Source: a virus. Taken from it: a DNA stretch of 41,291 bases. Within the stretch, counting starts at the first letter, position 1. The number at the start of each line of letters is the position of its first letter. The DNA is taken from IMG/VR virus record IMGVR_UViG_3300020162_000890, positions 1-41,291 of that record. One strand, 5' to 3'. Positions 1 to 41,291 of the stretch are shown here, piece by piece. The notes below the pieces were generated by a model. The model had not been told where the DNA came from and made no database searches. It worked only from the letters and a program-made list of their open reading frames with translations. The position numbers and the translations under genes were made by a program.

Positions 1-99
1 AATTTGCCATTAAAAGTATTCCAATCAGTAGAGCTTAACCAACCATCAGCAGAAGTAGTAGCTTGCCCTAAAACAGATTTAGCTGTACCATTTTTCCAT
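1..99. repeat. 99-bp terminal overlap, left copy
   Basis: Identical to 41193-41291. Joining the two ends restores a single open fiber frame, so this is the same locus sequenced twice at the ends of a circular or permuted contig. The length is more typical of an assembly overlap than of a physical terminal repeat. Confidence 0.95.
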
Positions 100-1157
100 A
101 ATGAAGTAGCATTATCCCAATACAAAATATGCTTATCAACTAAAGACTGTATTAATACATTGTGTAATTCTTCTAATTCAAAACCATTTTGTGGTTTAAC
201 AAATATCTCACCATTATTAGAATTTACTCTAGTAACAATACCAATAAAAACCATGTGATTAGGTGCTACTGGCTTATTAGCTAAACCATAAAGCAAGTTA
301 CCATCATCCCCAAGCCAAACAGCATCACCAATAGTAGCTGTAGAAGTATTTAATCCAGCTAATAAACCCTCTGTAATGACTTGACCTTGATAATTAGCAC
401 TTCCAGTAGCTGTAACTAACCCCATTGTCTTAGAAGATGTAGCTTCAGTAGTATAATCAGCTTTGCTTACTAGCATATTAGTACCATCAGCACCACTTAC
501 GTAAACAGCTTGACCTTTAGTTAATGCTACTGCGTACTTAACAGAATGAGCAACGTTGCTTGTAGGTAAACTTGTAGGTTTATTTAGTATCTCTGCAACA
601 CCAGAAGTAGCTAGCCAATCAGAGTTTACTTGTGCTAGTGGTATTGTAGGTTTGTTTAGTATTTGAGCATCACCAGAAGTAGCATTCCAATCTGCATTAA
701 CGTTTACTTCAGCACCAGCTTGAATACCATCTAACTTCGTTTTATCTGTAGGTGATTGTAATCCAGCATTAGTAGTTGTAGCCAAAGGAATTGTAGCATC
801 TGTACCAGTATCAGAATTAACAACACCATTTGTGGGACTAGCTGTATAAGTCAAGTTTGTAGCACCTCCACCACCTCCACCAGTAGTAGTGCAATTAGCA
901 TTTCCAGTACAGCCAAATATGAAAGTTTCCCAATCAGCTTGTGTTGCATACATAATACCATTCTCCATAGCTATGTTCGGATATGTAGCTATAAAACTTT
1001 CTCTTGACTCACCTAAATAAATAAAGTATTCAGAAGAACTTGTAAGTTGTTTAGAGCATCGTACATTAACTAACAATTCCTCAATGAATCTATCACCATT
1101 ATCTGAATCTTCTATAATTAGATAATTTCCTTTTTTATAAATCTTTATTACTGCCAT
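1..1157 (-). CDS. Tail fiber / receptor-binding protein, N-terminal part (continues at 41192)
   Basis: Residues 1-385 of a 734-residue fiber that crosses the ends of the window; the rest is at 40145-41192. The ATG overlaps the stop of the upstream gene (TAATG). Residues 1-88 are a head domain homologous to the start of the 209-residue protein at 20374-21003, probably the attachment module. A Gly run (about 93-98) follows, then fiber-type repeats: an SPTDKTKLDGIQAGA-like segment (135-149) and two copies of DW(N/L)ATSGxAxILNKPT (156-171 and 180-195). Residues 205-320 resemble decoration or knob modules of phage structural proteins. A WLSSTDWNTFNGK segment (373-385), common in fibers of Bacteroidota phages, ends this part. 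A role in host recognition is inferred from position and architecture; no receptor can be named. Confidence 0.85.
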   Translation of the reverse strand, partial: MAVIKIYKKGNYLIIEDSDNGDRFIEELLVNVRCSKQLTSSSEYFIYLGESRESFIATYPNIAMENGIMYATQADWETFIFGCTGNANCTTTGGGGGGATNLTYTASPTNGVVNSDTGTDATIPLATTTNAGLQSPTDKTKLDGIQAGAEVNVNADWNATSGDAQILNKPTIPLAQVNSDWLATSGVAEILNKPTSLPTSNVAHSVKYAVALTKGQAVYVSGADGTNMLVSKADYTTEATSSKTMGLVTATGSANYQGQVITEGLLAGLNTSTATIGDAVWLGDDGNLLYGLANKPVAPNHMVFIGIVTRVNSNNGEIFVKPQNGFELEELHNVLIQSLVDKHILYWDNATSLWKNGTAKSVLGQATTSADGWLSSTDWNTFNGK

Positions 1158-2191
1158 TATACTATATTAAATTTAATATCATTTGTAAACCATAAACTAT
1201 TAGTAAAATCAGTATTGTACATATTGAACCAATCAGCTATGTAATAAGGTGTTTTAGTCCACAAACTAGAGTCAATACCAATATTACTTGTGCTTATCCA
1301 TGCTGATGTTTCTACTGATGATTTTGAAGAACGAACAAACATAAAATCATTATTAGCATATTTAGTTTCACACAAATATTCTGCCATCCAAACTCTGCTT
1401 TTAATCTTAACAGCTTTATATGTTTTTCCATCGTTTCCAACATAATCTGACACATAAGTTCCATCAACCAATGCTGTTTCTGATGGTAATAAATCTCTGC
1501 ATAACCTTACATGACAATAATCCATCATTTTTAAGTCTGCTGATGAACCATCTGGTGTCGATTTAACTATACCATTAGATTCAGCACTCCATCTAGCTAA
1601 ATAGTAATATGGTTTCTCAATGTTAGTAGCTGGACTCGTGTATTTTTCATTTATAGGAATAACAAATTGTCCATTGCTATTAGCATTAGAACCACTTGAT
1701 ACTGAACTTGTACTTAATATAACAGCTATAAATGGTATTGCTGTAAAATTAAACGAATTGTTAGAAACTTTTTCATTACCATCAGTCAAAGTACGAAAAT
1801 AACCATTCTTATATATTGGTGATACTTTAGAATAATATCCAGTAGCCCTAATATTGCTAGGTGTTACTCCATTAGCAATAGTTAACGTTTGTAAATCAGT
1901 ATTATTAGGTAATCTCCAGCCATTAGTAGGATTAGCTATATTCCTAGAATCTTGCTGTGCATAGCCATTATACAAGTAGCCCCATCGAATCCACCTACCA
2001 TTTAAACAATCTATAAAATTATAAACATTGTTAGTAGTACCATTATTATTTATGTTAACATAAGTATCTTTTTCAACATGACCATAATCTACATCTACCC
2101 AAGCATTGTTGTAATATTGTTTTACTTGACAATTACAAACACTTGACCATTGACCACTCTTATAAATACTTACAATCTTTTCAATACTCAT
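1157..2191 (-). CDS. FISUMP-domain tail/baseplate adhesin-like protein
   Basis: A 344-residue virion protein candidate. The stretch VDGTYVSDYVGNDGKTYKAV, followed by KIKSRVWMAEYLCETKY (about 242-278), matches the FISUMP module (Fibrobacter succinogenes major paralogous domain), whose hallmark is a WMAENL-like core. An earlier GWRLPNNTDLQTL segment (about 91-103) resembles the GWHLPTDAEW element of the same family, so the protein may hold one long or two partial modules. FISUMP proteins are mostly surface proteins of Bacteroidota and Fibrobacteres, which fits a tail-tip protein copied from, or binding to, such surfaces. It lies between the two small paralogous tail proteins and the long fiber, with 4-bp overlaps at both ends. 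Surface binding is inferred. Confidence 0.65.
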   Translation of the reverse strand: MSIEKIVSIYKSGQWSSVCNCQVKQYYNNAWVDVDYGHVEKDTYVNINNNGTTNNVYNFIDCLNGRWIRWGYLYNGYAQQDSRNIANPTNGWRLPNNTDLQTLTIANGVTPSNIRATGYYSKVSPIYKNGYFRTLTDGNEKVSNNSFNFTAIPFIAVILSTSSVSSGSNANSNGQFVIPINEKYTSPATNIEKPYYYLARWSAESNGIVKSTPDGSSADLKMMDYCHVRLCRDLLPSETALVDGTYVSDYVGNDGKTYKAVKIKSRVWMAEYLCETKYANNDFMFVRSSKSSVETSAWISTSNIGIDSSLWTKTPYYIADWFNMYNTDFTNSLWFTNDIKFNIV

Positions 2192-2487
2192 ATCTTAATC
2201 CAAATATCGCCATCCTTAAACGTGTTACTACCAGCAATTCCATTAATTCCAAAACCTTTTACGTTACCATATTTAGCATCAAAATCACTTTGAATAGGTA
2301 AATTAGCTTGAACAAATACAGCCACACCTCTACCAACAAGAGCATTGCTAGTAATTGTACTCACTAAGTATTGCATCGTTACTTTTTTAGTTACGTATGT
2401 AGCTCCTATTTTTTCTGATATATCCAACAAAGAACCCATATCTGGACTAATTGTAGCATCTGGATATTGTGTTATTTTTAAACCCAT
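2188..2487 (-). CDS. Small tail-tip protein, paralog of the upstream gene
   Basis: Encodes 99 residues of unknown function. The first 45 residues (MGLKITQYPDATISPDMGSL and on through LLDISEK) align with the start of the 155-residue neighbour (MGEKITDYSSISTTNPNKLS, then LIDVSEL), while the C-termini differ. A shared N-terminus with variable C-termini is typical of phage accessory baseplate proteins that use one docking domain. It ends with FKDGDIWIKI, a short segment also seen at the end of fiber modules. Its start is 2 bp from the upstream stop and its end overlaps the FISUMP gene, so translation is probably coupled. Confidence 0.6.
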   Translation of the reverse strand: MGLKITQYPDATISPDMGSLLDISEKIGATYVTKKVTMQYLVSTITSNALVGRGVAVFVQANLPIQSDFDAKYGNVKGFGINGIAGSNTFKDGDIWIKI

Positions 2488-2489
2488 AA

Positions 2490-2957
2490 TTAATTAGTTT
2501 TATAATAAGTTATTACTACTTGTTTCATAGCTATATCATCTGCTGTTCCATTAATCATTGTGTAAAATCTTATTTGACCAGTAGTTTGAGTATAAAGATA
2601 AACCATACCTCCAGTAAGAGATATTCCACTATGAACAATTACACATTGAGTAGGGTCTGTAGAGAAACTAGAATGAAGCACTCTAAAGTTTCCAGCACCA
2701 TCTTTAATAATAGTAGGACTAGTTGCATCAATAGTATTCTTTAATGTAGTTATAGTAGGTGTAGAAGTGTTAAATCCACTTATAGCAACTGTAATACAAG
2801 GAAACGGAATTGGATTTATATAGTTAGTCAACTTTTCTAAACTCATACTTCTAGTATCAAAACTACTGTTTGGTAACAATTCAGATACATCAATCAATGA
2901 AAGCTTGTTAGGATTAGTAGTGCTTATGCTACTATAGTCTGTTATTTTTTCGCCCAT
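2490..2957 (-). CDS. Tail-tip protein with the same docking N-terminus
   Basis: A 155-residue protein. Its first 45 residues match those of the 99-residue downstream protein; the remaining 110 residues are Thr/Ser-rich and beta-prone and end in KQVVITYYKTN. Its start codon overlaps the last base of the 783-residue gene's stop. I recognise no enzyme or named family. Position between the large baseplate-associated protein and the FISUMP protein suggests a virion accessory subunit. Confidence 0.6.
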   Translation of the reverse strand: MGEKITDYSSISTTNPNKLSLIDVSELLPNSSFDTRSMSLEKLTNYINPIPFPCITVAISGFNTSTPTITTLKNTIDATSPTIIKDGAGNFRVLHSSFSTDPTQCVIVHSGISLTGGMVYLYTQTTGQIRFYTMINGTADDIAMKQVVITYYKTN

Positions 2958-5308
2958 TATTCTATAATTTTATTTAGTGAATTTTCTGTTAACTTATCAA
3001 CACCATCCTCTGTTATTTTAAACGTTTCTTGAACTATGACAATAGCTTCATCACATATCTTAGAAGATATAGTAAAAGAACTTCCAACTAGCTTGCTTGT
3101 ATCTAAATAACACTCTATAGTTCTAGTAGTAGCATTAACAATAGTGTACTTAGCTGTAGCACCAGTAATAGGATACAAAGGATTTTGAGTATTAGTTTGG
3201 TGTGGCACAACTGATGATAACAACCATGATGGATTAGATTCTGTAGTTTCAATCATAACATCACCCCAACCATCATAAAGAAAGATTTTGTTATAAATAT
3301 GAGTAGCTTTAACTTTAATCTTTTTACCTAATACGATAGAACTTAATTCCACGTTTGTATCTGCATCAAACAACTGAATTGTAGAAGTAAATACACCAGT
3401 TTCATTATAATCCCAAAATGAAATTAATTGATATTTATAATCAAAAACACCATTTCTTTCAATCTGCAATTTATAATAAGCATTATAACCTAAACTATCA
3501 AGCGAGTAATTTCTCCAATTCTTATTATTAGTTTGATTACCAACAAAGATAGAACTAGCATTAGTTTCAGTTAACCAATATCTCCAGTTAATCATTACTG
3601 GATAAGACAACCTAAACACTTTAGTATTAGCATCAACAACATTCTTTAACTTTAAAAAGCCTTGTTTCTTAGATGAAGCACTAGGCAAGTTGTATTGTCT
3701 ATCACTATACAAAGTACCCCATATATCCCAGTTCTGCTGACTTAAACCAAAACTCATTTCATCCAATGTAAACTCATCAACTATCTCATTATTAACCTTT
3801 TTAACAGCAACTATACTAGCTATTACACTAGTGTTCACATCAGCTTTTTTAAGCTGAAATTCTGAAAACAAATTAACGTTATCTTGAATATTACAAGAAT
3901 AAGCACTTAACGAATTTGCTGGTGTTTGAGTTATATCAGCATAAGTAGTGTTATTGTTTTCTTGTGTATAGAAGTTTGTTAATGGTGTTATCTCTTTACC
4001 TACTGGCATTTTCTTTTGCAAATCACCATCAAATAAAATATGATTTACATTGGCTACTTTAATCCAAATAATCAATCTTCTATCATCTTCATTTTTAGAT
4101 TCAAAAAAAGTTGTTTTAGTAGAATCAAAATATATTTTACCATTTATAACTGAAAATTTATCACTCCCACTTGTAGAATCAACAACACTATCTAAGTTTA
4201 TTTTAACAATACAATTCAAAAATATAGATGGTAAAGTATCACCATAATTGTATTTATAAGAACCATAGCCAAGCAATGTAGATTGATTATCTTTTTTATT
4301 CTTATTGTAATCAGATAAAGTAACATAACTAGCACCTATTTCAAATCCAGTATAAGCTGTAAAGTCACTATTCTTAACTGTAGCACTAAAGCTAATTGCA
4401 TCTGCTAAATCAACGTTATAATACAATGTTGGCATAATCAATGCTGTTAATTCACTCTTTTCAGTTCCAGCATTATAAGCTTCATCATACCAACCAGTAT
4501 TAGCATTAGAATTGTAATATAATTCAGTAGGTGTAATATCTGCATCAGATAAAGCAAACTTCATTGAAGCTACTAATTTTAAGCAATTAGAACCTTTAAA
4601 TCTTTCCTCAAATAATATGTTTGGATTTACAATTTGAAATTGAATTTCATACTTTTTAGTAATAAATAATGGTGCTTTAGATATTCTATTAACATTAGCT
4701 TTTCTAGTTATTGTAAGACCAGTAATTCCAAAGTTTCCACTTTTCTTACCACTAGAAGCTAAGCTTGCGAAACCATTTACTGGTAACACATTTAATGATA
4801 CATTAGGTGCTAAACCAAATCTAGTTTCTTGACCATCAATCAAAGAACCTAATGAAGCTGTAGCTGTGTTGTTACTATCAGCTATAAAGTTTAAGCTTAA
4901 ATTAAAAGAATTTCTTGTAGTAGTTTTATATATCAACCAAGTGGTTGAACTATCAGGACTACCATGAAACAACCCTATATCAGAAGAATAAGTTAATGTT
5001 GTATCAGATAGAGAAACTATAGTAGTTGTTTTGTTTACTACCAAACTATCATTACCATCAAAAGAATTAAAAGTAATAGTATCACCAACTCTAAAGCCCT
5101 CTTTTAAAAAAGAAGCATTACTACCAGATAAGGTAATGGTTTTATCTAAACTATTTATGCTAAAATAAGTTGTAGGTGTTGTTATGATAGAAATATCTTC
5201 TAAAACTGTAAACTTACAAGTTGTAGAATCCCCAGCATTAGCTGTAAATGTGTTAAATTGCTGATTAAATGAATCAGTAAATATGCTATTTGTTAGTTGT
5301 ATTGGCAT
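2957..5308 (-). CDS. Large baseplate / tail-tip structural protein
   Basis: Encodes 783 residues, rich in Asn, Thr and Ser and beta-prone throughout, with no membrane segment, signal peptide or catalytic motif that I can see. It follows the distal tail protein in the place where siphoviruses carry tail-associated or central fiber proteins. Residues 1-150 look like repeated beta elements (TTTIVSLSDTTLTYSSDIGL); the end is a short charged helix (TFKITEDGVDKLTENSLNKI). No lysozyme or peptidase motif was found, so it is probably architectural or receptor-binding. Exact role unknown. Confidence 0.6.
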   Translation of the reverse strand: MPIQLTNSIFTDSFNQQFNTFTANAGDSTTCKFTVLEDISIITTPTTYFSINSLDKTITLSGSNASFLKEGFRVGDTITFNSFDGNDSLVVNKTTTIVSLSDTTLTYSSDIGLFHGSPDSSTTWLIYKTTTRNSFNLSLNFIADSNNTATASLGSLIDGQETRFGLAPNVSLNVLPVNGFASLASSGKKSGNFGITGLTITRKANVNRISKAPLFITKKYEIQFQIVNPNILFEERFKGSNCLKLVASMKFALSDADITPTELYYNSNANTGWYDEAYNAGTEKSELTALIMPTLYYNVDLADAISFSATVKNSDFTAYTGFEIGASYVTLSDYNKNKKDNQSTLLGYGSYKYNYGDTLPSIFLNCIVKINLDSVVDSTSGSDKFSVINGKIYFDSTKTTFFESKNEDDRRLIIWIKVANVNHILFDGDLQKKMPVGKEITPLTNFYTQENNNTTYADITQTPANSLSAYSCNIQDNVNLFSEFQLKKADVNTSVIASIVAVKKVNNEIVDEFTLDEMSFGLSQQNWDIWGTLYSDRQYNLPSASSKKQGFLKLKNVVDANTKVFRLSYPVMINWRYWLTETNASSIFVGNQTNNKNWRNYSLDSLGYNAYYKLQIERNGVFDYKYQLISFWDYNETGVFTSTIQLFDADTNVELSSIVLGKKIKVKATHIYNKIFLYDGWGDVMIETTESNPSWLLSSVVPHQTNTQNPLYPITGATAKYTIVNATTRTIECYLDTSKLVGSSFTISSKICDEAIVIVQETFKITEDGVDKLTENSLNKIIE

Positions 5309-5516
5309 CTGTTAATTCTGTTAGTAAATTATTTAAAGCTTTAATATCTTTATTTTTAACAGCTTCACTTATGCTATTACTTATTCCTATCAGCTTGTTT
5401 AATGATTCTTTTTGCTCATCAGTTTCAGCCCTAGAAAGTAAACCATCATAAATAACTTTCTGTTTTTCAATTACTTCCTCAATTGACCTTATTGTATCTC
5501 CTAATAGTTTTTCCAT
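5286..5516 (-). CDS. Small helical tail-region protein
   Basis: Encodes 76 residues, almost entirely helical and charged (EVIEKQKVIYDGLLSRAETD, then KESLNKLIGISNSISEAVKN), with coiled-coil character. It overlaps the start of the 783-residue gene by 23 bp and lies 9 bp after the distal tail gene. A small helical assembly or connector protein of the baseplate is plausible; I do not recognise the family. Confidence 0.55.
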   Translation of the reverse strand: MEKLLGDTIRSIEEVIEKQKVIYDGLLSRAETDEQKESLNKLIGISNSISEAVKNKDIKALNNLLTELTDANTTNK

Positions 5517-5525
5517 AATTCAAAA

Positions 5526-7217
5526 TTAAAATATTTTATTCACTTCTATCTTATTTGTATTTATATTTTTTGGCTCTTTATACGTTATTATCGCATATTG
5601 CTTTTCATCATAGTATTCCATGTTTAAAATTTCACAATCTTGACCATCTATAGTAATGAAATTATTTTTATAAATAGAGTAAAAAGTGGCTGAATCCATA
5701 GGGAATTTAATATTACTTCTAATAATTCTCATATAACCAGAGTTAGGACTATTTATGTAGTGAAACTTATCCCATAATACAGAAGTGCTTAATAATGTTT
5801 CGTTAGAATTTTTAGCTGGTCTACTTACACCATCATGAACAAATATCTTAGTAGACGAATAGTATAGCTGTGAAACTAACACTACACCCTTTTTATCAGC
5901 ATAATTATCTCCACCACCAGAAACCCATTGGAAAGCATCAACTAAACCTTGATAAATATCTTCAAACCAATTTGTAGTTTGCTTTGTATAAGCTAACGAA
6001 AAAGGTATGCTAATATCAGTCAATCCTTTTACTGTACTTAATTGTGATGTAGGTGAATTAGGGTCGTTCTCCAAAGAGTATTCAGAAGCTTGATGAACAT
6101 AGTTATCTAATGTTACAATATCAGAATAGTCATTACTATAATGAATGTAGTATCTTTTAAATAATCTTGAAAAATCATATCTGTATTTATTTATTCTAGT
6201 GCTTTGGTCGTTTAATGAAGAATAAAGTTTAACATCTGAATTTCTTTTAAATTTATCCCATCTTTCAAAATAAACCTTTTTATCTACAACTCTAGTTTTT
6301 GCATTAAACATAGATTCCATTACCGAAATTAAATCACCCAATGTACTTACAGAATCTTGCTCTGTTGGATAACCTCTAAATAATTTATCTGTAGTAAAAT
6401 CAGAAAATGAAATGTCATAGAAACTAGGTGTTGCATCATTTAAAGGAACAGGCAACAAAGCTAAATTAGCATACTCATTATCAAATATTGAAGATTCAAA
6501 AGTATAACCTAAATACTTACAACCAGCGTTTATTAAGTCCTTAACTAAATTTGCTTTAGCTAGCTTTATTGGAGGATTTAACAAGTCTTTTATATTTTCC
6601 CAAAGCTTAGTAGATTCATAAACTAATATAGAGAAATAAACAGCATTTAAAGCTACTTTAAGTCCAGCACTTAGTATTTCCCCTAAAGATGAAAAACCTG
6701 CAAATGGTATCTTACTAAACTCTTTAGCTGATTCAGAAGTTTCTTTACCTTGCTGTGCAATTGCTATACTCATTGAATACATTGCTATAAACGAACTTAC
6801 AGCCAAACCCTCTTTATCTACTGGTAAAACTATGTATTGTAACTTTACAGTAGGAATAGGATTTTTAGAATTGATTAATGAAAAAGATAATCCATCTGCT
6901 CTATCATAAAAATCATCATGAAAATTTTGCAACTTTACTCTGCATTGTATTTGATTATCCTCAATTTGATGTTCTTCAGTTAAATCAATATAGTATTTTA
7001 ATTCAATACCATTTTGCATTTCAACTCTATATGGAACACCCTCAAACAAACCAGTATCTTTAATATGATTATCAACTAGCAATTTAGCTTCTCTAGGCAA
7101 TAACAATGAATCAGTTGTTACTTGAACCTCATCTGCTTTAGCTTCAAAGTCCACCTTAACACCAATATCAAATAAGTTCCTAGGTGTTATTTCTTGATTG
7201 TTTATAAAGTGTCGCAT
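5526..7217 (-). CDS. Distal tail / baseplate hub protein
   Basis: A 563-residue protein directly after the tape measure, the usual place of a distal tail (Dit) or hub protein. It opens with RHFINNQEITPRNLFDIGVK, a beta-rich start like that of other phage distal-tail proteins (a short element on the virion protein numbering, followed by a long insertion). Residues about 145-240 hold two helical, partly hydrophobic stretches (FIAMYSMSIAIAQQGKETSE; ALNAVYFSILVYESTKLWEN), unusual for a plain Dit. The C-terminal half is again beta-rich. Assignment rests on gene order more than on sequence; a different baseplate hub role is possible. Confidence 0.55.
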   Translation of the reverse strand: MRHFINNQEITPRNLFDIGVKVDFEAKADEVQVTTDSLLLPREAKLLVDNHIKDTGLFEGVPYRVEMQNGIELKYYIDLTEEHQIEDNQIQCRVKLQNFHDDFYDRADGLSFSLINSKNPIPTVKLQYIVLPVDKEGLAVSSFIAMYSMSIAIAQQGKETSESAKEFSKIPFAGFSSLGEILSAGLKVALNAVYFSILVYESTKLWENIKDLLNPPIKLAKANLVKDLINAGCKYLGYTFESSIFDNEYANLALLPVPLNDATPSFYDISFSDFTTDKLFRGYPTEQDSVSTLGDLISVMESMFNAKTRVVDKKVYFERWDKFKRNSDVKLYSSLNDQSTRINKYRYDFSRLFKRYYIHYSNDYSDIVTLDNYVHQASEYSLENDPNSPTSQLSTVKGLTDISIPFSLAYTKQTTNWFEDIYQGLVDAFQWVSGGGDNYADKKGVVLVSQLYYSSTKIFVHDGVSRPAKNSNETLLSTSVLWDKFHYINSPNSGYMRIIRSNIKFPMDSATFYSIYKNNFITIDGQDCEILNMEYYDEKQYAIITYKEPKNINTNKIEVNKIF

Positions 7218-7267
7218 ATTTTATTAATTTTGTAATGTTTCCTTGATTTCTGATAGTTCAGAGAATT

Positions 7268-7296
7268 GCACCACCTTAAACAAGTGGTGCTTTTTT
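7268..7296 (+). terminator. Hairpin with T-run facing against late transcription
   Basis: GCACCAC (7268-7274) pairs with GTGGTGC (7284-7290), and a run of six T follows on the plus strand. It is a canonical intrinsic terminator for plus-strand transcription, yet the neighbouring genes are all on the minus strand. On the minus strand the hairpin follows an A-run directly after the tape-measure stop and has no U-tract, so late transcripts should pass. It may block antisense transcription into the tape-measure gene or protect mRNA ends. Confidence 0.6.
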
Positions 7297-7297
7297 A

Positions 7298-10200
7298 TTA
7301 GCTATATCTCCGAATGTTTCTTACAGTTGTATTAGGTTTCTTAGTAGTTTCTACAATGTGCATTACACCACCAAGTATCTCACCAACTTCTATATTTGTT
7401 TCAGATTTATTCATAATTGTTTTCTCTAATGAATCTAATTTATCAATAAGTAAGTTAGTTTCCCAATTGTTTTTAATCTGAATTGCACCATCACCAGACT
7501 TAACCAATTTACCTAACCTATGTTCTTCAGCTAATTTAGCTATTTCATAGGTAGTCATGTTGCCAGTCATAGCTGATAGTCTAGGATTTAATATCTTCTC
7601 ACTACCATCTACCCTAACAATGTAACCGTCTTTACCTTGCAAATCTGGATTACCTAATGCTGTTTTAACATCTGTTTCAGTACCCTTATAGAATGTTGGT
7701 AAAGTCTTAACGAATTGTGATAGTACAGTCATATCAGTTACAGTCTTAGTTAATGGATTTTTAATTTCTGGATTACTAGCATAAGAAGCATAAGTTGAAT
7801 AAACTGATTGTGCTAATTTAAGCATCTCTATTCTTCTTTGCTCTCTTTCAATGTTCTTCTGAATCCTAGCTTGTTCTTTTTCATTTAGTGCTAATGATTC
7901 TGTAGCTTCTATATTTCCATTTACAGCCAATTGAGTAAGCTTACTTTGTTTCTCCTTAACTTTATCTAGGTTAAGTCCTAATTGCTCTAATCTTCTTTCA
8001 GATTGAGTAACCATCATTTCAAGAATCAAGTTAATATACTCATAAACACTTTTGGCTGTATCTTTCATAGATTCCATACCCTCTTTAGCTGATTCAACTA
8101 TTTGCTCATTAATGTCTTTAGTTTTCTCTAGCTTTTCATCTTGAAGTTGTTTATACTCATAATTAGTTTCAGCATCTATAGCTTTAATCTTTGTATCAAA
8201 TTCTTCTTTTCTTTTAACCTCATTATCTGTTCTAGTCTTAGTGTTTTTTTCTTCAAACCTTTTAAAAATATCATTAACAGCATCTAAAGCTTTTTGCTGA
8301 CTAGCACCCAACTTTGCTTTTCTACTTGATTTTTGATTTTCATCTAAAGAATTCATATTGTCTACAGCAATCATATGATTTTGATAAGTTATTTCAACTT
8401 TCATTCTTTCCATATCTTTGAAAGCTTCTATTTGCTTATCATAAAATTCTTTTTCTTTATCTGATTTTTCTTTATATTCTTCTTCAAGCTTTTTCTTTTT
8501 ATAATTAGCTTCAATATCAATCTGATTTTTTCTTAGCTTTTCAATAGCATCTAAGTTTTGAATTATTTTTTGATATTCTTCACTACCTATAATCTGTGGT
8601 GCTATGTTTAGTAAAGTCTGGTCTAAACCTTCTTCAATTTGAATCCTCTCAAACTCACTACTAGCTTTTCTAATTTGCTTTCTATAATCTTCAATTATTT
8701 CTTGTGGGAATATATTACTTCCAATAATACCTTTTTCACCTAGATTATTTTTAATACCTAATCCATCTGGCATCTGAAATAAGTTAGACAAACCTCTCAT
8801 TCCTTGTTGAGTTTTCAAAAATGAATTGTCTTTATAGAAAAATAACTTAGCTAGTTTTGCTGACCTATCAACTGCTTTATCTAAAGATTTATTATATTCA
8901 TCAAGTTTAGTTTTATTCGCTGTTTCTTCTAAATCCCTTAAAGCTTGATTTACATCAATAACATATTCTTCTAAATCTTTAAATTCAAACTTAATAGCTT
9001 GTATTGGTGCTGTATAATTTTTAACAGCTTTACCAACTTTATCAGAAGCTTTTACTGTACTATCAGCAAAATTCTCTGTTAGAGTTTCACTATCTCTTAA
9101 TGAGTTTTTATAAGTTATAATCTCTTTGTTAATCTTAGCAATTTCATTAGTATAATCATTAAACTGCTTAATATCTATTGCTCTTTGGTCTCTAATAGAT
9201 TGATTATTTACATCTCCATATTCCTTTCTTATATCGTTAATATTTACAACTTTTTTTAAATCATTAAGCCAACTTTTATCATCAACAATAACTTCTTTAT
9301 TTGCCTTTACAGCTTTACTTAATTCTTTTTCATCCCTTAAAGGAATTGTCATATTTGTAAACTGACTTTTCTTAACAAAAGAAAATCTTTCTTTTTCTTT
9401 TTTTATTCTATCTTCCGTAAGCTTATTTATTCTAGCCAAAATAATAGCTTCATTTTCACTCCTTTTTAGTGCAAGTTTTTTATCAGCTTCTATTTGTAAG
9501 TCTTGTTTTTTATTTTTATCTTTTTCTTTATTTATTTTAACTGTGTACTTCAATTTAAGTTCGTCTGCTTCCAGTTCAATTTTACTTAATAACTTTTCAG
9601 CTTTTCCTCTACCTTTATCTATAGCTGTCTTATAGTTGTTATACTCATCCCTAGCTTGTTTCCATCCACTAGCAATGTCATATACTTTCATTGCAACATC
9701 AGTTAATACAGCAATTATTACAGAAGCACCAATCCCCTTTAAAGCACCTTGCAACCTACCAGCCGAAGCTGAAGCACCATCCATTGCTTCTTTACTCTTA
9801 AAGAACCCTTTTGTAACATCAAACAATGTTAGTGCAAATAACTTTAAATTACCTTGAGTTACAAAAAGTATAGTTTTGTAAGTAGCAAAAGAAGTAGTTA
9901 GTAAAACTAAAGCTTTTAATATAGAACCAATATTTTCACCTAAATACTTTATAGTTCCAGCTAATCTTTCAGTAGTCTTAATACCTTTACCAGCTTCATC
10001 AATTGTTAATACAATATTTGTTTTAAGCAAGTTCCAAGCACCACCAAGAGTTTTTAATTTATTAGCTGAAGCATTACCTAAAGTCTTTTCTATTTCTTTA
10101 CCAAACAAAGGAAGCACATCTTCACCCAACAATACACCATCTTGCAATAACTTGTTAAGTTCAACTTCTGTAACACCAATTGCTTTTGCCATAAGGTTAA

Positions 10201-11647
10201 AAGCTCCTGGGAGTCTTTCTCCTAATTGCTGTCTAAGTTCCTCACTTTGAAGCGTTCCCTTAGAAAATATCTGTCCTACAGCCCTTAAAGTTCCCTCAAT
10301 ATCATCATTACTTAAAGCTAATGTTGAACCAGCTTTTATAATCTGCTCATACAGTTCTTTTCTTCTAGCTAACGATACATTTGATTCATTAGTTGAAGCT
10401 ATAAAGTTTTTATACGTGTCTACAATCTTATTAATATCTTGTCCGTATTTTTTAGAAACTTCAGAAGCAAATTCAAAATTGCCTATATATTCTTCTGTAC
10501 TTTTAGATACAGCACGTAACGATAACTGAAGTGTGTTTAATTGTACTTGTGCATCTACAAAGTATCTTAAACCCTCAAATACACCAAAAGCCAATCCCAT
10601 CTGTCCTAAAGCATAAGACAACTTGTTTACAGCATTTCTGTAATTACCAACATTTCTAAAATTATCACCAACTTTAGCATCTAGCTTTTTTAAGGCTTTA
10701 TCAGCTAAATTAGCTTCTGTAGTAACGTGTCTATATTCTCGTGCTAGCTTTCTATACTCATCAGTATTTTTCTTTCCATCACGTTCTAATTCTAGCATTT
10801 CTGCACCTAACGTTTTAGATTGATTTTTCAAATCTCTAGTAGCGTTAGATAAACGTTTGTAAGCATCAGCTAAATCTTTAGCTTGCTTTTCTGCTTTCTC
10901 ATTTGCTTTGGCTTGCTTTTCTGCTTCTCTATTTTGCCTATCAGTAATTCTATCAGCTTCTTTCTGATTCTGTATTCTAGTTTTGGTTTGAACTTCTATT
11001 GCTCTAGCATTTTCTGTAGCTAACCTTGCATTAGATTCTGATTGTACTTTTTGTGTTCTAGCATTTTCAAGTGCTAACTTTGCATTAGACTCTGATTGTA
11101 TTTTGTTTGTTTTAGCTTTTTCTGTAGCTGTCTTAGCATCTTGTGTTGCTATCTTTGCATCAGATTCTTTTTGTGCTTTTTCAATTTTAGCTAAAGATTC
11201 TTTTTTATCAGCTAATATTTTAGCATTAGTTTCTTTTTTGCTACGAAGCATTTTAGCATTAGATTCTTCAATTTTATTAAAAGTTTCTAATTCTGATTTT
11301 AAAATCTTAGCATCAGATTCAGCTTTTTGCAGTGCTATTTTCTGACTTATAGACAAAAGTTTCTTTTCAGCTTCTTGTTTCTTAGTAGCTAAGTCTAAAA
11401 GTTCTTTATCAGTCTTAATTTTTTCTCTAGCTAGTCTTTCAGATTCTTTAGAGATAGTAAGCAACTCTTTAATTCCTTTAATATCATCTACCTTTATTTT
11501 GCTAACAGATTCTTTTAAGCTACTTCCTAGACTAGCAAATGAAGTATTTAGTTCATTTATTTTATCAATAGCTGTATTAGCACTCTTTACAATATTGTCA
11601 AAGAGGTCTTTGTCTGCAATTTCGTCTTTAGTTATTTTGTTTGCCAT
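7298..11647 (-). CDS. Tail tape measure protein
   Basis: The longest gene, 1449 residues; it sets tail length and guides DNA ejection. By the usual ruler relation of about 1.5 angstrom per residue the tail would be roughly 200 nm. Residues about 105-220 are charged helix with 11-residue repeats (ESNAKMLRSKK, ETNAKILADKK, ESLAKIEKAQK). Residues about 355-560 match the tape-measure N-terminal domain family (for example SKGTLQSEELRQQLGERLPG). Hydrophobic segments follow at about 570-600 and 630-650, then long coiled coils. Near 1315-1350 lies the conserved terminal element LPTFYKGTETD ... GYIVRVDGSEKILNPRLS. It overlaps the preceding small gene by 20 bp. Confidence 0.95.
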   Translation of the reverse strand: MANKITKDEIADKDLFDNIVKSANTAIDKINELNTSFASLGSSLKESVSKIKVDDIKGIKELLTISKESERLAREKIKTDKELLDLATKKQEAEKKLLSISQKIALQKAESDAKILKSELETFNKIEESNAKMLRSKKETNAKILADKKESLAKIEKAQKESDAKIATQDAKTATEKAKTNKIQSESNAKLALENARTQKVQSESNARLATENARAIEVQTKTRIQNQKEADRITDRQNREAEKQAKANEKAEKQAKDLADAYKRLSNATRDLKNQSKTLGAEMLELERDGKKNTDEYRKLAREYRHVTTEANLADKALKKLDAKVGDNFRNVGNYRNAVNKLSYALGQMGLAFGVFEGLRYFVDAQVQLNTLQLSLRAVSKSTEEYIGNFEFASEVSKKYGQDINKIVDTYKNFIASTNESNVSLARRKELYEQIIKAGSTLALSNDDIEGTLRAVGQIFSKGTLQSEELRQQLGERLPGAFNLMAKAIGVTEVELNKLLQDGVLLGEDVLPLFGKEIEKTLGNASANKLKTLGGAWNLLKTNIVLTIDEAGKGIKTTERLAGTIKYLGENIGSILKALVLLTTSFATYKTILFVTQGNLKLFALTLFDVTKGFFKSKEAMDGASASAGRLQGALKGIGASVIIAVLTDVAMKVYDIASGWKQARDEYNNYKTAIDKGRGKAEKLLSKIELEADELKLKYTVKINKEKDKNKKQDLQIEADKKLALKRSENEAIILARINKLTEDRIKKEKERFSFVKKSQFTNMTIPLRDEKELSKAVKANKEVIVDDKSWLNDLKKVVNINDIRKEYGDVNNQSIRDQRAIDIKQFNDYTNEIAKINKEIITYKNSLRDSETLTENFADSTVKASDKVGKAVKNYTAPIQAIKFEFKDLEEYVIDVNQALRDLEETANKTKLDEYNKSLDKAVDRSAKLAKLFFYKDNSFLKTQQGMRGLSNLFQMPDGLGIKNNLGEKGIIGSNIFPQEIIEDYRKQIRKASSEFERIQIEEGLDQTLLNIAPQIIGSEEYQKIIQNLDAIEKLRKNQIDIEANYKKKKLEEEYKEKSDKEKEFYDKQIEAFKDMERMKVEITYQNHMIAVDNMNSLDENQKSSRKAKLGASQQKALDAVNDIFKRFEEKNTKTRTDNEVKRKEEFDTKIKAIDAETNYEYKQLQDEKLEKTKDINEQIVESAKEGMESMKDTAKSVYEYINLILEMMVTQSERRLEQLGLNLDKVKEKQSKLTQLAVNGNIEATESLALNEKEQARIQKNIEREQRRIEMLKLAQSVYSTYASYASNPEIKNPLTKTVTDMTVLSQFVKTLPTFYKGTETDVKTALGNPDLQGKDGYIVRVDGSEKILNPRLSAMTGNMTTYEIAKLAEEHRLGKLVKSGDGAIQIKNNWETNLLIDKLDSLEKTIMNKSETNIEVGEILGGVMHIVETTKKPNTTVRNIRRYS

Positions 11648-12074
11648 ATTCTTCTATTATTAAATAAAATTCTTTTACACTTATCTGTTTCCAATCAAGT
11701 CTGTAACCTAACCATTGACCTAACTTAATCAAGGTCTTTTCAATTGAATAATCTCCCTCAACCTCCTTTTCCTCATCTCTAAGAGCTTTAATCTTCTGTT
11801 CCTCTATATCTATCAAAGTAATGTTCATTCGATTGCCAGTCCTCAAATATTCACATTCTAACAAAGCTTTTCTTTTAATAGCATTAAACAACTTTTGTTC
11901 TTTTGGTGCTATTCCTTTAAACTCTGTTAATTCATTATATAAAAACTCCCAATGCTTTTCACTTTCACTTGTAATCTTAAATTCTTTGTGAACGTACTCT
12001 AGCTTTCCCTCTAAACACTTATGCCAATTATATAGTGGCATATCTTCAATTGATTCCCAAAATTCCCCTTGCAT
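11628..12074 (-). CDS. Probable tape-measure chaperone or tail assembly protein
   Basis: Encodes 148 acidic, mostly helical residues (TLIDIEEQKIKALRDEEKEV). It sits immediately before the tape measure and overlaps it by 20 bp, and overlaps the preceding gene by 29 bp. In siphoviruses this slot holds the tail assembly chaperones that coat the tape measure. No slippery site is evident for a lambda G/GT-type frameshift, and the gene has its own ATG. Function inferred from position only. Confidence 0.5.
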   Translation of the reverse strand: MQGEFWESIEDMPLYNWHKCLEGKLEYVHKEFKITSESEKHWEFLYNELTEFKGIAPKEQKLFNAIKRKALLECEYLRTGNRMNITLIDIEEQKIKALRDEEKEVEGDYSIEKTLIKLGQWLGYRLDWKQISVKEFYLIIEEYGKQNN

Positions 12075-12570
12075 ATTTTATGTAGTATGGTAAAACGTTT
12101 TTTCTTAAAATAATATAATCTCTTTCTTGTAACCCTACAATATCTTCTCCGTATATTTTAAACAAATCAATCTCATCAGTCTGTACACCCCTATTTGTAA
12201 AACTTCTTTTAATATTATCAGATTTTATTTCTACAAAATCAAAGTTTGGCTGTGCTAATTCAATTGATTGCCAAAAATCTCCAGAATATTTCATTGTGTA
12301 ATTAGAACCAGCTTTAACAATTCTTCCAATTGATTCTTTATAAATCTGTTCAGTCCTAGCTGAATAAACTGATTCTTTAGTATATTTATTTGATATTATC
12401 CTACCTTTACTATCTAAACCCTTTTCTAAGTTTCTAGTATTTAAGTAGTTAACTAAGTTCGATATGATGTCATGTTTGAAAGCAAACTTAAAGGCATTAC
12501 CATTACCAGACTTTAAAGCTAAAGCACTATACAGCATTTCACCAAGTCTAGTATTCATCAAGTTAACCAT
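12046..12570 (-). CDS. Minor tail / head-tail completion-like protein
   Basis: A 174-residue protein between the tail-tube paralogs and the chaperone-like gene. It starts 14 bp upstream of the terminator that follows the tail-tube gene. Mixed helix and strand (YSALALKSGNGNAFKFAFKH; DFWQSIELAQPNFDFVEIKS) with a basic C-terminus (LRKNVLPYYIKYARGILGIN). Size and position would suit a tail terminator or HK97 gp10-like completion protein, but no diagnostic motif is visible. Confidence 0.45.
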   Translation of the reverse strand: MVNLMNTRLGEMLYSALALKSGNGNAFKFAFKHDIISNLVNYLNTRNLEKGLDSKGRIISNKYTKESVYSARTEQIYKESIGRIVKAGSNYTMKYSGDFWQSIELAQPNFDFVEIKSDNIKRSFTNRGVQTDEIDLFKIYGEDIVGLQERDYIILRKNVLPYYIKYARGILGIN

Positions 12571-12583
12571 AACTCAAAGTTAT

Positions 12584-12612
12584 AAAAAAAGGGTAACATA
12601 CAAGCTACCCTT
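12584..12612 (-). terminator. Intrinsic terminator after the second tail-tube gene
   Basis: On the minus strand AAGGGTAGC pairs with GTTACCCTT (one mismatch), followed by seven T. It begins about 23 bp past the stop of the 328-residue tail gene. Because the late genes continue beyond it, it is probably leaky and tunes expression. Confidence 0.75.
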
Positions 12613-12634
12613 AATTCAATTAGATTTTATGTAA

Positions 12635-13621
12635 TTACATTATTATTGTCTGATATGGATTGAAAAATGATGAACTCATTTCAAAACCTCCACCAAAATA
12701 TTTTAACCCATAAGGATTAATAAGACTACCAAATTGACCTCCAACACTGGAAATATCAACTTTATATTTCCCATTACCTAAATCTGTAATTACCCAGTTA
12801 ATATCAACACCATTAACAGCTTCATAAGGTGGCACGTAAACTAGATTACCTTGAAAATCCTCATAAAACTGAAAGACATAAAACTTGAATAAACTAGGAT
12901 TTAAACCAGCAATAGGAATATCATTTTCAGCATTTTTATAAACAACATCAATTGTAAAATAGTCAATCGTAAAAATATCACTAAAACTGACTACTGTTTC
13001 AGCAATAACAATATCCTTAATTCCACTAACTAGGTTAAAATCAAAGTTAGTATCACTATAAGGTATTAACCACATTTTAGATTCTTCTACAGAAGTCAAG
13101 AAGTCAAATGTTAAGTTCATTTTCTGAACATTAGCATCACTTGCAAATACTATCTTAGCATCTAAAGACTTATTGTTTATTGGAATTGGGTAAAGGAAAT
13201 TACCATCTTTAATACCAACTAAGTTATTGTTAGCATCAACAGCATAAACACCAACTTGTGAACAAGTAAATGAATTTATGATATTTAAAGCTTCTGGACT
13301 TTGAAGATACATATCTCCATTAAAGCTTCGTTTACCAGGCTTAATAAAGAATTTTCTACCACTAGCTGTTTCTTCAAATGAACTATCAGCAATAGGCATT
13401 TCAACATTATCAAATGATTCTAAAGGATACCATCTGTCTTTTGGATTTACAGCAGTAAATAAGTTAGAAAAGTTTGGTAAAGCTGTTAAATCTACCCTTG
13501 TTAAAGCACCAGTAGAATTTTTAAGATTAACAAATATTAATCTAGTTGTTACACTTTGTAGGGTAACACAATTCGGTAATCCAGTATTGGACAAACCTAA
13601 TCCACATTTACAACCAAACAT
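12635..13621 (-). CDS. Tail-tube-like structural protein 2
   Basis: A 328-residue paralog of the upstream 299-residue protein. Both start with a Cys cluster (here FGCKCGLGLSNTGLPNC) and share about 190 residues, including (V/I)TLQSVT(T/S)RLI, the WYPL segment, GR(K/V)(F/V)FIK(P/S)GKRSF and NLTFDFL-like strands. The C-terminal 120 residues differ from those of its paralog. Location between capsid and tape measure, and the tandem duplication, suggest a tail tube protein with a variable outer domain. It is flanked by terminators on both sides, so it is probably expressed at its own level. Confidence 0.65.
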   Translation of the reverse strand: MFGCKCGLGLSNTGLPNCVTLQSVTTRLIFVNLKNSTGALTRVDLTALPNFSNLFTAVNPKDRWYPLESFDNVEMPIADSSFEETASGRKFFIKPGKRSFNGDMYLQSPEALNIINSFTCSQVGVYAVDANNNLVGIKDGNFLYPIPINNKSLDAKIVFASDANVQKMNLTFDFLTSVEESKMWLIPYSDTNFDFNLVSGIKDIVIAETVVSFSDIFTIDYFTIDVVYKNAENDIPIAGLNPSLFKFYVFQFYEDFQGNLVYVPPYEAVNGVDINWVITDLGNGKYKVDISSVGGQFGSLINPYGLKYFGGGFEMSSSFFNPYQTIIM

Positions 13622-13642
13622 ATTTTATTTTTTAAAGTTCAT

Positions 13643-13670
13643 AAAAAAAGGTAGGGCATAACACCCTACC
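13643..13670 (-). terminator. Intrinsic terminator after the first tail-tube gene
   Basis: Perfect 7-bp stem GGTAGGG/CCCTACC (13650-13656 with 13664-13670), loop of seven, and seven T in the minus direction. It lies about 27 bp past the stop of the 299-residue gene. Confidence 0.85.
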
Positions 13671-13696
13671 CATTAACATAAAAAAGTAATTAACTA

Positions 13697-14596
13697 TTAC
13701 AAAGGTGTGCTTAACAATCCCTCATAATTTGAAGTAGATAATACTTTCAATTTAATTGGTGTTAACAAAGGTGTATTAGCAATTGTTAAAGTGTACTGAC
13801 CATCTACAGAAGTAGATTCAGCAACAGCACTAATAGCAATAACATTACCAGTAGTAGCGTTAGTCAAAGCAAAGTTAGCTAACAATAAACCTTTAACAGC
13901 AATTGGATTGTTACCACTTCCATAGTCTAATTTAGCATTAACAACAAGAGAAGTAGCAGTAGAAGAAACTTTAGTCAAGTTAACATCTAATATACCATCA
14001 GCACCATTGAAATCGTAATTAGCATCTGATTGAGAAACCAACCATAAAGTAGATTCATCAAATAATCTATACCAGTCAAATGACAACATGATTTTTTGAA
14101 TAGAAGCATCTGTAGCAAACATTAATTTAGCTTCAAACGATTCGTTATCTACTGGAATTGGGTATAAATCATTACCAACTTTAGAACCAACTAAAGAACC
14201 ATTAACATCAACAATGTAGAAACCAAAATCAGAACATCTGTTAGATTCAAGTTTAGACAAGAATGTTGGTGTTTGCGACCATAATTCACCAGCGAAAGAA
14301 CGTTTACCAGACTTGATAAACACTTTACGTCCAGATGGTGCTTCTTCAAATGTAGAATCAGCTTTTGCCATTTCAACATTTTCAAATACTGGTAGTGGAT
14401 ACCATCTTTTAGTAGCATCTAATTCTGTGAATAAAGAAGCCCAAGTAGGGAAAGTAGTTAATGATACTTTGTTTAAAGCACCAGTAGCATCTTTTAAAGG
14501 AACAAGAATTAATCTTGAAGTAACACTTTGTAGAGTGATACAGTTTGGCTGTCCAGTATTGGATAAGCCAGAGTTACATTTACAACCTAAAGCCAT
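13697..14596 (-). CDS. Tail-tube-like structural protein 1 with Ig-like C-terminus
   Basis: A 299-residue protein directly after the capsid gene. The N-terminus carries LGCKCNSGLSNTGQPNC, a C-x-C-x(10)-C cluster shared with its paralog. Residues 20-190 are the conserved part; from about 195 on the chain looks like a single Ig-like beta domain (LTKVSSTATSLVVNAKLDYG), a common outward decoration of siphovirus tail tubes. It would be a candidate major tail protein. It lies between terminators, as expected for a highly expressed virion protein with its own dose control. Confidence 0.7.
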   Translation of the reverse strand: MALGCKCNSGLSNTGQPNCITLQSVTSRLILVPLKDATGALNKVSLTTFPTWASLFTELDATKRWYPLPVFENVEMAKADSTFEEAPSGRKVFIKSGKRSFAGELWSQTPTFLSKLESNRCSDFGFYIVDVNGSLVGSKVGNDLYPIPVDNESFEAKLMFATDASIQKIMLSFDWYRLFDESTLWLVSQSDANYDFNGADGILDVNLTKVSSTATSLVVNAKLDYGSGNNPIAVKGLLLANFALTNATTGNVIAISAVAESTSVDGQYTLTIANTPLLTPIKLKVLSTSNYEGLLSTPL

Positions 14597-14621
14597 TTTT
14601 TATAAATTTTAATTAGTTAAA

Positions 14622-14643
14622 GAAAAAGGGGTTTTTACACCCC
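14622..14643 (-). terminator. Intrinsic terminator after the capsid gene
   Basis: GGGGT/ACCCC stem (14628-14632 with 14639-14643) with five T in the minus direction, 7 bp past the capsid stop. The short stem suggests partial termination, giving more capsid mRNA than downstream mRNA. Confidence 0.7.
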
Positions 14644-14649
14644 AATTAA

Positions 14650-15867
14650 TTATGGTTTCAACAATGCAGTTTTTGCAGTAGAGAAAGTACCTTTTACAAA
14701 TGCTTTGTAGTGGTTAGTTTTCACATAATGAGTAGCACGTGCTTCACATAAGATTGTGAACAAGTTTTTAGTAAAGTCATCATTTACGAAACCTACTTGA
14801 ATGTTCAAATCTTCTCTAATACGCAAGTTAGATTTAGTAAAATCACCAACTAAGAAAGTACCAGAAGTGATACCAGTATTAGTAACAACTGGAATACCTT
14901 TGATTCTTGTATCTCCGTTAGAGTTAACATAAATCATTGGATAAGTGTACTCACCTTGAGTTGTTTTAATCAATTCCATTTTAGCACAATCCTCTGGGTG
15001 AAGAATAATGTAGTTTGGCATAAATTCTTCTTTCTCAATTTGAACACAAGCAACTCTGATTACATCAGCTTCGTTAGGTGTAACAATTGATAAAGCAAAA
15101 CCACCAGCAGAGAAAGCAACAGCATTAGTTAAGATACCAACTAAGTTATCTCCTAAACCATCACCAGAAAGAATTTGCTCATCTAATTTAAGTTGAACTA
15201 ACTCTACTAATTCAGTATTGATTTCACCTTGCATGAATGGTAAATCAGAAGCCATTTCTTTAGATACTTTAATCCAAGCAGTAACTTTCTTAACGATAGC
15301 TTGTCTTTCTACTAAGTCAAAATCAGCTTGTGATTTCAATGCACCTTCAGCAGTCATTCCAGCACCTCCATCTGGAGAAGTTTGCTCGATGTAAGTGATA
15401 TACTTAGAAGTAGTACCAGCAGTATTTACTAACTCACGTAAAAAAGGTTTACGTCTTACGATTCTAGCAACACCAGTTTCTAATTGTGTTAATGCAACAG
15501 TACCACCAGTATAGTTACCAGTTGTTGTCATTGTACCAGCTACTTTAACATCTAAAGCAACAGTACCACCTTTTCTTTCTAATACCTCATTGATTTTTTC
15601 AAGATTATCAGCATAAGAATCAGCAATTGCTTGTCCTAAAGATTTAGCAGTAACTTGCATAGACTTAGAAGCTTCTTTAATACCCTCTAATCTACCCTCT
15701 AATGTAGCGATAGCTGTTTTTACAGCAGTATCATCATACGTTTTAAATTTAGCGATTTCGCCTTTCAATCCCTCTAAATCTTCTTTAGAAGAAAAGTTTG
15801 CTGTTTTTTCAGAGAACATTGAGTTTAATTTCTCAATAACTTGCTCTGGAGTTAAGTTGTTTTCCAT
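14650..15867 (-). CDS. Major capsid protein, HK97 fold
   Basis: Encodes 405 residues, a usual size for HK97 gp5-type capsid proteins. Residues 1-105 are a charged helical delta domain (MFSEKTANFSSKEDLEGLKG) expected to act as built-in scaffold and to be removed by the protease encoded upstream. The mature shell part follows: VARIVRRKPFLRELVNTAGT (N-arm), TAWIKVSKEMASDLPFM (spine helix start), then DEQILSGDGLGDNLVGILTN and GIPVVTNTGI, all typical of the Phage_capsid family. A 67-bp gap separates it from the connector gene and it has its own terminator. No separate scaffold gene is seen. Confidence 0.95.
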   Translation of the reverse strand: MENNLTPEQVIEKLNSMFSEKTANFSSKEDLEGLKGEIAKFKTYDDTAVKTAIATLEGRLEGIKEASKSMQVTAKSLGQAIADSYADNLEKINEVLERKGGTVALDVKVAGTMTTTGNYTGGTVALTQLETGVARIVRRKPFLRELVNTAGTTSKYITYIEQTSPDGGAGMTAEGALKSQADFDLVERQAIVKKVTAWIKVSKEMASDLPFMQGEINTELVELVQLKLDEQILSGDGLGDNLVGILTNAVAFSAGGFALSIVTPNEADVIRVACVQIEKEEFMPNYIILHPEDCAKMELIKTTQGEYTYPMIYVNSNGDTRIKGIPVVTNTGITSGTFLVGDFTKSNLRIREDLNIQVGFVNDDFTKNLFTILCEARATHYVKTNHYKAFVKGTFSTAKTALLKP

Positions 15868-15934
15868 TTTTTAATTTGTTTAAAAAGTTATTTATAATGT
15901 GCGTTAGACTTGATTGAGTGTAATCGGCTCTAAG

Positions 15935-16624
15935 TTAACATTTGCATCCATCCTTATATTTTGAAAGATTAAACTGAACTGAAGCACCACTTAAATTCGC
16001 ATCTAATATGTTTTCAATCATCCCAGTTACACTTTCAGTACCAAACCTACTAAAACCTAGAACGTTAAAATTTACTATTCTTTTCATCAACGCATTTTTG
16101 TCGATAACTTCTTTAAATGCATGTGCTAAAGCTATCATAGGTTTAACAACTTGTGTTCTATGGTCTTTCGTATAGTAGTTTAGTATATCAGTTTCATCTA
16201 AGAAAAAGACTTTCATTTCAATATCTCTTTCTAAAGATGATTCAAACCCATAATGCAATTCATTAACCAATTCCAAACACCAAACTATAGGTGTCTTATC
16301 CATCAAGTTAGCAGTCTTTAAATTCCACTCATTATTAGTGGCAGTTCTAGTTCCAAACATAGCAGTAGGCTTTGGAATCAATATATTAGATACAATGTTC
16401 ACATTGTCTAACTCAAAATAAGTATCTGTAACTAATGCTGTAACAAAAGAAGATACTATATTTCCTCCCAAGACTTTACCAGATACTTTCTTACCAACTC
16501 TAAGCCATTTAGTATTACAAGTGTAAACTCGTAACTTACCATTAACAACAGACAAGGAATTAATGCTGATACTATTATCAATTGCATTAACAATTTCTTC
16601 AAAAATCTCTGATACATCTTTCAT
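15935..16624 (-). CDS. Head-tail connector-region protein with C-terminal CKC motif
   Basis: A 229-residue protein if read from the ATG that overlaps the upstream stop (ATGA); a TTG start two codons earlier also exists. Beta-rich, with ELVNELHYGFESSLERDIEM in the middle. It ends in GCKC, the same tetrapeptide found near the N-termini of the two tail-tube-like proteins. Its position after the 168-residue connector gene suggests a head completion or tail-adaptor role. No firm family assignment. Confidence 0.5.
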   Translation of the reverse strand: MKDVSEIFEEIVNAIDNSISINSLSVVNGKLRVYTCNTKWLRVGKKVSGKVLGGNIVSSFVTALVTDTYFELDNVNIVSNILIPKPTAMFGTRTATNNEWNLKTANLMDKTPIVWCLELVNELHYGFESSLERDIEMKVFFLDETDILNYYTKDHRTQVVKPMIALAHAFKEVIDKNALMKRIVNFNVLGFSRFGTESVTGMIENILDANLSGASVQFNLSKYKDGCKC

Positions 16625-17127
16625 AGCCAATAAGCATACATTTTATTATAACCTCTAAACTTTTCATACTTAACATTGCTTAAATTAAGCATAATGTAGT
16701 CTTGAATAGCTTTGTAAGTTTTAACAGCTTCATTGTATCTTAGGTAAATAGGATTGTGAGCAGAAACAACACCAGAGTTTTCATTCCTAGGTTTAGTCAT
16801 ACCGACTGATGTGTTTTGTGCTACTTTATCTTTCATGTACTCAAAATAAATGAATCCAATAAGCATATCTTTCATACCTCTTGAAATTATAAGTCTGATG
16901 TCTGTTTCATATTTAAAAGCATTAAATATAAAAACGTAATTAGCATTCTGTGGAACGTTATTTACTAAATCAGCTTTAAAATCATTAAATAAGTTGATAC
17001 CCAACAACTCATTCAAATATATTTCTTCATATCTATCAATATACTCTGTAAGCTTTTGGGTATCATACATACCAGTATGAAGTTCAAACTTATCTGTAAA
17101 GTCTGAATTACTTAGAAATAGTGCCAT
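16621..17127 (-). CDS. Head-tail adaptor-like protein
   Basis: A 168-residue, mainly helical protein. The start (LFLSNSDFTDKFELHTGMYD) and the helix with IDRYEEIYLNELLGINLFND resemble DUF6712-like connector proteins of Bacteroidota phages. A helical adaptor of this size normally sits between portal and tail completion proteins, consistent with its place between the protease and connector genes. It overlaps the 50-residue gene upstream by 20 bp and the connector downstream by 4 bp. Confidence 0.55.
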   Translation of the reverse strand: MALFLSNSDFTDKFELHTGMYDTQKLTEYIDRYEEIYLNELLGINLFNDFKADLVNNVPQNANYVFIFNAFKYETDIRLIISRGMKDMLIGFIYFEYMKDKVAQNTSVGMTKPRNENSGVVSAHNPIYLRYNEAVKTYKAIQDYIMLNLSNVKYEKFRGYNKMYAYWL

Positions 17128-17260
17128 ACTTTCTTTCTACAAAAAGGTCAGCCATTTCCTTTGTTACGATAGCTTTTGTGTTAGCTAATCCAAAAGGTGC
17201 TGTTCCGTTAAATTTAAACAATACGAAACCATCTTGTACTTGTGCGTTTTCTTCAGCCAT
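17108..17260 (-). CDS. Small 50-residue late protein
   Basis: An ATG frame of 50 codons starting MAEENAQVQDGFVLFKFNGT and ending RKYGTISK. It fills the gap between the protease and adaptor genes: it starts 2 bp after the protease stop and overlaps the adaptor start by 20 bp. Its FxLFKFNGTAPFGLANTKAI segment looks like folded protein, not random translation. Related short proteins next to capsid or connector genes occur in other phages; function unknown. Confidence 0.65.
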   Translation of the reverse strand: MAEENAQVQDGFVLFKFNGTAPFGLANTKAIVTKEMADLFVERKYGTISK

Positions 17261-17262
17261 TT

Positions 17263-18012
17263 TTATTTTATTTTAGTGATTACATTATTCCAGTCAAATC
17301 CTTTTTCTTCTATTACGATAGCTTTAGGATTCTCAATATTTAATTGTGCTATTTCAGATAATTGAGCAGTAAGATACTTTAATCTCATTTCCATTGTATA
17401 AAGTCTTTCGTCTGTACCTTTACCATTAACCAATGACTTGCAGATTGTGTTTATCTCATCATTAATCTTTTTAAGCACATTTTCTTTATCTTCAGATTTA
17501 CCAACTTCCAATACTGGTGTCATTTCATTAGCACCAAATGTTACAGCAGAACCCTCCCATAATGCGACTTCAGAAATCAAGAAATAACCTCCATTACCCA
17601 TAGTAGCATCTTCTACCCATTTAGTCTTATCAGCCATGTATCTGAAACCTATAGAATGTTCTCTGATAATACCATCTTGATAATCTAACAAAGCATCATT
17701 ACCCAATGTAGAGTTTCCAAGTTCGCCTACAGCATACAATCCAAAATCATCTTCTTGCAGTTCAACGAATTTACCAATTGGCATTTCCCAATTATGGTAA
17801 CGCAAGTAAGCTATCTTTCTATTAGAAATAGAATCAACACCACGTTCTTGTAAAGACTTTTTAAAACAACCTTTAACAAGCATATCAGAATCAGAATCTA
17901 TATTACCAAAGTGGCTCAAATAGAATGATACTTTCCTAGACGTGCTATCTATATCTTTAACTTCAAGACCTTGCGACTTAATTTTATAGTGATTATTTAT
18001 TTTACTATTCAT
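17263..18012 (-). CDS. Prohead protease (HK97 gp4 type, peptidase U35)
   Basis: Serine protease that matures the capsid. 249 residues from ATG at 18012; a longer reading up to 18108 would run into the divergent portal gene and is rejected. Family signatures: SFYLSHFGNIDSDSD (29-43), YLRYHNWEMPIGKF with catalytic His73 (69-82), GLYAVGEL, and REHSIGFR with the catalytic Ser120 (117-124). A C-terminal helical stretch (170-249) rich in Lys and Glu may give scaffold function. The gene is divergent from the portal gene, with 40 bp between start codons. Confidence 0.9.
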   Translation of the reverse strand: MNSKINNHYKIKSQGLEVKDIDSTSRKVSFYLSHFGNIDSDSDMLVKGCFKKSLQERGVDSISNRKIAYLRYHNWEMPIGKFVELQEDDFGLYAVGELGNSTLGNDALLDYQDGIIREHSIGFRYMADKTKWVEDATMGNGGYFLISEVALWEGSAVTFGANEMTPVLEVGKSEDKENVLKKINDEINTICKSLVNGKGTDERLYTMEMRLKYLTAQLSEIAQLNIENPKAIVIEEKGFDWNNVITKIK

Positions 18013-18052
18013 AAATCTTTTAAATTTGTTTCTACAAAAATATAATTTAATT
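18013..18052. promoter_or_regulatory. Divergent promoter region, portal (+) and protease (-)
   Basis: Only 40 bp separate the two start codons. For the minus strand, TATTTTTG (complement of 18035-18042) matches the Bacteroidota -7 box TAnnTTTG. For the plus strand, TAAATTTG (18021-18028) matches it too. Neither has a convincing -33 TTG at 18-20 bp, so both are moderate calls. Confidence 0.45.
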
Positions 18053-19255
18053 ATGAACAATTCTTTTTGGAGTGCATTTTTTGGTATAACAGACCCGAAG
18101 TTAAACAATTTAGCTAGGAATCAAATGCCAAATAGACAATATTCAGTTGACTTCTTTGGGAAGAAACAAGCTGTTTGGGTAGATACATCAGATTCTTATA
18201 AACTATATATTGAAATACCAGAATTACGTACTGTAATAAATAAAAAAGCACAAATGCTTTCTTTAGGTATTCCAAAGCTAGTAAATGATAAAGGAGATAT
18301 TATAGAAAAGCATTGGGTGTTAGATTTAATTAAAAACCCTAATCCACTACAATCATGGAGTGATGTAATTTATTCTATTTCCGTAAATGATTCATTACAT
18401 TCATCTTCATTTGTTTATGCTCCTAAGAGAATAGGTGAAATAGTGAATCTATTTGTGCCACTTCCATCACATAAGATGCAAATTAACACTACTGGTAAAT
18501 CTTTAAAGCAAATGACTAAAGATGGACTAATAAAAAGCTACACTTACAACTATGATGGACAAAACAAAGAAGATTTAAGTTTAGAAGAAGTTATCATCAT
18601 TCAAGCTAATGATGGTATCAACATTTTAAATCCAGTATCAAGAATTGAATCTTTAAAATTCCCTATCTCTAACATTAAAGCACAATACAACAAAAGGAAT
18701 GTATTATTAGAAAATTTAGGTGCAATTGGTATCTTATCTTCAGAAAATAGTGATATGGGTGGTGCTTTACCTATGACACCAGAAGAAAAAAGAGACATTC
18801 AAAGAGATTGGTATTACAGAAATAAAGATGAGTTAATGATTACTGAATCGGCTGTTAAGTGGCAACCAATGTCTTATCCTACTAAGGACTTAATGCTATT
18901 TGAAGAACTTACAGCAGATAAGTTAGCTATCATTGACCTTTTTGGACTGAACTACTATATCTTCTCAAATGAAAAAGGTAGTACGTATTCAAACGTTAGG
19001 GATGGTATGAGAATGGCATATACAGATACAATTATTCCAGAATCTAAAAAGATATATGATAACATCACAGAATCTTTAGGACTAGACAAACAAGGATTAA
19101 GAATTGTTGCTGATTATGACCATGTACCAGTTCTTCAAGATGACTATTTATCTCAATCTGAAGCACTTAACAAACGAGCAGATGCACTAACAAAAATTGT
19201 AAATGCTGGTATAGGACTTTCAGAAGAAGAAATGAGAGCATTATTAAATATATAA
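18053..19255 (+). CDS. Portal protein (HK97 gp3-like), the only plus-strand gene
   Basis: The dodecameric portal forms the DNA entry vertex and docks the terminase. 400 residues from the ATG at 18053; a TTG nine codons upstream is less likely. Matches include ELRTVINKKAQMLSLGIPKL, HWVLDLIKNPNPLQSW, FVYAPKRIGEIVNLFVPLP and FPISNIKAQYNKRNVLLENL, all typical of the Phage_portal family; 400 residues is normal for HK97-type portals. It is flanked by minus-strand virion genes (protease and a 43-residue gene), and has its own promoter-like box and terminator, so a local inversion with acquired signals is implied. Confidence 0.93.
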   Translation: MNNSFWSAFFGITDPKLNNLARNQMPNRQYSVDFFGKKQAVWVDTSDSYKLYIEIPELRTVINKKAQMLSLGIPKLVNDKGDIIEKHWVLDLIKNPNPLQSWSDVIYSISVNDSLHSSSFVYAPKRIGEIVNLFVPLPSHKMQINTTGKSLKQMTKDGLIKSYTYNYDGQNKEDLSLEEVIIIQANDGINILNPVSRIESLKFPISNIKAQYNKRNVLLENLGAIGILSSENSDMGGALPMTPEEKRDIQRDWYYRNKDELMITESAVKWQPMSYPTKDLMLFEELTADKLAIIDLFGLNYYIFSNEKGSTYSNVRDGMRMAYTDTIIPESKKIYDNITESLGLDKQGLRIVADYDHVPVLQDDYLSQSEALNKRADALTKIVNAGIGLSEEEMRALLNI

Positions 19256-19258
19256 GAT

Positions 19259-19283
19259 AAGGGACAATTAAGTCCCTTTTTTT
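19259..19283 (+). terminator. Intrinsic terminator of the portal gene
   Basis: AAGGGAC (19259-19265), loop AATTAA, GTCCCTT (19272-19278) and a T-run, 4 bp past the portal stop. It overlaps the end of the convergent 43-residue gene. Confidence 0.85.
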
Positions 19284-19399
19284 ATTATCTCATAAGTACC
19301 ATCTGTAAACAGCAGAATGTGTCCATGTGAATCTTTCCAGATTTCTTTTATTATTCTATCACCAAACTTTTGACCTCTGGTAAACCTTGCTTTTGCCAC
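19268..19399 (-). CDS. Small 43-residue protein, GTG start
   Basis: GTG start, 43 codons (VAKARFTRGQKFGDRIIKEI ... HILLFTDGTYEIIKKGT). The pattern G-x-x-x-x-x-x-IKE-x-x-K ... (L)F-x-DG-(T/S)-x-x-I is shared with the 45-residue protein at 38886-39023, which argues that both are real. Its end runs into the portal terminator. It follows the 79-residue gene by 7 bp. Looks like a tiny beta-barrel (SH3-like) fold; function unknown. Confidence 0.55.
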   Translation of the reverse strand: MAKARFTRGQKFGDRIIKEIWKDSHGHILLFTDGTYEIIKKGT

Positions 19400-19406
19400 A
19401 ATACAA

Positions 19407-19646
19407 TTATAAATTTGTAAAATCTACAACTATAGGATTGTAGTCAATTTCTATAAGTAATCTAAACCAGCTATCAATACCTAATTCTCGCTGTCTTATA
19501 GCACCACAAAAATAAAATTCTTCATTGGATATAAACCAATTGCCATCAGCGTCTAATTGCGGATTGAATAATTGCCCTTCATATCCCCATACTTTACCTG
19601 TAAGGATGTTCTTTTGTTCTAATGTTAACTGTCTAACTTTAATCAT
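19407..19646 (-). CDS. Small protein downstream of the LamG-like gene
   Basis: Encodes 79 residues: KVRQLTLEQKNILTGKVWGY at the start, and NPIVVDFTNL at the end. It begins 2 bp after the LamG-like gene and is probably co-translated. It resembles small proteins found beside fiber genes in Bacteroidota phages, but I cannot name a family. Confidence 0.55.
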   Translation of the reverse strand: MIKVRQLTLEQKNILTGKVWGYEGQLFNPQLDADGNWFISNEEFYFCGAIRQRELGIDSWFRLLIEIDYNPIVVDFTNL

Positions 19647-19648
19647 GA

Positions 19649-20371
19649 TTAATAAGGATAAAATTTAGTTTGTAATTCAGTTATTTCTGTCTGTGTTAAT
19701 TCTTTGTTATACACATTCACTTCATCAATGAGGGCGTTACTATAAGCGTATATATTAGAACCATTATTATACCTATAAGCACCAATTGAACATAAAGAGT
19801 TAGGGAAAAGAACAGAAGTGTATAACGGATTTAAAGTGTTAGTTCCTAGAGCCAATGTTGTTGTTTGAAGCACTCCATTCCTGTAAAATTTAGGTGCTGT
19901 TGACACTTTTTTAGTAACCGCTACATGATACCATGTGTTTGCAGTAAACGAGCCACATGTCCACGCTGAAACCGATGTATTATTTGCAACCGAAAGTCTT
20001 AAAATTCCACTTACAAAACCAAAGGCAACCCCATAGTCTTGTGTTATAGCATTTCCATTTGTAGCGGTAACTATATATGACTCTCCACCGGGAAAATTAT
20101 TATAATATACCCACGCACTATAAGAAAAATCATCTGAAAAACTAAAGCTATCATTAGGTAAAGTTACATAAGCATTTGTCCCATTTAAATTAAAAGCATT
20201 ACCACTTTTTCCAGCACTATAAATTAACCCTCCTTGTGCCGTTCCGTTATAAACTCCTAAAGAATCATTTGCATTTGATTCACCTTTGTATACTGCATAT
20301 AAATTTGTTAACAATGTAGAAGGCGGTGTACCTCCGCTACTACTTATTATTCCGTGATTTGCTAATATCAT
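19649..20371 (-). CDS. LamG-like (concanavalin A-like) adhesin
   Basis: A 240-residue protein dominated by one Laminin_G_3-type jelly roll: YKGESNANDSLGVYNGTAQG (substrate-side strand), GNAFNLNGTNAYVTLPND, FSYSAWVYYNN, NTWYHVAVTK, FYRNGVLQTT and ALIDEVNVYNKELTQTEITE. All conserved strands of the family are present. Such domains bind sugars or surface proteins. The gene follows the short fiber-like gene by 2 bp, forming an accessory virion cassette between terminase and portal. Probably a carbohydrate-binding virion protein. Confidence 0.8.
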   Translation of the reverse strand: MILANHGIISSSGGTPPSTLLTNLYAVYKGESNANDSLGVYNGTAQGGLIYSAGKSGNAFNLNGTNAYVTLPNDSFSFSDDFSYSAWVYYNNFPGGESYIVTATNGNAITQDYGVAFGFVSGILRLSVANNTSVSAWTCGSFTANTWYHVAVTKKVSTAPKFYRNGVLQTTTLALGTNTLNPLYTSVLFPNSLCSIGAYRYNNGSNIYAYSNALIDEVNVYNKELTQTEITELQTKFYPY

Positions 20372-20373
20372 AA

Positions 20374-21003
20374 TTATGCTTTTAAGTTTCCGTAAATAGT
20401 AGCTTCAGTAGCTGATTTAAAAACCAAAGTTCCACCAGCATATTGACCAGAAGTTTTGTATTTTGAACCATTACTTCTAATTGTCATACCAGCACCAGCA
20501 ACTATAGTAGTTTCTCCAGCACCATATTGCTCAAACATTAATTGTTTACCATCTGAAAACACATTGGCATTTATAGTTAACGTATTTGCAGTAGCAACAT
20601 TCATTTCAATTAACGTATCAGCATCAGACAAAGTAGCGACATAAGAAGCAGTCTTTCTACTTCTTGTTAAAGTCTTATCTGTTTTAGCATCTATATTAGC
20701 TTGTAGGGCATTTTGTACAGCAGTTAGTTGCCCTTGACTAACAGCACTAAAACCCGAATTAGCAGTATAAAAATCTTCAAACGCAGTTGTAGAAGCAAAA
20801 GCATTTCCAGCTTCATCTTGCAAGCTAGCAAAAGGTATATTTAAGAACTCATTTTGCTTTTCTCTAAAGAAAATACTGTAAGCAGTTGAATTAGTTAAAT
20901 GCTTAGATACAATTACGTGAAACTTGTGTTCCTCAAAATAAGTGTTAGTATCTGTGTCTACTACTAAAAAGTAGTTGTTTTTGGTGAAAACTTTAAAAGC
21001 CAT
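20374..21003 (-). CDS. Short fiber-like virion protein, minimal paralog of the long fiber
   Basis: A 209-residue protein that matches the long wrap-around fiber at both ends but lacks its middle. The start (AFKVFTKNNYFLVVDTDTNT) aligns with the fiber head domain. Residues about 112-209 (LTRSRKTASYVATLSDADTL and ATANTLTINANVFSDGKQL) align with fiber residues about 390-490. This is a docking domain joined to one beta module. It probably assembles into the virion as a short fiber or base for the LamG protein encoded next. It starts 30 bp after the terminase stop. Confidence 0.7.
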   Translation of the reverse strand: MAFKVFTKNNYFLVVDTDTNTYFEEHKFHVIVSKHLTNSTAYSIFFREKQNEFLNIPFASLQDEAGNAFASTTAFEDFYTANSGFSAVSQGQLTAVQNALQANIDAKTDKTLTRSRKTASYVATLSDADTLIEMNVATANTLTINANVFSDGKQLMFEQYGAGETTIVAGAGMTIRSNGSKYKTSGQYAGGTLVFKSATEATIYGNLKA

Positions 21004-21032
21004 AATTTATATTTTTTAAGCAAATTTAAAAA

Positions 21033-22394
21033 TTATATTTCTATGTGTCTAAACATTGAACGTATAAATATCACCAATCCAGCAAGACAATCTGGTGCAT
21101 CATCATTTTTATTCTTGCCTTCTTGCGAAAATGAATATACATTGTCCATAAACCTTTGGTAGTAACTAGTTTCATTATTCACAAAGAAAAAGTAGTTGTT
21201 TATGACTGAACTAGCCATAATTATCCTAGTCATCTTGTTTTGTGTGTTATGAACTTGTAAAATACGTGTTCTAGTAGATTTCTGTAATGTTCTAGCAAAT
21301 ATTGCACCCATAGCATTAGATTCTACTCTACAGTAGTTAACTTTCCACTTAGCTAACATACCAGCACATAATGGAATCGTTACATCAGTATTTTCTTTGG
21401 TGTATAGGTAATCAACAACATAAATATCCTTATTTACAATCACAGCTACAACCATAGCAGTAAAGTCTTTCCCTTGGTCGGAAACATCTATGTAAGCCAC
21501 AGCACCTTGAATGTTTTTCTTAATAGCTTCAAAATCTCTAGCATCAATAATTTTCAAGTCTTTAAACAACCTACCTTTACTATCTACTGGAGTTTGCATA
21601 TATTCAGCAATCCAAATATCTGGATTGATTCTTTTCTTTATGTCATAGTATTGTTCCGTACTCATAACATCAGCACAGAATGTTTGTCCTTTTTCATCCA
21701 ATGCAGATATGATTATACTCTTATCATACCTTTTTTGCTCAATATTTCGACCAATCACATCATGAATAGACCATCTAGTACCTATGTCGATTACTGAACA
21801 ATTACGTTCCAAACGTGAATCATGCGTAGCTTCTTTCCATTGTAATATCCTCTCATTTTGGGTATCACTTAAAGCATCTTCCATACCACGATACAAGTCA
21901 TCCGTAATAGCTAGCATAGTAGCACCAAAACCAATAATCGTTCCACCAACACCAGCACCAAAATAACCAACTTGCCTAGAATTGGTAGTATTCCAACCTT
22001 GTAGGTTAGCTTTATCTGGTGCTAAGTCAAAATCTGGAAATACCATGGTAAACTTTTCTTGCTTTACAATATTTCTAACATCATACGAGAATTTAAGATA
22101 TAGAGAAGAAGTACAAGTATTTCTCATTATACTCTCTTTAGGATTGTTTCCTAATGACCATGCACAAAATAATGATGTGATATATGATTTACCAGCCCTA
22201 GGTGGCATACTTACTGAAAGTCCTCTAATCTTCTTTTCAGCTATCTCTTGGAAAGCTTCAGCTACTTGTCTTAGAAAATCTCTACTTCTAAAAAACTCTC
22301 CATCATAAAATAGGCAAAATTCCCAAAAGTTTCTTCTTGACAATTCAGCCCTTGCATACATTCTTAGTGCTTCCTTAATTTCTGTCTGTTCCAT
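21033..22394 (-). CDS. terL: Terminase large subunit
   Basis: ATP-driven DNA packaging motor with nuclease. 453 residues. Walker A is MPPRAGKS (63-70), Walker B-like MLAITDD (160-166) and a coupling TRWSIHDVIGR element (207-217). The RNase H-like nuclease domain shows YIDVSDQGKD (301-310, metal ligand D303), RVESNAMG (E358) and DDAPDCLAGL (431-440). The order and residues fit the Terminase_6 type. The spacer before its ATG is entirely an 11-bp repeat array, so expression or packaging may be linked to a factor binding there. Confidence 0.95.
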   Translation of the reverse strand: MEQTEIKEALRMYARAELSRRNFWEFCLFYDGEFFRSRDFLRQVAEAFQEIAEKKIRGLSVSMPPRAGKSYITSLFCAWSLGNNPKESIMRNTCTSSLYLKFSYDVRNIVKQEKFTMVFPDFDLAPDKANLQGWNTTNSRQVGYFGAGVGGTIIGFGATMLAITDDLYRGMEDALSDTQNERILQWKEATHDSRLERNCSVIDIGTRWSIHDVIGRNIEQKRYDKSIIISALDEKGQTFCADVMSTEQYYDIKKRINPDIWIAEYMQTPVDSKGRLFKDLKIIDARDFEAIKKNIQGAVAYIDVSDQGKDFTAMVVAVIVNKDIYVVDYLYTKENTDVTIPLCAGMLAKWKVNYCRVESNAMGAIFARTLQKSTRTRILQVHNTQNKMTRIIMASSVINNYFFFVNNETSYYQRFMDNVYSFSQEGKNKNDDAPDCLAGLVIFIRSMFRHIEI

Positions 22395-22449
22395 AATTTT
22401 TGCTTACGTTTTGCTTATACTTTGCTTACTGTTTGCTTCTAGTTTGCTT
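22395..22449 (-). repeat. 11-bp phased AAGCAAA array A (5 units) between terS and terL
   Basis: Read on the minus strand, five units follow each other without gaps: AAGCAAACTAG, AAGCAAACAGT, AAGCAAAGTAT, AAGCAAAACGT and AAGCAAAAATT. The GC dinucleotides fall at 22402, 22413, 22424, 22435 and 22446, exactly 11 apart. The array takes up 55 of the 58 bases between the terS stop and the terL ATG. The last four positions of each unit vary, so the heptamer and the spacing are what is kept. Confidence 0.95.
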
Positions 22450-22452
22450 CAA

Positions 22453-22947
22453 CTATTCACCCTCTGATAAGAATTTTCTTAATTCATCTTCACTAAGGTC
22501 GGATAAATCTGGAGTACTAGCCCTTTGCTCTATCTCTAGTGCGTGTGGTTTATAAGCATTGTTCATTACTTCACGATAAGCATTAGTATCACCCTCTAGT
22601 GCTTTCTGTATTTGTGCGAGGTGCATCCAGTATTCCAATTCTTGCTTCTCCGTTACACCAGTTACACTATTAGCTTTAGGTGTCATCATAGACAATATCT
22701 CAATGACAATACTACTTCTAGTCTTTTTGTGTCTACGGATTTCAGCCCTTTCCTCTCTAGCTTTATCTCTTTCAGCTATTTTATTCTTTAAATTGCCTAC
22801 TAAACCCTTTTGTCGTTCATAAACAACCTCATATTGGGGAGTATCATTATATTCCTCAACATTATCATCCAATTGCTTCTTCTCAATAGCCAAATGCTCT
22901 ATTTTAACGTTATTAGAGCCATTTTCAATGTTCATACCATCTTCCAT
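22453..22947 (-). CDS. Probable terminase small subunit
   Basis: Encodes 164 residues, helical and charged, directly before terL, where terS is expected. A basic region with RDKAREERAEIRRHKKTRSS (about 60-79) precedes a core helical segment (TEKQELEYWMHLAQIQKALE) and a C-terminal acidic tail (LSDLSEDELRKFLSEGE) like those that contact TerL or portal. I see no clear helix-turn-helix, so the call rests on position, size and composition. ATG at 22947 is used; a Met at codon 5 is possible. Confidence 0.6.
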   Translation of the reverse strand: MEDGMNIENGSNNVKIEHLAIEKKQLDDNVEEYNDTPQYEVVYERQKGLVGNLKNKIAERDKAREERAEIRRHKKTRSSIVIEILSMMTPKANSVTGVTEKQELEYWMHLAQIQKALEGDTNAYREVMNNAYKPHALEIEQRASTPDLSDLSEDELRKFLSEGE

Positions 22948-22980
22948 ATCATTAAACTATTAAAACACTCTTAAATCGAC

Positions 22981-23319
22981 TTATTTCCTAGATAAATCAC
23001 TTTCTTTAATAAAACTACCATTAACCATCTTACCTTTTCTATTCCAAATCTCATTTAATGCTATTTTAAGCATATCTGATGGAGTTTTACCCAATTGGTG
23101 GCATAAGACTATACCAGTAACAAAATAATCACCTAAGAAGTCCTCTAATTCACTTTCTTTACCTTTTAGGTACGCAGAACAACCCTCACCCAGTTCTTCT
23201 TGACACTTCATAAATTGTTTAGGAACATTATCCTTATCCAACAATCCTTTATTATGCGACCACACCCATACCAAATGAAACAACTCATTCAAATCATTTC
23301 CCTCAATCTTAAAATCCAT
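22981..23319 (-). CDS. MazG-like nucleotide pyrophosphohydrolase
   Basis: A 112-residue all-helical protein with the EExxE-type metal site (KCQEELGEGCSAY, about 43-55) and the second acidic cluster EDFLGDYFVTGIVL (about 62-75), then NEIWNRKGKMVNGSFIKE, the usual C-terminal lysine-rich element. Such enzymes hydrolyse non-canonical or alarmone nucleotides to monophosphates and are frequent in phages. It is the first gene of the late block. Substrate cannot be read from the sequence. Confidence 0.7.
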   Translation of the reverse strand: MDFKIEGNDLNELFHLVWVWSHNKGLLDKDNVPKQFMKCQEELGEGCSAYLKGKESELEDFLGDYFVTGIVLCHQLGKTPSDMLKIALNEIWNRKGKMVNGSFIKESDLSRK

Positions 23320-23341
23320 AGTTCATATTTTTTATTAATCA

Positions 23342-23349
23342 CAAATATA
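23342..23349 (-). promoter_or_regulatory. Promoter -7 box for the late block
   Basis: TATATTTG on the minus strand, 23 bp upstream of the MazG-like start, matches TAnnTTTG. The position 18-20 bp further upstream holds no good TTG, which fits a late promoter needing an activator, but that is inference. Confidence 0.5.
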
Positions 23350-23439
23350 ATTAATAAACTATAATATCATAACTAATCAAATTGTTGAAAAAAAGTTAAT
23401 CAAATATTTTTTTCTTTTTACAACTCTCTTATATTAAAA

Positions 23440-23525
23440 TAATATTAGATATTATTAATAATATTATTATATCTATAATAATAATAATACTTATAATAAT
23501 AATAATATATATAATAATATAAGCA
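23440..23525. repeat. AT-only microsatellite tract (TAA/ATA)
   Basis: Long stretch of TAATAAT and ATAATA units with almost no G or C. It contains an imperfect palindrome from AGATAT at 23447 to ATATCT at 23474. Could act as a DNA unwinding element; no coding sense. Confidence 0.8.
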
Positions 23526-23617
23526 CTTTTTTTTGTTTTTTAAGTGTAATTCATATAAAACTAAATCTAATCTAAAAACATAATCATCTGTAAACAACCA
23601 TATTATAATAAATAAAA

Positions 23618-23705
23618 AAGCAAAAAATAAGCAGATGCGAAGCAAAATGTAAGCAAACGTAAAGCAAAAGCGAAGCAAATGATAAGCAAAATATATGCAA
23701 AAAAT
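23618..23705 (+). repeat. 11-bp phased AAGCAAA array B (8 units)
   Basis: Eight gap-free units on the plus strand with GC at 23620, 23631, 23642, 23653, 23664, 23675, 23686 and 23697. Six of the eight are AAGCAAA plus four variable bases; the second is AAGCAGA and the last ATGCAAA. Orientation is opposite to arrays A and C. Phased A-runs at near-helical spacing also predict bent DNA. Confidence 0.95.
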
Positions 23706-23879
23706 ATTTTTAAAAAATTAAGAGATTCTATTACTATCTCTCAATATTTACTTATTTAATCTATTATAAATTTATAATAAAAATCATTTTCATACAGAAA
23801 TTTTTTAGGCAAAATTCAATTCCAGATTCAAATAATTCCATCTTATCATCTTGTTAAACCCAACAAAACGTTAAGCATT

Positions 23880-23915
23880 AAGGAAACTAAGGATATTAAG
23901 GAAACAAAGGACACA
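23880..23915 (+). repeat. 9-bp tandem repeat AAGGAnAnn (4 units)
   Basis: AAGGAAACT, AAGGATATT, AAGGAAACA and AAGGACACA follow without gaps; AAGG starts at 23880, 23889, 23898 and 23907. No start codon opens a frame through it, although 9 is a multiple of 3 and the plus frame would read Lys-Glu-Thr-Lys-Asp repeats ending in TAA. Confidence 0.85.
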
Positions 23916-24103
23916 TAAACAACAGAAAAACTAATCATAAGCATAATACATGGTGTTATGATAAATAAACAACCAAAAAGATTATAAGTTTGTTATAAAA
24001 AAGTATTTTTTGATAAAAATTGTAGAGGGGTATATATAAATAATCAACTTCCACTTAGACCGAGAAAATCGACCTTTTAGCTGAAAATGAGCCAATTAAG
24101 CAT

Positions 24104-24136
24104 AAAAAAAGGGTTAAAAACTTAGTTCTAACCCTT
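24104..24136 (-). terminator. Terminator of the middle operon
   Basis: Stem AAGGGTTA/TAACCCTT (24109-24116 with 24129-24136), with seven T on the minus strand. It lies about 20 bp past the stop of the last gene of the middle operon. Confidence 0.85.
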
Positions 24137-24155
24137 AATTCTGTCTTTTTTAGTG

Positions 24156-24377
24156 TTAATTAATGAAATAAATTAGTAATAATATGGTATAAATTAGTGA
24201 TGCTCGTATAATTGAGCCTTTAATTTGTTCTTTATCACTTAACCAACTGGTTAAATTTTTACTTTCTATGTGGATTAATAGAGTTAATAATAACCTATCC
24301 AATATAAACAAACTAACTATCAAAGGAAATAATATTACAACCTTACTAAAAAGGTAGGTCATTTTTAGGTACTTCAT
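24156..24377 (-). CDS. Small membrane protein, two transmembrane segments
   Basis: A 73-residue protein with hydrophobic segments at about 9-35 (VVILFPLIVSLFILDRLLLT) and 55-72 (IIRASLIYTILLLIYFI), separated by a polar loop (ESKNLTSWLSDKEQ). It overlaps the SSB-like gene by 32 bp and is the last gene before the terminator. Small two-TM proteins of phages can be holins or host-membrane modifiers; nothing here decides between them. Confidence 0.55.
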   Translation of the reverse strand: MKYLKMTYLFSKVVILFPLIVSLFILDRLLLTLLIHIESKNLTSWLSDKEQIKGSIIRASLIYTILLLIYFIN

Positions 24378-24579
24378 TGCTTTCTTTTTTTACATATTTC
24401 TTACCATTACCAACGAAAATAAACTCATTTCCTAACTTAGATTTAAGCTGGATTGTATTCCCAAACTTATCAGGATTATCATTTATAAACATCGTAACGC
24501 TTATAAATTCATTCCCATTTTTTGAAACAAATTTTTCAATCTTTTTTAACTCTGTGAAATTCAAACTTATCGAATACAT
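24346..24579 (-). CDS. SSB-like small protein with DLPF tail
   Basis: A 77-residue, beta-rich protein: SISLNFTELKKIEKFVSKNG, FISVTMFINDNPDKFGNTI, FIFVGNGKKYVKKE, ending NEVPKNDLPF. The acidic C-terminal tip with final DLPF recalls the DDIPF-type tail by which single-stranded DNA-binding proteins recruit partners, and the body could be a reduced OB-fold. Short related proteins occur in phages of Bacteroidota. Its leader carries 11-bp array C. Inference only; no ssDNA-binding motif is decisive. Confidence 0.5.
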   Translation of the reverse strand: MYSISLNFTELKKIEKFVSKNGNEFISVTMFINDNPDKFGNTIQLKSKLGNEFIFVGNGKKYVKKESNEVPKNDLPF

Positions 24580-24607
24580 TTTAATATAATTTTTTAATTA
24601 ATAAATT

Positions 24608-24640
24608 GTTTTTTGCTTATGCTTTGCTTATGCTTTGCTT
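24608..24640 (-). repeat. 11-bp phased AAGCAAA array C (3 units)
   Basis: Minus-strand units AAGCAAAGCAT, AAGCAAAGCAT and AAGCAAAAAAC, GC at 24637, 24626 and 24615. It lies 28 bp upstream of the SSB-like start codon, in the same orientation as array A. Confidence 0.9.
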
Positions 24641-24686
24641 ATTCCTATGATGTATCTATATAATTTTTCATGTTGTTTATTGTTAT

Positions 24687-24806
24687 TTATTTGGGTCTGA
24701 ATGTATATTTTACTACTAATAACCAAAATATAAACACTAATATCAAAGCTATTATATCAATTGCTAAAAGTATGTATTTAGATGTGTTTTTTTCTGTTCT
24801 TCTCAT
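24687..24806 (-). CDS. Small single-pass membrane protein, 39 residues
   Basis: ATG frame starting MRRTEKNTSKYILLAIDIIA and ending WLLVVKYTFRPK. A positive N-terminus, one strong transmembrane helix (11-33) and a short basic tail give clear N-in topology. It sits 17 bp after the 204-residue gene in the same operon. Too short for a family call; the membrane character supports it as a real gene. Confidence 0.5.
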   Translation of the reverse strand: MRRTEKNTSKYILLAIDIIALILVFIFWLLVVKYTFRPK

Positions 24807-24823
24807 TGGTTTAAATTTTAATA

Positions 24824-25438
24824 TTAGTATTCTGTACCATCAATTAAATAGTTGTTTTGTTGGTAGATTAAACTTTGTTTTACTTGTTCATCTTCTTGCC
24901 AGTAGTTAAAATTACTTTCTAAACTTCTGTAAAAATCTATACAAATAGATTCAAAAGTTTCTATTAAATAAGTCTCAAAAAGACTTTCAAGGCGTTCTAA
25001 TAAACTAATTATGTTAGTATGGTTATACTGGTTTAAAGTTATGTTAGTTTCTAAATCTATGTAGTGCGTACTGCTTTTTTCATGGTAGTATCTAAAATTG
25101 TGTGTGTTTTTTGCGTGTGCAATTGTATTATTTATTATTAGCTGCTTTCTTTTTTCAGTTAAAAAATTGCACTCTTTTTCTATAAATTCATAAAAAAAAT
25201 CTTGGTTTATTCTGTCATACAAAAATACTGCTCCATCACCTTGTGACCAAAAACCCGAATAGTAAACTTTTGTTTTATTAAATATTAAATTATCTTCTTT
25301 AAACTCATCAATTAAAAAATCATACCAGTTATCATCGAACGTGTTAATGTCTCTATTCTTTTCGATTAACTTGTTTTGTACTTCTGTTGGTAGTTCTTCA
25401 AAAGTGTAAATTTCAAACGTTTTAATTTCTGTTCTCAT
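24824..25438 (-). CDS. Conserved phage protein of unknown function (FSGFxSQGDGA type)
   Basis: Encodes 204 residues. The first 75 residues fit a family common in phages: FEELPTEVQNKLIEKNRDIN, then WYDFLIDEFKED and YYSGFWSQGDGAVF. The rest is helical and acidic. Members are often labelled antitoxin-like in databases, without experimental support known to me. No toxin partner is visible next to it. The start shows the AACCATG context shared by several genes of this operon. Confidence 0.55.
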   Translation of the reverse strand: MRTEIKTFEIYTFEELPTEVQNKLIEKNRDINTFDDNWYDFLIDEFKEDNLIFNKTKVYYSGFWSQGDGAVFLYDRINQDFFYEFIEKECNFLTEKRKQLIINNTIAHAKNTHNFRYYHEKSSTHYIDLETNITLNQYNHTNIISLLERLESLFETYLIETFESICIDFYRSLESNFNYWQEDEQVKQSLIYQQNNYLIDGTEY

Positions 25439-25448
25439 GGTTTAAATT

Positions 25449-25805
25449 TTAATCAATTAATAAATTTTCAATTTCTTGAATTAGTTTTGTTGCATCTTCT
25501 TGTAAATATTTTTGAATTAATAAGGTTGCAAGTATTTCAGAATTTAATTTTTTTGGGGTGTATCCGTATTCCTCTGCAATTTCCAGGGATTCTCTTAAAC
25601 TTATATCATTGTTTTTTAAAATGTCTATAGCTGTAGAATAATAAATAACTTCTGTTTGATAAATTAAAGTTTCAATTTCTTCTATTACTTGATTCATGCT
25701 TTCGGGTTCATGGTTGAAAATATCATAAAATGATATGTAACTATTGAATAATTCATAAGATTCAAAAATTTCTTTGATTTCTTGTTTTTGGATTTCTGTA
25801 AACAT
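25449..25805 (-). CDS. Acidic helical protein, unknown
   Basis: A 118-residue, strongly acidic and helical protein (TEIQKQEIKEIFESYELFNS; QVIEEIETLIYQTEVIYYST). It lies 11 bp after the 292-residue gene. No catalytic motif or membrane segment. Acidic small phage proteins often mimic DNA or bind host enzymes, but nothing here proves that. Confidence 0.5.
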   Translation of the reverse strand: MFTEIQKQEIKEIFESYELFNSYISFYDIFNHEPESMNQVIEEIETLIYQTEVIYYSTAIDILKNNDISLRESLEIAEEYGYTPKKLNSEILATLLIQKYLQEDATKLIQEIENLLID

Positions 25806-25816
25806 GGTTTTTGGTT

Positions 25817-26695
25817 TTATAGATTAATAATTTGTTCACCTATTTCGGTTAAATTGTTTCGGTTTATGTTGTGGCATCCTACTTTTAATACACCATTTAA
25901 ACTTATTACTGTGTAATATCCTATTCTATATCCTTTTACTTCTGTACCCTCTTTAATTAGCTTATAAAGGGCTTTTGCTTCGTTTATATCAATTTTAATT
26001 TGTTGTGTTGTTTCTATTTGTGTTTTATCTTCTGAAATTCTTAAAAAGTCTTCATTTAAATCACGTGTGTTAATGTAGTCTATTTCGTAATTAAAGAATT
26101 TTTCTAAATCTTTTTTTAGTTCCTCTTTCGCTTTCTCTTTCTCTCTTTTTACTCTTTCTTTTCCTGCTTCAATAAAACTTTCTTTGTTCTCGAAAATTTG
26201 CAAATATATGCTTTGAATTTCTTTAAAATTATCATTCAATTTTAATGCTTCTTCACTTACTAAATTATATCCACTGTAGGAATGGTTAACAAACTGTTTA
26301 AATTCTTTTACAAAGCTTGTAAATGATTCATATGCGTTAATTATTTCAAGTGCGTAAACCTCCTTTTTACGTGCGTTAATTAGTTTCTGACTTGCTTCTT
26401 TGATTCTGTCATAAACATTATTTAAACAAATATCTCTAAAAAAATGTTGCTTATATTGTCGGGTGGCTTGCGTAATTTGTGAGATGTGTTTTGATGTTGT
26501 GTTACTATAGCCCGTATTATTTATTAAGATAGTTTCATCGTTTATAAATTCAGCTAGTAAATAATGGTATCCATAGGAATAAATTTTATTTCTATCATCA
26601 AAAAATAAATTTCGGCTGCTTGTTGTTCCTTCGTCTTGCGTTCTTTGTGCAAAAACATGACAAACTTCAATTGAGGATGTAAATACTTTTTTCAT
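25817..26695 (-). CDS. Conserved phage protein, EVCHxxAQ...YSYGxHY family
   Basis: Encodes 292 residues. The N-terminal 85 residues carry a pattern widely conserved in phage proteins of unknown function: IEVCHVFAQRTQDEGTTSSR, FFDDRNKIYSYGYHYLLAEF, then NNTGYSNTTSKHISQI. A coiled coil fills about 160-215 (RVKREKEKAKEELKKDLEKF), and a small beta domain ends the protein. The same N-terminal family occurs in many phages and some plasmids (DUF8033-like); the conserved His and Tyr positions suggest an enzyme or nucleic-acid binder, unproven. Confidence 0.6.
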   Translation of the reverse strand: MKKVFTSSIEVCHVFAQRTQDEGTTSSRNLFFDDRNKIYSYGYHYLLAEFINDETILINNTGYSNTTSKHISQITQATRQYKQHFFRDICLNNVYDRIKEASQKLINARKKEVYALEIINAYESFTSFVKEFKQFVNHSYSGYNLVSEEALKLNDNFKEIQSIYLQIFENKESFIEAGKERVKREKEKAKEELKKDLEKFFNYEIDYINTRDLNEDFLRISEDKTQIETTQQIKIDINEAKALYKLIKEGTEVKGYRIGYYTVISLNGVLKVGCHNINRNNLTEIGEQIINL

Positions 26696-26723
26696 GGTTT
26701 TTTGGTTTTTATTGGTTTATAAA

Positions 26724-26885
26724 TTATTTGCTTTTTAACGTGCTTTGTTTTTCTACTGGATTAATACCTTGTATTATTTCTATTATACGTTTATATCTTG
26801 TTATTTCACCGTATAAACGTTTGTTTTTAATCTCATCATTAATTAATGATTGATATTTTTTAATGATTTCTTTTTTTGTCTTCAT
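26724..26885 (-). CDS. Small basic helical protein, 53 residues
   Basis: ATG frame, MKTKKEIIKKYQSLINDEIK to VEKQSTLKSK. High Lys/Arg/Ile content, predicted helical throughout. Starts with the same AACCATG context as its neighbours and fills the gap between the lipoprotein and the 292-residue gene. Function unknown. Confidence 0.5.
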   Translation of the reverse strand: MKTKKEIIKKYQSLINDEIKNKRLYGEITRYKRIIEIIQGINPVEKQSTLKSK

Positions 26886-26895
26886 GGTTTTGGTT

Positions 26896-27153
26896 TTAGT
26901 AGTTAGTTAATATTAATGTATCTGTTAAAACTTTAACGTTTAATAAAGTTTGTTTAGATGTTCTTATTAAAATTCTTTCGGCTTGAATTTGTGAGGTGTT
27001 TAACGGTTCACTGTAATTTGATAAACTTGTACTAATTCTATTTGCTTTGTTGCTTTGTTCTGTTGTGTATTCATATTTATAAATAAAATTACTTTCTTTC
27101 TTACAACTTGTCAAAAGTGCCAAAATTGATAATGTTAAAAATATTGCTTTCAT
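26896..27153 (-). CDS. Small phage lipoprotein
   Basis: An 85-residue protein. Residues 1-16 are a signal peptide ending in the lipobox LLTSC with Cys17 as lipidation site, followed by KKESN. The mature part is about 69 residues (NFIYKYEYTTEQSNKANRIS). In Bacteroidota, lipoproteins can be displayed on the outer membrane. Phage lipoproteins of this size elsewhere (for example T5 Llp) block the receptor and prevent superinfection; that role is a guess here. Confidence 0.65.
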   Translation of the reverse strand: MKAIFLTLSILALLTSCKKESNFIYKYEYTTEQSNKANRISTSLSNYSEPLNTSQIQAERILIRTSKQTLLNVKVLTDTLILTNY

Positions 27154-27169
27154 AGTCTTAATTTTTTAA

Positions 27170-27412
27170 TTAATTAATAAACGAATAATTCCAAGTACTT
27201 AAATTCATTTTCAAACATAAAGAGTAAAATTTTTTTAAAGCTTTTTCTGAAGTATCAAATTTAAAAGTCTTTTCTAAAAATCTATTATTTAATATCTGTA
27301 CAACAAAACAACTGTTTAAATCAACTGTTTTTATTTGTCTAACACTTACAAATTTTTCCCCATTTAAAGTCATTGCATAATCAATGCTTTTTATAATTTC
27401 AATTGCTTTCAT
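27170..27412 (-). CDS. First gene of the middle operon, unknown
   Basis: Encodes 80 residues: AIEIIKSIDYAMTLNGEKFV at the start, beta strands, then EKALKKFYSLCLKMNLSTWN. Resembles a small alpha-beta protein, no family recognised. It is preceded by a good promoter about 77 bp upstream, so it leads its transcript. Confidence 0.5.
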   Translation of the reverse strand: MKAIEIIKSIDYAMTLNGEKFVSVRQIKTVDLNSCFVVQILNNRFLEKTFKFDTSEKALKKFYSLCLKMNLSTWNYSFIN

Positions 27413-27488
27413 GATGTTTTTGTTTTAAATTGTTAATTATCAGTCAGTTAGCTTAGAAAGGGTCTGTTTTTTCCATTCCTTTCTTTTA

Positions 27489-27517
27489 CAAATATACATA
27501 TTATTTATTAATAACAA
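27489..27517 (-). promoter_or_regulatory. Promoter of the middle operon
   Basis: TATATTTG on the minus strand (27489-27496) is a perfect TAnnTTTG; an 18-bp spacer separates it from TTG in GTTTTG (27515-27517). This agrees with the Bacteroidota vegetative promoter (-33 TTG, -7 TAnnTTTG). The leader to the first start codon is about 70 nt. Confidence 0.75.
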
Positions 27518-27763
27518 AACAATTATTAAAAAATAATAAAAAAAAGTTTTAATTGTTGGGAGGTGCTTTTTTGAATAATGAAACACGCACGCAAATAACA
27601 AATATTTTTAAATATCCTAACAAATTAACATTTTTAACATAGGACCGAAAAAGTACATTTATATAATTTACCAATACTACCTCCCACTTGACCAGTAGAC
27701 TATTGCCTAAGATTCTTATGCCTAGGTCGTTTCCACAAATCGCTGTTTATACAAATTTGTATA
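27518..27763. other. Noncoding region between middle operon promoter and repeats
   Basis: No gene seen. It contains short inverted elements: GGGAGGT near 27559 with ACCTCCC near 27681, TAAGATTCTTA near 27710, and the palindrome ACAAATTTGT at 27751-27760 that runs on into TGTATATATACA. These could be operators; no stronger claim is possible. Confidence 0.4.
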
Positions 27764-27944
27764 TATACAGTTGGCTATAATAAATTTATTTTGCTGAAAA
27801 TTTGAAAAAATATTTTTTTTCCTTTATACGATTGGCTATAAAAAATTTATTCTGTTAAAAAATTGGTTATATACTGCTGGCTACAAAAAATTTATTTTAT
27901 CAAAAATTCCGTTTATATAGTGCTGGCTATAAAAAATTTAAGAC
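27764..27944. repeat. TGGCTATAAAAAATTTA iterated repeats (4 copies)
   Basis: Four direct copies on the plus strand with GG at 27773, 27834, 27879 and 27925 (spacings 61, 45 and 46 bp). Each is preceded by TATA(C/G) and 3-5 bases. The core is (T)TGGCTA(T/C)A(A/T)AAAATTTA, followed in three copies by TTnTnnTnAAAA. A fifth copy sits at 28400-28418. Similar direct iterons in AT-rich DNA serve as initiator sites in many replicons. Confidence 0.85.
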
Positions 27945-27980
27945 ATAAAAAAAAGGAGCTAGAACTTAATCTAACCCCTT
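27945..27980 (-). terminator. Terminator of the early operon
   Basis: On the minus strand AAGGGGTTAGA pairs with TCTAGCTCCTT using two G-U pairs, followed by at least seven T. The G-U pairs become mismatches in the opposite strand, so it is specific to minus transcription. It lies about 50 bp past the last early stop. Confidence 0.8.
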
Positions 27981-28028
27981 TTTCCAAAACCATTTGACAA
28001 GAAATCCGTACAAATATAATAAAATTAT

Positions 28029-28394
28029 TTAAAGATTGTACATTTTAGAAATTTCTTCATTAATTCCGTAATCAATTAATATCTTTTTACCAGATTCATC
28101 CTCACCCCAATTGGCTCTATTATACAAATCACACATCACTATGTTTAATTCTTCAATGTTATTCTTTACTCTAAATACATCTAGATGAAGAACCTCTCTA
28201 ACTGGTTTATATCGTTTCATACATACAACACCATACTTGAACCAATAAAGTTCGCCTATAAGGTTTAAATGCTTGTATTTATCCCATATATAAGCTTCTT
28301 GTAAGCATTGTAAGTAACCTCTAAGACTAATTGGAATCTTTACTACACGATTTTTGAATATTAGCACTACTCTGGTGCTTACCTTTATCTTCAT
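28029..28394 (-). CDS. Small protein with kinase-like sequence landmarks
   Basis: Encodes 121 residues, last gene of the early operon. Order of motifs recalls a shrunken protein kinase: VVLIFKNRVVKIPIS (a beta3-Lys-like strand), LQEAYIWDKYKHLNL (a helix C-like Glu), FKYGVVCMKRYKPV (hinge-like), and NRANWGEDESGKKILIDYGI (DYG in place of DFG). A full HRD catalytic loop is absent. Similar short proteins occur in other phages. It could be a binding domain without activity; the relation is my reading by eye. Confidence 0.4.
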   Translation of the reverse strand: MKIKVSTRVVLIFKNRVVKIPISLRGYLQCLQEAYIWDKYKHLNLIGELYWFKYGVVCMKRYKPVREVLHLDVFRVKNNIEELNIVMCDLYNRANWGEDESGKKILIDYGINEEISKMYNL

Positions 28395-28399
28395 ATATA

Positions 28400-28418
28400 C
28401 GTTTGGCTATAAAAATTT
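28400..28418. repeat. Fifth copy of the TGGCTATAAAAA repeat
   Basis: CGTTTGGCTATAAAAATTTT, preceded by TATATA, just upstream of the kinase-like start codon (minus strand). It lies 480 bp from the main cluster, in the same orientation, and occupies the whole spacer between two genes. Confidence 0.7.
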
Positions 28419-28419
28419 T

Positions 28420-28650
28420 TTACCCTTTTAAACTTCGTTCATAATCAACTCTATCTTCTTTAGAGGTGAAATATCTTCTGTTAGTAGTATCTTGAATACT
28501 ATACAATGAATTTGCATGGTTTAAATCAGATATTCTAACACCTTTAAGGTATTGCATATGACAAACGGAACAACTGCATCCAGAAGTTCCGTATATCGTT
28601 TTACCTATATTATCTCTAAACCAATCAATGTGTCTTAATTCTCTGTCCAT
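28420..28650 (-). CDS. Small Cys-rich (zinc-ribbon-like) phage protein
   Basis: A 76-residue protein with TSGCSCSVCHMQYLKG, a C-x-C-x-x-C cluster that may bind zinc, framed by HIDWFRDNIGKTIY and ISDLNHANSLY. This pattern is common in conserved hypothetical proteins of Bacteroidota phages. It overlaps the DUF3310-like gene by 16 bp. Role unknown. Confidence 0.55.
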   Translation of the reverse strand: MDRELRHIDWFRDNIGKTIYGTSGCSCSVCHMQYLKGVRISDLNHANSLYSIQDTTNRRYFTSKEDRVDYERSLKG

Positions 28651-29024
28651 TCTTTTAAGTATAAATCTATAAGAAATTTAGTTTTTTCTAAATCTTCTTT
28701 AAAATTACCTTTTTTTCTACATCTAACAATACGTTTGACTATATCAAATTCCCAAGTGTTTAACCCTTGCTTATCTGCAAATAGATACAAACTACCATTA
28801 GAATTGTCATAGTGTTTAGGTGCTTCATCTGTGCTTTCTGATTTTGGAAATTCAAAATAAGCATCAAATTCTTTAAACTCATAGAAAACTTCTGTACCAT
28901 TATTATTGGTTAATGTAAAATACCTTGAATCCGTATGGTTGACTTTATAAGTTTTACCAAAGGTAAAATGCTGAAAACTCTTTTCTTTTACAATAATCTC
29001 ATCACCTCTATTTACTTTTCTCAT
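28635..29024 (-). CDS. DUF3310-like protein (putative nucleotide-kinase-like)
   Basis: Encodes 129 residues. Residues 1-60 are a small beta domain (RGDEIIVKEKSFQHFTFGKT). Residues 68-128 fit DUF3310: HYDNSNGSLYLFADKQGLN, then EFDIVKRIVRCRKKGNFKED and LEKTKFLIDLYLKEW. Such proteins are often annotated nucleotide kinase-like without proof. It lies next to ThyX, which would fit nucleotide metabolism. Confidence 0.6.
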   Translation of the reverse strand: MRKVNRGDEIIVKEKSFQHFTFGKTYKVNHTDSRYFTLTNNNGTEVFYEFKEFDAYFEFPKSESTDEAPKHYDNSNGSLYLFADKQGLNTWEFDIVKRIVRCRKKGNFKEDLEKTKFLIDLYLKEWTEN

Positions 29025-29211
29025 AATTAAATATTTGTTCTAATAAATAAATTTCACTTGCCTTAACAAACTTTTCTTCTCCAGTATCTTTAAGTACAAA
29101 AATAATCAAACTATAATAGCTATTATTTATATGATAAGCCATTGATTTTAATGGCATTTCAGAAGCTATCTCTAAGCAACCATCCTTAATATGTATTCTA
29201 TAATAATTCAT
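29008..29211 (-). CDS. Small protein between ThyX and DUF3310 genes
   Basis: Encodes 67 residues, YYRIHIKDGCLEIASEMPLK to YLLEQIFNYEKSK. Overlaps both neighbours (14 bp with thyX, 17 bp with the DUF3310-like gene). Alpha-beta, no recognisable family. Confidence 0.45.
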   Translation of the reverse strand: MNYYRIHIKDGCLEIASEMPLKSMAYHINNSYYSLIIFVLKDTGEEKFVKASEIYLLEQIFNYEKSK

Positions 29212-29842
29212 AAACTTTTAAACTTTGATTAAACACTCCTTTTTCTTTTAACTGGTCTAACATTAATTGCACAACTTCTCTAGTTTCTTGCTGTGCATCT
29301 GGCTTTAACCTTTGCTTACACAATCTGATTAAAGAATACAAACTACCAGTCCATACCATTGTAGTATTTAGATTTAATGGTAAAATAGTTCTAGCTTGTT
29401 CTTTACTTACACCAAGATTAATTAGTTGTTTATAAGCATTTTGACAAAACTCTTTTACTGAATATTCAATAATATTACAAGCTTCTTGACCATAAATATC
29501 TAATGGCTCTGCACTGCCTTGCTTACTGCTTTTACTTTGTGTTCTCCACTCTTTAATTAAAGTATAAGTATCTGAAAAATCAACATACCTTCCAGAGATA
29601 GAATTATATTCAACACCAGCTTGTGTTTTAACAATTTGTCTTTCTACATAGATTGGAATTTGCAATCTGTATTGTACTTTAGGATGGCTGAATGGACTCC
29701 AATGATTATTCCTAGCTAAATAGCTTATTAACTTATCATTCTCATCTTCTGTGTACATTTCAGCTAGTTTGTCGTATGATGCTCTAGCTACATCAACTAC
29801 CATTTCATCATCACCAAATACTTTTAATAACTCTACTTTCAT
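29198..29842 (-). CDS. thyX: FAD-dependent thymidylate synthase, ThyX variant
   Basis: Makes dTMP from dUMP with FAD and methylenetetrahydrofolate. 214 residues, usual length. Family landmarks: NNHWSPFSHPKVQYRLQIPI (46-65), ERQIVKTQAGVEYNSISGRY (68-87), KEQARTILPLNL (146-157) and KPDAQQETREVVQLML (182-197). The ThyX hallmark RHRxxSxNExSxRY reads as KTQAGVEYNSISGRY: the RHR that binds dUMP/FAD is replaced and a residue is inserted, while SxRY is kept. Comparable KHQ-type variants occur in phages and marine bacteria, so activity is likely but altered. Confidence 0.85.
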   Translation of the reverse strand: MKVELLKVFGDDEMVVDVARASYDKLAEMYTEDENDKLISYLARNNHWSPFSHPKVQYRLQIPIYVERQIVKTQAGVEYNSISGRYVDFSDTYTLIKEWRTQSKSSKQGSAEPLDIYGQEACNIIEYSVKEFCQNAYKQLINLGVSKEQARTILPLNLNTTMVWTGSLYSLIRLCKQRLKPDAQQETREVVQLMLDQLKEKGVFNQSLKVYELL

Positions 29843-29852
29843 TTTATTTTTA

Positions 29853-30485
29853 TTAAATTACTTCACTCCATTGTTTTGCCATTGCATCTGCTACACCTTG
29901 AAAAGTCTTACTTCTGATTCCTCTCCTTTCTTCTGGTGTTTTAGCTTCTTGAAATGCTTTGTAATACCACATTGGCATACGTTTCTTTTCTCCTTTTTTA
30001 CTTGTAAACTCAAAAAACTCACCTTTTTCTACAACATCTGTAGGTATTAGATTAGGTAAATTCTTTAACCATAAACAAGTACTTTTCTGTGCTTTATCTC
30101 CAAACCACCAAGGTTGAACAATTTGATTAGGTTTCCTATATTTCTTACTCATAATTCCTATAGGATTTTCAACTGCAATCTTATCAATATCAACATTAAT
30201 AATATTCATAAAAAAGTCTATGCTTTTTTGTTGTGAACCATCTGCTATCTTACGTTCAAAATGCCTAGCACCACTAACAGATAGGTCTGTGCATGGTGGA
30301 AATGCTATCATTAAGTCAAACTTTTTCTCACGTTTAATAACCTCAAAAACATCTTCTTGAAAATGCCATTCTGGATGACCACCAGTACAAGGCAAAATAT
30401 CACAACTGTATGCTTCTATACCTAACTTTCTGAAAGCTTTTGTTACTGCTTGACTTTCCTCACAAGCTACTAATACTCTTTTCAT
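29853..30485 (-). CDS. C5 cytosine DNA methyltransferase-like protein
   Basis: Encodes 210 residues. SAM-binding start RVLVACEESQAVTKAFRKLG (motif I region), acidic SCDILPCTGGHPEWH, catalytic AFPPCTDLSVSGARHFE with the PPC motif (motif IV), and AVENPIGIMS (ENP, replacing ENV of motif VI). QIVQPWWFGDKAQKSTCLWL follows, typical of the compact phage family. Shorter than host C5 enzymes (over 300 residues) and with no obvious target recognition domain. No restriction endonuclease neighbours it, so it is probably a solitary enzyme for self-protection. Confidence 0.8.
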   Translation of the reverse strand: MKRVLVACEESQAVTKAFRKLGIEAYSCDILPCTGGHPEWHFQEDVFEVIKREKKFDLMIAFPPCTDLSVSGARHFERKIADGSQQKSIDFFMNIINVDIDKIAVENPIGIMSKKYRKPNQIVQPWWFGDKAQKSTCLWLKNLPNLIPTDVVEKGEFFEFTSKKGEKKRMPMWYYKAFQEAKTPEERRGIRSKTFQGVADAMAKQWSEVI

Positions 30486-30709
30486 TTTATTTCATTTAAT
30501 GTTTCTTGCCACAACTCTAATGTCTTTTCAAAACCAATTACCTCTGATACTTTACCAATGAATAACTGTCTTTTTAAAGTTTCTTTTTTCTCCATTTCTT
30601 TTGCTTTTTCAACTAGTTTAGGTGATATGTACATTACACCTTGTTCTTTTTTTAAACCTCCGTTATTAAACATTTGGTCTAATAGATATTCTACTGCTGT
30701 CTGTTTCAT
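30482..30709 (-). CDS. Conserved small phage protein, helical
   Basis: A 75-residue protein: MKQTAVEYLLDQMFNNGGLK, then LVEKAKEMEKKETLKRQLF. This KQTAVEWL-type opening followed by KAKEMEK is shared by many small proteins of Bacteroidota phages. It overlaps both neighbours by 4 bp (ATGA), so it is translationally coupled. Function unknown. Confidence 0.55.
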   Translation of the reverse strand: MKQTAVEYLLDQMFNNGGLKKEQGVMYISPKLVEKAKEMEKKETLKRQLFIGKVSEVIGFEKTLELWQETLNEIK

Positions 30710-31059
30710 AACTTTTCACTTAAAAATCTCATTACTAATACTGCTAAATCATTAGCACTAATTCCACTAACATTTATCTGTTCTTGAACCCAACCACCTA
30801 GAGTGTCTTTAGCATCTTCAAACTCATCTGATTGATTATCTTTTAACTTCTGTATGTACATACCCAAATCATCAGTAAAACTCTGTAGAAACGCATGATT
30901 CTGTAAGTTAACTGGTTTCTGTAAATCTCCAATGTAATACACCAGATTACAACCTCTTTTAGTATTCTTAGTTACCAACCATATACCATCATGCAAGTTA
31001 GGGTAATTAACTCCAGCTGGCACGTATTTTCTTCCTTGTTTAATATAGTATTGTTCCAT
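30706..31059 (-). CDS. Conserved phage protein, unknown
   Basis: Encodes 117 residues. QYYIKQGRKYVPAGVNYPNL with DGIWLVTKNTKRGCNLVYYI looks like a small beta domain; the C-terminal third is helical (DAKDTLGGWVQEQINVSGIS). Similar proteins are common in phages of this phylum, always uncharacterised to my knowledge. A 75-bp gap upstream holds no gene. Confidence 0.5.
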   Translation of the reverse strand: MEQYYIKQGRKYVPAGVNYPNLHDGIWLVTKNTKRGCNLVYYIGDLQKPVNLQNHAFLQSFTDDLGMYIQKLKDNQSDEFEDAKDTLGGWVQEQINVSGISANDLAVLVMRFLSEKL

Positions 31060-31134
31060 TTGTTTTATTTTAATCTTTGTATATGCTATTTAGCGTATAG
31101 CCTTTAGTTAGCGGTAATACCAACAGACACCCTG

Positions 31135-31374
31135 CTATAAATTGAACTGTTTGACATTTGGAATTTGCTCAACCTGTGTAAGTGAAATTAAGACGTATGC
31201 TTTTTTGTTTTCCTTTTTTGACAATCTCAACATTTCCTGAAAAGCATCCTCGTATTTTTCGTGTTTCAGTTTTGGTGGATGAGCACCACCTTCGACAACT
31301 ACCATATAAAATGGTTTACAATCTGTTAAAGGTTCAATTTTACCTTCAAACTTTACTTCTTTTTTCTTTGACAT
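31135..31374 (-). CDS. Small protein, unknown
   Basis: A 79-residue protein with a basic start (SKKKEVKFEGKIEPLTDCKP) and a helix (KHEKYEDAFQEMLRLSKKEN), ending QIPNVKQFNL. Could be a compact alpha-beta fold with a sheet-helix-sheet order. It lies 19 bp after the 58-residue gene. No family recognised. Confidence 0.5.
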   Translation of the reverse strand: MSKKKEVKFEGKIEPLTDCKPFYMVVVEGGAHPPKLKHEKYEDAFQEMLRLSKKENKKAYVLISLTQVEQIPNVKQFNL

Positions 31375-31393
31375 ATTATTGTTTTTAAATTAA

Positions 31394-31570
31394 TTAACTC
31401 CCACAGAAAAGGCAATCATTTTCATCATCATCTGCATCTGGATTGGTTTCAATCTCTGGATTTAATTGTTTCTTTAACTCATAAATCTTTTGTAAAATAT
31501 CACCATCCTGAAATAAATCACCAGTCAATAATGATTTAAGTTCTTCTATTTGCTTTTTAATTGTTGTCAT
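31394..31570 (-). CDS. Small acidic protein with C-terminal CxxC, 58 residues
   Basis: ATG frame TTIKKQIEELKSLLTGDLFQ to NPDADDDENDCLFCGS. A coiled-coil helix followed by a very acidic stretch and a terminal Cys-Leu-Phe-Cys. It overlaps the upstream gene by 14 bp. Unknown role. Confidence 0.5.
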   Translation of the reverse strand: MTTIKKQIEELKSLLTGDLFQDGDILQKIYELKKQLNPEIETNPDADDDENDCLFCGS

Positions 31571-31715
31571 CTTCTTTAGTATTTACTGCTTTTCTAATCA
31601 TTCTGCCTAAATTAATTACTCTTACTCTGTTACTACGAAAAGTCCATCTTTCATAACCAACATCAAAGGTGGGCTGTACTACCCACCTATTTCTATTCTT
31701 ATTGTTCTTATTCAT
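31557..31715 (-). CDS. Small basic protein, 52 residues
   Basis: ATG frame NKNNKNRNRWVVQPTFDVGY to RKAVNTKEDDNN, rich in Arg and Asn. It overlaps the gene before by 8 bp and the gene after by 14 bp, the same tight packing as the rest of the operon. Possibly nucleic-acid binding by charge; no motif. Confidence 0.5.
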   Translation of the reverse strand: MNKNNKNRNRWVVQPTFDVGYERWTFRSNRVRVINLGRMIRKAVNTKEDDNN

Positions 31716-31896
31716 TCTCAAAACTTTTTATATGTTCATAAACTTCTTGCCAGTAAGCTGTATCAAGCATAATTGTATCGCATACTTGAAAGACTTTATC
31801 TAATGCTATCTTACTACAAGCAATAGCTAAATCGTGATTATCTAACTCACTCATATAAGTCCAGTACAGACTTCTTGCTTCATCAATTGGTTTCAT
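31708..31896 (-). CDS. Small helical protein, 62 residues
   Basis: KPIDEARSLYWTYMSELDNH to EVYEHIKSFENE: fully helical and acidic. Overlaps the upstream gene by 14 bp. Resembles small uncharacterised phage proteins with a DEAxxLxxxY start. No function can be given. Confidence 0.5.
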   Translation of the reverse strand: MKPIDEARSLYWTYMSELDNHDLAIACSKIALDKVFQVCDTIMLDTAYWQEVYEHIKSFENE

Positions 31897-32212
31897 TCGG
31901 TGCTTCTACTATGGTTACTTTAATATTTTGCTTAAACTCGTCTATGCTTTTTACTATGTTAGAATAAGTTTGAACCATAGTTACATTTCCAGTTTCTACA
32001 AATGTGTTAGCATACAATTCTACACCAGTGATAAAAGCATTGGCACACCTCCTTAATTCGTGCCTATGAAACATATTAGTGTTTACCTCGTCTATGCTGT
32101 GAATAGCTGATTGGCACAACATAACTGCTCTAGCTATGTGTTCATAATATAATTTAGCTTGTTCTCTTTGTTTCTCTGGTAGCTGATTTAAGCTTGTGAT
32201 TTTTGTTTTCAT
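31883..32212 (-). CDS. Helical early protein, unknown
   Basis: Encodes 109 residues, nearly all helix: LPEKQREQAKLYYEHIARAV, RHELRRCANAFITGVELYAN. Its ATG overlaps the stop of a 27-codon frame (ATGA). No membrane segment, no recognisable motif. Confidence 0.5.
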   Translation of the reverse strand: MKTKITSLNQLPEKQREQAKLYYEHIARAVMLCQSAIHSIDEVNTNMFHRHELRRCANAFITGVELYANTFVETGNVTMVQTYSNIVKSIDEFKQNIKVTIVEAPNETN

Positions 32213-32292
32213 AATGATTTTAAATAGATTTCTAATTCTTCTCCCTCTAATTGCTGAATCTCGTAAGTGGACTCATAATATAAATCGTTCAT
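32209..32292 (-). CDS. Very small coupled gene, 27 residues
   Basis: MNDLYYESTYEIQQLEGEEL and seven more residues (EIYLKSL). Both ends show 4-bp ATGA overlaps with the neighbours, a strong sign of translational coupling and of a true gene despite its size. Acidic; function unknown. Confidence 0.5.
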   Translation of the reverse strand: MNDLYYESTYEIQQLEGEELEIYLKSL

Positions 32293-32588
32293 AACTCGTT
32301 AAATTTTTCAACTTTAATTTTAATTACTCCTTTTCTTAAATTAGCTATTCTGCTAAATGCACCTTTAGATAAATCTAGCTTGCGACCTCTAAATGCACCA
32401 GTATCGTTTACTTTAACAACAACTGATTTACCATTAGCTACATTAGTTACTTCTAGTAGTGTTCCTACTTTATAGTGATTACTAGCACAAGTCATCTTGT
32501 TACTATCAAACACTTCTCCAGATGAAGTATAGTTACCATCTAAACTATACCAAGTTGCGAACCAACTTATCAATAAAAATAAATTCAT
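32289..32588 (-). CDS. RlpA-like double-psi beta-barrel protein, exported
   Basis: A 99-residue protein. A short hydrophobic leader (NLFLLISWFA) is followed by a nearly complete RlpA-like domain: ATWYSLDGNYTSSGEVFDS, KMTCASNHYKVGTLLEVTNV, GKSVVVKVNDTGAFRGRKLD, LSKGAF. The YTSSGE and VNDTG(A)F elements correspond to the family pattern (TANGE, INDRGPF) including the conserved Asp. RlpA proteins cleave or bind denuded peptidoglycan. A cell-wall enzyme among replication genes is unusual: it may act early, or be a second lysis factor. Overlaps the upstream small gene by 44 bp. Confidence 0.75.
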   Translation of the reverse strand: MNLFLLISWFATWYSLDGNYTSSGEVFDSNKMTCASNHYKVGTLLEVTNVANGKSVVVKVNDTGAFRGRKLDLSKGAFSRIANLRKGVIKIKVEKFNEL

Positions 32589-32703
32589 AATTTCTAATAT
32601 AATTTATAACTTCTAACTCTATCTGTTTAGCATAAGTAATGCCATAGCAACCTATTCTCAAATGTGGTGGTGCTAGTTCTAAACCTTTACAAGTACAACT
32701 CAT
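32545..32703 (-). CDS. Small Cys-containing protein, 52 residues
   Basis: ATG just after the Gp157-like stop: MSCTCKGLELAPPHLRIGCY and on to FIDKLVRNLV. CxC near the start and a third Cys at 19 might bind metal. Its last 44 bases overlap the RlpA-like start. Unknown function; moderately sure it is a gene because it fills the operon gap. Confidence 0.45.
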   Translation of the reverse strand: MSCTCKGLELAPPHLRIGCYGITYAKQIELEVINYIRNYEFIFIDKLVRNLV

Positions 32704-32704
32704 G

Positions 32705-33199
32705 CTATTTAATTTGTAAGTTAACATTCTCTACTAATCTGCAACCATATACTGTTTCACCACTTTCTAGTGCTTTCTTGATTGCTACCTTATCTGCTGT
32801 TTCAGTAACCTTAACAGTCTTATACTGCTTAGGTAAATCATTTACATCATAATCAACAACTACTTGCTTAGATTTTCTAGTACCTATTTTAACAAACCCA
32901 GCTTCATAATTACCAAAGATGGAAACTGCTTGTAACAAGTTTGTTTTAAGTCTTGATACCAATGTATCATTATACTTTTTCATAGCTTGTAATCGTTTAA
33001 TTTCATCATCTATTCTATCATTAAAGCTTTCTCTTTGCTTGATAACTTCAACATAAGCAATAGACTTAACTTCTAACTCTGATTTCTTGATGATTAGTTC
33101 TTCTTCTAACTCTGGTGTCAACACACCCTCTGCCATTTCTATTCTGCCAAATAACTCCATGTATTCAGCATTAATTTTGTATAAAGATTTTGTTTCCAT
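32705..33199 (-). CDS. Gp157-like (Siphovirus Gp157 family) protein
   Basis: A 164-residue protein. A long coiled coil (KSELEVKSIAYVEVIKQRES; about 35-95) is followed by the family's beta tail: KIGTRKSKQVVVDYDVNDLP, KTVKVTETADKVAIKKALES, GETVYGCRLVENVNLQIK. Gp157 members are found next to recombination genes in siphoviruses; the original was linked to phage resistance in Streptococcus thermophilus, mechanism unknown. Close to the ERF gene here as well. Confidence 0.75.
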   Translation of the reverse strand: METKSLYKINAEYMELFGRIEMAEGVLTPELEEELIIKKSELEVKSIAYVEVIKQRESFNDRIDDEIKRLQAMKKYNDTLVSRLKTNLLQAVSIFGNYEAGFVKIGTRKSKQVVVDYDVNDLPKQYKTVKVTETADKVAIKKALESGETVYGCRLVENVNLQIK

Positions 33200-33210
33200 G
33201 ATTTCTAAGT

Positions 33211-33477
33211 TTAGTCTTGTTTCTTTGCTTCTTCTATTAATTCTTTTATTCTCTCATCCTCAAAGCCAATTGCTTTACCTAAAACAAAAGCCATATCATC
33301 TACATCCTCACAAACTGCATATTCAATCGCTTTAAATTCAGCTGATGATTGTTTTTCTTCAGTTATATTCTCCCATAAACCTTTAGCAAAAAGTTCTGCT
33401 AATTCTTTATTTGCAAAATGATATGTACCTACCAATTCATTCTCAATCAATAAGTCTAATGTTACTACCTTAATCAT
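33211..33477 (-). CDS. Small acidic protein between ERF and Gp157
   Basis: Encodes 88 residues, VVTLDLLIENELVGTYHFAN to EERIKELIEEAKKQ-type helix. Acidic; alpha-beta. It starts 4 bp after the ERF gene. No family recognised; probably part of the recombination cluster. Confidence 0.5.
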   Translation of the reverse strand: MIKVVTLDLLIENELVGTYHFANKELAELFAKGLWENITEEKQSSAEFKAIEYAVCEDVDDMAFVLGKAIGFEDERIKELIEEAKKQD

Positions 33478-33481
33478 AATC

Positions 33482-34096
33482 TTAAATGTTATTTAATGCG
33501 TTTTCTAATTTAGTTCTTTGTTCTGCTGTAATGGAATATTTAACCCCTACATTCTCTAGCAACATCATCATCTTTCCAGATTCAATTGCTATATTAACTT
33601 GCTCATCTGTTACTTGTACCAATTTGATTGGTTTAGATAACGGAATAGTATCTTCTGGTTTAGCTACAGATGGTTTCTCATCTTTACCATGAGTATTTGT
33701 AGCATCAGCATCTTTTGTATCATCCAGTAAAAATAAACCAGTAAGACAATACTTTCGTGCATATGAACTTGAAGCACCAAAACATTGTGCAACATCCATA
33801 CCCTTTCTGTTAATATCTATACCAGCTTGTGCTTTAACTTCGATAGCATCACCACAATACATAAAAGTTGCTGTAGATTCTATGTAAGGAATAGCCAAAA
33901 CCTCTTTTACTTCGTCTTGAACCACCAATGTAGCACCATACTTCTGAAGCAATGGTTTAACAGCTTCTTGAATATCCTCACAATTTCTGTACTTATATTT
34001 ACCAAATGAATTGTATTGATTCTTTGGTGCTTTAAGTTCAAACTGAATAAGTGTCAAACACTCGTTAACAGTTATAATTCCTAGTTCTTCGCTCAT
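33482..34096 (-). CDS. ERF-family single-strand annealing protein
   Basis: Recombinase that anneals complementary single strands, as P22 Erf. 204 residues, typical. Core region: QYNSFGKYKYRNCEDIQEAV, PLLQKYGATLVVQDEV, AQAGIDINRKGMDVAQCFGA, SSSYARKYCLTGLFLLDDTK. The GxxxSYxRKYxLxGLF pattern is the family signature. The C-terminal 50 residues are a flexible tail with a short helix. With NinG and the SSB-like protein it forms a recombination set that could generate concatemers for packaging. Confidence 0.9.
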   Translation of the reverse strand: MSEELGIITVNECLTLIQFELKAPKNQYNSFGKYKYRNCEDIQEAVKPLLQKYGATLVVQDEVKEVLAIPYIESTATFMYCGDAIEVKAQAGIDINRKGMDVAQCFGASSSYARKYCLTGLFLLDDTKDADATNTHGKDEKPSVAKPEDTIPLSKPIKLVQVTDEQVNIAIESGKMMMLLENVGVKYSITAEQRTKLENALNNI

Positions 34097-34290
34097 TTTT
34101 TCTTAATTAAGTTTCCTAATTCAAATTCTGTCAATACTTGCTGGTCTATAATAGCACCAAGTATTTCGATTGCTAGATTAACTGAATCTTCTTTCGTTCT
34201 AACAATTCTGCTACCTACTAAACCAATACCCTTAACCTTATTAAGAGTGGTAGTAGACTTTTCGTTTAAGTCAATAATGTTCTTTGCCAT
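34093..34290 (-). CDS. Small early protein, 65 residues
   Basis: AKNIIDLNEKSTTTLNKVKG, then EDSVNLAIEILGAIIDQQVL. Overlaps the ERF start by 4 bp (ATGA), so coupled to it. Helical, no motif. Confidence 0.5.
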   Translation of the reverse strand: MAKNIIDLNEKSTTTLNKVKGIGLVGSRIVRTKEDSVNLAIEILGAIIDQQVLTEFELGNLIKKK

Positions 34291-34291
34291 T

Positions 34292-34588
34292 TTATATATT
34301 ATTTAATTGTTTTTTAATCTGTTCTATTCTACTTCTCTGTTCCATTAAGTCAGTCATCAGATGAAATGTAAAAAGTGTCTGTACACTCTTTAAAACTATC
34401 TCATCACATTGATTGTTACACAACCTCTTATACTCACTATAAACATGATTTAAAACATCAGTTCTTAATGAAAATTCTAATGATGATGACTGATTAATCA
34501 TTGAAGCAACTTCTTTTGCTATGATATTAACATTGTCAAATGTTAGTGCATTAAACTCATAAAGTTTAATCTTATTAAATGTTTCCAT
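34292..34588 (-). CDS. Helical early protein, 98 residues
   Basis: ETFNKIKLYEFNALTFDNVN to QRSRIEQIKKQLNNI, helical. It is the first gene after an internal promoter and boxA-like leader and leads the ERF/Gp157 group. A recombination accessory role is possible by position only. Confidence 0.5.
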   Translation of the reverse strand: METFNKIKLYEFNALTFDNVNIIAKEVASMINQSSSLEFSLRTDVLNHVYSEYKRLCNNQCDEIVLKSVQTLFTFHLMTDLMEQRSRIEQIKKQLNNI

Positions 34589-34629
34589 TGATTTTTATAT
34601 TAATTTGTTTATTAATCTATTCAACTTCT

Positions 34630-34674
34630 CGCCAATATTTCAAAGAACTCCGTTTGTTTCTTGATACAAAGTTA
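34630..34674 (-). promoter_or_regulatory. Internal promoter and boxA-like leader
   Basis: TAACTTTG on the minus strand (34667-34674) matches TAnnTTTG, just past the ninG stop. The leader then carries GTTCTTTGAAATATTGG (within 34650-34630), close to the boxA pattern of rRNA leaders (E. coli TGCTCTTTAACA; GTTCTTTGAC-type sequences in Bacteroidota). The first start codon is at 34588. No clear -33 TTG. Confidence 0.5.
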
Positions 34675-34696
34675 TAATAAAAATCTAATAGAAAAA

Positions 34697-35203
34697 TTAT
34701 TTTTTAATTATTTTTAATCTTTTTTTAATTTCTTCGTGCATAGTCTTGATTTCCAGTATGCTAAATTTTAATTTATTTTCACTTTGATTGTCCAGATAAG
34801 CTAAATTGTACTCTCCAATCCTATCAACTATCTTAATTCTGTATTTAATTAAGTTACCATGGAAGTGTTTATTGCATTGAATACATTGTCCATGTACATT
34901 GTACTCATCAAATCTTAGCATTTCACACTTAGTATCATAGAAATGTCCAGCATGATAATCTCTAATGTCTTTTAGAATAGCATTACAGCTGATGCATTCT
35001 TTACCTAAATCCCTATAACGAACAAAAGTGTTGAAGTCCTTTTGTAGTTTATCAAGTAAATCAGCCCTAGATTCAAGTGATTCAGAAAGCTTTTTCTTTC
35101 TTTCATTCCACTCTAACTGCTTCTTTATCTCAACATACTTTAAAGCACATTCAACACTACAACATTCGTTTTCAGATTTCTTTTTACATACTTTGCATTT
35201 CAT
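34697..35203 (-). CDS. ninG: NinG/Rap-like recombination protein
   Basis: Encodes 168 residues. N-terminal zinc-finger-like KCKVCKKKSENECCSVEC, a coiled coil, then the NinG core: LQKDFNTFVRYRDLGKECIS, CNAILKDIRDYHAGHFYDTK, CEMLRFDEYNVHGQCIQCNK and HFHGNLIKYR. HxGH and paired Cys suggest an HNH-like metal site. The lambda relative (Rap) is a branched-DNA nuclease for phage recombination. Starts with ATGA coupling to the gene upstream. Confidence 0.9.
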   Translation of the reverse strand: MKCKVCKKKSENECCSVECALKYVEIKKQLEWNERKKKLSESLESRADLLDKLQKDFNTFVRYRDLGKECISCNAILKDIRDYHAGHFYDTKCEMLRFDEYNVHGQCIQCNKHFHGNLIKYRIKIVDRIGEYNLAYLDNQSENKLKFSILEIKTMHEEIKKRLKIIKK

Positions 35204-35940
35204 ATCTGAATATTATTTTCTATACCATACTCTACCATGAGTTGAGCATATATTCTTTCTGCTGTGAATAGTGTATGTTCAAGTTTTTTCTTTTCATCAT
35301 AAACTCTAAATTTCTTAACAGCTTCAATCTGTAATTCCTTACATTTTTCTGGACTTACTTTCCCTCTAAACCTATTAAAGATTGCTTTAGCTTGGAATAT
35401 ATCGCCTAACCACTCTCCTAGTCCTAGAGAAGCTTTATATACGTTTAAAGCATTGGTTTCAAACTCATCTTGCTTAACCTTTGTTTCTTCTGCAATCCTC
35501 TCATCCTCTAAGATTCTTTTTTGCTCATTTGATATTTCCATCTTTATAACTGAATATTGTTTTATTGGCTCTATCAAATCTGACTTAGTTAGATTTCTCC
35601 AATCAGTCCTTTGTTTAGAGAATCTCTCGTAAGCATATTCAACATCACTTAATGTTAGCTTGCTAAAGTTCTTTGTTATCTCTGTAACAACTGCCTTAAT
35701 TAGTGCATCACTTAAACTTGTAGCTTTAATTCCAAAATGAACATCTGCTGAATTAATAATCACCTCATAAATGCTTACTGCTAATTCTACTTGGTCTATG
35801 TAATCTCTTATCTGTATTCCAGATGAATGCCTATGACAATCTTGTTCGCTTACACTACTTAACCTTGCCACCAACCTGCTGTAGCAACTTTTTTCTAAAT
35901 TCATCAACTGCTGTGAGTTGAGTATCATTCCTCGTTCCAT
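35200..35940 (-). CDS. Replication-region protein, unknown
   Basis: Up to 246 residues; a later ATG (35904) would reduce overlap with the upstream gene from 86 to 50 bp. Helical, with SDVEYAYERFSKQRTDWRNL and QAKAIFNRFRGKVSPEKCKE. Its place between the DUF6291-like and ninG genes fits a replication accessory role, perhaps a helicase loader substitute, but no Walker or DnaC-like motif is present. Family unknown. Confidence 0.5.
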   Translation of the reverse strand: MERGMILNSQQLMNLEKSCYSRLVARLSSVSEQDCHRHSSGIQIRDYIDQVELAVSIYEVIINSADVHFGIKATSLSDALIKAVVTEITKNFSKLTLSDVEYAYERFSKQRTDWRNLTKSDLIEPIKQYSVIKMEISNEQKRILEDERIAEETKVKQDEFETNALNVYKASLGLGEWLGDIFQAKAIFNRFRGKVSPEKCKELQIEAVKKFRVYDEKKKLEHTLFTAERIYAQLMVEYGIENNIQI

Positions 35941-36541
35941 TTATAATCTTATTTTTCTTGTTTTCATAATCCCAATGCCTATCATTCCATAACCTCAATC
36001 TTCGCTTAGTATCCCATGTTTTCTGTAACTCCCACTTCATCTTACTTCTAGCTAAGTTTGGCTCACTCCAGTAGTCTATAAATCCATCAATTACCTTCTG
36101 AACAAATAAATCCTCATGTAGCTTAACATCAGCTATAAACAGTTCTTTACGTTTGAGAAGATTAACTTCTTTCAGATTTCTATTATCATCAACATCATAA
36201 TGTGATAACTTAGAAACAGTACCTTTTAAGTTCTGGTCGTTTATATTTGCTAGCTTCTGTGCATCATCTTTAGCAATCTTTTTAATACGTTTCTTTTCCT
36301 CATCTTTCATCTTAATTGTTACACCATTCTTGAACTTCTTAATGTTAGCATCTAGCTGTGGTCTAAGAAGCATGAATATAGTTTTAAGGTGATTAGGTAA
36401 CTCTGGCTCTACAAAGTTCAGTCCGTAATTAAAAATAGCTGAATAAACCATTCCTTTTTCTTCAAAGTTTAAGTGTTCTATCGCTTCATAAAATCCACGA
36501 TAAAACAACATATTACTCCTTTTCGCTTCTTCCGATTCCAT
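35855..36541 (-). CDS. DUF6291-like phage replication protein
   Basis: A 228-residue protein from ATG 36541 (a TTG start upstream would invade the previous gene further). Residues 11-70 fit DUF6291: MLFYRGFYEAIEHLNFEEKG, YSAIFNYGLNFVEPELPNHL, FMLLRPQLDANIKKFKNG. The rest is basic and helical with KWELQKTWDTKRRLRLWNDR, suggestive of DNA binding. Similar proteins replace primosome organisers in phage replication modules. It follows the DnaA-like gene, so the two may form the initiation pair. Confidence 0.65.
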   Translation of the reverse strand: MESEEAKRSNMLFYRGFYEAIEHLNFEEKGMVYSAIFNYGLNFVEPELPNHLKTIFMLLRPQLDANIKKFKNGVTIKMKDEEKKRIKKIAKDDAQKLANINDQNLKGTVSKLSHYDVDDNRNLKEVNLLKRKELFIADVKLHEDLFVQKVIDGFIDYWSEPNLARSKMKWELQKTWDTKRRLRLWNDRHWDYENKKNKIINGTRNDTQLTAVDEFRKKLLQQVGGKVK

Positions 36542-36908
36542 CTTGACTAAAATTATATTCTTCAACCCATATATACTTTTTCTTATCTGCTGATACAACT
36601 GGATATATACGTCTGTAAATTATATCATTAAAATTAGCTTCTTCTTCAGTCAAATCATATTCTTTTCTATTATTAAGCAAATGTATAATGCTCGTATGAT
36701 TTTTCATGCACAAAACATAAGCAATCTCATCTAATGTTAGACCTAGCTTATTTAGCTTTCTTGAAGCTATTTGTCTAATATTAGTCATCTTCATATTCTT
36801 ATGATTCATAGCCAATGGACTGCTAAAATACATTCTATATACATCAATCTTTTTCAACTGCTCTTGAAAAGCATCATCCATTAATTGCTCTAATTTATAT
36901 CTGCTCAT
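36513..36908 (-). CDS. DnaA domain IV-like DNA-binding protein
   Basis: Encodes 131 residues from ATG 36908. Residues about 45-90 read TNIRQIASRKLNKLGLTLDE, IAYVLCMKNHTSIIHLLNNR, matching the C-terminal DnaA helix-turn-helix (R-x-x-A-x-x-L, LxEIA, xxHTSIIH, equal to the DHSTVIHA element that reads DnaA boxes). No AAA+ part is present. It may bind an origin and attract host replication proteins, or regulate. Neighbour of the DUF6291-like gene. Confidence 0.7.
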   Translation of the reverse strand: MSRYKLEQLMDDAFQEQLKKIDVYRMYFSSPLAMNHKNMKMTNIRQIASRKLNKLGLTLDEIAYVLCMKNHTSIIHLLNNRKEYDLTEEEANFNDIIYRRIYPVVSADKKKYIWVEEYNFSQDGIGRSEKE

Positions 36909-37080
36909 TTCTTTTGTCAATTACTTGTTTAACATCAAATACAATTCTATAATCTGCTGAATGATTATTTTCTTGTAAAAATTTTTCCAATTCCCAGCTT
37001 TCTGTATAAGCCAGTGTGTAGACGTATAGATTTTGGTCGTAACCATCTACTACTGCTATCGTTTTTAAATTCTGTTCCAT
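36895..37080 (-). CDS. Small early protein, 61 residues
   Basis: EQNLKTIAVVDGYDQNLYVY, then TLAYTESWELEKFLQENNHS: reads like a small alpha-beta fold. The other frame over the same bases (end of the preceding gene) looks less protein-like, so this is the probable true frame here. Overlaps the DnaA-like start by 14 bp. Confidence 0.5.
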   Translation of the reverse strand: MEQNLKTIAVVDGYDQNLYVYTLAYTESWELEKFLQENNHSADYRIVFDVKQVIDKRNEQI

Positions 37081-37183
37081 CCTCTCTTTCTTTTAATAGT
37101 TTTAAATATAAATCAATGTTAAAATTGTCATACACTTTTTGTGCTTCGTGTATAGCTACTGATATTTCAAAATCCGATTTCAT
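36965..37183 (-). CDS. Small early protein with odd C-terminus, 72 residues
   Basis: Starts KSDFEISVAIHEAQKVYDNF, a convincing helix, but from about residue 36 on it runs out of frame with the next gene for 116 bp and becomes Arg/Ser-rich (SSSRWLRPKSIRLHTGLYRK). Either a C-terminal extension, or a frameshift (natural or by assembly) that removed the original stop. Unknown function. Confidence 0.35.
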   Translation of the reverse strand: MKSDFEISVAIHEAQKVYDNFNIDLYLKLLKEREDGTEFKNDSSSRWLRPKSIRLHTGLYRKLGIGKIFTRK

Positions 37184-37430
37184 AAAATAAGTCTTTATTT
37201 TTATACTCAAAGTCCTCAAATATTTCTAACTCTTTCATGTAACACAAGAAGTTTTTATCCTTATCATACAACTCTCCATTCCATACATCAAACTCCTTTT
37301 CTAATTCTTCAAATCTGATTATAAGTTCATCCCTATTTTTAAATATAAACTCAACTTCATCATCCCTAAATATTACTGGTGTTACAAAACATCCAAATAA
37401 TTTATTTATAAGTTTTACTTGCTTTATCAT
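37167..37430 (-). CDS. Small acidic early protein, 87 residues
   Basis: IKQVKLINKLFGCFVTPVIF, then FRDDEVEFIFKNRDELIIRF and acidic FEDFEYKNKDLFYEIGF. Beta then helix; no motif. Overlaps its neighbours by 29 and 17 bp. Confidence 0.5.
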   Translation of the reverse strand: MIKQVKLINKLFGCFVTPVIFRDDEVEFIFKNRDELIIRFEELEKEFDVWNGELYDKDKNFLCYMKELEIFEDFEYKNKDLFYEIGF

Positions 37431-37731
37431 CCCTTTCTCCTTTCAAAAATTTAAACTGTTCTGTTTCACTAAATCTATTAAACTCATAAATACCTCCGTT
37501 ATCATCAGCTATTTTCTGAATAAATAAGTGCTTGTTCTCTCTAAAAAATCTGATACAATCAGAACTAAGTTTGTATGTTACAAATCCATCAAACTGAATG
37601 TCTATAACTTCATACTTCTTAAAACAAGTGTCCTTATCAGACTTTAACCACTCATGGTAAACCATAACTGCAAATGGTTTTCTTTGCTTAATCTTTTCTA
37701 CGATTGATTCTCTTACTACAATGTTTGTCAT
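37402..37731 (-). CDS. First gene of the early operon, 109 residues
   Basis: TNIVVRESIVEKIKQRKPFA to FKFLKGERDDKASKTYK-like end. Basic. It lies 30 bp past the early promoter box, the place where phages often carry host-takeover factors. No family recognised. Confidence 0.5.
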   Translation of the reverse strand: MTNIVVRESIVEKIKQRKPFAVMVYHEWLKSDKDTCFKKYEVIDIQFDGFVTYKLSSDCIRFFRENKHLFIQKIADDNGGIYEFNRFSETEQFKFLKGERDDKASKTYK

Positions 37732-37760
37732 ACTTAATGGTTTTAATTATTAATTTATAA

Positions 37761-37790
37761 CAAAAGTAATATAAAATATTTAATCCACAA
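37761..37790 (-). promoter_or_regulatory. Early promoter
   Basis: TACTTTTG on the minus strand (37761-37768) is a full TAnnTTTG; a 19-bp spacer leads to TTG (37788-37790). This is an excellent fit to the Bacteroidota vegetative promoter and needs no phage factor. It starts the operon 37731 to 28029. Confidence 0.8.
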
Positions 37791-37798
37791 GTTTTTGA

Positions 37799-37833
37799 TA
37801 AAAAAAAATACCAATCAAATTAATGACTGGTAT
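37799..37833 (-). terminator. Terminator of the late block after the endolysin gene
   Basis: Ten-pair stem ATACCAGTCA/TGATTGGTAT with one G-U pair (37808-37817 with 37824-37833), loop TTAATT, then eight T on the minus strand. It sits just before the early promoter, so late and early transcripts are insulated. Confidence 0.85.
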
Positions 37834-37862
37834 CTTAAATATGAGTTTTATGTATTGTTATA

Positions 37863-38450
37863 CTAAAATTCGTCTATCAAACAGTAAGTGATTCTATTCT
37901 GATTCTTAACCATATTTATCAACATCAAATATGTTTCTGTATCGTTAACTACTTGACATCCAGCACTCCAATTTCCAATTACTGGTGTTACTACATGATG
38001 AGTAAAATCATATTTAGTAGAGTGAAAGTTAATACCGAATAAACCTTTGATTGGTTTACCTAATTCTTCAGCACGAACATCCATATCACCATCACGAAAG
38101 ATAAGTATGTTACCTACTTGAACTAAAGCTGGCATTTTACCTCTGTGCAATCCGTATCTCCATAAGTCATAATACCACTCATCAGCTTTAACGTGTGCTG
38201 AACCTACTTTGTTATAGCTTAGGAAACCACCTTTTAAAATAGGTGTTCCAGCATTAGTAGTCATTGGAAATACTTTAATGAATTGTTCACCTCTAAACAG
38301 ATAACCTTTATCATCAAACACATTAGGTGCATCCTCATTACTTCTAACACCTAAAAACCAATAACCATCTGGAATAGCTTTAAAAGACTTTAAAGACTTT
38401 ACTTTGTTTAGTAATTCTGAACTTGTGTAATTTCTAACGTTAGTTTTCAT
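37863..38450 (-). CDS. Endolysin candidate, L,D-transpeptidase-like (YkuD type) Cys enzyme
   Basis: Encodes 195 residues. GINFHSTKYDFTHHVVTPVI (about 146-165) is followed by GNWSAGCQVV (about 166-175): a His followed some 20 residues later by S-x-G-C, as in the YkuD active site H...(S/T)xGC. Such enzymes cut or join peptidoglycan peptides through the Cys. It directly follows two small membrane genes with ATGA coupling and precedes the late terminator, as expected for a lysis gene. Catalytic class is inferred; a carboxypeptidase-like role is possible. No signal peptide, so release via holin is expected. Confidence 0.65.
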   Translation of the reverse strand: MKTNVRNYTSSELLNKVKSLKSFKAIPDGYWFLGVRSNEDAPNVFDDKGYLFRGEQFIKVFPMTTNAGTPILKGGFLSYNKVGSAHVKADEWYYDLWRYGLHRGKMPALVQVGNILIFRDGDMDVRAEELGKPIKGLFGINFHSTKYDFTHHVVTPVIGNWSAGCQVVNDTETYLMLINMVKNQNRITYCLIDEF

Positions 38451-38704
38451 TTTCGTGTGATTTCAAAGAGTTTATCTATACATTGAGTAATGTGGTCTAT
38501 CTTTTTATTTAACTCTCTTAGATTAGTGTTTAATTCCTTTTCAATATTCTGAATCTTTATCTCACTAGCTTGATGAGTTAAATCAATCTTGTTCTTTAAT
38601 TCAATAACTTGATTCACTACAGCTTTATGTTCTTCCATAGTCTTACGTAAAAAATAAGAAATTATACCTAATAAAGCACCTCCAATGTACATTAACATTT
38701 CCAT
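38447..38704 (-). CDS. Membrane-anchored coiled-coil protein of the lysis cassette
   Basis: An 85-residue protein; ATG 38704 overlaps the previous stop (TGATG-type). One N-terminal transmembrane helix (EMLMYIGGALLGIISYFL) and a long coiled coil (HKAVVNQVIELKNKIDLTHQ to KIDHITQCIDKLFEITRK). Could be a holin partner, antiholin or inner-membrane spanin-like protein. No lipobox. Confidence 0.55.
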   Translation of the reverse strand: MEMLMYIGGALLGIISYFLRKTMEEHKAVVNQVIELKNKIDLTHQASEIKIQNIEKELNTNLRELNKKIDHITQCIDKLFEITRK

Positions 38705-38889
38705 CAATCTTCAATAGTTAATTGTGCTAACGCACTAATAGTTGAACCTAATGTAACTAATATTCCACCAATAATTGGCTGAAACTTAATGATTACACCT
38801 CCAAGTACACCAATTGCCAAACCATTCTTCTGTACTTTCTTCCAGAACTTAGGTGTTGGACTATTCCATCTTTTAATTAACTCTTTCAT
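38704..38889 (-). CDS. Holin-like small membrane protein
   Basis: Encodes 61 residues. KELIKRWNSPTPKFWKKVQK is basic and amphipathic; two hydrophobic stretches follow (GLAIGVLGGVIIKF and IIGGILVTLGSTISALAQL), then an acidic end. Size, topology and neighbourhood fit a class II holin that permits endolysin release. The start overlaps the preceding stop (ATGA). Confidence 0.6.
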   Translation of the reverse strand: MKELIKRWNSPTPKFWKKVQKNGLAIGVLGGVIIKFQPIIGGILVTLGSTISALAQLTIED

Positions 38890-39023
38890 TTTGTAAACGT
38901 ATAAATTTTAAAACTTCCATCTTCAAATACAACAAGATATTCTGTCAAACCCATGTTCTTGTGTACTTCTTTAATCTTTAGTCCGTCTACTCTATTACCG
39001 ACTTTCAATTCTTTCTTATCCAT
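38886..39023 (-). CDS. Small 45-residue beta protein
   Basis: MDKKELKVGNRVDGLKIKEV to EYLVVFEDGSFKIYTFTK. Shares G-(N/Q)-(R/K), IKE and F-x-DG patterns with the 43-residue protein at 19268-19399. It overlaps its neighbours by 8 and 4 bp. Looks SH3-like; function unknown. Confidence 0.55.
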   Translation of the reverse strand: MDKKELKVGNRVDGLKIKEVHKNMGLTEYLVVFEDGSFKIYTFTK

Positions 39024-39891
39024 TATAGTATGAACGTTTATTCCTTACTTTATCTGAAACAACACATTTTACACTCGCTAAGTTAGATAAATTTTTGTAA
39101 TCTACCTCTGGTGAATCTTCAACAACTACGTTAAAATCTTTGTAAGTCTGTACGTGATTAAAGTCATTGTGGTCTGTGATATACAAGTCTGTTTCTGAAA
39201 GTAGGTATAAATCAATTAGTTTGCTAGTGTAATTAGATTTTACTGGGTCTGTCAATAACTCGTAATTATTTAATTGTTCTCTAACAACATTTTTAACCAT
39301 TCTCTGTTGATTAATCAAATTGTCTATAGCAAAGTTAGGTTTACGATTACCAAACATACCAAACACTCTTAAAGTGTCTACCACATTGCTATTAGTAAAA
39401 TCAATATCTTCTATGGTATGAAACTGATTGAAAACAGCTTTAAGTCTAATTTGATTCTTAGCTAAAAATGTTGAATAAGGCTGTAAATTATAAATACCCC
39501 AAATAGTAGTAAATGGTGTTCCAGATAAAACACTTGCAACTTCTAAAGTATAACATCCAGCACCCTCCAATGCTAAAACTTCACTCCAATTAATTGTAAC
39601 GTATTTAGAGTATTGCTCTTTTTCAGTATCAAAGCTTTTTACAACTAAAGTATAATTAGACAATGCTACACCATCTTTCTTTAAAGAGAATGTAGCTGTA
39701 TCAGTTGATTCATTTAGTTTTGCCCAAGCTGATGTAACATCATTTTTCCATTCATCTGTTTTTACTGTTTGTGCAAACACATTGTAAATATCACAACAAT
39801 CTTTTACTCCATAATCTTCAATTGTTACAACTTTTGGTAATGTTACAATCTTAAAAACTTTTTTTACTCTGTTAAATATTGGCTCACTCAT
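39016..39891 (-). CDS. Late structural protein, unknown
   Basis: Encodes 291 residues, beta-rich: FNRVKKVFKIVTLPKVVTIE, EWKNDVTSAWAKLNESTDTA, FTTIWGIYNLQPYSTFLAKN. CC at about 33-34. It lies between the fiber and lysis genes; a virion accessory (for example a fiber-associated or baseplate-decoration protein) is plausible. No family known to me. Confidence 0.55.
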   Translation of the reverse strand: MSEPIFNRVKKVFKIVTLPKVVTIEDYGVKDCCDIYNVFAQTVKTDEWKNDVTSAWAKLNESTDTATFSLKKDGVALSNYTLVVKSFDTEKEQYSKYVTINWSEVLALEGAGCYTLEVASVLSGTPFTTIWGIYNLQPYSTFLAKNQIRLKAVFNQFHTIEDIDFTNSNVVDTLRVFGMFGNRKPNFAIDNLINQQRMVKNVVREQLNNYELLTDPVKSNYTSKLIDLYLLSETDLYITDHNDFNHVQTYKDFNVVVEDSPEVDYKNLSNLASVKCVVSDKVRNKRSYYNG

Positions 39892-39900
39892 TGCTGTAAA

Positions 39901-40143
39901 TTATAATGTAAAACTATCTCTAATGTTTTGTGGAATATTCTGCATTGATTTAAACTCTAGATACATAATTGGTGTCATCTCTTGAATGAAATCAGCTATT
40001 ATACCCATTAAATCTTGTTTACTACTTACTATCTTATAAGAAGCTAAGTATTTAGATATTTGCTCATCTAAAGGAAATATCCTAACATTCACTTGACCAT
40101 CATCAAGCAATATTGTTTCGTATGTTAATTCAAAAGTTGTCAT
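39901..40143 (-). CDS. Small protein after the fiber, possible fiber chaperone
   Basis: An 80-residue protein: TTFELTYETILLDDGQVNVR, IVSSKQDLMGIIADFIQEMT. It starts 1 bp after the fiber stop and lies 9 bp before the next late gene. Phage fibers are often followed by a small assembly chaperone; that is a positional guess. Confidence 0.5.
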   Translation of the reverse strand: MTTFELTYETILLDDGQVNVRIFPLDEQISKYLASYKIVSSKQDLMGIIADFIQEMTPIMYLEFKSMQNIPQNIRDSFTL

Positions 40144-40144
40144 A

Positions 40145-41291
40145 TTATGCTACGGAATAAACTCCAAATTTATTATATAAATAAAACTCTCCACTATTTG
40201 TTACTGGTGTTCCCATACATCTACTAGCAAAGAAATTTAAACCTTGTGTGTGTAATGGTAAATCATTTGTTAACGTACCCTCTGCTATTGCATTAGTTTC
40301 AAGATTAACTATTCTGTAATGTACAGATGATGAATTTACTGGATTGTAAATCTGAACTTGATAAATTGTTGTTAAAGCACTACCAGATGTTCTATTTGCT
40401 GGAAAGTTAACACCTAAATCTACTTTAGTACAAGTACCAGTAGCATCATTCGTAAACACTTGTAAATTTGTATCTAAAGCATCTGAACCAATACCAATAA
40501 CATTAGTTAAAGAAGATACTAATACAGCATCTGTATAGGTTAAATCAGTTGTTACTCCAGCCATACCAAAGAATTGTCGACAACCACTACCATACCCAGC
40601 ATCAGATATAGCAAAAGAACAAACAAATCTAAATCCACCACCAACATACCACAACAAAGCTGAACCCCTAGTACCAGTATATCTACCAGTTGAAACTACT
40701 GTAGCATAGTATCTTAGTCTGATATTTTTCAAGTTAAAAGGTGTACTAGCAACTGTTTGTGCTTGAGTTGAAGCTGTAGTAGAAGCTGTTATACCACCTT
40801 CTGTTGTTACAGAACTTGAATTGTTAGCATAAGTTATTCCTCTAAAAAACTCTCTAGCACTAAACTTAAATAAATCTACAGAAGCTGACGTTGTTAAATT
40901 ACCATTTATATAAAATTCAGTAGCACTTACAGCTATAATACTTACTACACCATACTTTGAAGCTGTAGTATATGTTCCAGTACCACTATTTATAGTTACT
41001 CCTACACCAGCTGTTATTGTTGTTTGTCCATCACCATAAGGGATATATAAGAATTGGTCGCCACTAGAAAAAATATTTGCTGGAATTGTTAATGTATTAG
41101 GTGTTGCTGAATCTATTTCAACAAGTTTTGCTCTATCAGAAAGTTGTAAAGTATATGAAGCATTTTGTCTATTTCTAGGTATGTTCTTATCTAATTTGCC
41201 ATTAAAAGTATTCCAATCAGTAGAGCTTAACCAACCATCAGCAGAAGTAGTAGCTTGCCCTAAAACAGATTTAGCTGTACCATTTTTCCAT
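40145..41291 (-). CDS. Tail fiber / receptor-binding protein, C-terminal part (starts at 1157)
   Basis: Codons 386-734 of the fiber whose start is at 1157. The first piece (IPRNRQNASYTLQLSDRAKL and ATPNTLTIPANIFSSGDQFL, about 390-440) aligns with the C-terminal module of the 209-residue protein. Then Thr/Ser-rich beta sequence and, from about 545, a globular end (RLRYYATVVSTGRYTGTRGS, GGFRFVCSFAISDAGYGSGC) with the look of a receptor-binding tip. Positions 41193-41291 repeat 1-99 and must be counted once. 2205 bp in total gives an intact frame. Confidence 0.85.
   Translation of the reverse strand, partial: WKNGTAKSVLGQATTSADGWLSSTDWNTFNGKLDKNIPRNRQNASYTLQLSDRAKLVEIDSATPNTLTIPANIFSSGDQFLYIPYGDGQTTITAGVGVTINSGTGTYTTASKYGVVSIIAVSATEFYINGNLTTSASVDLFKFSAREFFRGITYANNSSSVTTEGGITASTTASTQAQTVASTPFNLKNIRLRYYATVVSTGRYTGTRGSALLWYVGGGFRFVCSFAISDAGYGSGCRQFFGMAGVTTDLTYTDAVLVSSLTNVIGIGSDALDTNLQVFTNDATGTCTKVDLGVNFPANRTSGSALTTIYQVQIYNPVNSSSVHYRIVNLETNAIAEGTLTNDLPLHTQGLNFFASRCMGTPVTNSGEFYLYNKFGVYSVA
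41193..41291. repeat. 99-bp terminal overlap, right copy
   Basis: Identical to 1-99. Shows that the contig closes on itself; the unique genome is 41,192 bp. Confidence 0.95.

Follow-up and report, generated by a model that had tools for sequence, protein, structure and literature searches.

Phased repeat arrays beside the terminase genes

The window, i.e. the whole 41,291-nucleotide stretch of the viral record IMGVR_UViG_3300020162_000890 analysed in this study, has shown the presence of three arrays of the heptamer AAGCAAA with an 11-bp period, which together span less than 2.25 kb (22.4-24.6 kb) at the early/late gene junction and are all non-coding. Array A (23618-23705, plus strand) consists of eight AAGCAAANNNN units; it was also found by Tandem Repeats Finder and by a generic chain finder. 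This array had been noticed in the original prediction and its exact phase was confirmed: the GC dinucleotide recurs at every expected coordinate and six of the eight heptamers are exact, the other two being AAGCAGA (unit 2) and ATGCAAA (unit 8). Two further arrays on the other strand had been overlooked. Array B (22399-22449, minus strand) consists of five AAGCAAANNNN units, all exact, which fill the spacer between terS and terL and end just short of the terL start codon, and array C (24612-24640, minus strand) consists of three such units, also exact, located 32 bp upstream of the start of a 77-aa ORF (24346-24579). Arrays B and C lie 1.2 kb and 0.9 kb from array A respectively, directly before start codons and in the orientation of the respective gene. 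A whole-record scan found no further AAGCAAA array at 11 bp in the remainder of the record. The longest chain of a 7-mer at period 11 comprises five units in the window, whereas chains of any 7-mer did not exceed two in 200 first-order Markov sequences, each of window length.

The terminase large subunit gene (terL, 21033-22394, minus strand) was recognized by its match to phrog_38 (E 2.9e-77). The gene at 22453-22947 (minus strand) probably encodes the terminase small subunit (terS), as it precedes terL and its product has the C-terminus DLSxLSxDELRxxL found in the pre-terL genes of relatives; its only profile match is a weak one to phrog_2412. Array A is placed 0.67 kb upstream of terS within 0.8 kb of gene-free DNA. 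Next to this array are the 60-mers with the highest AT content in the window, and the tract at 23431-23522, which is the AT maximum of the genome (97% AT at 23451-23520) and contains AAT-type simple repeats, is a candidate DNA-unwinding element. The bend that had been predicted at array A agrees with the wedge model, in which the array falls in the most bent 0.25% of the 105-mers of the window. In the same model the most strongly curved DNA of the window (23926-24180) starts in the gene-free stretch of array A and lies 0.2-0.5 kb from the array. The gene-free stretch also contains ATTAAGGAAACAAAGGAT twice, as near-identical copies, at 23877-23911. Elsewhere, a 46-bp unit is present in 2.4 copies at 27833-27940, in the intergenic gap 27601-28029. 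No GC-skew switch is visible at array A, though nearly all genes lie on one strand. DnaA boxes are absent at the arrays, with one-mismatch sites only scattered elsewhere, and the Rfam scan gave no match. An exact 99-bp direct repeat is present at the record ends (1-99 and 41193-41291) and the two ends lie next to each other when mapped to a 41,175-bp relative (L209), so the record represents a complete circle of 41,192 bp.

Absence of a phased array at this place in related phages would have spoken against the original prediction; all three arrays are, however, retained in close relatives, and contigs whose TerL is 96-99% identical to that of the window retain whichever arrays they cover. In L122 array A comprises eight units, in L123 and L124 nine, the difference being exactly 11 bp with almost unchanged flanks. 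Array B stays before terL in L121-L125, and in L121 and L122, where a 79-aa lipoprotein-like gene is inserted between terS and array B (terL offset -298 to -59 in L121), the array is still attached to terL. The close relatives in which TerS is complete all encode the same TerS protein. In phages with 60-70% identical TerL no array was found at terS/terL, and terS runs straight into terL. No informative nucleotide relative was found among isolate phages.

Association of the motif with replication initiator genes

Three exact units were found in at least 120 stretches of IMG/VR. Among the matches listed, the array is in nearly every case contained in a single ORF, usually 180-310 codons long, on the same strand and soon after the N-terminal domain. 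BLAST clustering placed 105 of the 106 ORFs with an array together; it was computed with the low-complexity filter off, so that repeated linkers may help to join this cluster. In Pfam, many of these ORFs belong to DUF6291 and others to DUF1376, Lin1244_N, DnaB_2 (replication initiation and membrane attachment) and Phage_rep_org_N. Since these families differ in their N-terminal domain, it must be that either one motif serves several folds or another factor reads the motif. The in-gene arrays are followed by AT-rich repeats, with 79% AT on the 3' side of the array against 65% in the domain.

An unbiased set was obtained by picking DUF6291 genes from viral contigs and GTDB genomes by their N-terminal 73 residues only, after which the DNA behind the domain was examined. 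Among the non-redundant viral genes, 48 of 61 had at least three AAGCAAA units spaced by 11 bp, as had 16 of 76 genomic ones. The same genes gave no array at periods of 9, 10, 12 or 13 bp, none on the opposite strand and only 0-2 with the reversed motif. Positional identity behind the domain peaks at lags of 11, 22 and 33, and a second series at 6, 12 and 18 arises from AATGTA-type AT-rich repeats after the array. Where AAGCAAA is missing from a DUF6291 gene, its place is often taken by a different iteron (such as AACCAAA or AAGCGAA), and the spacing from AACC to AACC in the linkers is 11 bp in 75 instances against 13 for the next value. The linkers of L241, L252, L261, L236, L309, L313, L290, L317, L345 and L346 carry iterons of the types AAGCGAA, AACCAAA, AACCCC, AACAACC and AACCAxTGGTT. 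The AACC class also occurs in a phage in culture, the Nitratiruptor phage NrS-3. Iteron class tracks the domain tree, with 14 changes against 36.0 in shuffles and none of 500 shuffles as low, a result to be read with caution as the tree is built on few columns and includes near-copies. A comparison of iteron classes could reveal the specificity of the initiator domain.

Neighbouring genes and homologues also point to replication. In relatives, DUF6291 is followed directly on its 3' side by a gene for a DnaB helicase, for a primase-helicase of the Toprim-DnaB type or for an AAA ATPase, and C-terminal homologues in isolate phages are annotated as replisome organizer (Ruminococcus phages) or as O-like replication initiation protein (Bacteroides phage BS-TP2). 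When 31 whole records were searched for two exact units, a pattern that can miss mixed-unit arrays, 25 of the 26 other array-bearing phage records showed a single cluster, mostly inside the initiator gene. The sole record with three clusters, all outside the initiator gene, is a 41-kb relative of the window (G010), whose initiator is 100% identical to that of the window over 222 residues and whose own initiator gene has no array.

The original prediction had held that an 11-bp period rules out a coding repeat. This does not apply, as most relatives have the array inside coding sequence, where it is read in all three frames because 11 is not a multiple of three; the encoded linker peptide is K-Q-x-x-S-K-x-x-A-K. 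In the protein-selected genes the arrays begin in all three codon phases. The serine codons of the linker are AGC in 88% of cases against 22% elsewhere in the same genes, a contrast computed on the protein-selected genes after the DNA-selected set was dropped as circular, and it is therefore the DNA and not the protein that is selected. Across 602 units, the four spacer bases are almost free and the seven motif bases almost fixed, which is partly by construction since the loci were selected by the motif.

The window itself encodes one such protein, located ~12 kb from the arrays (35855-36598, minus strand; PF19808, E 2e-14, above cut-off). It is 38% identical to array-bearing proteins (E 7e-36), and its domain belongs to a supported clade whose other members are nine AAGCAAA genes and two weak ones. 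Compared with its nearest homologues, the protein retains the N-terminal domain and the C-terminal part but lacks the iteron linker, and no in-gene array is present. Directly upstream lies the gene of a small protein with a weak match to the DnaA C-terminal helix-turn-helix (36513-36920, minus strand; PF08299, E 0.0026, below cut-off), and the gene just 3' (35200-35940) has no recognised helicase or other domain in the scans. The AF2 model of the DUF6291 protein is of moderate quality (pLDDT 75, pTM 0.34). Sequence and fold searches of the PDB with it gave no match, and Foldseek against predicted viral structures returned DUF6291 proteins first, followed by DnaD, replisome organizer and DUF1376 proteins, the latter at weak E-values. 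Our literature search found no paper on DUF6291 or on AAGCAAA repeats. By its association with the motif, the DUF6291 protein of the window is proposed to be the cognate of the arrays.

Role of the arrays and rival explanations

The arrays are very probably the iterons of an origin of the lambda-O/SPP1/TP901-1 type, predicted as sites of the DUF6291 initiator that have moved out of the initiator gene. The original prediction had named TerS at a pac site, an initiator or a late activator as the possible binding protein; of these, the initiator is strongly supported by the association of the motif with initiators in many phages, and nothing ties the motif to TerS in general. How the protein binds, how the DNA melts, how the helicase is loaded and which part each of the three arrays plays are inferred as follows. 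One DUF6291 protomer would occupy each AAGCAAA on one helix face, every 11 bp, and the bound initiator would wrap or bend the DNA of array A into an O-some-like complex. This complex may then melt the adjacent AT-rich tract, where the replicative helicase would be loaded. The iterons, which in most relatives lie in the linker-coding DNA that follows the N-terminal domain, would have been lost from the initiator gene of the window and would now be represented by the three intergenic arrays. Array A, with its eight units, AT tract and curved DNA, is likely the origin. Arrays B and C are likely secondary sites for the control of initiation, for fork arrest as at SPP1 oriR or for repression of terL and the 77-aa gene, and could hold extra initiator. 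Several points count against the iteron reading: the array-bearing Pfam families differ in their N-terminal domain, GC skew shows no switch at array A, the model of the DUF6291 protein is only moderate and has no PDB match, the gene just 3' of the DUF6291 gene of the window lacks a recognised helicase domain, array B touches the terminase genes, and arrays B and C have no clear origin role.

Regulation of transcription is one of the rival explanations. The arrays may be operators through which the DUF6291 protein or another phage regulator controls terL, the 77-aa gene and the leftward late transcripts with no origin function, as suggested by the location of arrays B and C directly before start codons, in the orientation of the genes and at the early/late junction. 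However, array A is not so placed and has an AT tract, the array of relatives lies inside a gene, and no Bacteroidota-type promoter (TTTG-N17-21-TANNTTTG) is found in 22.0-25.2 kb. As an account of all three arrays it appears improbable; the iteron reading, for its part, leaves room for arrays B and C to act as operators.

By position, the strongest rival is a packaging site (pac), because arrays B and A flank terS: TerS rings would bind the 11-bp repeats on both flanks of this gene, and cutting by TerL would take place nearby. Array B lies between terS and terL, and array A 0.67 kb upstream of terS; B is fixed before terL in all close relatives, even where the 79-aa gene separates it from terS. 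An unrelated contig that has no DUF6291 match also carries an AAGCAAA array where a TerS-like gene begins (L066:7799-7838), the single case that speaks for packaging, and the pac of SPP1 overlaps gene 1, its terS (PMC6316719). A location in or beside terS, as expected of a pac site, is thus found in the window, but the motif does not go with TerS across phages: nearly all motif-bearing phages link it to replication initiators, the array is missing at terS/terL in relatives whose TerL is 60-70% identical, and the 25 single-cluster records have theirs mostly in the initiator gene. We therefore consider it quite unlikely that the arrays are the packaging site, with some chance of a pac role for those beside terS and terL, array B among them. 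The moved iterons might also join replication and packaging, with the initiator at A and B starting theta replication and arresting forks, and with concatemers beginning and being cut there, so that origin, fork barrier and packaging entry would coincide; this extension of the iteron reading is speculative and rather doubtful.

A partition centromere is a far less probable explanation. The parC of plasmid R1 consists of 11-bp direct repeats bound by ParR, with repeat arrays in more than one place, and it resembles the window in repeat length and in having arrays at more than one site. No ParA, ParB, ParM or ParR match was obtained among the scanned proteins of the window, and the motif of the relatives belongs to initiator genes, which makes this explanation highly improbable. 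Chance or neutral tandem-repeat expansion, to which the difference of exactly one unit between relatives would correspond as in slippage, has a negligible probability, as three arrays share one motif and one period, are kept in relatives with a free spacer against a fixed motif, and are tied to one protein group, and it is excluded by the test on protein-picked genes together with the serine-codon and phase results.

If the arrays are iterons, as preferred here, DUF6291, a family named only as unknown, would gain a testable function, namely replication initiation with a known target DNA, and by the same logic the phage DUF1376 and Lin1244 proteins carrying the array would have the same function. 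In very many uncultured phages the origin would be indicated by a run of at least three AAGCAAANNNN or AACCAAANNNN units. The clade of the window would be an example from nature of an origin that has left its initiator gene, and, as its iterons lie apart from the sequence coding for the linker, it speaks for an action of the array as DNA rather than as peptide. A possible intermediate is seen in L266, a record with a single DUF6291 domain, which has an in-gene array and, ~9 kb away, a sixty-unit AAGCAAA-type copy of 660 bp (543-1202). The external copy is followed by the AT-rich repeats of the DUF6291 gene and by the part of that gene which comes after them, lacks the N-terminal domain and has TAG stops inside the units; it may represent a detached and expanded origin copy. 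In L037, five identical AAGCAAACTTA units are located between genes (8679-8729), 1.3 kb from a Lin1244-type initiator-like gene, and this may be a separate instance of iterons located outside the gene.

Comparison with known phage origins

The statement of the original prediction that no phage element of this form has been described was too strong, since direct-repeat origins inside initiator genes are known for lambda, SPP1, TP901-1 and Tuc2009. In the Lactococcus phages TP901-1 (ORF13) and Tuc2009 (Rep2009), the replisome organizer binds direct repeats in its own gene (PMC8965321). This is the arrangement proposed for most relatives of the DUF6291 protein of the window, whereas the repeats of the window itself lie outside the gene. 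In ori-lambda and the origins of Stx phages, the iterons are placed in the middle of gene O, flanked by an AT-rich tract and curved, and their number varies between relatives, adding residues to the protein (PMC7466680). The iteron sequence is different there, and the iterons of the window are intergenic.

Origins outside the initiator gene are also known. In PICI the iterons and the AT-rich region lie outside the initiator gene, directly after the 3' end of rep, and the AT region has one iteron set on each side (PMC6092414); the window shares the position outside the gene, but its arrays are ~12 kb away. In the Bacillus phage SPP1, gp38 binds oriL inside its own gene and also oriR, ~13 kb away, and it has been proposed that gp38 bound at oriR stalls forks and initiates the synthesis of concatemers (PMC6316719). 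As SPP1 oriR lies outside the gene, in-gene repeats are not obligatory for an iteron origin. Such repeats are absent in the window and present in most of its relatives, and three other features of an iteron origin are found in the window, i.e. direct repeats of fixed spacing, an adjacent AT-rich element recognized from the sequence only, and a cognate initiator in the same phage, assigned by association. Both copies are kept in SPP1, whereas the clade of the window has no in-gene copy and has three external arrays of mixed orientation. SPP1 oriL and oriR are like the window in combining direct repeats with an AT-rich unwinding element, and the oriR distance of ~13 kb compares with ~12 kb between the arrays and the proposed initiator gene of the window (PMC6316719).
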